Of a DNA stretch of 44,140 nucleotides, positions 1 to 44,140 are shown piece by piece (position 1 is the stretch's first letter; each line of letters begins with the position of its first letter). A program made the position numbers and the translations under genes. Below the pieces are notes generated by a model that was not told the origin of the DNA, did no database searches, and saw nothing but the letters and a program-made list of their open reading frames with translations. The DNA comes from Gemmatimonadota bacterium (GTDB taxonomy: Bacteria; Latescibacterota; UBA2968). The stretch spans positions 20,737 to 64,876 of the forward strand of contig JAPOXY010000209.1 of assembly GCA_026706845.1 (NCBI GenBank). Reading direction: 5' to 3'.

Positions 1-1
1 G

Positions 2-352
2 TCGGAAGCAATCCGCGATTTTTTCCAGGATTTGCGAAACCACAATGCCTCCCAGGAGATTGTCATGCTCGTCTTCTCAGAGTTTGGGCGACGCATGAGG
101 GATAATGCCAGTGGCACTGACCACGGCACAGGCGGTGGTGCATTTATCATCGGTGATGGTGTAAATGGCGGGCTATATGCAGAATATCCCTCTCTTGATC
201 CCTCTCGATGGGCCAATGGCGAAGACCTTGAACATACAATTGACTTCCGCGGCATATACGCAACGCTCCTGGAGCAATGGATGGGAATGGATGCCACTCC
301 GATTGTGGATGGGACATTTGAACAGATCCAGCCTTTCAAAGAGGCCGTGTGA
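2..352 (+). CDS. DUF1501 family protein, C-terminal part (cut by window edge)
   Basis: The open frame runs in from the left edge, so only about the last 116 residues are visible; the family is usually over 400 residues long. The visible part has the family's C-terminal signature: a VFSEFGRR stretch, then TDHGTGG, then a GGLYAEYPSL-like segment, ending in a DFR..YATLLEQWMG block. DUF1501 proteins are secreted, alkaline-phosphatase-like proteins of unknown reaction, common in Planctomycetes and related phyla and often next to DUF1800 or sulfatase genes. The stop lies 21 bases before the NHL gene, so the two are probably cotranscribed. The family call is firm; the function is unknown. Confidence 0.85.
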   Translation, partial: SEAIRDFFQDLRNHNASQEIVMLVFSEFGRRMRDNASGTDHGTGGGAFIIGDGVNGGLYAEYPSLDPSRWANGEDLEHTIDFRGIYATLLEQWMGMDATPIVDGTFEQIQPFKEAV

Positions 353-373
353 TATCGAAAAGGGAGGTGAATC

Positions 374-1369
374 ATGGGCAGACCTTATGGCTTGTTGCGG
401 GCAGGGTTTCCATTTTACAAGACTCTGGGTATGAGGCGGCTGACGAATTTTCCGATTGATATTGCCCTGGGCGTGGAAGGCTGTCTCTACATATTGTGTC
501 GGAACAGAGATGCATCGTCGATCAGGAAGTACCATATTGATGACAAAGATCTGGGTACCGTTGGCCGTGGGCTTACGTGGGCGGTTTCAATTATTGCCGA
601 TAGCGAGGAGAATCTCTATGTCTCCGACGAGGCCGTGCATTGTATTTTGTCCTTTGACAAAGATGGCAAAGAGTTGGGGAAATGGGGGGAGCACGGCGAC
701 GGCGATGGGCAACTGAACGGTCCGGCAGGTATTGCCTTCGATGCAGAAGAGAATATCTATGTTGCTGACAGCCTGAACCACAGAGTTCAGAAGTTTACCA
801 AAGATGGTGAATTTATCTCAAAGTGGGGCGGGTTTGGTGATGGGGAGGGCGAGTTTAACATGCCCTGGGGGCTTACCGTGGATGAACTGGGCGATGTTTA
901 TGTCGCAGATTGGCGGAATGATAGAATTCAGAAGTTCACTGGTGATGGGGAGTTTATTTTCGCGTTTGGGAAGTCGGGTAGCGGAAATGGCGAGCTAAAT
1001 AGGCCGACCGGTGTGGCCGTAGATGAGCATGGCGATATTTATGTTTCGGACTCGGGAAATGACCGGGTACAATTGTTCAATTCCGAGTCGAGGTACGTGC
1101 AGAAATTCCTGGGGGATGCAACTCTGTCAACGGTCGCAATTGAATATATGATGACAAATGCTGGTCCAAATCGCCTGAGGGATATGGCAGACCTCGAGCC
1201 GCAAAAGTACTTTCGGCGTCCGGGGGGAGTGGCTGTCAATGGAGATGGGCTGATGTTTGTGGCGGACAATGGCTCCTATCGGGTGCAGGTCTATCAGAAG
1301 CAGGCCGTCCCGCTTACAGAAGAGCAATTTTCCGCGCCGAGACGGTCGCCTACGCTTCACCAGGAATAG
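374..1369 (+). CDS. NHL-repeat six-bladed beta-propeller protein
   Basis: The protein has 331 residues. Six NHL-type blades can be read, with the repeated pattern G(I/L/V)AxDxxGxIYVADxxNxRVQKF followed by a FxxKWGxxGxGxGEFNxP linker; the three central blades are the best preserved. NHL propellers are binding scaffolds for protein, carbohydrate or RNA, or have lyase/hydrolase activity in a few families. No catalytic set is recognisable here. There is no clear signal peptide, so the product may be cytoplasmic although its neighbour DUF1501 is normally exported. The start is supported by the strong ribosome site AGGGAGGTGA at 361-370, three bases before the ATG. A terminator follows at 1391. The substrate or partner is unknown. 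Confidence 0.88.
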   Translation: MGRPYGLLRAGFPFYKTLGMRRLTNFPIDIALGVEGCLYILCRNRDASSIRKYHIDDKDLGTVGRGLTWAVSIIADSEENLYVSDEAVHCILSFDKDGKELGKWGEHGDGDGQLNGPAGIAFDAEENIYVADSLNHRVQKFTKDGEFISKWGGFGDGEGEFNMPWGLTVDELGDVYVADWRNDRIQKFTGDGEFIFAFGKSGSGNGELNRPTGVAVDEHGDIYVSDSGNDRVQLFNSESRYVQKFLGDATLSTVAIEYMMTNAGPNRLRDMADLEPQKYFRRPGGVAVNGDGLMFVADNGSYRVQVYQKQAVPLTEEQFSAPRRSPTLHQE

Positions 1370-1390
1370 GCTGAACTTGTCGAATACAGA

Positions 1391-1421
1391 GGCCCTCAGT
1401 TTTCGCTGGGGGCCATTTTTT
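1391..1421 (+). terminator. Rho-independent terminator after the NHL gene
   Basis: A 9-bp stem (1391-1399 with 1406-1414, one G-U pair) closes a TTTTCG loop and is followed by a run of six T after one A. It lies 22 bases after the NHL stop codon and separates the DUF1501-NHL pair from the membrane protein gene at 1490. Confidence 0.85.
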
Positions 1422-1489
1422 ATAACTCGAATGGAATTCCTATGCACAGATATCTTGTGTGCAAATGAACCTGCCCGGCCCGTTATACG

Positions 1490-3457
1490 ATGAGCAATCC
1501 TTTACAAGCACACCATTTGTCGGCGAGAGAGCGAGAGTCGTCGGTGCGCCCGGGCGCTATTGGCCTGGGGGTAGTGCTCACATTTTGCATCAACGGCTTC
1601 GACCCTGTCTCCCGTTACTTGATCCACTCTTCCTCGTTCACACACAGCCAAATGCCCTTTGCCTTGCTGGTAGGGCTTCTGCTCCTGGGCTATCTCTACA
1701 ATCCTCTCGTTCGAAGGCGGTTTCCCCGCTTCGCTTTGACGCGGCGGGATATGGCTGCCGTGCTCGCTATTGGATTTCTCGGCACAACAGTACCCACTCT
1801 GGCCCAGAGATTTGTAGCCGTTATTTCGGCTCCGGATTACTACGCTTCTCCGGAAAATGAATGGCCTACCTACACACTGCCCAACCTGCAGCGCTGGTTG
1901 TTCCCCAGCAATGCCGGAGATGGCGTTGGGATGTTCTATCGCGGGCTGGTTCCCGGTACGCCTTTGCCCTGGGAGATATGGGTTGGTCCGCTCTTCTGGT
2001 GGTTCAGTCTGCTCATCGCGATCATGCTGGCCTGTTTTTGTCTCTCAGTCATTTTGAGAAAACAGTGGTCGGAAAGCGAGCGTTTGGCATTTCCCTTTGT
2101 CGAGCTTTCACTGATGCTGGTAGAGAATCCCGGTCCCAGACGAAATCTGCCCCAATTTTTTGGCCTGCCCCTTTTCTGGATCGGGTTTGCAATTCCGGCA
2201 ATCATGCTTTTTTGGAATACAGCAGGCCACTTCTTTCCAGGCCTTCCCACATTCGCATTTCTCAATATTAGAACACTGCTCCCCATCGGACGTGGATTTA
2301 TGCCTTTCTTTCTCCAGTTCGATTTCTACGTCATTTGTTTCGCCTATTTCACTACCCTGGAAATTCTCCTGTCGATGTGGTTTTTCCACATTTTGGGCAT
2401 GTTGCAGGCAGGCATTTCCAACCGTATCGGGTTTGGTCCAAGAGGCTATGGTTCGGGGGTGATCTCTCAGAACAATTACGGCCTGATGGTTTTTGTGCTG
2501 TGGAGCCTCTGGATCGCACGCGGGCACATCCGCAATGTCTGGCGCAAAGCAATTGGAAAAGACCCCGAGATAGATGATTCGACCGAATTGCTCTCCTATC
2601 GCACAGCAACTTTCGGTTTTATCCTTGCCAGTCTTTTCATTTTCTTTTGGCTTTGTAAAACCCAGATGAATCCGGGGGTGGCCGCGGCATTTATGTTTTT
2701 TTCTCTGATTCTCTATTTGGGGATGGCCAAGATTGTGGCGCTAAGCGGGTTGGTGTCTTTACGGGGTTCGGGACCTACCGGACCCGTCAAAGGATTGATC
2801 GGTATCTGGAATATGGATGATACGACGATTGCGGCTCTGAACCAGATGGGTACGCTTTACGGCAACGCAAAGGGATTTGCCATGCCAGGTGCGGCCAATG
2901 CCGCCAGATCAGGCGACCACACCGATCCTCAAAGGCGCCGACTGGGTGGCGCAATTCTCATTGGCGGAATCCTCTCAATTCTCGCCTTTGTGATCACCAC
3001 CCTTATTCTGGGTTATTACGGGCCGGGAGCTGAGAATTTTGGAGACTACAGTTATACGCGAGGCAACCGGGCCTTTTTCAATTATACTGTTTCGGATATC
3101 AAAGGGCGTCCAGATGCAGAACGGCAATGGTGGGACCTGGGCTTCGGAACCTTTGGAGCAGCGATGACCCTGCTGCTGATTTTTCTGAACCAGCGGTTTC
3201 CCTGGTGGCCTCTGCACCCGGTGGGCTTCACTGTTTCCCTCCAGTATCCCACCCGCGCGTCCTTTTTTTCGGTATTTATCGCCTGGCTGATGAAAATAAT
3301 TGTGCTCAAAGTCGGCGGTATTGAGCTTTTCAATCGATCCCGTGTCTTTATCTTTGGCGTCCTCATGGGCTATACGCTGGGTGTTCTGGTTTCTTTTGTT
3401 CTGGATATTTTCTTTTTTCTGGGCCAGGGCCACCGCATGCACACACCGCCGCTGTAA
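1490..3457 (+). CDS. DUF6785/DUF6784-type multi-pass membrane protein (paralogue 1)
   Basis: This 655-residue protein has roughly a dozen hydrophobic segments and is probably an inner-membrane transporter. It is related along its whole length to the proteins at 33799 and 38665: shared blocks include YLIHSS near the N-terminus, LRKQW before an ERL.(F/Y)P motif, GFGPRGY versus GFTIGT, and the C-terminal RFPWWPLxPxGF, KxGGxxLxxR and GxGHxxH motifs. It is the more divergent of the three; the others are close to each other. I assign the DUF6785/DUF6784 family from this architecture; no transported substrate is established for it. The ATG at 1490 has no clear Shine-Dalgarno. An upstream in-frame extension is not supported because the conserved region begins close to this Met. 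It converges on the acetyltransferase gene 8 bases downstream. Confidence 0.72.
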   Translation: MSNPLQAHHLSARERESSVRPGAIGLGVVLTFCINGFDPVSRYLIHSSSFTHSQMPFALLVGLLLLGYLYNPLVRRRFPRFALTRRDMAAVLAIGFLGTTVPTLAQRFVAVISAPDYYASPENEWPTYTLPNLQRWLFPSNAGDGVGMFYRGLVPGTPLPWEIWVGPLFWWFSLLIAIMLACFCLSVILRKQWSESERLAFPFVELSLMLVENPGPRRNLPQFFGLPLFWIGFAIPAIMLFWNTAGHFFPGLPTFAFLNIRTLLPIGRGFMPFFLQFDFYVICFAYFTTLEILLSMWFFHILGMLQAGISNRIGFGPRGYGSGVISQNNYGLMVFVLWSLWIARGHIRNVWRKAIGKDPEIDDSTELLSYRTATFGFILASLFIFFWLCKTQMNPGVAAAFMFFSLILYLGMAKIVALSGLVSLRGSGPTGPVKGLIGIWNMDDTTIAALNQMGTLYGNAKGFAMPGAANAARSGDHTDPQRRRLGGAILIGGILSILAFVITTLILGYYGPGAENFGDYSYTRGNRAFFNYTVSDIKGRPDAERQWWDLGFGTFGAAMTLLLIFLNQRFPWWPLHPVGFTVSLQYPTRASFFSVFIAWLMKIIVLKVGGIELFNRSRVFIFGVLMGYTLGVLVSFVLDIFFFLGQGHRMHTPPL

Positions 3458-3465
3458 TAACAAGC

Positions 3466-4224
3466 CTATGTCGATCTTTGACCCAGTTTGACGCGGTCGT
3501 ACGAATCGGGATCATTTCGGACAATATCGAGTAACTGATCAACATACGCGCGAATTTGGAACAGGCGGCACGAGGCGTCCCCAACCTTGCCGGTCTCCAA
3601 ATTGCCTGACTGATCCCAGACTTCACCGAGTCGAATCCGGTCGAGCCAGATGAGTTCGGCATTGGGGTCCTCTTTCAGTCGCTCATTCCAGAACATCACT
3701 TCTACGACATGGATATACGTGGATGATTGGTAGTCAACGCCGAGCATCAGGATTTTGCCGTTCTGTTCATAGGCACGGATCATGGGGGAATTTGTACCAT
3801 ACGTCTTTCCCCAGGGGGAACGGTCCCAGGGAGATATCAGGCCTTCCCCTGATAAATGACCAGCAACGAAATTTTTGGCGCCTTGTCCGCGTGCTGCCAC
3901 GGAGTGGGAGTAGTGGTCGGATCTGTGTGTCCCTGGCATCAATCTGAAATACTCGGTCAACCAGCCGACTGAGGAATCTGTTTTTTCAACGTCCCAGGAC
4001 TCCGCCCTCTGCTCTCGATCACCAATCAGATTGAATGATGGCATCAGGAGTAAGCCACCGTCACCCAGTACGTTCTCAAGCGCGGCGATTACTGTTCCCG
4101 CACCACCCTGGACCATACCCAGGCTCTTGAATGAGGAGTGGACGAAGAGAATATCGCCAACCCCGACACCAAGGGTCTTTAGATCGTCACAAAGCTGCAT
4201 TGCGGTGTATCCCAAATCGGGCAT
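3466..4224 (-). CDS. AAC(3)-family N-acetyltransferase
   Basis: The protein has 252 residues, the usual size of the family. It shows the early VHSSFKSLG motif (substrate and acetyl-CoA region), the VIxALExVLGDGGLLLMPSF stretch and a HSHSVAARG block corresponding to the family's HxxHSVA motif, followed by SPWGK. Family members transfer acetyl from acetyl-CoA to an amine; the best known inactivate aminoglycosides at the 3-amino group. Many chromosomal relatives (YokD-like) have unknown substrates, so this should not be read as a resistance gene from sequence alone. The start has a GAAGGA ribosome site about 10 bases upstream. It lies just beyond the terminator of the respiratory operon on the same strand and may rely on read-through or a promoter inside the 80-base gap. 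Confidence 0.85.
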   Translation of the reverse strand: MPDLGYTAMQLCDDLKTLGVGVGDILFVHSSFKSLGMVQGGAGTVIAALENVLGDGGLLLMPSFNLIGDREQRAESWDVEKTDSSVGWLTEYFRLMPGTHRSDHYSHSVAARGQGAKNFVAGHLSGEGLISPWDRSPWGKTYGTNSPMIRAYEQNGKILMLGVDYQSSTYIHVVEVMFWNERLKEDPNAELIWLDRIRLGEVWDQSGNLETGKVGDASCRLFQIRAYVDQLLDIVRNDPDSYDRVKLGQRST

Positions 4225-4250
4225 GTTATTTGTCGTTCCTTCTTTGTATA

Positions 4251-4284
4251 AAAAAAGCGGAGAAACCCAGTAGATTTCTCCGCT
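4251..4284 (-). terminator. Terminator of the act-cox respiratory operon
   Basis: A perfect 10-bp stem (4256-4265 with 4275-4284) with a 9-base loop is flanked on the minus strand by a T run (complement of 4251-4256). It sits 20 bases past the coxD stop codon. The other side also carries a T run (about 4286-4292), so it could work in both directions. Confidence 0.88.
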
Positions 4285-4304
4285 CTCTTTTTTGGTTCAT
4301 CTTG

Positions 4305-4622
4305 TTACTGCAAATAGTGGCTCGCTGGCATACCCAACCAGCCGCGACTGACGTAATCTGCCATTGCAAAGGCAAATAGGATCAGCAAGAACAGGATACC
4401 CGCACCTGCGAGCAACCAGGTCAATCGGCTGGCGTATTTGACGTGCATAAAAAACAGAATCACAATCGTGGCTTTTGTGCAGGCGATACCCAGTGCTACC
4501 ACGTCGTTAAACATGCCCAATTCTTGATAAGCCACCCAAACCGTTAGCGCGGTTAAAAACATCAGGGAGGCAAATACCGCCAGATAAATGCGTACAGTTG
4601 GGCCGTGGTGATCATCAGCCAT
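4305..4622 (-). CDS. coxD: Cytochrome c oxidase subunit IV (bacterial COX4 type)
   Basis: This 105-residue membrane protein begins MADDHHGPTVRIYLAVF and has three predicted helices, including the family pattern TKATIVILFFMHVKYASRLTW. It is the small fourth subunit of caa3/aa3-type oxidases and stabilises the complex without binding cofactors. I place the start at 4622, where the ATG shares one base with the coxC TGA and is preceded by GGGAGGA about 6 bases upstream. A longer frame would begin at 4697 but adds 25 residues wholly inside coxC. It is the last gene of the operon, followed by the terminator at 4251-4284. Confidence 0.92.
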   Translation of the reverse strand: MADDHHGPTVRIYLAVFASLMFLTALTVWVAYQELGMFNDVVALGIACTKATIVILFFMHVKYASRLTWLLAGAGILFLLILFAFAMADYVSRGWLGMPASHYLQ

Positions 4623-5293
4623 CAGTGTCCTCCCTGTAAACCGAGAAGATAGAGCAGTGGAAATAGGAAAATCCAGACAATATCGACAAAGTGCCAATAC
4701 AGACCAAATATTTCAATAGGGGCGTTGTATTCAGCCGTGTACGTCCCCTGTGCAGTTTTAACAAATACCCAGATCAACAGGCCAATACCAATAATCATAT
4801 GCAGGGCATGCATTCCCGTCATTCCGAAATACAGAGAATAGAAGAGAGCCAGTTGGGGCGAGTTTTCACCGTGCGGATGCCATACCAGGCCGGGGACCAA
4901 ACCGTACTCGATCTTTGCGGAGTATTCAAAATATTTGACCACCAAAAAGGTAAGTCCTAAGATTCCGGTCAGAGTCAGATAGACCAGTATCCCTCTTTTA
5001 TTCCCTTCGTGTGACTTGTGTACGGCCATCGCCATTGTCAGGCTGCTGACAATCAACACTATGGTATTAAATGCTCCCAGAGGAATGTCCAGGTGGCTAC
5101 TGCCTTCAAAAAATGCCTCGGGATAATAGGATCGGTAGATCAGATACGTCGCAAAAAAGCCTCCAAAAAACAGAATTTCTGTAATTAGAAAGCTCCACAT
5201 GCCAATGACGGCGGATTCCTTCTGCTGCGGCATATCCTCGAACTGGTGGGCCAGTCCGTGCGGGTGATCGTGATGTAATGCGTGGTCGGCCAT
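4622..5293 (-). CDS. coxC: Cytochrome c oxidase subunit III
   Basis: The protein has 223 residues and about five transmembrane helices, the short bacterial form. Recognisable subunit III motifs are GMWSFLITEILFFGGFFATY early on, TGMHALHMIIGIGLL in the middle and YWHFVDIVWIFLFPLLYL at the end. The N-terminus is histidine-rich and cytosolic. Subunit III binds no metal but supports proton uptake and stability of subunit I. Its start codon overlaps the coxA stop by one base (TAATG) and its stop overlaps coxD by one base, which indicates translational coupling. Confidence 0.95.
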   Translation of the reverse strand: MADHALHHDHPHGLAHQFEDMPQQKESAVIGMWSFLITEILFFGGFFATYLIYRSYYPEAFFEGSSHLDIPLGAFNTIVLIVSSLTMAMAVHKSHEGNKRGILVYLTLTGILGLTFLVVKYFEYSAKIEYGLVPGLVWHPHGENSPQLALFYSLYFGMTGMHALHMIIGIGLLIWVFVKTAQGTYTAEYNAPIEIFGLYWHFVDIVWIFLFPLLYLLGLQGGH

Positions 5294-6924
5294 TAGTGCT
5301 CCTCTATTGGTCCGTACTCATAGGCTTCTTCTGTTACGACAGGCGTTTCTTCAAAATTAAATGTGGGCGGTGGAGAGGTCGTTTCCCACTCCAGTCCCTT
5401 GGCTCCCCAGGGATTATCAGGTGCTTTTGGTCCCTTAAAGAGCGACCAGGTCAAATACGCGCCGGGAACCAGATATCCCAGAGCCAGAATTGACGCACCC
5501 ATAGACGATGCCACATTCAAGACCTGAAATTCGTCGGGATAGACGTGATAACGCCTCGGCATGCCCATATACCCCAGAATGAACTGCGGGAAAAACGTCA
5601 GATTAAAACCGAGAAATACCAGCAGGGCTGATACGCGTCCCCAAATATCGGGAAACATTTTACCCGTAATTTTCGGCCACCAGAAGTGCATGCCGCCCAG
5701 ATATCCCATCACCTGGCCACCAACCATAATATAATGGAAGTGCGCCACCACAAAATACGTGTCGTGCAGGTGAATATCCAGGCCCATACTCGACAAAAAT
5801 AGTCCGGTCAAACCACCAACTAAAAATAAGCCCAGATACCCATATACGTAGAACATGTGGGTGTCATATACAATAGACCCTTTGTATAAGGTCGCTGTCC
5901 AGTTGAATGTTTTGATTGCAGAGGGCACTGCTACGAGAAATGTGATGATGGAGAACACCATGCCGGCATACGTCGATTGGCTGCTCACAAACATGTGGTG
6001 GCCCCACACCAGGAAGCCCAAAATTGCGATGGCCACACTTGAGAACGCGACAAATTCATATCCAAAGACGCGCTTGCGCGCAACAGCGGCTACCATTTCG
6101 CTCATCACGCCCATTGAGGGCAAGATCATGATATAAACGGCTGGATGCGAATAGAACCAGAACAAGTGCTGGAATAAGACGGGATCGCCACCGAGGTTCG
6201 GATCGAAAAATCCAAATCCAAACCCTCGCTCGAGCATGAGCAGTACCAGTGTAATTGCGATAACGGGTGTGCCCAACAGCATGATCAAGCTGGTGGCATA
6301 ATGCGACCAGACAAACAGCGGCAGGCGGAACCAGGTCATCCCCGGCGCGCGCATGGTGTGGATTGTCACCACAAAGTTGAGGCCCGTCAGAATGGACGAG
6401 AAACCCGCCATGAAAGCGGCCATAGCGGCCAAAATCACATTTGAATTTGAATAGGTGCTGCTGTACGGCGTATAAAAAGTCCAACCCGTATCAACGCCGC
6501 CTCCAACTACGGCAATTGTTCCCAAAATTCCCGCAACGACATAAACATACCAGCTCAAGAGATTGACGCGCGGAAAAGCCAGATCTTTTGCGCCGACCAT
6601 TATGGGGACTAAAAAGTTGCCAATGGTTGCGGGGATAGATGGCACCAAAAAGAAAAAGACCATGATGATGCCGTGCATTGAGAAAACTTTGTTATAAGTA
6701 TCCGAAGACATCAAATCGCCTTCGGGGGTCATCAGTTCAAAGCGAACCAGACTGGCAAATAACCCACCCAGAGCGAAAAAGATGGAAATCGAAATAATGT
6801 ACAAAACGGCAATGCGCTTGTGGTCTCTGGTCAACAACCAGGACTTCAGTCCATAACCGTTATTCAGATAATTGACGCTCGGCGCATCTTCAGACGCTTG
6901 AACATCTTGCTCGGTGATTGCCAT
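5293..6924 (-). CDS. coxA: Cytochrome c oxidase subunit I (A2-type heme-copper oxidase)
   Basis: This 543-residue catalytic subunit reduces oxygen to water and pumps protons. Visible ligands are His84 for the low-spin heme ([10 protein letters not shown]), His260 and Tyr264 in YSHPAVY (copper B and the cross-linked tyrosine), His309-His310 for copper B, and His395 and His397 in [12 protein letters not shown] for the two hemes. The usual GHPEV glutamate of the D proton channel is absent. The YSHPAV motif marks the A2 subgroup known from Rhodothermus-type caa3 oxidases. About 12 or more helices are evident. The gene is 6 bases after coxB and directly coupled to coxC. Confidence 0.97.
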
Positions 6925-6930
6925 GGCGCA

Positions 6931-7881
6931 TCACTCCATGCTCGTGAGTTCGGGGGCTTTCAGCGATTTGATATAGGCGATTAACTGAATGATCCCTTCT
7001 TCGCTGATCTGACCTTTGAAAGTTGGCATAATGGGTTTGTATCCTGCCATGATCTTGGCGGAAGGGTTCAGAATTGATTCTCGAATATAGGCTTCGTCAA
7101 CCAATGCAGTACCGCCACCTTCCAAAGCCACTGTTTTGCCAAAGAGACCCGCCAGAGATGGACCGCGTCCTGTCCCGTCCATCTTGTGGCAGGTGTGACA
7201 GGCGTATTGTTCAAATAATCTTTCTCCGGCTACTTCCATTGGCTCGTTCGCAGTCCCGCCAGTTAACCAGGCTTCGTAATCTTGGGGTTCCAGGACGTGT
7301 ACTGTACCAATCATACGCGAATGCTCGGTGCCGCAAAATTCGGCGCAAAACAGATGATACGAACCGACCTGCGTCGCTTTAAACCACAAATTGGTATATC
7401 GCCCGGGCACCACATCCTTTTTGACGCGAAAGGCGGGGATATAAAAACTGTGCAATACATCTTCCGCTGTCATGGTCAGACGCACCGATTCACCCAGGGG
7501 TACGTGTAATTCGTTAATCTCCTTTTTGCCTTCTGGATGTTGCAATTTCCACATCCACTGTTTGCCCACCACATATATTTCCATGGCGTTTGGCGGGGGT
7601 GTAATTAGATGGAAATACAATACGGTTGCCCACACAAATACACCCAGTGCGAGCACAGCCGGAATGGCGGTCCAAAATATCTCCAGGCCGAGGTGCCCCG
7701 CAATTTGTCGCGGCACTTCGTCGTCCGACCTGCGCTGATACTTAATTGCAAAGATAACCACCAGAATGACGACTAAGAGCGCGAAAAACACGCACAGTGC
7801 TAAAATGCCAAAATAAAGCGCGTCAACGTGAAAGGCAAAACTCGAAGCTTGGTCTGGAAAGAGAGGAAAATCAGTCTGCAT
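6931..7881 (-). CDS. coxB: Cytochrome c oxidase subunit II fused to cytochrome c (caa3 type)
   Basis: The protein has 316 residues. An N-terminal hairpin of two helices (about residues 20-47 and 66-92) is followed by a periplasmic cupredoxin domain with the CuA ligands His144, Cys179, Cys183, His187 and Met190. A mono-heme cytochrome c domain follows: CHTCH at 228-232, with Met285 in IMPTF as the probable sixth ligand. This fusion defines caa3 oxidases, in which the tethered cytochrome accepts electrons directly, here most likely from alternative complex III encoded upstream. No separate cleavable signal peptide or lipobox is evident. Confidence 0.97.
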   Translation of the reverse strand: MQTDFPLFPDQASSFAFHVDALYFGILALCVFFALLVVILVVIFAIKYQRRSDDEVPRQIAGHLGLEIFWTAIPAVLALGVFVWATVLYFHLITPPPNAMEIYVVGKQWMWKLQHPEGKKEINELHVPLGESVRLTMTAEDVLHSFYIPAFRVKKDVVPGRYTNLWFKATQVGSYHLFCAEFCGTEHSRMIGTVHVLEPQDYEAWLTGGTANEPMEVAGERLFEQYACHTCHKMDGTGRGPSLAGLFGKTVALEGGGTALVDEAYIRESILNPSAKIMAGYKPIMPTFKGQISEEGIIQLIAYIKSLKAPELTSME

Positions 7882-7929
7882 GTGCCAACTCAGAAGTTAG
7901 AGGTCTGATGGACTTTTATTTTTGAGGCG

Positions 7930-8733
7930 TTAATTCGCCTGTAATGGCGAGCGCTCTCGGCGCACCATAATAAAAATAAATGTTAAAATACAAATTACAG
8001 TGATTACACCGGCAATGCGAACCAGACGATAAATTGCCAGCGTATATTTGCCAGTCAATGGATTGTATTGAAAACAATATAGCAAAATCGCATCAATTGG
8101 AGAACTGATCTGATCTTGTGCGGCTTCCAAAAGCCCCAGTTGCAAATCCCGCGGCGCAAATTCGACCCCAAATAGATACCGGGCGATCTTTCCTTTGGGC
8201 GTCAAAATTGCAATCCCGCTGGCGTGAACGTATTCGTCTGTTTCGGGATCGTATATGTAGCGATATCCAATGGCCCTTGTCAATGCGTCTATTGATGCCG
8301 GGTCTCCAGTGAGAAAATGCCATCCATTTTCTCCACCTTCTCGACCGTATCCATCGACGTAATTCACTTTTTTGGCCGCTGCCAATTCTGAATATTCGTC
8401 GGGATCAATGCTAAATGTCACCACCACAAAATCTCGTCCGGCATTGAGAGATAAAGGACGCAATCCCGACAACAAACCATTCAAAATCTGCGTACACAAC
8501 ATGGGGCATTCATAATATGCGGGCACTAAAATAACGGGATGCTGATCCAAATATCGCGCCAGCATAACATCTGTGCCCGATTCAGCGCGGAACTTCAAAT
8601 TTACTGGCACAGATGCGCCCAATTTCTGGTCAATCCCAACGGAATCCAGCACTGTGGGATTCGGCGTGAGGTCTTGTGCCCACGCGGCCCTGGTGAAGCA
8701 CATCAGCGTGATACAAGCGAATAAGACGCGCAT
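7930..8733 (-). CDS. SCO1/SenC family copper chaperone
   Basis: The protein has 267 residues. It has a signal peptide ending around AWA at residue 19, a thioredoxin-fold domain with the copper-binding CPMLC (Cys76 and Cys80) and the third ligand His170 (in YVHASGIAILTP), and a C-terminal helix (about 238-258) that probably anchors it in the membrane. SCO proteins deliver copper to the CuA site of oxidase subunit II, which fits its place between the complex III genes and coxB. The C-terminal rather than N-terminal anchor is the variant often found in act-cox operons. Confidence 0.93.
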   Translation of the reverse strand: MRVLFACITLMCFTRAAWAQDLTPNPTVLDSVGIDQKLGASVPVNLKFRAESGTDVMLARYLDQHPVILVPAYYECPMLCTQILNGLLSGLRPLSLNAGRDFVVVTFSIDPDEYSELAAAKKVNYVDGYGREGGENGWHFLTGDPASIDALTRAIGYRYIYDPETDEYVHASGIAILTPKGKIARYLFGVEFAPRDLQLGLLEAAQDQISSPIDAILLYCFQYNPLTGKYTLAIYRLVRIAGVITVICILTFIFIMVRRERSPLQAN

Positions 8734-8736
8734 GTT

Positions 8737-9114
8737 TTACTCTCTCACCGGGAACCCTCGTTCGAGAACCAGGTCTATTGCTCGCTCAATTGGAAGATGC
8801 ACAATCCCGGCATCCCTATCTACCCAACCGTATTCGGTAAGCGTGCGATTGGTTTCGGCACGCACTTGCGTCAGTTCAGCAGAAGGTACAGTCTGGATCA
8901 GCGGTCCTTGATAGGGCTTTTGATGTGCAGCCATCGGAGGCGGATCATCTGTCATATAAATCACGGCTTGTTCCAGACCGAGAAACATGGCCCACATAGC
9001 GATGAAAGACAGAATGGCTATGAATATGATTCCCGCAGTGGCAGCGAGAATTGGGCCAATTTTGAGATGATAGTCTTCGTAGCCCTTTTCATGGGCATTG
9101 TGCTTTTCTGCCAT
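8737..9114 (-). CDS. Small single-helix membrane protein of the act-cox operon
   Basis: This 125-residue protein has a short cytosolic N-terminus, one long helix (about 19-46) and a periplasmic tail. The tail ends in a YGWVDRDAGIVHLPIERAID pattern followed by LVLERGFP, which I recognise as a conserved motif in small proteins of respiratory clusters; no function is established. It lies 1 base after actF and 3 bases before the SCO gene. Such tight packing suggests a structural or assembly role in complex III or in the oxidase. It could be an accessory subunit of the complex III-oxidase supercomplex; this is inference. Confidence 0.75.
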   Translation of the reverse strand: MAEKHNAHEKGYEDYHLKIGPILAATAGIIFIAILSFIAMWAMFLGLEQAVIYMTDDPPPMAAHQKPYQGPLIQTVPSAELTQVRAETNRTLTEYGWVDRDAGIVHLPIERAIDLVLERGFPVRE

Positions 9115-9115
9115 A

Positions 9116-10309
9116 TCAGTGGCCTTCTCCGGCGAAGGTTTCCGGCATGCGCGGATCGTGCAATGGTATCAGAGGCACGCCTTTTAGCTGCATCGCAAAA
9201 AATCCCAACCACAAGCCGCCAATGCTGACGAGGACCAGCGCGTCCAGCAAAAAACCATACCATATACCGTCAGAACCGCCGTGTCCAAAAGCCGGTGTAA
9301 TAAAATAATAAAGATCGACATAGCGCATAATCAACATAAAAATCGCGATAACCGTCATAAGCGCGGCGCGGCGTTTGATCGCCCGCTGCAATAGCAAAAA
9401 GAATGGCACGAAAAAGTGAAAAATAATCAATGCAGTTCCCACATATTGCCAACCGCCGTGTGATCGGCGAATGTACCAGGGGGCTTCTTCGGCCAGGTTG
9501 CCAGACCACGTAATCAAAAACTGGGAAAAACTCACATAAGCCCACAGACATGTAAATGCAAACATCAGAGTGCCCAGATCGCTCAAATACTTAAAAGCAT
9601 CAACTTCCCGATAGACCTCGACATCCTTTAATTTGATCACCCACAAGATGCACAGTGCCATGGCGCCCAGCGCGCCTCCCACCACAAAAATTAATCCGTA
9701 GATCGTCGAAAACCAGTGCGGTTCCAAAGACATAACCCAATCTGTTGCCGCAAATGTAACGGTTAAGATAAACATGGGAATTCCGGGACCGCTCAGGTTA
9801 ATCATCCGGCTTTTCAGGCCCGGTTCACCTGTTTCATCTTGCTCGCGCGACCATTTTGTCAACAAAAACATCCAGAGCAACCACAGGGCAAAATAAACGA
9901 CTGCGCGAATATAAAATCCAGTCTCATTCAAATACGGCTTCTTAAAGGTCAAAATCGGATCTTTGGCCACGACATCTGCATGCGTCCATTCGTACAAATG
10001 GTGCATACCCAGAACCACAATGGGAATAAACAGGACAGCCATGAGCCACAGTGTGCGCGCGCCCGATTCCAATAACCTCCGAATGACAAATCCCCACCGC
10101 CCACTGACCAGGTGGTGCAACATCAACAACCCCAGGCAACCCAGAGAAATGACCAACCAGTAGATATATCCAACGAGATACGATTGGAAAAATTGCTGAG
10201 AATCGGCAAAGGCACCAATAAATAAAAGCACTATACCGCAGGCACCTGCCAGAAGGCCTCGTTGTTGCACCTTATCTACAAACGGATGGTTAAAGGTTTC
10301 AGTAGCCAT
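9116..10309 (-). CDS. actF: Alternative complex III quinol-binding membrane subunit ActF (NrfD-like)
   Basis: The protein has 397 residues and about ten transmembrane helices. Together with ActC it belongs to the NrfD/PsrC superfamily; in solved complexes ActC forms the quinol site and ActF is its pseudo-symmetric partner. Typical features are the conserved FAATDWVMSLEPHWFSTIYG segment and the LGTLMFAFTCLWAYVSFSQF stretch, both characteristic of ActF. The protein lacks heme motifs, as expected. It is 6 bases after actE and 1 base before the small membrane gene. Confidence 0.94.
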   Translation of the reverse strand: MATETFNHPFVDKVQQRGLLAGACGIVLLFIGAFADSQQFFQSYLVGYIYWLVISLGCLGLLMLHHLVSGRWGFVIRRLLESGARTLWLMAVLFIPIVVLGMHHLYEWTHADVVAKDPILTFKKPYLNETGFYIRAVVYFALWLLWMFLLTKWSREQDETGEPGLKSRMINLSGPGIPMFILTVTFAATDWVMSLEPHWFSTIYGLIFVVGGALGAMALCILWVIKLKDVEVYREVDAFKYLSDLGTLMFAFTCLWAYVSFSQFLITWSGNLAEEAPWYIRRSHGGWQYVGTALIIFHFFVPFFLLLQRAIKRRAALMTVIAIFMLIMRYVDLYYFITPAFGHGGSDGIWYGFLLDALVLVSIGGLWLGFFAMQLKGVPLIPLHDPRMPETFAGEGH

Positions 10310-10315
10310 AATATC

Positions 10316-10942
10316 CTACTCGTTTTCAAGCCGCTGACGCGCATCGGCAGGGACATCGTCCAGCGTGGCGTTCTGGCTCAGTTGTAACGCCTGAATATAG
10401 GCTATAATAGCCCATCGATCTCGCGGTTTTATACGCGATGCATAGCTATACATTGCGCCAAAACCATTGGTCATGACATCAAAAAAGTAACCCGGTGTCT
10501 CATTTTGCAAGCGCTCAATATGGTACGATGGGGGTTGCTTCATGCCGCGGCGCACCACCATCCCGCGTCCGTCACCTTCCTGCCCATGGCAGGGGGAACA
10601 ATAGATATTGTAGCGTTCTCTGCCGCGGAGAATTACATCGCGCGTAATGGGAAAAGGAAAAGTTTCCGCCGGATTACCATCTACCATCCCGGTGTATAAA
10701 TGCGCGTCTGTACGCAAATGGCCGCGTGCAACCGTACCTTTTATCCATGGCCGAGAGGACCTCTGATCCGCAAAAAAAGTATTTTTTTCCAGCGGTTCAA
10801 ATCTCGACTGGTTGTACATTTCTTGCCGCAAACGCTCAATATCTGTCGTGCCCTCACACCCCATTGCCATAAAGAGTGCGAGCACCAGTCTCGCGGGATG
10901 GGCAATTTTTACCCAATTAGCTAATTTACGGTTCGACATCAT
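10316..10942 (-). CDS. actE: Alternative complex III mono-heme cytochrome c lipoprotein ActE
   Basis: The protein has 208 residues. It has a lipobox-like LFMAMGC with the lipid-modified Cys at 29, then a class I cytochrome c domain with CSPCH at 115-119 and a likely axial Met164 in GFGAMYSY. ActE carries electrons from the pentaheme ActA to the oxidase. Two adjacent ATG codons exist at 10942 and 10939; the second has better spacing to an AAGG ribosome site. Either start overlaps the end of actD, so the two genes are probably translationally coupled. Confidence 0.94.
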   Translation of the reverse strand: MMSNRKLANWVKIAHPARLVLALFMAMGCEGTTDIERLRQEMYNQSRFEPLEKNTFFADQRSSRPWIKGTVARGHLRTDAHLYTGMVDGNPAETFPFPITRDVILRGRERYNIYCSPCHGQEGDGRGMVVRRGMKQPPSYHIERLQNETPGYFFDVMTNGFGAMYSYASRIKPRDRWAIIAYIQALQLSQNATLDDVPADARQRLENE

Positions 10943-11459
10943 CTACCTTTTTTGCTTTCAGGCTTTCGAGAAATGTACGGGTTTCGGAAATATCAAATTT
11001 GGGATCTTCGGCTTCGATACACAAAAAGAACCCATCGCCAGAGGCGCGTTCAAAATTGGAGACATTGAAAACCGGGTGATAGGGACGCGGCAAACCATTG
11101 AGGATGAGCATGCCAATCAATGCACCGAAAGCGGAAAATAGCACGCCGAGTTCAAATGTCACGGGAATAAAAGAGGGCCAGCTCAAAAGGGGGCGACCAC
11201 CCACGTTGAGCGGATAGTCGATTACAGATACCCAGTACTGAAGCCCAAAGCCGGAACAGGCACCGAGAATCGCGCAGATCAACACAATGATGGGCACGCG
11301 GTGCTTGTCATAACCCATTGATTCCGACAAATCGTGTATCGGCATTGGAGAATAAGCATCCATCTTGCGATACCCTTCTGCATATGCACCTTTTGCAGCT
11401 TTGAGCAATTCGTCGGGACCATCAAATTCGGCCAAAAGGCCGTATAGATTTTCAGCCAT
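10926..11459 (-). CDS. actD: Alternative complex III subunit ActD (DUF3341)
   Basis: This 177-residue protein has an N-terminal cytosolic part (LYGLLAEFDGPDELLKAAK), the family's DAYSPMPIHDL motif, and two central helices (about residues 56-78 and 97-120) with a conserved GGRPLLSWPSFIPVTFEL loop. ActD is a membrane subunit of alternative complex III with no cofactor. I use the ATG at 11459; the frame continues to a GTG two codons upstream at 11465, but MAENLYGLLAEF is the usual family beginning. It overlaps actE. Confidence 0.93.
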   Translation of the reverse strand: MAENLYGLLAEFDGPDELLKAAKGAYAEGYRKMDAYSPMPIHDLSESMGYDKHRVPIIVLICAILGACSGFGLQYWVSVIDYPLNVGGRPLLSWPSFIPVTFELGVLFSAFGALIGMLILNGLPRPYHPVFNVSNFERASGDGFFLCIEAEDPKFDISETRTFLESLKAKKVDDVEP

Positions 11460-11471
11460 AATCACACCCGT

Positions 11472-12866
11472 TTAATCATCGGCAGAAGCAGTTTCTGCAT
11501 GTTCGCTTTTATTTGCCACCAACTGGCGGATTTCAAAAATGTTGATGACGGGCATCACCCGAATAAACAGGATCATCATAAAGAGGAAAAATCCAATTGT
11601 GCCTGCGTACAATGCCCAGTCCCACGGCGTCGAGTGATACATGTCCCAGGATGAAGGCATAAAGTCGCGGTGGAGACTTGTCACCACAATGATAAATCGC
11701 TCGAGCCACATTCCCACATTGATGAACATCGAAATAGTGAATAGCCATAGCGGACTCAGGCGCACTCGTTTAATCCACAATAATTGGGGGATAGCCACAT
11801 TGCACAAGATCAATGACCAGTAAGTTCCGGAATAAGGGCCAAACGTGCGATTTTGCATCATATAGCCTTCATAGGGGCTGGCACTATACCAGGCAAAAAA
11901 CTGCTCCATCGCATAGCCATAAGCCACGATGAGTCCGGTGGCGAGCATCACCTTGCCCATATTGTTCAGATGGCGGTCGGTGATATAATCGTGCAATCCG
12001 TAAAAGTAGCGAATGGGCAGTCCCAGCGTCAGCACCATTGCAAAACCGGCATATACAGCACCCGCCACAAAATAGGGTGGAAAGATGGTTGCATGCCAGC
12101 CGGGAATCAGTCCTACGGAAAAGTCCAAACTCACGATGGAGTGTACGGATAGCACCAGCGGCGTCGATACACCCGCTAAGAGAAGCGCGGCCATTTCATA
12201 GTTGAACCAGTGCTTGGCGGATCCTCGCCATCCCATTGACAATACGCCGTAGATGATCTGTGATATTTTGTGTTTGGCTTTGTCGCGCAGGGTGGCAAAA
12301 TCGGGAATCAAGCCCAGATACCAGAAGATCAGAGATACTGTAAAGTAGGTGCCAACGGCAAATACATCCCATATTAGCGGACTGCGGAACTGCGGCCACA
12401 CAGACATTGTATTGGGATAGGGCAACAGCCAGTAAGCCGCTACCCAGGGACGCCCCGTGTGCAACAGTGGAAACATACCGGCGCACATGACGGCAAAAAT
12501 GGTCATGGCTTCGGCAAATCGGTTGATCGAATTGCGCCATTGCTGACGCATGAGCAACAAAATAGCTGAAATCAATGTGCCTGCATGCCCAATACCAATC
12601 CACCAGACAAAGTTGATAATTGCCCAGCCCCAGCCAACGGGAATATTTAAGCCCCAGATGCCAGTCCCTTTGATCAGCAGCCAGGTTGCAGACAACATCA
12701 ACAACTGCAAAATACCACCTGCAATCAACAACGCTGCGAGCCATCCCAGAGGCGTGCGATTGGTGATGAGCGCACTGAGTCTTTGCGTCACCGTTGTATA
12801 GGTCTGCCCCGGACCGAGTACCGGCGCTGGCATCGTCGGATCGTTTATAGGTGCAGGACTACCCAT
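11472..12866 (-). CDS. actC: Alternative complex III quinol-binding membrane subunit ActC (NrfD-like)
   Basis: The protein has 464 residues and about ten helices, including the typical motifs WGWAIINFVWWIGIGHAGTL, LHTGRPWVAAYWLLPYPN and WHATIFPPYFVAGAVYAGFA. ActC oxidises quinol at the periplasmic side of the inner membrane and passes electrons to the iron-sulfur domain of ActB. The start overlaps the end of actB by 8 bases, and the next gene starts within about a dozen bases of its stop, as expected for coupled translation. Confidence 0.96.
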   Translation of the reverse strand: MGSPAPINDPTMPAPVLGPGQTYTTVTQRLSALITNRTPLGWLAALLIAGGILQLLMLSATWLLIKGTGIWGLNIPVGWGWAIINFVWWIGIGHAGTLISAILLLMRQQWRNSINRFAEAMTIFAVMCAGMFPLLHTGRPWVAAYWLLPYPNTMSVWPQFRSPLIWDVFAVGTYFTVSLIFWYLGLIPDFATLRDKAKHKISQIIYGVLSMGWRGSAKHWFNYEMAALLLAGVSTPLVLSVHSIVSLDFSVGLIPGWHATIFPPYFVAGAVYAGFAMVLTLGLPIRYFYGLHDYITDRHLNNMGKVMLATGLIVAYGYAMEQFFAWYSASPYEGYMMQNRTFGPYSGTYWSLILCNVAIPQLLWIKRVRLSPLWLFTISMFINVGMWLERFIIVVTSLHRDFMPSSWDMYHSTPWDWALYAGTIGFFLFMMILFIRVMPVINIFEIRQLVANKSEHAETASADD

Positions 12867-15855
12867 GCTGTGAAATCTCCGGATTGGGATTGGTCAACCG
12901 CGCGAGATACGTGGTGCGCGGTTTGGTATTTAATTCTGTCAAAATGCCGTAATTTCGCTGTTGGGCTTTGAGCCTGGCCACGCGGCTATTGGGGTCTTTG
13001 ATATCGCCAAATACAATGGCATCTGCAGGGCACGCACCCTGACAGGCGGTTGTAATATCCCCATCTTTCAATTCGCGATCTTCGACCTTGGCCTCAATTC
13101 GCGCTGCACTAATGCGCTGCACACAATAGGTACATTTTTCCATCACGCCGCGACCGCGAACTGTTACATTGGGATTGCGCTGCAATTTGAAACTCGGTGT
13201 TTCTTCATCGGCATAGTGGAGGAAATTGAAGCGCCGCACCTTATAGGGGCAGTTATTTGAGCAATACCTTGTACCCACACAGCGGTTATAGGCCATATCG
13301 TTCAAGCCCTCGGCACTGTGTACTGTTGCGCCAACGGGGCATACGAGTTCACAGGGTGCATTCTCGCACTGCATACAGGGTACGGGCTGGTTGTAAAGTT
13401 CGGGGTTGTCCAGATCGCCCTTGTAGTAGCGGTCGATGCGAATCCAGTGCATTTCGCGTCCGTTGAGCACCTCATCTTTGCCCACTACCGGGATATTATT
13501 TTCCGACTGACAGGCGACTGTGCAGGCATTGCAACCATTGCACGAATTCAGGTCAATTGCCATGCCCCAGGCTATGCCATCGTTGTCGTGAATCCCATCA
13601 AAAAAGTTTGCATCGGGACCGGGATCGTGTCCCATTTCGTGTACAAAATGCGGGTGTTTTTCGTATTCATCAACTGTGCCAGATCGCACCAGCGCGCGGC
13701 CTTCCATGCTGTGGTGATCCTGCGTGCAGGCCAGGGGATACGTCTGGCCCGTTTTTGTCATTGACGCGCCCGATGCAATCCACGGTGAATCAGATGTCTG
13801 AAGTGCATAAGCATTAAAGCCAACGCCATTACCCACGCGCCCGGCAGCGGTGCGTCCAAAGCCGAGATGTACGGTAACGGCATTTGCGGGATGCCCGGGT
13901 GCTATCCAGATAGGTGCTTCCACCGAGCGATTATTCGCGCTCAATGCGACCACATCGCCATTTTGAAGCCCCATTGCCTCGGCAGTTGCCGGTGCGATCA
14001 AAGCCGCATTATCCCAGGTGAGGCGCGTATGGGGTTTGGGCAATTCTTGCAGCCAGCCATTGTTGGCATATCGCCCATCGCCAATTGTGGGATCCAGGCG
14101 GAAGTTCACTTCGAGTCCCTCACTCGCCTGCGATGGCGTGCCGTAATTTTCGGTCGTGCTCACAGAACGCTCGGGCAAAGCCGTATCGGGAACCAATCCG
14201 TCGTGCAACCATGTCTGCCAGGCTGTTTCAAAATCGGTGCCTTTGTACTGTTCACGCCAATATTCTTTGACCCGATCGTAACCTGCACGTCCATCCCCCA
14301 GCATCATAGCCACCAGTTCCGCGGCGGACTTGCCACCGTAGAGCGGCTCAATCAATGGCTGGACAATAGAAACCGTACCGTCAAAAGCGCGTGTATCGCC
14401 CCAGGCTTCTAATGCGTGTGCTTCGGGCAGATGCCAGTGAGACAATCGCGAGGTTTCATTTTGAGATTGGCCCAGGTGAATGCGCGTTGTCACTTCCTGG
14501 TAAGCAGCGGCAAAATTGAGGTCTGCCGGTGCATTGTAAACGGGATTGCCACCCAGAACCACCAGCAGAGAAACTCTGCCCTCTGACATATCAACGGTTA
14601 AATCTTTGAGGGAAGCGTATTGATTGGTAGGCTCGGCTTCTACTGGATCTGTGTACGTCACGGTGTTACCCACGTTGCCTAACGCATCGTTGATGGCGTG
14701 TGCGAGTGCGTGAACAGCAGGCGGTTGATGGTCGCCGGCAATCACCAGCGATGCGCCGCGATGTGCCGCCAGGTCTTTGACCAGTGCATTGAGCCAGGTA
14801 TCGTGGCCAGCGCTATTGCCACCCATTGCGTTTATTCCCAGCGCAGTAGCTACTGCTCGGACAAATCCCTCGACCTGACTGGCTTTCAATGGCAGGCGAT
14901 GATCGGCAAAAGACCCCGTATTAGATGGGGTGGATTCAACGACGTAGATTCGATTCATATCGGCCTTTTGGCCGTCGATGACCTCGCGCCCCAGAGCAAC
15001 GTGACGAGCGTGTCGGACACTTGCCGCACCGCTATCCATAAAATCGGCGTCTAAAGACAAGATGCGTTTGGCTTTTTCAAAATGATACTGCGTTTCGACG
15101 ACTTCGCCAAAAGCCATTCTGGCGCCTTCGCGCACATTGTCGCGCGTGCCTGGCTCAAATTGATGCCACCTTGCGTTGGGATATTTTTCCAATAGTGCGC
15201 GGATCTGGCTGACCAAAACTGGCGAGGTCACTGTTTCTGTCAATAGACGCAATCCCTGTCCCTGATCCAAATCGAGTTTTGCCACTTCGGTGGCAAGGGT
15301 AGCGGAAAATCTCGTCCATGTACTCGCCCGTCCATTTGCTATGGGTACCTGCGAGCGGTCCGGGTCGTAGAGATCGAGTATTTGAGCCTGTGTAATTGCA
15401 TCTGTGGGCCCAAAAGTCGCATTTCCCGATCGAGGATTTGCGGGATGTGCGGGATTGCCCTCTATTTTGGTCGGACGCCCCGCATGACTTTCGACCAGTA
15501 CGCCCCGGGCGAATCCGCCTTGAGAGAGAGCCGAAGCAAAGAACAGGGGTTTACCGGGTATGATCTGCTCGGGCGCACGTATATAGGGGACGATTTTTTC
15601 CGGCGGCTGGCGCGTGCACGATGTCAAGCCGGCAAATGCCAGAGACGCGCCCATTACCTGTAGAAACTTGCGGCGACCGACTTTGTCGCTCCATTCGGAA
15701 GCTCCTTCGGGAAATTCGCGGTGCAAATAGTCGCGAAATTCTTCCGTATCGGCCAATTCATTCAGGCTGCGCCAATAATCCTGCCCCTCGCGCTTAGATA
15801 GGCGTTCGCGAATCGCAGAGAGGTCCAAACCGTCTTTATGTGCTGTGCGTGTCAT
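12859..15855 (-). CDS. actB: Alternative complex III iron-sulfur subunit ActB (molybdopterin-oxidoreductase-like)
   Basis: This protein of about 998 residues joins two domains. The N-terminal part has a twin-arginine motif (GRRKFLQVMGAS, about 60-70 residues in) and resembles molybdopterin oxidoreductases, but this family binds no molybdenum. The C-terminal 230 residues carry four cysteine clusters: CNGCNACTVAC, CMQCENAPCELVCP, CVGTRYCSNNCP, and CTYC with a later CQGACP. These are expected to hold three 4Fe-4S and one 3Fe-4S centres that carry electrons from quinol to ActA. I choose the ATG at 15855 because it forms an ATGA overlap with the actA stop; in-frame ATGs at 15864 and 15873 are possible. 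Confidence 0.96.
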   Translation of the reverse strand: MTRTAHKDGLDLSAIRERLSKREGQDYWRSLNELADTEEFRDYLHREFPEGASEWSDKVGRRKFLQVMGASLAFAGLTSCTRQPPEKIVPYIRAPEQIIPGKPLFFASALSQGGFARGVLVESHAGRPTKIEGNPAHPANPRSGNATFGPTDAITQAQILDLYDPDRSQVPIANGRASTWTRFSATLATEVAKLDLDQGQGLRLLTETVTSPVLVSQIRALLEKYPNARWHQFEPGTRDNVREGARMAFGEVVETQYHFEKAKRILSLDADFMDSGAASVRHARHVALGREVIDGQKADMNRIYVVESTPSNTGSFADHRLPLKASQVEGFVRAVATALGINAMGGNSAGHDTWLNALVKDLAAHRGASLVIAGDHQPPAVHALAHAINDALGNVGNTVTYTDPVEAEPTNQYASLKDLTVDMSEGRVSLLVVLGGNPVYNAPADLNFAAAYQEVTTRIHLGQSQNETSRLSHWHLPEAHALEAWGDTRAFDGTVSIVQPLIEPLYGGKSAAELVAMMLGDGRAGYDRVKEYWREQYKGTDFETAWQTWLHDGLVPDTALPERSVSTTENYGTPSQASEGLEVNFRLDPTIGDGRYANNGWLQELPKPHTRLTWDNAALIAPATAEAMGLQNGDVVALSANNRSVEAPIWIAPGHPANAVTVHLGFGRTAAGRVGNGVGFNAYALQTSDSPWIASGASMTKTGQTYPLACTQDHHSMEGRALVRSGTVDEYEKHPHFVHEMGHDPGPDANFFDGIHDNDGIAWGMAIDLNSCNGCNACTVACQSENNIPVVGKDEVLNGREMHWIRIDRYYKGDLDNPELYNQPVPCMQCENAPCELVCPVGATVHSAEGLNDMAYNRCVGTRYCSNNCPYKVRRFNFLHYADEETPSFKLQRNPNVTVRGRGVMEKCTYCVQRISAARIEAKVEDRELKDGDITTACQGACPADAIVFGDIKDPNSRVARLKAQQRNYGILTELNTKPRTTYLARLTNPNPEISQHG

Positions 15856-16520
15856 CGATGACATGTCGAGCAATCCGTGGAAGGGTTAATATCGTAGTCT
15901 TGAACCAGTTGTGCGCCCAGCAAGGCTTGAGAGACCGCATGTCCGCGTTCATCCATTGGTTTCCAGGCCATATTGAAAACTTCTTCGCGGGGACGCACAT
16001 ATTTCTCGGGTGCCCGGTGACATTCCAGACACCATTCCATGTTGAGGGTGTTCACTTTCCACATTAGTGGCATTTCATCGACCTGTCCGTGACAGGTTTG
16101 ACATCCGATGCCTTTGTGAACGTGAATGCTGTGATTGAAATAGACAAAATCGGGGAGATCGTGAATGCGAACCCACTCTATGGGATTACCCGTGCGATAA
16201 CTTTCGCGGATGGGTTCGAGAAGGGGGCTTTCTGTCCAAATTTGAGAATGGCAGGTCATGCAGGTTTCAACAGGGGGGATATTGGCGAAGGAAGATTCTT
16301 CTACAGAAGTGTGACAATAGCGACAGTCGAGGCCCACGCCGGCCACGTGGTGTTTGTGACTGAAGGGAACCGGCTGTTTTTTTGCGACCAGGACATCGGA
16401 TGTGTAGTGTAATCGGTTGGTGTTGAGCAGAATGGTGAGGCCCGTTCCAACAACAACCAGAACCACGACAATACTGATTCTGGCATACGCGTTACTGCCA
16501 CGCGGAAAAAGCTGCGCCAT
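15852..16520 (-). CDS. actA: Alternative complex III pentaheme cytochrome c ActA
   Basis: The protein has 222 residues, with one N-terminal helix (about 15-33) and five CxxCH heme motifs: CRYCH (66-70), CMTCH (87-91), CQTCH (140-144), CLECH (164-168) and CSTCH (217-221). Additional histidines such as those in FSHKHH and FNHSIHVHKG are candidates for distal ligands. ActA carries electrons from the iron-sulfur chain of ActB to ActE. It is the first gene of the 12-gene respiratory operon, with a promoter at 16582-16609. Confidence 0.96.
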   Translation of the reverse strand: MAQLFPRGSNAYARISIVVVLVVVGTGLTILLNTNRLHYTSDVLVAKKQPVPFSHKHHVAGVGLDCRYCHTSVEESSFANIPPVETCMTCHSQIWTESPLLEPIRESYRTGNPIEWVRIHDLPDFVYFNHSIHVHKGIGCQTCHGQVDEMPLMWKVNTLNMEWCLECHRAPEKYVRPREEVFNMAWKPMDERGHAVSQALLGAQLVQDYDINPSTDCSTCHR

Positions 16521-16581
16521 TTATGAATCCTGTGAAGTGAGATGAGACAAAATGAGATCAGGTCGAACCTACGAAGGGCTT

Positions 16582-16609
16582 AATATACACGAATCCACAT
16601 GCGAGTCAA
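16582..16609 (-). promoter_or_regulatory. Sigma-70-like promoter of the act-cox operon
   Basis: Read on the minus strand: TTGACT (16609-16604), a 16-base spacer, then TATATT (16587-16582), giving a leader of roughly 55 bases before actA. The spacer ends in GATTCGTG, almost the same as in the promoter of the desaturase gene (17844-17871); 21 of 26 positions agree between the two sites. The rest of the 156-base gap 16521-16676 is AT-rich and shows no gene. Confidence 0.65.
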
Positions 16610-16676
16610 GCAATAAGTTTTGCTCATATAAACTGTACATTATTATCTACTTTGTTTTGCATATAAAACACGCATT

Positions 16677-17804
16677 TTAATCGCGAGTGTCCGCTGTATG
16701 TTGTTCTATATTGCGCCGATTATCGCCTGTGGGCAGTTCGGCAATGTACTGGTAATTGGGGTCATGCGCCTGTCTGTCCAAAATCTCAGCAATTTGTTTC
16801 CACGTTTCGCGCAAGCCGCGGGTGCAGTAGGGCATCTCGTGTTTGATCAGCCTGTGTAGCCGACCGAGTTTGTAGCATGGAACCGCAGCGTACATGTGGT
16901 GTTCGGTGTGGTAGTTCATATGCCAGTAGAGAAATTGGAGCAGGGGATTGAGGTAAATCGTGCGGCAGCAGAGGCGAAAATCCGGTACTTCGTCTTGCAG
17001 CCCAACGTGCTGTGCGGAGTTGCAGAGGGATTGCAACCACGATCCGAACATTTTCGGAAATGTGATGACCAGCGGAACAATCCAGTACCCATACGCCAGA
17101 GATATACCCGCGATCGAGAGGTGGCCGATGAGCAAGGTGCGCTCCCACCTGGTGTAGGCGCGACACCGCTCTGGATCACTTTCGGGAAAGAGCATTCCAA
17201 TCCAGGAATTTTTCCTGTTGATATAGCCGGTAAAGTTCCGAAACCTCTCTTTGAGCAATGTGTAGGGGTATTTGTGGTTTACAATGGCTCGCTTCCACAG
17301 GCCTTTGAGGTCGATTTTTTGAGGGAGTACGACTTCCTGGTCGTCTGGGGGATGCAAGGTGTATTTGTGGTGCTCGGTATGGCTGGCCCAGAATAGATGG
17401 TGGTTGTGCCAGCCGAGGAAGGACAAAATGCGGAGGAAGAAGCGATTGAGCCATCGGGTCTTGAAGACCGAGTCGTGTACCAGTTCGTGAAAGCCGTTGA
17501 CCAGAAAATGCCAGAAGTGCCCGTTGATGAAGACCAGTAGTGCAGTGATATACCAGGGCCAGTGGCGCGATGAGTAAATGGCCGCTCCCGCAGCAACAGT
17601 TAGCACGCCCAGGAAACCGAGTGTCTGAGCAAAGCCGAGGAAATCACTTCGCTTGTTGAGTTCGCGCAATGTCTCGCGGGAGACACGACAGCGGTACCAT
17701 TTGATCCGCGTCTTCCTGGGCGGTTTATTGTATTTGGGACCTTCTGTGAACACGTCTCGATCAGAGAGCGTGCCCTGGCCGATGTTTTCGGTTTGTGTGT
17801 TCAA
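16677..17804 (-). CDS. Membrane fatty acid desaturase
   Basis: The protein has 375 residues with the three histidine boxes of di-iron membrane desaturases: HELVH (106-110), HTEHH (142-146) and HTEHH (299-303), plus extra histidines at GWHNHH. Hydrophobic pairs surround the boxes. Family members insert double bonds into acyl chains, or hydroxylate lipid substrates, using oxygen; the exact substrate is not readable here. The start is a TTG at 17804: an in-frame TAG lies two codons upstream and no ATG follows before conserved sequence. It is a separate unit from the respiratory operon, with its own promoter-like element 43 bases upstream. Confidence 0.9.
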   Translation of the reverse strand: MNTQTENIGQGTLSDRDVFTEGPKYNKPPRKTRIKWYRCRVSRETLRELNKRSDFLGFAQTLGFLGVLTVAAGAAIYSSRHWPWYITALLVFINGHFWHFLVNGFHELVHDSVFKTRWLNRFFLRILSFLGWHNHHLFWASHTEHHKYTLHPPDDQEVVLPQKIDLKGLWKRAIVNHKYPYTLLKERFRNFTGYINRKNSWIGMLFPESDPERCRAYTRWERTLLIGHLSIAGISLAYGYWIVPLVITFPKMFGSWLQSLCNSAQHVGLQDEVPDFRLCCRTIYLNPLLQFLYWHMNYHTEHHMYAAVPCYKLGRLHRLIKHEMPYCTRGLRETWKQIAEILDRQAHDPNYQYIAELPTGDNRRNIEQHTADTRD

Positions 17805-17843
17805 GGTCTATGATCCACTTGTTGGAAATTTAGAATCAGCGAC

Positions 17844-17871
17844 CAAGATACGCGAATCTACTTGTGCGTCA
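17844..17871 (-). promoter_or_regulatory. Sigma-70-like promoter of the desaturase gene
   Basis: Read on the minus strand: TTGACG (17871-17866), a 16-base spacer ending in GATTCGCG, then TATCTT (17849-17844), about 40 bases before the TTG start. It matches the promoter of actA at 21 of 26 compared positions, including the spacer, which suggests shared control or a lineage-specific extended promoter. Confidence 0.6.
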
Positions 17872-17900
17872 AGTGGGTTCGCAGTACCTCTCTCCGCTTG

Positions 17901-19205
17901 CTACCCACTTGTCTTGCCAAAATTTGAGGTAAATATCAAAAAGTCGTTAAAATCTACGTCGCCATCCTGATCCAGATCACCGATTAAACCGCTTGGCGTG
18001 CCACCGCCTCCTCCAGCCGGTGCCATTTCAGAGGACCACCGAAGGATCTCGTTTTGTCCCCGGGTCTCTGCGACTCCGTTGCCCAAAGTATCTACATGAG
18101 CGCGGAATCTGCCGTCTTCAATTCCCAATACACCGTTGCCCGCTCCATCGGCTGCCATAGCCGCAATGGGCCGTCCAGAGGCGTTGAGAACGCCCATTAC
18201 ACCGTGCCCACTTTCATCGACACCCAATATAGAAGTCAAAACGCCCTCTTTGTTTGTCACCAATACGGCTGCATCGCCAGCCGCGTCAACTCCCAAACCA
18301 ACTATTGAACCCGAGGCACTGACAGCACTGGCCGAGCCATTGCCAGCATTATCTACACTTAGAATCACCGCACCTGCGTTCGATTCGGAGCCACTATCTA
18401 TGACCAATCCCGCATTTCCCGCACCATCGGTTCCGAGAAGCGCGAACGAACCCGAAGCATTGATGCTACTCACCCGTCCACTCCCCGTTTCATCTATGCC
18501 CAAAATTACCGCACCCACGCTCGATTCGGATGCAGTGCTCACGATTACTCCCGCATTTCCAGCTTGATCGGAACGAAGAGCGACAAAGCTCGAACCAGAG
18601 GTATTTGATGAGGCTATAAAGCCATTGCCAGCTTGATCTGCACCCATCCCCGCAACAGAGGCATTATTTTCTATGATACTAACATCTCCATTGCCAGCTT
18701 GGTCAACGGATATAGCTGCAACTGCTGTACCAGCCGCGTTTCCTACGACCAAAACACCGTCTCCAGCAGTATCCGATCCGGTTACGGCGACGACATTCCC
18801 AGATGCATTTACAATCTGTAGTGTGTTTACCTGCAGTGTGCTTACCCTCAATGTATCGGACACAACCTGTAGTTCTCCCGCTTGTACTTGTTTGCCCAAT
18901 CTCGGTGTCTCATTCTGGTGCGATAGAATATTATTGATAAATTCTGTCTTATCTCTACCTGGACCAAGCCCTGGTGCCTGTATTCGTTGCGTCAGAATTT
19001 CTTCCCTATGCGACGCAATATTGCTATAACTTTCCACATTTACGGAGGTCAATTTTGGTGGGAGTAGCCGGTGAAACCACTTTGACGTAAAAGCGGGCGA
19101 TGTGTTGAAAAGGAATACAATGATCAATCCAATAATCGCCCGCATTTGCCAGCGCACTCTTTTTTCCAGTGCTTCTACCTTTTTTTCTACGATTTCCCTG
19201 TCCAT
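17901..19205 (-). CDS. Membrane-anchored repeat protein with C-terminal dockerin-like calcium loop
   Basis: The protein has 434 residues and no function that I recognise. In order it has a charged, coiled-coil-like stretch (1-20), one helix (about 22-40), a linker with LQVxSDTLRVSTLQVNTLQI, and about ten imperfect repeats of 21-25 residues with a core D-x-AG-N/D-G/A followed by two or three beta-branched residues and a SAS/NASG turn. It ends with GDLDQDGDVDFNDFLIF (Asp410-Asp421), which fits a single EF-hand/dockerin-type calcium loop. The repeats suggest a stacked beta fold outside the membrane. The AAGGAG site upstream supports the start. It is divergent from the gene at 19372. Confidence 0.75.
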   Translation of the reverse strand: MDREIVEKKVEALEKRVRWQMRAIIGLIIVFLFNTSPAFTSKWFHRLLPPKLTSVNVESYSNIASHREEILTQRIQAPGLGPGRDKTEFINNILSHQNETPRLGKQVQAGELQVVSDTLRVSTLQVNTLQIVNASGNVVAVTGSDTAGDGVLVVGNAAGTAVAAISVDQAGNGDVSIIENNASVAGMGADQAGNGFIASSNTSGSSFVALRSDQAGNAGVIVSTASESSVGAVILGIDETGSGRVSSINASGSFALLGTDGAGNAGLVIDSGSESNAGAVILSVDNAGNGSASAVSASGSIVGLGVDAAGDAAVLVTNKEGVLTSILGVDESGHGVMGVLNASGRPIAAMAADGAGNGVLGIEDGRFRAHVDTLGNGVAETRGQNEILRWSSEMAPAGGGGGTPSGLIGDLDQDGDVDFNDFLIFTSNFGKTSG

Positions 19206-19252
19206 TCTGTCTCCTTGAATTGGTGGTTGTGTTTTTTAGAATATAAAACATT

Positions 19253-19329
19253 TGTCAATCAATAATAACTTAATCCGAGATAAGCGGTCATGGGTTCTCC
19301 TTGCTTTGATAAAATGAAACGGCTATTAT
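19253..19329. promoter_or_regulatory. Divergent promoter region
   Basis: The 166-base gap separates two divergent genes. On the plus strand TTGCTT (19301-19306), a 17-base spacer and TATTAT (19324-19329) make a good promoter for the gene at 19372. On the minus strand a perfect TTGACA (19258-19253) faces the repeat-protein gene, but no good -10 follows at the usual distance, so that half is tentative. Confidence 0.5.
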
Positions 19330-19371
19330 GGACCATTCCAACGCGAATGTAGAGAATGGAGGAGCACAGCG

Positions 19372-20772
19372 ATGAATTTGCCAGAGCCACTTATTGCATC
19401 CAACCACCGCCAACTTTTTGTCGATAACCATTTCATCGACAGCCTTGAAAATGTGCATATTCACCAGCACGCGCCCATCCCACGCGAAACGTGTCTCTCT
19501 CTCAATCGCCCCTGGGAAGGTGAGACGAGTTGGTGTCCCGTTGTTATCAAAGATGGCGATAAATACAGGATGTGGTACCGATCTCAAGATGAACAGCAAG
19601 ACACAGGTAGTTTTAACCATACGTTCACTGCTTATGCCGAGAGCGAAGACGGCATTTGTTGGCAGCGGCCCAATCTCGGGTTGTTCAATTTTAATGGTTC
19701 AACCGATAACAATATCTGCGTTGACAATCCCAATACCAAAAATATCGCGGTTTTTGTGGATGAGCGCCCCGGCGTGCCAGAATCCGAGCGGTACAAAGCA
19801 GCGGGACGCTGGAGCGGTGGCAAACCCGCTCGTATCTACGGTCTCGTCTCTCCCGATGGCATTCACTGGCAAAACGCAGGAGACGGGCCGCTCATCGTTG
19901 CCTCTGAAGACGATCCCAATTTTGACAGTCCGGTTAGTGCTTTTTGGGATGCGCGTCAGGGGTGTTATGTCCTGTACGCGCGTGGCTGGTTTCCCGATGG
20001 CAATGAGCCGCGTATGCGCGCCATTCGAATGACGACGTCGCGGGATTTTATACATTGGGATGCATGGCAATATATCCGCATTGACGGCAAAACGCGCTTT
20101 GATTATCAACTTTATACAAATGCCGTTCATCCCTACGCATGTGCGCCCTATTATTTTGCCTTTCCCAAACGCTTTATTCAAACGCGCAAATCCCTGCTCG
20201 AGTGGGATCACGAAGGTCTTTCCGATGTCCTCTTTCTCGCCAGCAGAGATGGACTGAATTTTACCCAGCCGTATGCCGATGCGTTTATGCGTCCCGGTCT
20301 GGATCAAAACAACTGGCACGAGCGCTCTATTTTTATCGGACCGCGTGTCGTTTCTACAGCGCCCGGCGAACTCTCGCTTTATTCTGTGCAAAATTATCGC
20401 ACGCCCAATGCACACATTCGGCGTTTTACTCTGCGCGAAGATGGGTTTGTTTCTGTTCGCGCTGATGCCAGAACGGGTATTCTTACGACCAGACCGTTTA
20501 CTTTTACCGGTACCCAGTTGGAAATCAATTATTCTACGAGTGTTGCCGGATCGATTCGCATCGCATTGCTCGATGAAGCGGGCGATCCCCTTCCAAAATT
20601 CGCGCTCGACGATTGTCCCCATATTTTCGGCGATGAAATCGCGCGCACTGTTCGCTGGGAAAATGTCAATGCTATCAATGTCGCCCCGAACCAACCTATT
20701 CGCTTGCAATTTGAGCTAATTGAAGCAGACCTTTTTTCTTTTCGGTTCTTCAGTCCCGGAGAAATGTTATGA
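19372..20772 (+). CDS. Five-bladed propeller glycoside-hydrolase-like protein (GH32/GH43-like)
   Basis: This 466-residue protein has no signal peptide. The repeated pattern YRMWYRS, AESEDGIxW, GLVSPDGIHW and TSRDFIHWDAW is typical of the five-bladed propellers of the GH32/43/68 superfamily and of related uncharacterised proteins in Lentisphaerae-, Planctomycete- and Latescibacteria-like genomes. Acidic residues that could be catalytic are present, but I cannot assign a catalytic set. The C-terminal 100 residues form a beta-rich domain. The start has a GGAGGA site (19358-19363). Its stop overlaps the next gene by ATGA, so the pair is translationally coupled and probably acts on the same sugar or sugar acid. 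Enzyme activity is inferred. Confidence 0.6.
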   Translation: MNLPEPLIASNHRQLFVDNHFIDSLENVHIHQHAPIPRETCLSLNRPWEGETSWCPVVIKDGDKYRMWYRSQDEQQDTGSFNHTFTAYAESEDGICWQRPNLGLFNFNGSTDNNICVDNPNTKNIAVFVDERPGVPESERYKAAGRWSGGKPARIYGLVSPDGIHWQNAGDGPLIVASEDDPNFDSPVSAFWDARQGCYVLYARGWFPDGNEPRMRAIRMTTSRDFIHWDAWQYIRIDGKTRFDYQLYTNAVHPYACAPYYFAFPKRFIQTRKSLLEWDHEGLSDVLFLASRDGLNFTQPYADAFMRPGLDQNNWHERSIFIGPRVVSTAPGELSLYSVQNYRTPNAHIRRFTLREDGFVSVRADARTGILTTRPFTFTGTQLEINYSTSVAGSIRIALLDEAGDPLPKFALDDCPHIFGDEIARTVRWENVNAINVAPNQPIRLQFELIEADLFSFRFFSPGEML

Positions 20773-21914
20773 AAATCGCTAAAATCGAACAATTCTTTCC
20801 CCGCCGGAGAATGCGCCTGATCAAAATTACGACCGATACCGGTATTGTCGGTTGGGGAGAGACTACCCTTGAAGGCAAACCCAGGAGCACGTGGGCTGCC
20901 GTAGAAGAACTCGCTGATTATCTTATTGGGAAAGATCCCCTGCGCATTGAGCACCACTGGCAACATATTTATCGCTCTGCTTTTTATCGCGGAGGCAATG
21001 TACTTATGACGGCTCTTTCGGGTATTGATCAGGCGCTTTGGGATATTGCAGGTAAATACTTCAATGTGCCGACCTATCAGCTTCTCGGCGGACCGGTGCG
21101 CGATCGCATTCGCGTTTATGCCCATTGGGGGATTCGCGATAGTTCAGAACGCGGGTTGGATGCTGCGCGTGAGCGTCTCGAAATGCTACAAGAAAAAGGG
21201 GGGTACAAAGCTTTTAAATCGGGACCAGGCGGCAAGTGGCGTGCCCATGAACCTCCTGAGGTGATCGACCGCTTTGTCAAATGTGCCTATACTATGCGCG
21301 AGTGGGTTGGCGATGACTGCGAACTCTGTTTTGATTTTCACGGCAAGATGACGCCTGCGCTTGCCGTGGAAATTTGCCACGAGATCAAAGGCATGCGGCC
21401 CATGTTTGTCGAGGAACCCGTGCCGCAGGAAAATGTCGATGCGCTCAAACACGTTTCCGACCATGTGCCTTTTCCCATTGCTACGGGTGAACGCCTGCTT
21501 TCGCGCTGGGAGTTTCGCACTGTTTTTGAAAAAAATGCCGTTGCCTATATCCAGCCCGACGGATCGCATGCAGGCGGTATTTCCGAACTCAAACGCATTG
21601 CGAACATGGCTGAAGTGTATTACATACATATTATGCCGCACTGTGCTATTGGGCCAGTTGCGTTCTCTGCCTGTATGCAGGTTGATGCTGCGGTGCCCAA
21701 TTTCCTCATTCAAGAGCAAGTCGATGCGGGTTTGGGTGAGGATCTCCTGCAAGACCCCTGGGTTGTCAGAGATGGACATATTGATTTGCCCACCAGGCCC
21801 GGTCTGGGCTTTGACCTTATCCCCAAAGAAGCCGAACAAAATATCGGGGTTTACGAAGAAGAACTCGGTGGGGAATATTTTTACGAAAACGATGGCAGTG
21901 TTGCGGATTGGTGA
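20769..21914 (+). CDS. dgoD: Mandelate racemase/enolase superfamily protein, D-galactonate dehydratase type
   Basis: The protein has 381 residues. Magnesium ligands Asp189, Glu215 and Glu241 (in CFDFHGK, VEEPVP and ATGERLLSR), the acid His191 and the base His291 (in IMPHCAIGP) all sit in the spacing of galactonate dehydratase. The N-terminal HHWQHIYRSAFYRGG lid motif also agrees. The reaction would be dehydration of a sugar acid to a 2-keto-3-deoxy acid. Exact substrate cannot be fixed, since related sugar-acid dehydratases share this frame. It overlaps the propeller gene by ATGA and is followed at once by the CPBP gene. Confidence 0.85.
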   Translation: MKIAKIEQFFPRRRMRLIKITTDTGIVGWGETTLEGKPRSTWAAVEELADYLIGKDPLRIEHHWQHIYRSAFYRGGNVLMTALSGIDQALWDIAGKYFNVPTYQLLGGPVRDRIRVYAHWGIRDSSERGLDAARERLEMLQEKGGYKAFKSGPGGKWRAHEPPEVIDRFVKCAYTMREWVGDDCELCFDFHGKMTPALAVEICHEIKGMRPMFVEEPVPQENVDALKHVSDHVPFPIATGERLLSRWEFRTVFEKNAVAYIQPDGSHAGGISELKRIANMAEVYYIHIMPHCAIGPVAFSACMQVDAAVPNFLIQEQVDAGLGEDLLQDPWVVRDGHIDLPTRPGLGFDLIPKEAEQNIGVYEEELGGEYFYENDGSVADW

Positions 21915-21915
21915 T

Positions 21916-22809
21916 ATGAACGAAATAACAGAACAAACCGATAAAATGGGCAAGGCGTTTCTCGATCTCGCCAACCTGGGTGAAGTGCGCTGGACCAGAT
22001 ATATTTTGACGCTGCTAATCATTATTGCCACCTGGACTTTTGGCAGTGGCGTGGTTCTGTTCGGTGTTTATGGCTCTGAACCCGAAGGTTCTCCCATGGA
22101 TGGCACAAATCCTTTTCTGGATTTTATTGCCCTCAACTTGCTCTTTATCACGGTGCTGATCGGCATGTGGATTGGCATTCGCAACGCACACAAACGCTCT
22201 TTACGCACGCTTATTACGCCACGTGACCGCATCCGATGGGGGCGCATATTTCAGGGCTTCGGTTTGCAGATGGGTCTGGGTATTGTTTTCGCAGGTATTG
22301 ACGCTCTGCTCTTTCCCGATAACTACTCTTATACCCTGGATCCCGAACGCTTTTACAAATTCGCCATTCTCGTCCTGCTCCTCACGCCTTTCCAGACCAC
22401 TACCGAAGAATTGCTCACGCGCAGTTACTTCCTGCAAATTCTCGGTCACTTCACGCGGCATCCCATTGTCCTCGTTATTCTCAATGCCTTGCCTTTTGCC
22501 CTGTTCCATTTGATGAATCCCGAGATCGCGGCGTATGGCGTAGCACCCATGTTGATTTCCTACTTTGTCGTCGGTGCATTTCTCGCCCTCGTCACGCTCA
22601 AGGACAATGGTGCAGAACTCGCTATTGGCATTCATGCCGCGAATAACATGTTTGCAGCGGTCCTCGTCAATTACGAAGGCTCCGCGCTATCTACCAATGC
22701 CATCTTTACCATAAAAGAGGTCAATGTCTGGGCAGGCACAGTTGCCTACATCGCCTCTGCAGCTATTATGTATTGGATATTGTTCCGCAGTAAACGACCA
22801 GTCCCTTGA
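21916..22809 (+). CDS. CPBP family intramembrane metalloprotease
   Basis: The protein has 297 residues and about seven to eight helices. It carries the three motifs of the CAAX-protease/bacteriocin-processing (Abi) family: EELLTR (Glu164, Glu165, Arg169), FALFH with His198, and HAANN with His240 and Asn244. Family members cleave substrates within the membrane using a metal; bacterial roles vary and none can be assigned here. The start at 21916 is one base after the dehydratase stop; the frame is open further upstream but only inside the dehydratase. Its presence in a sugar-acid gene cluster is unusual. Confidence 0.85.
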   Translation: MNEITEQTDKMGKAFLDLANLGEVRWTRYILTLLIIIATWTFGSGVVLFGVYGSEPEGSPMDGTNPFLDFIALNLLFITVLIGMWIGIRNAHKRSLRTLITPRDRIRWGRIFQGFGLQMGLGIVFAGIDALLFPDNYSYTLDPERFYKFAILVLLLTPFQTTTEELLTRSYFLQILGHFTRHPIVLVILNALPFALFHLMNPEIAAYGVAPMLISYFVVGAFLALVTLKDNGAELAIGIHAANNMFAAVLVNYEGSALSTNAIFTIKEVNVWAGTVAYIASAAIMYWILFRSKRPVP

Positions 22810-22888
22810 TCTCTGTTCCGAAACGGGCTTAATTGGGGCGAGGATATCGAAGAAACTGGCGAATACGACTGAAGCACTATACCGACAG

Positions 22889-23977
22889 ATGAAAGGGCTT
22901 GCCGTGCCTAAATTTCAAGCGAAGGCTTTGCGCCGGATTGGTTACGAGCTTTTCGAAGCTGCCGGGTGTACGCCCGAGGACACGAGGACCGTCGTGGACC
23001 ACCTTGTCGAGTCGAATCTCTTCGGTCACGACTCTCACGGCGCCATCCGGTTCTACGAGTATGCCCGGGCGGTCCGGGAAGGGCGGTTCCAGCCCCGGGC
23101 GGTTCCGGAGGTCGTTGAGGAGTATCCCTGCCTGGCTGTTGTGGATGCGAAGGGGGCGATGGGACAGGTGGGCGCGACCTTTGCAGCAAAGCTGGCCAGT
23201 GAGAAGGCCCGGATACACGGCGTCGGTTGCGTCGCGCTGCGGAATACCAGCCATATAGGCCGGGCTGGTGCGTATCCGCTCATGGTCGCCCGGGAAGGAT
23301 TGATTGGTCTGATCTTTGTGAATGCCGGGCACCTGGGTTATCAGATCGCCCCTTTTGGGGGAATCGACGGACGCCTGAGCACCAATCCGATCGCATTTGC
23401 TGCCCCCCGACGAGAGGCAGAGCCGATTCTGGTGGACATGACGACTTCGGTGGTGGCAGAAGGGAAGGTGCGGGTGGCGATCAACAGCGGGCACCAGGTC
23501 CCCGAGGGTTGGCTGATCGATTCGGAGGGGAATCCGACCGTGGATCCGGGAGATTTTTCGGCCGATCCGCCGGGCGCAATTCTCCCTATGGGCGGCGTGG
23601 TTGCCCACAAAGGCTTTGCGTTGAGCCTGGTGGTGGAGCTTTTGGGAGGCACTCTCAGCGGGCAGGGATGCGCTGCCGGCGAGCGCCAGATGATCAGCAA
23701 CGGCGTGTTTTTGACGGTGTACGACATTGCGCACTTTACTGACCGGGAGGCCTACTACGACGAGGTAGAAGCATTGATCCAGCACGTGAAGTCGAGCCGC
23801 GTGGCCCCTGGATTTGAGGAAATCCTGCTGCCCGGAGAGCCGGAGTTCCGCAGCGCGATGCAGCGGAAGATGAAGGGGATCGAGGTAGATGATACGACCT
23901 GGTCGATGATCTGCGAGGAAGCGCGCGCCGTCGGGCTGGAACCCCAGCGGTGGGAAGCCGAGCGGTGTGTCGGTTGA
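22889..23977 (+). CDS. Ldh family (malate/L-lactate dehydrogenase type) oxidoreductase
   Basis: The protein has about 362 residues. Family motifs are GHDSHGAIRFYEY, NTSHIGRAGAYP, GRLSTNPIAFAAPR and PILVDMTTSVVAEGKVRVA, then a GGxxxHKGFALSLVVELLGG block near the end. This NAD(P)-dependent family reduces 2-keto acids or oxidises 2-hydroxy acids (malate, lactate, ureidoglycolate, 2,3-diketogulonate and others), which fits a role after a sugar-acid dehydratase. The start is either the ATG at 22889 or the GTG at 22904, the latter preceded by AAAGGG. Third positions are visibly richer in G and C than in the genes on both sides, which may point to separate acquisition. Confidence 0.85.
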   Translation: MKGLAVPKFQAKALRRIGYELFEAAGCTPEDTRTVVDHLVESNLFGHDSHGAIRFYEYARAVREGRFQPRAVPEVVEEYPCLAVVDAKGAMGQVGATFAAKLASEKARIHGVGCVALRNTSHIGRAGAYPLMVAREGLIGLIFVNAGHLGYQIAPFGGIDGRLSTNPIAFAAPRREAEPILVDMTTSVVAEGKVRVAINSGHQVPEGWLIDSEGNPTVDPGDFSADPPGAILPMGGVVAHKGFALSLVVELLGGTLSGQGCAAGERQMISNGVFLTVYDIAHFTDREAYYDEVEALIQHVKSSRVAPGFEEILLPGEPEFRSAMQRKMKGIEVDDTTWSMICEEARAVGLEPQRWEAERCVG

Positions 23978-24086
23978 GCGCGCGCTGGCTCCGGGGTCGT
24001 TGGGATGTCATAGAACGCGAATCGCCTGACAGCCGGACACCTTTAGAAGGATCGGATTCGACAGGGTGAAGTTTGGGAAATGTCTC

Positions 24087-24125
24087 GGATTATAACTTGC
24101 ACCATCATCGCATTCATAATAAATT
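24087..24125 (+). promoter_or_regulatory. Promoter region of the sigma-54 activator gene
   Basis: Two overlapping readings exist. GG (24087-24088), 10 bases, GC (24099-24100) within CTTGCA fits the minimal sigma-54 spacing but lacks the CAC of the -24 box. TTGCAC (24097-24102), 17 bases, TAAATT (24120-24125) fits a sigma-70 promoter. The sigma-70 reading is somewhat better. The 183-base gap 23978-24160 shows no gene or clear terminator. Confidence 0.4.
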
Positions 24126-24160
24126 AGTATATCTATAAGAATAAATAAGGAAAGGTACTA

Positions 24161-25924
24161 ATGAATGCGATTAATCCTGAAATCGAATACAACTTTGTAA
24201 TAGGTAAAAGCCCGCAAATTCAGGAAGTCTATCGCCAGATGCAAACGGCTGCTAAAGGGGCGGGAAGCGTGCTAATTGCGGGAGAGAGCGGCACCGGAAA
24301 AGACCTGGTCGCTCAGTACATCCACCACAAAAGTGGTCGCGCCCCGAATCCATTTGTGCCCGTGAATTGCGGCGCTATTCCCAAAGAACTCTTTGAAAGC
24401 GAACTGTTCGGACACAAAAAAGGTTCTTTTACCGGCGCCGTAAACGAAACCGCGGGCCTTTTCAGATCTGCTAATACAGGGACCATCTTTCTGGATGAGA
24501 TTACCGAAATCCCGCTCGAGACCCAGGTCAAACTTCTGCGCGTTCTTCAAGAGAAGCGCATTCGACCCCTCGGAAGCACGGAAGAAATTCCCCTGGACGT
24601 CCAGGTCATTGCAGCCACCAACCGCGACCTGGAGCAGGTGCTCTGGAACAGGAGCTTCCGGGAAGATCTCTATTACCGGCTCGGGGCAGTCACCATCTAT
24701 ATCCCACCCCTACGGGAACATTTAGAAGATATTCCGGACCTGGTCGCCACTTTCATCCAGAAGCTCAATCGACGCCTTAAACGCAACATCCTGGGCGTTC
24801 ACCCAGATATAATGCAAAACCTCACCAACTATTCCTGGCCTGGCAATGTGCGTCAGCTTGAAAACGTCATTGAAAATGCATATTTGTTTTCCAAAGGGAA
24901 GTGGATTACCCGGCTGGGGGTGAAACTCGAAGAGGATATCCAATCTCTTGTGCGATCCACAGGACAAATTAGCATGTCCTTGGACCCGGACGAATTTTAT
25001 CTGCCGTCCAAAGTGATGTCAACCTCCTTGAGACGGAAAATTCAAAGTGCAGCAAAAAGTCCGACAGGCGTGTTGATCCAGGGAGAAGAAGGGACCGGAT
25101 CCCTGATGGTTGGACGGGAAATCCACCGTCAGAGCTTCTATGCAAAAGGGCCTTTCGTCATCGTCAACTGCGATACGATTCCACCCGAACTTTTTGAAAA
25201 AGAGCTGTTCGGAAATTCTATTTTTGAAGATACACAAGGACATTTTGAAGGATATATACACCAGGCCGAAAGCGGCACGCTCTATCTCAACGAAGTTACG
25301 GCCATACCGTACCGGATTCAGATGCTGCTGCTTAGCTTGTTCGAAGGAGACAGGATGCGTCCGACCGGGTTTTCCAGGGATCTTCCAAAAAATCTTTGCG
25401 TCATTGCCTATACGTCGCAAGATCTGCATCGGGCCATGAAAGAGAAAAGCCTGTCTGTCGGATTCTATACCCGATTGAGTGGGTTTGTCATTCACATTCC
25501 GACTTTGCGGGAACAAAAAGAGAAAATTCCAGAATTCGCAGATTATTTTGTCAAATTATTCGCCACTCGGCAACAACATCCGGCTCCTCGAATTCACGAC
25601 GATGCACTGGCATCTCTGATGGCCTATCCCTGGCCGGGCAATCTACTGGAACTGCGCTTTGTCATTCAGGGTGCTCTTACTGCGGCGAACTTCGGCACAA
25701 TTCAAAAACACCACCTGCCAGACCAACTGGGAATACACTGGCAGACGGATGGACACACAGACACACGGGGTAAACTCTACGATGTAGAGCAGGCTTTACT
25801 CCAGGAAGCACTCCAAAAAGCCGATGGAAACAAAACCCAGGCTGCTCGACTTCTCGGTATCTCTCGGAAAAAGGTTTATAAAATGTTGGAAAGCGCAACC
25901 CTTCATCATGAATCCGGGTTTTAA
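24161..25924 (+). CDS. Sigma-54-dependent activator with tandem AAA+ domains, second one degenerate
   Basis: This 587-residue protein has no receiver or other sensory domain before the first ATPase. AAA+ domain 1 (about 11-250) is complete: Walker A GESGTGKD (41-48), the sigma-54 loop GSFTGA (88-93), Walker B TIFLDEI (108-114) and arginines 167 and 173. AAA+ domain 2 (about 283-520) keeps the fold, the ELFG motif and YPWPGN, but its Walker A reads GEEGTGSL (Lys to Ser314), its Walker B reads TLYLNEV (Asp to Asn377) and the GAFTGA loop is gone. A Fis-type helix-turn-helix follows (about 553-577, NKTQAARLLGISRKKVYKML). The ribosome site AAGGAAAGG at 24146-24154 sets the start. It probably activates the downstream sigma-54 promoter. 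The dead domain may act as a sensor or an assembly regulator. Confidence 0.9.
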   Translation: MNAINPEIEYNFVIGKSPQIQEVYRQMQTAAKGAGSVLIAGESGTGKDLVAQYIHHKSGRAPNPFVPVNCGAIPKELFESELFGHKKGSFTGAVNETAGLFRSANTGTIFLDEITEIPLETQVKLLRVLQEKRIRPLGSTEEIPLDVQVIAATNRDLEQVLWNRSFREDLYYRLGAVTIYIPPLREHLEDIPDLVATFIQKLNRRLKRNILGVHPDIMQNLTNYSWPGNVRQLENVIENAYLFSKGKWITRLGVKLEEDIQSLVRSTGQISMSLDPDEFYLPSKVMSTSLRRKIQSAAKSPTGVLIQGEEGTGSLMVGREIHRQSFYAKGPFVIVNCDTIPPELFEKELFGNSIFEDTQGHFEGYIHQAESGTLYLNEVTAIPYRIQMLLLSLFEGDRMRPTGFSRDLPKNLCVIAYTSQDLHRAMKEKSLSVGFYTRLSGFVIHIPTLREQKEKIPEFADYFVKLFATRQQHPAPRIHDDALASLMAYPWPGNLLELRFVIQGALTAANFGTIQKHHLPDQLGIHWQTDGHTDTRGKLYDVEQALLQEALQKADGNKTQAARLLGISRKKVYKMLESATLHHESGF

Positions 25925-25990
25925 TCCTTCAGTGCTTCCTTTCGAAACAACTGTATCCTGAGGGAACGTACCAGATGCTTCTCGCCAAAC

Positions 25991-26021
25991 TGGAATTCCC
26001 GGGCCCTGCAGGAATTCTCCA
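25991..26021 (+). promoter_or_regulatory. Candidate activator-binding site (imperfect dyad)
   Basis: Two GGAATTC boxes lie 20 bases apart, in an imperfect dyad that begins with TGGAATTCC and ends with GGAATTCTCCA around a GC-rich centre. It sits about 110-140 bases upstream of the start expected from the sigma-54 promoter at 26102-26116, the usual place for an enhancer site. Assignment to the activator at 24161 is inference. The remainder of the 314-base gap 25925-26238 holds the terminator, the sigma-54 promoter and an AT-rich leader. Confidence 0.35.
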
Positions 26022-26065
26022 TTCAATTTCATTCACATAAATATATATAAAATAATAGTCTAATT

Positions 26066-26114
26066 GTGCCAGACAATCTGATTTTCATTTTTTTCGTTGT
26101 CTGGCACTTTTTTT
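26066..26114 (+). terminator. Hairpin terminator after the activator gene, overlapping the sigma-54 promoter
   Basis: A perfect 11-bp inverted repeat (26066-26076 with 26097-26107) with a 20-base loop is followed by seven T. It lies 142 bases after the activator stop codon. The right arm and the T run also form the sigma-54 promoter described separately. Confidence 0.75.
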
Positions 26115-26116
26115 GC
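26102..26116 (+). promoter_or_regulatory. Sigma-54 (RpoN) promoter, perfect core match
   Basis: TGGCAC (26102-26107), five T, TTGC (26113-26116): all core positions of the -24/-12 consensus, with exactly 10 bases between GG and GC. Transcription would start near 26128, about 110 bases before the receiver-like gene. A sigma-70-like alternative, TTGATG (26146-26151), 17 bases, TAAAAT (26169-26174), lies just downstream and could give basal expression. Confidence 0.75.
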
Positions 26117-26238
26117 TTATAGGTTAAATAAGATAAAATGATTTTTTGATGAATTGATTCAGCTACCTTAAAATTACACTCAATCCCTGACAAATCCACT
26201 GCCTCAATTTCTGTCCCGATTATCGCGAGGGATATACG

Positions 26239-26640
26239 TTGGACAGACGCATCTTGATTGTCTCCGAAGATCCCCAGCTGGCCTGGGACGTGAAAAATCT
26301 TCTGTCTGGCGAACCTGTGGAACAGACTCAAGTGCGTTCCGGGCAGGCATGTCTGGATATGATTATGAGTACTCCTGTGGAAATTGCCGTGATAGACGAT
26401 CGTCTCCAGGATATGCAGGCAGTGGATCTAATCAGAAATATCAAATCCACAGTGCCAGATATAATCATCATCCTGGGCGCCTATAAACATTCTATTCAGC
26501 GGGAAATAGAGGTCAGGGGAACTGGGGCCTTCTACTGTGTCATCGGTCCCGGCGAATACGATACCCTCTACCAGTTTTTGCTACAGGCTACCGCGTTAGA
26601 AAGCAGACACCTTTTAAGTAAACATAGACGAAGGAGGTGA
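26239..26640 (+). CDS. Stand-alone degenerate response-regulator receiver domain
   Basis: The protein has 133 residues with a receiver (REC) fold pattern only, without an output domain. The acidic pair (Glu10-Asp11) and the phospho-acceptor position (Asp53, in VIDDRLQD) are kept. The switch Thr/Ser is replaced (Gly80, in IIIILGAY) and the invariant Lys is replaced (Gly103, in VIGPGE), so normal phospho-signalling is doubtful. The last residues are basic. The start is TTG at 26239 with GAGGGA six bases before it. It follows the sigma-54 promoter and precedes the outer-membrane genes, so it may be a partner of the activator at 24161, which has no receiver of its own. That partnership is inference. 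Confidence 0.75.
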   Translation: MDRRILIVSEDPQLAWDVKNLLSGEPVEQTQVRSGQACLDMIMSTPVEIAVIDDRLQDMQAVDLIRNIKSTVPDIIIILGAYKHSIQREIEVRGTGAFYCVIGPGEYDTLYQFLLQATALESRHLLSKHRRRR

Positions 26641-26692
26641 TATCGCGTTTAACACAGCTACAATAGTCGCGATGGATGCTGATTTATCCTAA
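26631..26692 (+). promoter_or_regulatory. Orphan strong Shine-Dalgarno with possible mini-ORF
   Basis: AAGGAGGTGAT (26631-26641) overlaps the stop of the receiver gene and is a near-perfect complement of the usual 16S rRNA 3' end, yet no ATG, GTG or TTG follows at working distance. The next ATG (26672) opens only a six-residue frame ending at 26692. It may help ribosome retention or encode a leader; it may also be chance. Confidence 0.3.
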
Positions 26693-26719
26693 TTACACCA
26701 CAGTCGAGAGGAGGCGTTT

Positions 26720-27430
26720 ATGATTCGATTTCGAAGTATTTTGTTTGGCGGAGTTCTCGTGCTGATCCTGGGAGGAATCTCATTCGCCCAGGAATTTACT
26801 CCCCGAGTGGGCATCGCGGGGAATATTAGCGTGAACCTGCCTGTACTGGGACTCCGAACCTGGTTTACACAGGCCCCGCAATTCGGGGTCAATATTGTGT
26901 ATCATCGCCATGCGCGGATAGAGGTGGAGTACGAATATCACCACGCCCGGTTTGACGGTGGGAGTCTGGAGGATGCCGAGTTTATGTGGGCACCGACCGG
27001 TACCACAGATCTTCAGTCTTACAAAAGCCCCAACGCGCAATCCAGGATGCGTTTTCACAGCTTCCTGGTCAACGGCGTCTTCTTTTTTAGCAAGCAACTC
27101 AACGACCAAAAGGCTCGGCCTTATTTCACATTCGGGAGCGGTATGTATCACTATCGTACTACTGAAACAGGGCTGATCTTTCCAGGACAAACGGGTAACT
27201 CGTTGAACACCAGCATTGTTCTGGAATCCGACGGGGATGTCCGAACAACTGTCGGTATCAATTTCGGTCTGGGCGTTGCTTTCTATACATCCGATCGATT
27301 CGCCCTTGATTTGCGTGGTCGATACCACATTATCATAGGTCAGTTACGCCCCATGGAGGCGTGGGGATTGAAGCAGGTTTTTCCCTTTCATGCGCTGGAC
27401 CTGGGCATTCGCGTGAAGACCTACTTTTAG
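26720..27430 (+). CDS. Outer-membrane beta-barrel protein
   Basis: The protein has 236 residues with a signal peptide ending near SFAQ (about residue 24). The mature part alternates short amphipathic strands such as PQFGVNIVYHRHARIEVEYEY and TTVGINFGLGVAFYTS and ends in a terminal Phe (RVKTYF), the usual signal for barrel assembly. It resembles small OmpA/OmpW-like barrels of about eight strands. Function is unknown. The ribosome site GGAGG sits at about 26709-26713. It is 12 bases before the TonB-receptor gene and may be an accessory of it. Confidence 0.75.
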   Translation: MIRFRSILFGGVLVLILGGISFAQEFTPRVGIAGNISVNLPVLGLRTWFTQAPQFGVNIVYHRHARIEVEYEYHHARFDGGSLEDAEFMWAPTGTTDLQSYKSPNAQSRMRFHSFLVNGVFFFSKQLNDQKARPYFTFGSGMYHYRTTETGLIFPGQTGNSLNTSIVLESDGDVRTTVGINFGLGVAFYTSDRFALDLRGRYHIIIGQLRPMEAWGLKQVFPFHALDLGIRVKTYF

Positions 27431-27442
27431 GGGGAACACAAT

Positions 27443-30400
27443 ATGCGAGAATCAAAACGAATTCTCCTGTGGTGCATGGCGTTGAGTCTGGTTCTGTTTG
27501 GCGCTGATTTGACATTCGCCGCCACTACGGGAAAGATTTCCGGTACTGTCAGAGATGCGCAGGGACAACCGCTTCCCGGAGCCAATGTGGTTGTTAAAGG
27601 GATGCGTTTGGGGGCTACCACAGACGCCGAAGGAATCTATTTTATTCTTACTGTACCACCCGGATTGCACACACTGACTGCATCTCTGGTGGGCTATGGA
27701 ACGATCTCTCAAACCGATGTAAAAGTCGCCGTTGACCTGACTACGACGGTCGATTTTGCACTGGAGGAAATAGCTCTACAGGCCACAGAACTGATTGTGA
27801 TTGCCGAGCGTCCACCCGTGGAACCGGATAAAACCACCAGCAAATACATCATGGGATCAGAGGATATCGAGTCACTCCCCATCATCAGAAGCGTCTCTGA
27901 ACTCCTCGCTTTACAGCCCGGCGTTTTGCCGGAGGGAAACGACATGATTCGCGGAACTGGTGCCGCGGATGTGACCTATTACATAGATGGAATCCCCATT
28001 GTGACCACCGATGGCGTGGGTGCATTTGACCGTTTCCAGTTTCAAAACACATCGGCTGTCCAGGAACTCACCATATTGACCGGAGGATGGGAGGCAGAAT
28101 ATGGCAATGCCCAGGCCGGTATCATCAATCTGGTCACTCGGGAGGCAGGGGAAAACTATTCGGGACGATTGGAGTACAAGTTTGATCCTTCGGGCAAAAA
28201 ACACTGGGGCAACGACGTTTACGACGCCCCTCAGTTTAGAGATAACTTGAAGTGGGGAGATGCCGCCTGGGAAAATGAGACAGATCCCGAAACGGGACAA
28301 ACTATTCACCAGCGGATCGATTATACCGGTGCAGCAGGCCATTTCATAGAGGCGAATCTATCTGGACCACTTACGCCTGACGCCGGGCTATTCGTCAGCA
28401 CGCGCTTTGATCGGTCCTCCCGTTCGTTTCCTTCCTCTTCCTCGCACACTCCTGAAAATACCCGCAATACAGTCAAGCTAAATTACAATATGTCAGACAA
28501 TGTAAAGGTCAAGCTCGGCGGATTCTACCATTGGAGCAAAGGGTGGAACAACGGCACCAGTTTGGGCAGAAGCGCTACGGCCGGTGCTATCCGAGGTCTG
28601 GGAGACGGTGGGAGAAACATCTTTCTACCGGAAGGAAGTTCTGCGGGACGGTTCACGGATAGTGAGAGTTTGATCTACGTCTCTTTGACCCATACCCTGA
28701 GTCCAAAGACATTTTATGAAGCCAAAATATCGCGCTCTTTTTCCAAACAGGATACCAGCGATATTCCCGCAGCGACCCAGCCCCTGCGCAGGGATGCGGC
28801 CGGGTACTTCAACCTGTCGCGCGACGTGCGTGCCTACGAAATTTCAGCGCGCGCGCGTTACAACGTCAAGTTCGATATTTCCAGCCAGATCACGAGGGGA
28901 CATCTGGTCAAGACCGGGGTTGACTTCACCTATTCCGACGCCTGGGCATTTGGGGAGATTGGAGAAAATGAATCCCGCCGCGTCGTTGCCTTTTACTCAA
29001 AAGATGGGGCTTCAGATGGAAACTTTCAGCGGGGAATCAACCCTTTTCAGTGGGGACTCTATTTGCAAGATAAGATGGAATTCAGCGGCATGATCGTCAA
29101 TGCAGGCGTTCGCCTGGATGGATTCCACAATGGAGAAAAAGGCTCCGCAGTTCCATCTTTTGAAACATCACCTATGTACAACAAACTCCGACATTTTCGG
29201 AACGCACCACGGGCAGACGCCGATGCCAAAATCGCGTTCAGCCCTCGATTGGGTGTTTCACATCCCATCACCGCTGCAAGCACCATCCGGTTTTTCTATG
29301 GGAGATTTTACAAATTTCCGAATCTCTGGACGATGAATCGGCAGGTCTGGGTGGGGAGCTTTCCCGACATCGACATCAACGGCAACGGACAGATCGATCC
29401 CGAGGAGAGGTTCAATGATCTCGGAAAGGAAAACCAGATCGGCGTTGGAAACATGGCGACACCGCCCGAGAAAACCACCAGTTTTGAGGTGGGAACCGAC
29501 TGGAACGTGGTTTCGGACTATACTTTATCGCTAACCGCCTACTACAAAACGGTAGATAATCAGTTATCTACTGGTACAACGGGCGGCGAGACGACGATCT
29601 GGCAGGACCCCGGCACGGGGAGGACTGAGCAGATCCGTGTCAACCTGAGTATTAGATATGAGGATATTAAGGGAATTGAACTGGGTTTCCAGAAGCGATT
29701 CAGCAATAACTTCGCGTTTCAGACTTCCTTTAACGCGCAGTGGCTATCGGGAGGGCGTGCAGGGGGAGCAGGAGACCGGTTCTTCCCGGATTCAACGTGG
29801 GTCGCCGCTGGAAATTACTGGCTTGGCTATGAGATTCGAAACGGGCAGGAGGTTCCGATTCCACTGACCCAGGATGAGCTCCGAGAAATCGGATCCAAGG
29901 CGAATCAACTCCTTCGCGACATCCAGGCAGGTGGTGGTCCCAGCAAGGGGGCGGCAGGACCGAATGAACATTTTCTGGCAGCTATTGAAAAGGAACCCGG
30001 CATCTGGGCTATCACTCCCATTCTTTCCGAGTTGAATATTGGCGGCATACGAGGCAGGGACAGAACGGCATTTGGGAGCGTAGCGTTTCTCTATCGAACG
30101 CCGAGCGATTGGGGTCCAATGGTTGGCGAAGCGGGTTTGTTCGGGAATATTCAGGCCAACATGATTTATCGCATGCAGACCGGCAGCCGGTTTGAATACT
30201 CGCTTCCAGAAGGTGGCGTGGAGGAACGAAATGAGCCACTTCGCACCTGGGTCGATTTGAATGCCCAAAAGACGTTCTACGGCCTGAGGGACCGCTTCGA
30301 CGCCACGTTGTTCGTCGAAACATACAATCTGTTCAACCAGAAAGATCGGCGGGCAAACAACTTCGATTATATTCAATGGGGTTTGAGAAGACCCATACCA

Positions 30401-30496
30401 ACAGACCAGCTCTACAGGGATTTCGGAGATCCGAACGACAGGGCCTTTCTGGGCTCCCCAAGGCAGGTGCATTTGGGATTGAGACTCAGTTTCTAA
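27443..30496 (+). CDS. TonB-dependent receptor with N-terminal carboxypeptidase-regulatory-like domain
   Basis: This 1017-residue protein has a signal peptide (about 1-26), then a CarboxypepD_reg-like beta-sandwich (about 29-113, GTVRDAQGQPLPGANVVVKG), a possible TonB box (ELIVIAERP), a plug domain (about 130-235, ending GQAGIINLVTREAG-like) and a long barrel ending in SF. It would import a bulky ligand across the outer membrane using TonB energy. The layout is that of Bacteroidetes-type receptors, but no SusD-like lipoprotein gene is near. The GGGGGAA site precedes the start. The genes on both sides encode outer-membrane or secreted proteins. Confidence 0.92.
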   Translation: MRESKRILLWCMALSLVLFGADLTFAATTGKISGTVRDAQGQPLPGANVVVKGMRLGATTDAEGIYFILTVPPGLHTLTASLVGYGTISQTDVKVAVDLTTTVDFALEEIALQATELIVIAERPPVEPDKTTSKYIMGSEDIESLPIIRSVSELLALQPGVLPEGNDMIRGTGAADVTYYIDGIPIVTTDGVGAFDRFQFQNTSAVQELTILTGGWEAEYGNAQAGIINLVTREAGENYSGRLEYKFDPSGKKHWGNDVYDAPQFRDNLKWGDAAWENETDPETGQTIHQRIDYTGAAGHFIEANLSGPLTPDAGLFVSTRFDRSSRSFPSSSSHTPENTRNTVKLNYNMSDNVKVKLGGFYHWSKGWNNGTSLGRSATAGAIRGLGDGGRNIFLPEGSSAGRFTDSESLIYVSLTHTLSPKTFYEAKISRSFSKQDTSDIPAATQPLRRDAAGYFNLSRDVRAYEISARARYNVKFDISSQITRGHLVKTGVDFTYSDAWAFGEIGENESRRVVAFYSKDGASDGNFQRGINPFQWGLYLQDKMEFSGMIVNAGVRLDGFHNGEKGSAVPSFETSPMYNKLRHFRNAPRADADAKIAFSPRLGVSHPITAASTIRFFYGRFYKFPNLWTMNRQVWVGSFPDIDINGNGQIDPEERFNDLGKENQIGVGNMATPPEKTTSFEVGTDWNVVSDYTLSLTAYYKTVDNQLSTGTTGGETTIWQDPGTGRTEQIRVNLSIRYEDIKGIELGFQKRFSNNFAFQTSFNAQWLSGGRAGGAGDRFFPDSTWVAAGNYWLGYEIRNGQEVPIPLTQDELREIGSKANQLLRDIQAGGGPSKGAAGPNEHFLAAIEKEPGIWAITPILSELNIGGIRGRDRTAFGSVAFLYRTPSDWGPMVGEAGLFGNIQANMIYRMQTGSRFEYSLPEGGVEERNEPLRTWVDLNAQKTFYGLRDRFDATLFVETYNLFNQKDRRANNFDYIQWGLRRPIPTDQLYRDFGDPNDRAFLGSPRQVHLGLRLSF

Positions 30497-30510
30497 GAGG
30501 ATAAGACAAC

Positions 30511-32769
30511 ATGATTACTATAAAAAGAAGAAGCATCTTGTTTCTGCTTTTTCCATTGCTGGCGACCCTCTTGCTAACTTCGGAATTGTGGGCGCAGTCG
30601 AGTCCCTTCCAGAGGAAATTCCGACACATGACGCGGGGGAAGGTCTGGCATACGTACAGAAACGGACTCACAGGTCGGGTTCACCGACAGGTGATGAGGG
30701 ATATAGCCGGTATGCAATATCCGGGTTCCATCATTCCGCTGGAACCCACCGAGTTTGAGCAATACTGGAGCTTTGTCAACTATCACTGGTATCCGCGGTT
30801 TACCCGCCGATACGACACCTCTCGGGGCGAGGGTGTAATGATTCTAACAAGAGATCACGGCACCTCGGCAGTTGGCCCGAGTCAGGAAACCGAGGATATT
30901 CGGGAAAAGGTCTATGACATTGTCAACAGCCCGGAAAAAGATCTGGGATTTATGACCGCCTCCCACTTTACCGGGTTCAGCCCGATGTCCAACTACTGGC
31001 CCGGAGCACCTCCAATTGTGGGTGAGCCTGTGGAAATCCACAACCACGACTATGGGCGGTATATCGGGGACGATTCTCATGGTGAGGAAATTCTCATCAC
31101 GGCATGGTCCTCCAAAACGGGTATCAGTGTGTCGCAAAAAGCCTTTTCCTGGAGCTATCCCGACTTTGACGACTTCATCATTTACGAATATACTTTCCAC
31201 AACAATGGAGACGCCAACGGAGACGGCCAGCCGGATCCCGGTATGCCCGTGCAACTCAACGACGTCTATTTTGCGTTCGTAAACATCATGACCATCTCTC
31301 AGGCGGGGTGCTTTATTTCAAGCCCGGGTGCGTGGTGGGTCGATTTCCCCGAATTGAGGGACGATTTCTACAGATACACTGGTGCCGACAACTACGATGG
31401 TCCGGCCGAATACGCTGACCTGAAGCTCAGCTACCACTACGACGGGGACGCGCCTTCTACTTTGTGGAATGACGTTGGTGGACCCTACGTTTCGGCGCGT
31501 CACCATTCACTGTTCAAAGGCACGGCGCGAGTCGATGGAGAACTGACAGACTTCCAGTACTTTGGGTTTGCCCCTCTGGATTATACCCCACCCTTTACAA
31601 ACGATTCGGAAAACTACGTTGCGCCAAAAGTCGCGGATCAGCCGGTGTCGGTAAAGTGGTGGGAAATCTTCAGCAGAAATAACTACACATACCCGGATCC
31701 CAGTAATGATGGTGATGAGCAACTGTGGAATAAACTCGTCGAAGACCAGGGATTCCAATCCAATCCCACCGACATCGGTGATTACGCCCACAGCCAAACG
31801 TATGGACCATACGATATTGGTCCTGGTGAAAAAGTGAAAATCGTGGCGGTTTTTGCCGGGGGAACAGCTGCCGACGCCAAGGGTACGGGCATCATCGAAT
31901 GGGCGCAAACGGGCAATCAAGACGAGGTTTCTCTGGGCCGGGAGGCCCTCGTGGATCATGTGCGCCGTGCTCAATTCGCCTACGATAGCGGCTACGATCT
32001 GCCCGACCCGCCTCCGGATGTGCGATTTTCAGTGGGAAATAGCGAACGTGGGCAGGTTCTCCTCACATGGCCAGATGATGCCGATCGCGCGTTGGATCCA
32101 GACTATGGACAGGCCGATGTAAGAGCCTACCGGGTCTATCGTACAGAGACCAAGGAAGCGGGGCCTTACAAGTTGCTGAAAGAGATTCCCGTGGGAGATG
32201 CCGCGCATTTGAGTGGCGGCATCTATTCCTTCGAGGATGAGACTTCCGCTCCCGGCTTCAACTACTGGTACTCGGTCCGCTCGGTCGATTCCGGGCATTC
32301 ATCCTGGACTAATAACGACGGTACCAAGACACTTGCCGACCTGCCCGACAAGGTGCGGCAGAATGTCCAGAGTGGCATGGAAAGCGGGCATTCCTCGCCT
32401 GAGCAGCGGATGCAGGTCTTCACCAGTCCGAAGATCCCCGCAACTGATACCAAAGACAATTTCGGCGATGAAATCCTGGTTGTGCCCAATCCCTATCGGG
32501 ATGATGGCACACACAGGTATCCGGGATCCAGAAAGATTCGATTTACAAATATTCCCAGAAAGGCCCAGATCAAGATCTATTCTCCATCTGGAGACCTGAT
32601 CTGGACGATCAATCACGATTCGCCCCTGGGAGAGGCAGAATGGAATCAGGCGCCGCGATCCTTCGCGAGGCCGGAAGTACAGTCAGGCATCTACTTCTAC
32701 TCTGTAGAGTCTCTTGTGGGCTCATCTCAGGGGGAGATGCGGTTCGGTTCATTTGTAATCATCAAATAG
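30511..32769 (+). CDS. Large secreted protein with Fn3-like and FlgD/T9SS-like C-terminal domains
   Basis: The protein has 752 residues with a signal peptide ending around LWAQ (about residue 29). The body (30-510) is rich in aromatic and acidic residues and I do not recognise it. Residues of about 510-610 look like a fibronectin-III-like module (VLLTWPDDADRALDP... YRVYRTET... YSVRSVDS). The C-terminal 90 residues, with VVPNPYRDD, KIRFTNIPRKAQIKIYSPSG and GIYFYSVES, resemble FlgD-Ig/T9SS sorting domains. In the FCB group such tails can direct export by type IX secretion and PorV. A PorV-like gene follows 15 bases later. It could be the surface ligand-binding partner of the TonB receptor in place of SusD; this is inference. 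Confidence 0.7.
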   Translation: MITIKRRSILFLLFPLLATLLLTSELWAQSSPFQRKFRHMTRGKVWHTYRNGLTGRVHRQVMRDIAGMQYPGSIIPLEPTEFEQYWSFVNYHWYPRFTRRYDTSRGEGVMILTRDHGTSAVGPSQETEDIREKVYDIVNSPEKDLGFMTASHFTGFSPMSNYWPGAPPIVGEPVEIHNHDYGRYIGDDSHGEEILITAWSSKTGISVSQKAFSWSYPDFDDFIIYEYTFHNNGDANGDGQPDPGMPVQLNDVYFAFVNIMTISQAGCFISSPGAWWVDFPELRDDFYRYTGADNYDGPAEYADLKLSYHYDGDAPSTLWNDVGGPYVSARHHSLFKGTARVDGELTDFQYFGFAPLDYTPPFTNDSENYVAPKVADQPVSVKWWEIFSRNNYTYPDPSNDGDEQLWNKLVEDQGFQSNPTDIGDYAHSQTYGPYDIGPGEKVKIVAVFAGGTAADAKGTGIIEWAQTGNQDEVSLGREALVDHVRRAQFAYDSGYDLPDPPPDVRFSVGNSERGQVLLTWPDDADRALDPDYGQADVRAYRVYRTETKEAGPYKLLKEIPVGDAAHLSGGIYSFEDETSAPGFNYWYSVRSVDSGHSSWTNNDGTKTLADLPDKVRQNVQSGMESGHSSPEQRMQVFTSPKIPATDTKDNFGDEILVVPNPYRDDGTHRYPGSRKIRFTNIPRKAQIKIYSPSGDLIWTINHDSPLGEAEWNQAPRSFARPEVQSGIYFYSVESLVGSSQGEMRFGSFVIIK

Positions 32770-32784
32770 TCAAGGAGCTTTGCT

Positions 32785-33774
32785 ATGATGACCAGGATAT
32801 ACGCATCAATCTGCGTATTCGCGATTGTGATTTTGCTGCAATCGCCCGCCCAGGGACAGGGATATGTGGAAATCAAGGATGAGGACATTTACTCCTCAAC
32901 CGCTGCTTCGCGAATTGGGCTTACAGGATTTGCATTTCTGAAGATTTCCCAGGGGGCGCGATCGGTGGGAATGGGGGATGCGTACACGGCCATATCCAAC
33001 GATATCAATGCGGCATTCAAGAATCCTGCCGGCTTGACTCATATGAAACGGATTGAGTACGTGTTCTCTTACAACCGATGGTTGGTAAACAGCACGGTTA
33101 CTTCCGGAGCTGTTGCGGCGAATACGCCGTATGGCGTGGTGGGCGTTACCTTTATCGGTTTCTACCCTGAGAAGAGCAAGGAAACCACCATACTCCAGCC
33201 GCTCGGAACAGGAGAGATGGTGAATGCTGGGGATGTCGCCATCGGATTTCTTTACGCGAAGAAAATGACCGATAGGCTCTCCTTCGGCGTTCACGGTCGC
33301 TGGATTCAGGAAACGCTGCACGACAAGAAAATTTCCAGTTACGATGTCTCACTCGGCACGCTGTTCTACACGGGATTTGGCTCCAGCAGGTTGGCGATGA
33401 CATTGCAGAATTTCGGCAAAGACGTAACGCCGGAAGCGGTCACTTTCGCCATGCCAATGGTCTTCAATATCGCTGCTGCTATGGAGGTTTACGGAACGAT
33501 AGAAGATCCCACCTACCTCACAGCCGCAGTCGATTTCAGCTATGCCACTGATTTCGGTGAGCGGTTACATTTTGGCGGTGAACTCTGGGTCGCAAGGGTG
33601 CTCGCGCTTCGAGCTGGATACAAGACCAATTACGACATCGAGAGTTATTCACTTGGTGCTGGTGTTCGCGTGAACTATTTGGGAGGGAGGCAGGTCTCTG
33701 TCGATTTTGCCTATTCGGCGATTGAGGGTGGCTTCGATCCTCCGCTGCGCGTGTCTCTAAGCGGGAGTTTTTAG
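32785..33774 (+). CDS. PorV/PorQ family outer-membrane protein (UPF0164-like)
   Basis: The protein has 329 residues with a signal peptide to about residue 25. The family signature lies at about residues 57-84: ARSVGMGDAYTAI, then ND, then AAFKNPAGL. The remainder is a FadL-like barrel ending in SGSF. PorV in Bacteroidetes is the shuttle subunit of the type IX secretion system; in other FCB phyla the family is widespread and less studied. A second ATG lies one codon later; AAGGAG upstream supports both. It is the last of four envelope genes and is 24 bases before the DUF6785-type gene. Confidence 0.85.
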   Translation: MMTRIYASICVFAIVILLQSPAQGQGYVEIKDEDIYSSTAASRIGLTGFAFLKISQGARSVGMGDAYTAISNDINAAFKNPAGLTHMKRIEYVFSYNRWLVNSTVTSGAVAANTPYGVVGVTFIGFYPEKSKETTILQPLGTGEMVNAGDVAIGFLYAKKMTDRLSFGVHGRWIQETLHDKKISSYDVSLGTLFYTGFGSSRLAMTLQNFGKDVTPEAVTFAMPMVFNIAAAMEVYGTIEDPTYLTAAVDFSYATDFGERLHFGGELWVARVLALRAGYKTNYDIESYSLGAGVRVNYLGGRQVSVDFAYSAIEGGFDPPLRVSLSGSF

Positions 33775-33798
33775 ACCGAAAGGATTGCGAGGAGAGAT

Positions 33799-35787
33799 TT
33801 GTCCTCTCTGCAAGATCCCATCGTTAGCCATCCAGTGCCTTCCCCCGGAGAGGAGCGGGGGATCACGTTGCGTTCGTTTCTGATTGGGTTGGGTGTGGTC
33901 TGTCTGGTCAACCTGTGGGTCACGTGGTCGGATTTCATAATTCATTCCTCGGCCTGGAATCTGAGCCACTTCCCCATGGTGAATTTCATTCCGTTTGTCA
34001 TCCTCACAGTCTTATCATCGGTTTCAGACAGATTGTTTGGACCGCGCTGGTCTTTTTCATCTGCCGAACTCGCCACCGTTCTGGCCATGGGGCTGGTGGG
34101 CAGCGTCGTGCCGACCAACGGATTTATGGGATATGTGCTCGGCATTTTGGCCATGCCGTATTACCTGGCCACCCCCGAGAATGGTTGGGCACTCTACTTT
34201 CACCCCCACCTTGCCGACTGGATGGCGCCGCGAGATGAAAACGACGCCGTGCGCTACTTTTTCGAAGGCCTACCCAAAGGTGTGCACATCCCCTGGGAAA
34301 CCTGGGCAAGCCCGCTTTTCTGGTGGCTTACATTTGCAGCGTCGATCACGCTGATCTCGGCCTGCACGGTTGTCATTTTGCGCAAGCAATGGACGGAGAA
34401 CGAACGGCTCGATTATCCCATCATCAGCGTAGGCATCGACATGGCGCTGCGCTCGAATCCCCGGAACTGGCTGCCAGCATACATGAAAGGCAAGCTGTTC
34501 TGGGGTGGTTTTTCGGTCGCCTGCGGAATCGTTTGTTGGAATATTCCCAGTTACTTCATACCCGGCCTGCCCGAATTCCCTCTACTACCCAGGTGGTTTA
34601 CGCTGGCCGCTGGTTTTCCCACAATTGACTTCCACATCAGCTTTTTTGCACTGGCTTTTGCATTTTTTGCCAGGCTTGAAGCCCTGTTCAGTGTCTGGTT
34701 CTTCTTCTTGATTTTTCTAATCCAGAGCGCGGTATTTAACCGATTTGGGTTCACCATCGGCACCTCGGGAGATCCCTGGTCTTCCCACAACCCCGCAGTT
34801 GGCTGGCAAAGCTGGGGGTCTCTCTGCTTCATCGTGGCCTGGGGGATCTGGGTTGCTCGCCACCATCTGCGCGACGTTTTTTCAAAGGCCATCTGGGGGA
34901 TACCGGGTGAAGGCAGAACTGAAGAAATGATGTCTTACCGGATGGCTCTTACCGGCCTGATCAGTGGACTGGTTTATGCCATTGGATTTCTGTACTGTGC
35001 GGGTATGAGCTATACCATGGCCATCGCGCTCTTGCTTTCCACACTCATCGGCTACCTGGGGGTATCCCGCATCCTGGTGGAAACCGGGTTGCTCTACGTG
35101 GTCGTACCGGTAACGGGTCAGTCCTCCACCGTATATTTTCTGGGATCGCGTGGCCTGCCGGAATCCTCGATGACAGCCATGGCATTCACCTATATCCTCG
35201 TCACGAGGGGTGCCGGTATGTTCATGCCTTCGCTGACCCATCTGGGCAAGCTGGCAGATCAGATTCCCCAGATACGAAGGCGTCTGATCTACGCGCTTGG
35301 TGCCTCAATTGTGGTCGGAGTTCTGGTTGCCGCCATTGTAACCCTGTATCTGGGCTACACGCATGGGGCATACAACTTCAACGTATGGGTGTTGGGCGGG
35401 GGCGGCAGCCAGCGTCCTTTCATCGATACGCTGGTCAAGATGCAGTCGCCATTCACAACAGACTGGTATCGCATCTCCTTTTTTTCATTCGGGGTGCTGG
35501 TTTCGGCCGCGCTGGTGGCTTTGCGCTATCGCTTTCCCTGGTGGCCCCTTTCACCCATTGGATTTCCCCTGGCCACTTCTTGGCCCATGCGCAGAGTCGG
35601 GTTCACTATCTTTTTGGCCTGGTTCATCAAGGCCGTCATCATGAAACTGGGGGGTGCCGTGCTCTACCGTCGGTGCCAGCCCTTTGCAGTCGGGCTCCTG
35701 GTCGGTTGGGCAGCCGGAGTCGGCATCTCTTTTCTGATTGACATCTTCTACTTCCCCGGCAACGGACACGGGATTCATTCGTATTGA
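33799..35787 (+). CDS. DUF6785/DUF6784-type multi-pass membrane protein (paralogue 2)
   Basis: The protein has 662 residues and about a dozen helices. It is very similar along its whole length to the protein at 38665 and more distantly related to that at 1490. Shared landmarks are VTWSDFIIHSS, LSHFPMVNF, GLVGSVVPTNGFMGYVLG, LRKQWTENERLDYPII, VARI/VSRILVETGLLYVVVPVTGQS and the C-terminal RFPWWPLSPIGF and GNGHGIHSY. It is probably an inner-membrane transporter for products of the neighbouring hydrolases; no substrate is known. The start is a TTG at 33799 with GAGGAG five bases upstream. The GTG start of paralogue 3 lies at the matching place. Confidence 0.75.
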   Translation: MSSLQDPIVSHPVPSPGEERGITLRSFLIGLGVVCLVNLWVTWSDFIIHSSAWNLSHFPMVNFIPFVILTVLSSVSDRLFGPRWSFSSAELATVLAMGLVGSVVPTNGFMGYVLGILAMPYYLATPENGWALYFHPHLADWMAPRDENDAVRYFFEGLPKGVHIPWETWASPLFWWLTFAASITLISACTVVILRKQWTENERLDYPIISVGIDMALRSNPRNWLPAYMKGKLFWGGFSVACGIVCWNIPSYFIPGLPEFPLLPRWFTLAAGFPTIDFHISFFALAFAFFARLEALFSVWFFFLIFLIQSAVFNRFGFTIGTSGDPWSSHNPAVGWQSWGSLCFIVAWGIWVARHHLRDVFSKAIWGIPGEGRTEEMMSYRMALTGLISGLVYAIGFLYCAGMSYTMAIALLLSTLIGYLGVSRILVETGLLYVVVPVTGQSSTVYFLGSRGLPESSMTAMAFTYILVTRGAGMFMPSLTHLGKLADQIPQIRRRLIYALGASIVVGVLVAAIVTLYLGYTHGAYNFNVWVLGGGGSQRPFIDTLVKMQSPFTTDWYRISFFSFGVLVSAALVALRYRFPWWPLSPIGFPLATSWPMRRVGFTIFLAWFIKAVIMKLGGAVLYRRCQPFAVGLLVGWAAGVGISFLIDIFYFPGNGHGIHSY

Positions 35788-35799
35788 AAGAGAGGCACT

Positions 35800-37149
35800 A
35801 TGGCAAATGCAATAGAAATCGGCATTGCCCGCACCGACATCACCCCTGCGGTGGGCATACCCATGGTCGGATTTGCGGGGCGGGGATCATCGACGCGCGT
35901 AAATGACCCGTTATATGCCACGGCTATGGCAGTTTCCTGCGCGGGGGAGCAAGCCGTATTGATCGCCTCGGATCTCCTCCAGTTTAAGGCGGAAACAGTC
36001 GCCGAGTTTCGCGATCTCATTCAGGCTGCATCGGGAATCTCCGCCAATCGGATTACCCTGGCATGCAGCCACACCCATTACGGGCCTGATATCGATCGCG
36101 CAGGTAGGCGATCTTCTTCGCCTGGTCCGAGTTCTGATGAAGGTGCCGAACTGGTCGATGCCTATCGAATTCATCTCGGATTCAAACTATCGGGCCTGGT
36201 ACAGGAGGCACAGCAAAATTTGAAGCCAGCGCGAATGGGTATCGGCTGGGGCAGTTCCGATATCGGTATCAATCGGAGGGAGAAGACCCCTGATGGACGG
36301 ATTATTCTCGGCAACAATTACGATGGGCCTGTTGACCGCGAGGTCGGCATTGCGCGGATTGAAGATACAGAGGGAAACCCTATCGCCTGTCTGGTCAATT
36401 TTGCGGCGCATCCGGTTGCACAGACTTCTCAGCAACGCGCCATTTCTGCCGGGTTTTCCGGAAAGATGGCCCGCGTGGTAGAAGGTCTTACGGGTGCGTA
36501 TTGTCTCTTTCTACAAGGGGCGGCGGGCGATATCAATCCCGCTCTGGGATTCCGCGGACCGGATCAGCGACCAGAAGATCTTCACAAGCCATCGGACAGT
36601 CTGGGCATTCGACTGGGCTGCGAAGTGGTGCGCGTTTGGGAAACCATCAGCGTTGGTGAGGCTCAAGGTTTGAATCTCGCTTCAAAAACCGTAAACCTGC
36701 CCCGCTACATGTACGGCGACTTAAAAAGCGCGAAACAGCTCGATGGGGAATTCGCTCAGGAGTTGGAATTGAGAAATCTCTCAGATGGGCAGCGATATTG
36801 GACAGAGCTGAGGCAAAGTCGGGTGCGAGAAGCGATTAGTAGCCACGAGACGGGCATTCCACTTGATCCCGTTGAGACGGAATTACAGGCATGGCGAATA
36901 GGCGATCTCGCTTTTGTGGCTGCACCGGCGGAGATTTTTACCGAAAATGGCACGCTTGTGAAAAATCAATCGCCTTTCGATCACACTTTCTTCGTGGGCT
37001 ATACCAATGGCTCCATCGGGTATGTCCCTACCGTGGATGCCTACCCCGAGGGAGGATACGAAGTCACCCACGCCTGCCAGGTCGATCCCGAGGCGGGCGG
37101 TATGATCAATGAAAATTGCCTGGCACTGCTCCGACAGGTGAAGGCATAA
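35800..37149 (+). CDS. Neutral/alkaline ceramidase-like hydrolase (N-terminal domain family)
   Basis: The protein has 449 residues and no signal peptide. It begins with the family's IGIARTDITPAVGIPMVGFAG motif and carries zinc-ligand-like His91 and His93 (CSHTHYGP) and His204 (NFAAHPV), plus QGAAGDINP (239-247). In true neutral ceramidases these positions coordinate zinc for cleavage of the N-acyl bond of ceramide. Short, leaderless relatives like this one lack the C-terminal Ig-like domain and are of unknown substrate; amide or ester hydrolysis is the reasonable guess. The ribosome site AGAGAGG lies upstream. It is followed at once by the sulfatase gene. Confidence 0.82.
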   Translation: MANAIEIGIARTDITPAVGIPMVGFAGRGSSTRVNDPLYATAMAVSCAGEQAVLIASDLLQFKAETVAEFRDLIQAASGISANRITLACSHTHYGPDIDRAGRRSSSPGPSSDEGAELVDAYRIHLGFKLSGLVQEAQQNLKPARMGIGWGSSDIGINRREKTPDGRIILGNNYDGPVDREVGIARIEDTEGNPIACLVNFAAHPVAQTSQQRAISAGFSGKMARVVEGLTGAYCLFLQGAAGDINPALGFRGPDQRPEDLHKPSDSLGIRLGCEVVRVWETISVGEAQGLNLASKTVNLPRYMYGDLKSAKQLDGEFAQELELRNLSDGQRYWTELRQSRVREAISSHETGIPLDPVETELQAWRIGDLAFVAAPAEIFTENGTLVKNQSPFDHTFFVGYTNGSIGYVPTVDAYPEGGYEVTHACQVDPEAGGMINENCLALLRQVKA

Positions 37150-37150
37150 T

Positions 37151-37157
37151 GGAGGGG
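37151..37157 (+). promoter_or_regulatory. Ribosome binding site that fixes the sulfatase start
   Basis: GGAGGGG lies six bases before the ATG at 37164. It favours this start over the upstream in-frame ATG codons at 37116 and 37149, which fall in or at the end of the ceramidase-like gene. Confidence 0.7.
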
Positions 37158-37163
37158 ATTCAT

Positions 37164-38636
37164 ATGGCAGATAGACCCAATATTCTGGTGATCATGTCCG
37201 ATCAACACAGCAAATTTCACATCGGATGTTATGGCGATGAAGTGGTTCGAACCCCACATATGGACCGGCTTGCTGCCGAAGGCATACGGTTCAACAACGC
37301 CTATTGCGCAGCGCCGCTTTGCGTTCCCAGCCGGATGGCTTTTATGACATCCAGAACGCCCACCGCGAACCGCGTCTGGACAAATAGCCATATCCTCTCT
37401 TCTGCCATCCCCACCTGGGCACATGGCCTGGGTGCAGCCGGCTATGAAACTGCCCTGATTGGACGCATGCACTTTGTTGGATCGGATCAGCGGCACGGAT
37501 TTGAGCGACGGCCCATTGGCGAATGGGGCGCACATCACCCCGGTGTTTCTTTGCAGGGCGCTCCCCTGTTTCGCAAAATGCCTCTGGGTGTATCTGGGCA
37601 GAGCCGCGTGAGCGTAGAATATGCCGGTTATGGGATGTGTACCTATCAGGCGTATGATGACATGGTCGTTGCGTCTGCCCTTGATTATTTGGACGAGAAG
37701 GCCCATGATGGGAGAGATCGTCCCTTTGCCGCTGTGGCTGGCTTTGTTCTTCCGCACTGCCCCTATATCGCCGCTACAAAGGAACTTTTCGAATATTATT
37801 ACGACCGGGTAGATGTTCCTCAGCCAACGCCTGAAGAGGCACAGAGAGCACCAGCGGCTATCCGCAAGCTGAAACGCCTGCGAGACCTCGATCATCCGCT
37901 GCCCGAAGAACGCATCCGCGTGGCCCGAGTAGCCTATTTTGCCATGTGCGAGTATTTTGACAGCATCGTCGGCCAGATGCTCCAGAAGCTGGATGAGACG
38001 GGGCTGGCTGAAAACACGCTGGTCATCTACTGCTCTGACCACGGCGAAATGGCCGGAGAACACGGACTGTGGTCCAAAAGCAACTACTACGAAGCATCTG
38101 TTTCCGTGCCCCTCATTGCCCGTTTGCCCGGGGTTATCCCCGCGGGTGGAATCAGCGATAGCATCTGCAACCTCATGGATATTGGACCGACCCTGATCGA
38201 GATGGCTGGCGCTCCTCCAATGCCTGCTACCGATGGACGTTCGCTGTGGCCCCAGATGTGCGGAGAAAACGATCCGAACTGGGCCGATGAAACTTTCAGT
38301 GAACATCTCTGGGAAGCCAACGAAGTGCCTTCTCGCATGATCCGCAAGGGAGCATGGAAGCTCTACAAGTACAACGAACCCACCCCTCCAGTGCTCTTTA
38401 ACCTGGAAGAAGATCCCGGAGAACTCAATGATCTGGGACTGGACACGCGCTACCAGGATGTGCGAGAGAAGCTCTTGAAACGCCTCTACGAAGATTGGGA
38501 TCCCGCAGATATCATTAGTGAAACAGCTATTCTGGATCGGGATTATCGTGCCATTTCGGCATGGGGCCAGGCCGTCCAGCCCATACACGAAGACACTGTA
38601 GCCGTGCCGGATGTGGAAGACATCGAACTTCGATAG
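37164..38636 (+). CDS. Type I sulfatase (formylglycine-dependent)
   Basis: This 490-residue protein of the alkaline-phosphatase superfamily has PNILVIMSDQHS with metal-binding acids at the N-terminus, the maturation motif CVPSR (Cys53-Arg57, inside PLCVPSRMAFMTSRTP) and a second metal motif CSDHGEMAGEHG near residue 290. Cys53 must be oxidised to formylglycine by a separate maturase, which is not in this window. The reaction is hydrolysis of a sulfate ester, and the closest families act on sulfated sugars or choline sulfate. No signal peptide is seen, so it probably works in the cytoplasm on imported material. It lies between the two closely related DUF6785-type genes. Confidence 0.92.
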   Translation: MADRPNILVIMSDQHSKFHIGCYGDEVVRTPHMDRLAAEGIRFNNAYCAAPLCVPSRMAFMTSRTPTANRVWTNSHILSSAIPTWAHGLGAAGYETALIGRMHFVGSDQRHGFERRPIGEWGAHHPGVSLQGAPLFRKMPLGVSGQSRVSVEYAGYGMCTYQAYDDMVVASALDYLDEKAHDGRDRPFAAVAGFVLPHCPYIAATKELFEYYYDRVDVPQPTPEEAQRAPAAIRKLKRLRDLDHPLPEERIRVARVAYFAMCEYFDSIVGQMLQKLDETGLAENTLVIYCSDHGEMAGEHGLWSKSNYYEASVSVPLIARLPGVIPAGGISDSICNLMDIGPTLIEMAGAPPMPATDGRSLWPQMCGENDPNWADETFSEHLWEANEVPSRMIRKGAWKLYKYNEPTPPVLFNLEEDPGELNDLGLDTRYQDVREKLLKRLYEDWDPADIISETAILDRDYRAISAWGQAVQPIHEDTVAVPDVEDIELR

Positions 38637-38664
38637 ATGGTGAATTCAAATTAAGTGTGATCAC

Positions 38665-40653
38665 GTGTCCCAAACATTAGAAACTCCACGCGACCGTCGA
38701 GATCAAGTGCCCGACTCTTCTCGAGATAGAGGGTTGACCCTTCGCTCGGTACTCATTGGGCTTTGCTTTGCTGGTCTGGCCAACTTCTGGGTGACCTGGT
38801 CCGACTACATCATACATTCTTCAACCTGGAACCTGAGCCATTTTCCGATGGTCAACTTTATTCTTTTTTTATTGTTGACCGTCTTTTCCGCTGTGTCCGG
38901 AAGAGTATTTGGCCCCCGGTTTGCGCTTGCACCTTCGGAATTGGCAACAGTAATGAGCATGGGGCTGGTCGGCAGTGTCGTGCCCACCAATGGATTCATC
39001 GGATATGTTCTCGGTATTCTGGCGACGCCGTATTATCTGGCGACGCCGGAAAACGGGTGGGGTATCTATTTTCATCCCTACATTCCCGATTGGATGGCAC
39101 CATCGAACTCCGGCGATTCCATGCGGTATCTCTTTGAGGGATTGCCCGGTGGTATGCGGATTCCCTGGCAGGTCTGGATTGGTCCTCTTCTCTGGTGGCT
39201 GAGTTTTGCCGGGGGTATTGCCCTGGTCTCGGCCTGTATTGTCGTATGCTTGAGAAAACAATGGACTGATTACGAACGCCTCGATTATCCCATCATCGGG
39301 GTAGGGATCGATATGGCAATGAGGTCGCGGGCTGTGGGTTGGTTGCCGGAATATATGCACGGCCGCATTTTCTGGGGTGGATTCGCGGTTTCTTGTGGCA
39401 TCGTTTGCTGGAATATCCCAGGCTACTTCATGCCCGGTATTCCCGCTTTCCCGCTCTTGCCTCAGTGGTTTACCTTTGCAACCGGTTTTCCAACGATTGA
39501 TTTCCACATCAGCTTTTTCGCCTTTGCCTTCGCCTTCTTCGTCAATCTCGAGGCCCTGTTCAGTGCCTGGTTCTTTTTTTTACTTTTCATTTTACAAAGC
39601 GGCGTTTTCAACCGATTTGGGTACACCATAGGCACCCGTGGTGATCCCTGGTCCTCTCTAAATCCCGCAGTGGGTTGGCAAAGCTGGGGGGCGATGTGTT
39701 TTATCGTCTTCTGGGGGCTCTGGGTTGGGCGAAATCACATCAAGCAAGTCTTCTACCAGGCCTTCCGTTCCGCCCAGGCTGGTCGTTCAGAAGAAATGAT
39801 GTCCTACCGCATAGCTATTTTCGGGTTGGTCTTCGGGCTCGTCTATGTGATCGGTTTTCTGCACCATGCGGGGATGAGTTATAAGATGGCCATCGTCCTG
39901 ATTTTCTGTACTCTCGTCGGATACCTTGGTGTTGCCCGTATCGTAGCGGAGACGGGCCTTCTTTATGTCGTCGTACCGGTGACGGGCCAGTCGGCCACCA
40001 TATATCTTCTGGGGTCATATGGTATGCCTCCAGAAAGTATGACGGCCATGGTATTCACCTATATGCTCGTTACCCGGGGGGCAGCTATGTTCATGCCTTC
40101 GTTCACGCAAATGGGCAAGCTCGCGGATCGAATTCCCCAGGTTCGACGAGGACTGATGTCGGCACTGGGTGGTGCGATCATTGCTGGAGTCGTGATTTCC
40201 ATAGTGGTTACCTTCTATCTGGGATACAGCCAGGGCGCCTACAACTTCAACATATGGGTATTCGGTCTGGGAAGTCAGGTCCCTTTTATCGACACACTCA
40301 CGAAAATCCGAACGCCCTTTTCCACGGACTGGAATCGCCTTTTTTTCTTTGGGATCGGAGTGGCTGTCTCTGCCTTGTTGACCTTTCTGCGTTACAGGTT
40401 TCCAGGGTGGCCCCTTTCTCCGATCGGCTTTCCGCTTTCTACCTCCTGGCCAATGCGGAGGATCGGTTTCACTATTTTTCTGGCCTGGTTGGTAAAGGCG
40501 CTGGTTATGAAGATCGGAGGCGTTGTCCTCTACAGGCGATTTCAGCCCTTTGCACTGGGCCTGGTTGTCGGTTGGGCCGTCGGTGTGGGAATATCTTTTG
40601 CGGTAGATATCATCTGGTTTCCCGGTCAAGGACACATGATTCACTGGTATTGA
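38665..40653 (+). CDS. DUF6785/DUF6784-type multi-pass membrane protein (paralogue 3)
   Basis: The protein has 662 residues, the same length as paralogue 2 and clearly its nearest relative: VTWSDYIIHSS, LSHFPMVNF, GLVGSVVPTNGFIGYVLG, LRKQWTDYERLDYPII, ETGLLYVVVPVTGQS and RFPGWPLSPIGFPL are shared almost unchanged. The N-terminal 25 residues are the main difference. Start is a GTG at 38665; the upstream sequence shows only a weak ribosome site. Two near-identical membrane proteins flanking ceramidase-like and sulfatase genes suggest a duplication with specialisation, or a two-component transporter. Function is unknown. Confidence 0.75.
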   Translation: MSQTLETPRDRRDQVPDSSRDRGLTLRSVLIGLCFAGLANFWVTWSDYIIHSSTWNLSHFPMVNFILFLLLTVFSAVSGRVFGPRFALAPSELATVMSMGLVGSVVPTNGFIGYVLGILATPYYLATPENGWGIYFHPYIPDWMAPSNSGDSMRYLFEGLPGGMRIPWQVWIGPLLWWLSFAGGIALVSACIVVCLRKQWTDYERLDYPIIGVGIDMAMRSRAVGWLPEYMHGRIFWGGFAVSCGIVCWNIPGYFMPGIPAFPLLPQWFTFATGFPTIDFHISFFAFAFAFFVNLEALFSAWFFFLLFILQSGVFNRFGYTIGTRGDPWSSLNPAVGWQSWGAMCFIVFWGLWVGRNHIKQVFYQAFRSAQAGRSEEMMSYRIAIFGLVFGLVYVIGFLHHAGMSYKMAIVLIFCTLVGYLGVARIVAETGLLYVVVPVTGQSATIYLLGSYGMPPESMTAMVFTYMLVTRGAAMFMPSFTQMGKLADRIPQVRRGLMSALGGAIIAGVVISIVVTFYLGYSQGAYNFNIWVFGLGSQVPFIDTLTKIRTPFSTDWNRLFFFGIGVAVSALLTFLRYRFPGWPLSPIGFPLSTSWPMRRIGFTIFLAWLVKALVMKIGGVVLYRRFQPFALGLVVGWAVGVGISFAVDIIWFPGQGHMIHWY

Positions 40654-40669
40654 GAGAGGAGATGTTTCA

Positions 40670-42100
40670 ATGGACTTATCAGGTTTTTTTATCGTGGCCC
40701 CATCTGTGGTCGGAATCGACGAGCCGTTTGAGCTGAAGCTCAAGCTGCTCGGAGAGGTTCGGGAGATTCCTCCCGAATGCTTCCCTCTCAACCAGACTGA
40801 ACCTCAACTGAGCAGCCGATACAACCTGTCTCCAAGGGGACTGGCTTTCAAGGACAACGTCCTGCCCGAATTCGAGGGTTCGATTGATCTCTCTGGCGGT
40901 GACGGCTATGAAGGACCGGCCACATATACATTTGAAGGGGGCCGTCGGCCTATTGCCGCCATACCGGGAATTCGCTATACTCGGGAAGGCTTCCACTATA
41001 TTACCGTTACGGCCAATGGAAAGCAGGCCCGCAGCAATCCCATTCGCGTCTGTCAGGCCCCCCCGGCAGAACGCCTTTTCTGGGGAGACACCCACGCCCA
41101 CACCATTTTTAGCGACGCTATTCGTTCTCCCGAGGAAGTCTATGGTTTTGCCCGCGACGAAGGATTTCTGGACCTGTTTTCAATGACCGATCACGCCGAA
41201 GCCCTGACAGATCGACAGTGGGACTACTTCGTCAGTGTGGCAAACGACCACTATGAACCGGGCCGGTTTGCCACACTCGTGGCGCTTGAATGGACCAATT
41301 TCGAAGTTGGCCACAGAAACGTTTACTACCCGGGAGACTACGGTCCTATTCTTCGCGCTACGGACTCGCCCTATCAGGACCTAGAAGGTCTCTATCGAGC
41401 CGCCAGAGAGCACGGTGCCCTCCTCGTCCCGCACCATTCGGCCAATACCCAGATGGGCGTCAAATGGCACGCGGGGCACGATCCCGAAATGGAACGTCTT
41501 GTAGAAATTCACTCTGTGTGGGCATGCAGCGAAAGGGCCGAACACCAGGGCAACCCCTATCCCATCCGGGTTCAGGACGGTGAAACAGACGGTCAGCACG
41601 TCATCGATGCTCTGAACTTGGGCTACCGATTCGGCATCATTGGTAGCGGAGACATCCACGATGGAAGGCCAGGAGACGACCTTTCCAGCCTGCAAAACAT
41701 GGCGCAATCCCACCTCACCGCACGGCAGGGCATCATGGGTTTCTGGGCGAAGGAACTCACCCGTGAAGCCGCATTCGAAGCCATGTGGAATCGCCGCGTT
41801 TTTGGTACCATGAATGTCCGCGTGTACCTCCGTTTCGAAGTCTGTGGTGCTTTTATGGGATCCACCGTCAGGCACGACGGCCCCCGTCAGATCCGTCTGG
41901 AAGCTGCCAGCGAGTCCCCCTTTACGCTTATTGAGATTGTGCGGAACGGCGAAACCGTCCAGAAGATTGAACCCGGCGAATGCGAAATTCTCTGGGATAC
42001 GCAAGACGGGGGTTCGGGCGGCATGGACTACTATTATGGCCGCCTCATGCGAGAAGACGGTCAAATGGCCTGGTCCAGCCCGGTGTGGGTCGAGCCCTGA
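40670..42100 (+). CDS. DUF3604 protein (PHP-like metal hydrolase)
   Basis: The protein has 476 residues. An N-terminal beta domain (1-130) is followed by a PHP-type metal domain with WGDTHAHT (138-145), MTDHAE (172-177), VPHHSAN (about 253-259) and GSGDIHDGRPG (about 325-335), and a C-terminal beta domain. The histidine and aspartate set matches the multi-metal centre of PHP phosphoesterases and related hydrolases. DUF3604 proteins are frequent near sulfatases in marine genomes, but their reaction is not established. GAGAGGAGA upstream supports the start. No signal peptide is seen. Confidence 0.85.
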   Translation: MDLSGFFIVAPSVVGIDEPFELKLKLLGEVREIPPECFPLNQTEPQLSSRYNLSPRGLAFKDNVLPEFEGSIDLSGGDGYEGPATYTFEGGRRPIAAIPGIRYTREGFHYITVTANGKQARSNPIRVCQAPPAERLFWGDTHAHTIFSDAIRSPEEVYGFARDEGFLDLFSMTDHAEALTDRQWDYFVSVANDHYEPGRFATLVALEWTNFEVGHRNVYYPGDYGPILRATDSPYQDLEGLYRAAREHGALLVPHHSANTQMGVKWHAGHDPEMERLVEIHSVWACSERAEHQGNPYPIRVQDGETDGQHVIDALNLGYRFGIIGSGDIHDGRPGDDLSSLQNMAQSHLTARQGIMGFWAKELTREAAFEAMWNRRVFGTMNVRVYLRFEVCGAFMGSTVRHDGPRQIRLEAASESPFTLIEIVRNGETVQKIEPGECEILWDTQDGGSGGMDYYYGRLMREDGQMAWSSPVWVEP

Positions 42101-42119
42101 TTCGCTCTGCGCCGCCTAT

Positions 42120-42123
42120 GGAG
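42120..42123 (+). promoter_or_regulatory. Ribosome binding site that favours the start of the M81 gene at 42130
   Basis: GGAG ends six bases before the ATG at 42130. The other in-frame ATG at 42118 overlaps this site and has no ribosome site of its own. Confidence 0.5.
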
Positions 42124-42129
42124 AAAATC

Positions 42130-43626
42130 ATGGATAGAGTGATCATTGCAGAGTGCAAGCAGGAAGTCTCGACGTTTAATCCCGTGCCCAGCCAGTACGG
42201 CGATTTTCGAATCGTGCGTGGGCCTGATATGCTCGATTTCCATCGCGGCGTCGGTCACGAAGTCGGCGGTGCCCTGAGCATTTTAGACCGAGAAGAGGCG
42301 CTTCACCTCGTGCCCACATACGGAGCATGTGCGAACACGTCTGGAGGTGTGCTTTCAAAAGGCGGATTTGACCGCCTGAGCGATGAGTTTCTCGAAAGTA
42401 TCCGGGATGCTGGTGAGGTGGATGGGGCTTATTTTTCGCTTCACGGTGCCATGCAGGCAGAGGGCGAAAATGATCCCGAAGGCTACTTGCTACAGGAAGC
42501 CCGCCGCATTCTCGGTGACCAGATTCCGATTGTGGTGTCTCTGGACCTGCACGGTATCCTCACTGATCGGATGCTTGAGCATTGTGACTCCGTCGTCACG
42601 TACCACACTTATCCGCATATCGACTTTGTTGAAACCGGAAAGCGTGCGGCCTTTCTGTTGATCAAGATGCTGGATGGAAATATTCGCCCCGTGACTGCAA
42701 GAGTCAAAATTCCGGCGCTGGTGCGTGGCGATGAAATGATTACTGAGACCGGGGCGATTCGCGAATGTATTCAGTTGGCGAAGCAGATCGAAGCCAGCGA
42801 AGCGGGTCTTTCTGCGGGCGTGATGTGGGGAAACCCGTTCACCGATGTTCCGGAGCTTCGAACAAATAGTATCGTTGTCATGGACGGCGATGAAGCCGCT
42901 GCCGCCCAATACGCGGTGGATCTGGCAAACCGGTTCTGGAAGCATCACGAAAAGATGCAGGTGCCTCTGACGGGTCTCGAAGAAAGCGTCCGGCTCGCTG
43001 CAGAAGTCGATTCTGGAACAGTCGTCATGATGGATGCAGCCGACGCGACCAGTTCCGGTGCATCGGGTGATAGCAATGCCATTGTGCGAGAACTGATGCG
43101 CCAGAGATATTCCGGGATGGTCCTTGCACCGGTCGTGGATCCCGCTGCCGTCCAGAAAGCTTTCGACGCGGGCATAGGCGCCACCATCCGCACTACCGTA
43201 GGCGGCGCGTTCGACAGGGCCAGGTACAAACCACTGGAAATAGAGGCCCGGGTCCACCTGCTTTCAGATGGCGTTTTTCGTAGCGAGTCCTTCGGCTGGC
43301 ATTGGAATTCGGGAAATACCACCGTTCTCAAGGCGGATAATTATACTCTTGTGGTCGGTACAAAGCCAGTCAGCCTGTTTGACCGATCGTGGTTTTACGC
43401 TCACGGACAGGATCCGAAGAAATTCGATCTGGTTGTCGTAAAGTCGCCTCATTGCGAACCCCATATGTTCGCCGATTGGTGCGCGGAACAGATCAATGTT
43501 GACGCCCCCGGGGCGACGAGCGCGAACTTGCAGAGCCTCGGACATACGATTTGTAATCGACCGATTTTTCCGCTGGATGATGTCATGGCATTTTCTCCGA
43601 AAGCGGATGTATTCCGTCGGAATTAA
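42130..43626 (+). CDS. M81 family metallopeptidase (MlrC-like)
   Basis: The protein has 498 residues with the family features: AECKQEVSTFNP at the start, YFSLHGAM (101-108), VSLDLHG with Asp139 and His141, and YHTYPHID with His159 and His163 as the remaining zinc-ligand candidates. The C-terminal domain has DAADATSSGASGDSN. MlrC completes breakdown of microcystin in sphingomonads, but most M81 proteins sit beside hydantoinase genes and probably cut small amides or cyclic imides. Here the neighbour is a hydantoinase-B-type gene, so that role is the more likely one. The frame is open further upstream, but only over the end of the DUF3604 gene. Confidence 0.9.
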   Translation: MDRVIIAECKQEVSTFNPVPSQYGDFRIVRGPDMLDFHRGVGHEVGGALSILDREEALHLVPTYGACANTSGGVLSKGGFDRLSDEFLESIRDAGEVDGAYFSLHGAMQAEGENDPEGYLLQEARRILGDQIPIVVSLDLHGILTDRMLEHCDSVVTYHTYPHIDFVETGKRAAFLLIKMLDGNIRPVTARVKIPALVRGDEMITETGAIRECIQLAKQIEASEAGLSAGVMWGNPFTDVPELRTNSIVVMDGDEAAAAQYAVDLANRFWKHHEKMQVPLTGLEESVRLAAEVDSGTVVMMDAADATSSGASGDSNAIVRELMRQRYSGMVLAPVVDPAAVQKAFDAGIGATIRTTVGGAFDRARYKPLEIEARVHLLSDGVFRSESFGWHWNSGNTTVLKADNYTLVVGTKPVSLFDRSWFYAHGQDPKKFDLVVVKSPHCEPHMFADWCAEQINVDAPGATSANLQSLGHTICNRPIFPLDDVMAFSPKADVFRRN

Positions 43627-43709
43627 ATAGGAATGATCATCACTAAATTATATATATTGGATCACCCTCGCTTCCATCCAGAATTGGGACTGATACAGAA
43701 AGAACGCCT

Positions 43710-44140
43710 ATGCCACACGCTGACCAGATCGACCCCATCCGATTTGAGGTCATCCGAAATGCTCTGTCTGAAGCCACGGAAGAAATGGCGATTGCCCTGC
43801 GCCGCAGTGCCTACTCCACCAATATCAAAACCCGAGCCGACTTCTCCTGTGTCCTTTTTGACAGCCGGGTTCGGGTCGTCGCTCAGGCTTTCGCGCAGCC
43901 CGTCCACCTCGGCTCCCTGTCCTTGCTTGTCCCCAGGATGGTGGAAGCATACGGGGCTGAAAATCTGGGTCCCGGCGACGCCATCCTGGCCAACGACCCA
44001 TATCTGGGTGGCGTACATCTGAATGACATCACTCTCATTTCACCCGTGTACCACAACAACACTTGCCTGGGGTATGTTGCCAACCTGGCTCACCATGTAG
44101 ATGTGGGTGGAGGGTCCCCCGCGAGCATCGGTGCTTTCAG
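43710..44140 (+). CDS. Hydantoinase B/oxoprolinase family protein, N-terminal part (cut by window edge)
   Basis: The first 143 residues are visible and the frame continues past the right edge. They begin MPHADQIDPIRFEVIRNAL, followed by EEMAIALRRSAYSTNIKTRADFS-like sequence, FAQPVHLGSL and the strong signature ANDPYLGGVHLNDITL. The family forms the B subunit of ATP-dependent hydantoinases, 5-oxoprolinase and acetone-carboxylase-like enzymes, which need a HyuA-type partner; that gene may lie beyond the window. Pairing with an M81 gene is common. The ribosome site is weak. The 83-base gap to the previous gene is AT-rich and shows no terminator. Confidence 0.9.
   Translation, partial: MPHADQIDPIRFEVIRNALSEATEEMAIALRRSAYSTNIKTRADFSCVLFDSRVRVVAQAFAQPVHLGSLSLLVPRMVEAYGAENLGPGDAILANDPYLGGVHLNDITLISPVYHNNTCLGYVANLAHHVDVGGGSPASIGAF

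Follow-up and report, generated by a model that had tools for sequence, protein, structure and literature searches.

Can the same bases end the transcript of a regulator gene and start the operon next to it, and if so, does such an overlap link the expression of the two? This question is raised by a locus within a 44,140-nucleotide stretch of DNA from an uncultured Latescibacterota bacterium (the whole stretch that was analyzed, hereafter the window), which lies on contig 209 of a metagenome assembly comprising 5.46 Mb. According to a first-pass annotation, the right arm and T tail of an 11-bp hairpin at this locus are at the same time the sigma-54 promoter motif TGGCAC-N5-TTGC; we confirmed both the motif and the coordinates of the element (26066-26116) exactly. 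The features of the locus are as follows.

24161-25924, + strand: sigma-54 activator gene, 587 aa (Pfam PF00158 twice, PF25601, PF02954)
25993-26017, strand not applicable: candidate activator-binding dyad GAATTCC-N11-GGAATTC, weak, 109 bp upstream of the -24 element
26062-26065, + strand: AATT before the left arm; in G002 and G009 it pairs with an AATT after GGCAC, giving a 15-bp stem
26066-26076, + strand: left arm of the hairpin, GTGCCAGACAA; 1 of 11 columns variable among five species
26077-26096: hairpin loop, 20 nt (18-20 nt in comparisons with other terminators)
26097-26107, + strand: right arm of the hairpin, TTGTCTGGCAC; the -24 element makes up its final six bases
26102-26116, + strand: sigma-54 -24/-12 promoter TGGCAC-N5-TTGC, predicted start near 26128
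26108-26114, + strand: T7 tail, doubling as promoter spacer and as the TT of TTGC; AATTTTT in G002 and G009
26115-26116: GC of the -12 element
26239-26640, + strand: receiver-only protein, first gene of the operon (PF00072; best NCBIfam matches are GlrR, ZraR and LuxO receivers)
26720-27430, + strand: outer-membrane beta-barrel protein (PF13505, under its cut-off)
27443-30496, + strand: TonB-dependent receptor-like protein (PF13620, PF13715, PF07715)
30511-32769, + strand: secreted protein, 752 aa, with many paralogues in the genus
32785-33774, + strand: PorV/PorQ family protein (NF033709, over its cut-off)

The promoter is very probably real, since its -24 and -12 elements are identical in each of the five species that have retained activator and operon. 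Its GG (26103-26104) and GC (26115-26116) show the 12-bp spacing that a sigma-54 promoter requires, and TGGCAC-N5-TTGC occurs only once in the window, on the + strand, against an expectation of 0.09 copies. The genome encodes one RpoN and contains 59 exact copies of the motif, compared with 8 of the reversed control pattern; as judged with a simple hexamer gene caller, 38 of these copies fall between genes, nearly always ahead of a gene on the same strand. Spacing, RpoN with motif enrichment, and an adjacent gene for an enhancer-binding activator thus place the element among sigma-54 promoters. The full core promoter proposed by the first-pass annotation is therefore well supported, and neither GG nor GC, whose loss in relatives keeping the operon had been named as evidence against it, is missing from any of the five species. 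The base following TGGCAC is T, where G, A or C is usual (T is found at only 2 of the 38 intergenic sites). A divergent promoter on the minus strand was rejected, since TGGCAC is present there and TTGC is absent. Two back-to-back divergent sigma-54 motifs, with their -24 elements facing each other within a 51-bp stretch, were seen at another locus (L149 of G014, 2328-2378).

As far as gene order and sequence can tell, the neighboring activator most likely drives this promoter, and transcription would begin near 26128. The activator has two tandem AAA+ sigma-54 interaction domains, the second of which is degenerate, and a Fis-type HTH (HTH_8), and it lacks an N-terminal sensor domain. The first domain carries ELFGHKKGSFTGA, and the second has NSIFEDTQGHFE where GAFTGA is expected, with small changes among the five species. 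In all five, the second domain also has a broken Walker A motif (GEEGTGS) and no GAFTGA loop. Upstream of the promoter, the dyad at 25993-26017 is a weak candidate for the upstream activator site: its distance fits, and its 7-bp arms are perfect only in G000 and G001, i.e., two of the five species. The receiver protein at the head of the operon resembles the receiver domains of NtrC-type regulators, which makes for a split arrangement in which the receiver leads the target operon and the adjacent activator has none. Inspection of this receiver by eye indicates that the phospho-accepting Asp is kept and the usual Thr and Lys are missing. No sigma-54 motif was found upstream of four other beta-barrel/TonB operons in a single genome.

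The second half of the question is whether the hairpin terminates transcription. It consists of a perfect 11-bp inverted repeat directly followed by T7, and its predicted RNA fold (-19.5 kcal/mol, z = -4.9) was equaled by no shuffled sequence; likewise, none of 200 shuffles of the upstream 60 bases placed an 11-bp dyad on the element. It lies about 140 nt past the activator stop codon at 25924, and its loop (18-20 nt) and its distance from the stop (183 nt as measured for terminators) depart from the typical 3-9 nt loop and the distance of mostly 40-75 nt. To judge such structures in this genome, 0.54 Mb were surveyed. Stable hairpins with loops of at most 9 nt were found before 51 of 360 T tracts after stop codons versus 12 of 461 after antisense starts, so intrinsic termination is evidently used here, whereas long-loop hairpins showed no significant enrichment after stops (4 of 360 versus 2 of 461). 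Moreover, of 22 tandem gaps with a sigma-54 site, 14 contained a strong terminator, compared with 6 of 20 other tandem gaps of like length (P = 0.04); the antisense strand gave 5 of 42, and some of the 14 gaps are paralogous. On the strength of this difference, terminators that shield sigma-54 promoters appear to be a theme of the genome, as expected if sigma-54 genes need protection from read-through. No other terminator candidate lies between 25924 and 26066, and among the T-anchored candidates in the gap between activator and operon, the hairpin ranks first in strength; it matches no known RNA family at E values up to 1. Given that this genome makes use of intrinsic terminators and often has them ahead of sigma-54 promoters, the activator gene may plausibly have one too, and we predict that the hairpin probably fills this role. 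The proposal that it ends the activator transcript thus holds in part, tempered by the atypical loop and distance and by a structure that is weakened or changed in three of the five species.

These five species of the genus (G000, G001, G002, G006 and G009) are those in which the activator gene lies next to the receiver gene. A search for the receiver gene in 47 genomes of the class found it in 5 and not in the other 42, and close orthologs of the activator were found in the same five among 41 relatives searched and not in the other 36. A homolog of the operon (57%) is present in G007, where only a 35-aa remnant of the activator is left, next to apparent transposase debris, and the sigma-54 motif is absent. 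Across the five species, the ten -24/-12 bases are invariant, compared with 16 of 34 variable columns just downstream of the promoter and 26 of 136 upstream; this invariance is significant against the downstream leader (P = 0.03) and not against the upstream gap (P = 0.21). The promoter is therefore constant while the hairpin varies. G000 and G001 retain the complete 11-bp stem and T7 (-19 kcal/mol). G006 has lost two inner pairs with no compensating change, and its fold is less stable (-13 versus -19 kcal/mol). In G002 and G009, an A-to-G change in the left arm gives a G-U pair and T7 becomes AAT5; since this AA allows pairing with the conserved AATT ahead of the left arm, the stem grows to 15 bp, and TTTGC remains after it. 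A standard terminator index falls from about 27 to near or under 0 in these two species. None of the stem changes among the five species is matched by a compensatory change in the opposite arm: one is compatible with G-U pairing, and two break pairs. Of the 15 columns of the left arm and AATT together, 1 varies; this hints at conservation, although the difference from the surroundings is not significant (P = 0.31).

Taken together, we favor the reading of the element as a sigma-54 promoter for the receiver/beta-barrel/TonB-receptor operon overlapped by an insulating terminator of the activator gene, and consider it reasonably likely to be correct. Polymerases leaving the activator gene would stop at the T tract, which would insulate the operon from read-through and make it dependent on sigma-54 only, and activated sigma-54 polymerase would start the operon from the same place. 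In this lineage, the insulator may have slid into the promoter bases, or the promoter may have evolved from them, such that the right arm and the T tail would serve both. As the promoter is conserved in the four related species and the hairpin only partly, the overlap most likely represents compact gene insulation and not a new regulatory device, and insulation is the most economical reading of the mechanism. The locus would thus offer a clean natural case of a terminator and a sigma-54 promoter having bases in common; because changes confined to the left arm do not affect promoter bases, experiments could tell the two functions apart.

Other readings of the dyad were weighed against insulation. 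Acting as DNA, its arms could be bound by a dimeric regulator, perhaps the activator itself, which would cover the -24 element and repress or tune the promoter. We judge this unlikely. The arms are long and near perfect, their centers are separated by 31 bp or roughly three helical turns, the left arm and the AATT beside it hardly vary, and the idea keeps some weight because G002 and G009 have a longer dyad but a worse T tail. However, the half-site TTGTCTGGCAC has just one further copy in the genome, inside a gene, which speaks against an operator common to other genes; in addition, the G-U change in G002 and G009 keeps RNA pairing and breaks DNA symmetry, and two symmetric positions are broken in G006. 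It is also quite unlikely that the hairpin beside a real promoter has no present function, as a decaying terminator or a chance dyad. Such a view would account for an invariant promoter next to a hairpin that drifts in three of five species with no compensatory stem change, and for the finding that no dyad longer than 7 bp lies on the element at any of the other 58 of the 59 exact sites in the genome, where dyads of 6-7 bp occur at about shuffle level; yet a perfect 11-bp dyad with T7 is far beyond chance, and the left arm shows a single change in five species.

Two further proposals would make the overlap regulatory. If the same bases act as RNA terminator and as DNA -24/-12 element, transcription from the activator gene through them may dislodge or block the closed complex and so tune sigma-54 initiation, a cis feedback that we consider very improbable. 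An interference between the ending of the activator transcript and the opening of the target promoter, as a feedback built into the element, is allowed by the geometry, which would place the transcript's 3' end at the -12 region, but it is likewise very improbable given that the overlap occurs at none of the other 58 exact sigma-54 sites of the genome, that its full architecture was not seen elsewhere among the matches listed from 64 genomes of the phylum, and that three of the five species keep the promoter with a changed hairpin or T tail. In addition, the sigma-54 holoenzyme remains closed until it is activated, so that polymerases coming through should seldom encounter an open complex. The built-in link between activator and target expression suggested by the first-pass annotation is accordingly unsupported.

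The search of the phylum used the pattern GTGCCA-N3-33-TGGCAC-N5-TTGC and found 15 places among the matches listed for the 64 genomes, three of them being this locus (in G000, G001 and G006), while a control search with a scrambled left arm gave 4 matches. None of the remaining places among these matches has a long stem with a T tail, so the overlap, which we looked for in related genomes, was found in full at this locus only. In the open-access literature, our non-exhaustive search found no description of a terminator that contains a sigma-54 promoter. A comparable case is in Clostridium saccharoperbutylacetonicum, in which the terminator of Assolrna, a long non-coding RNA that modulates sol operon mRNA, overlaps the promoter region Pbld-2 of the sol operon, with no sigma-54 element described (PMC9402939). 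Both cases have a terminator inside a promoter region; in the window, unlike the sol case, the two are on one strand and have the -24/-12 bases in common. Similar to other sigma-54 promoters beside genes for enhancer-binding activators, the promoter in the window has a GG-N10-GC core, RpoN and a leader of about 110 nt, and the adjacent AAA+ activator has GSFTGA/GAFTGA and a Fis HTH. It differs from them in its all-T spacer, in the 11-bp dyad on the -24 element, in the second degenerate AAA+ domain of the activator and in the receiver being a separate gene of the target operon. The hairpin resembles intrinsic (Rho-independent) terminators in its GC-containing stem directly followed by T7 and is unlike them in its 20-nt loop, its distance of 183 nt from the stop codon and a standard form that is not kept in all relatives. 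Overall, the locus combines known parts in a neat variant, in which the terminator is atypical and the regulatory link is unsupported.

A separate, related design was observed at five loci in the genome, namely the hairpin AAGCACTTGA-N6/7-TCAAGTGCTT(T)n, with no copies elsewhere in the genome. It is present at L004, L073, L077 and L087 (contigs 6, 149, 174 and 233), with a fifth copy at 38-60 of contig 238. At each of the four loci whose sequence extends far enough along the contig, 21-22 nt separate the start of the T tract from the TGGCAC of a sigma-54 promoter; hairpin and promoter are thus side by side at these loci and merged in the window. Three of these four loci have in common a dyad like GTGCATCCTGGCGGATGCAC farther upstream. 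Right behind the sigma-54 promoters of L077 (from about 3060 onward) and L087 (from about 3090 onward), there are genes for two small proteins that resemble each other (LINGT.D.EGDI ... DDDWDDFDQAD) and look like peptide precursors. Besides, L019 and L075 have paralogous sigma-54 promoter regions ahead of genes for receiver-domain proteins, the one in L019 having an HTH-like tail, with, in L075, an HlyD-like protein and an ABC exporter after the receiver gene; these loci possibly belong to a sigma-54 peptide-export regulon.
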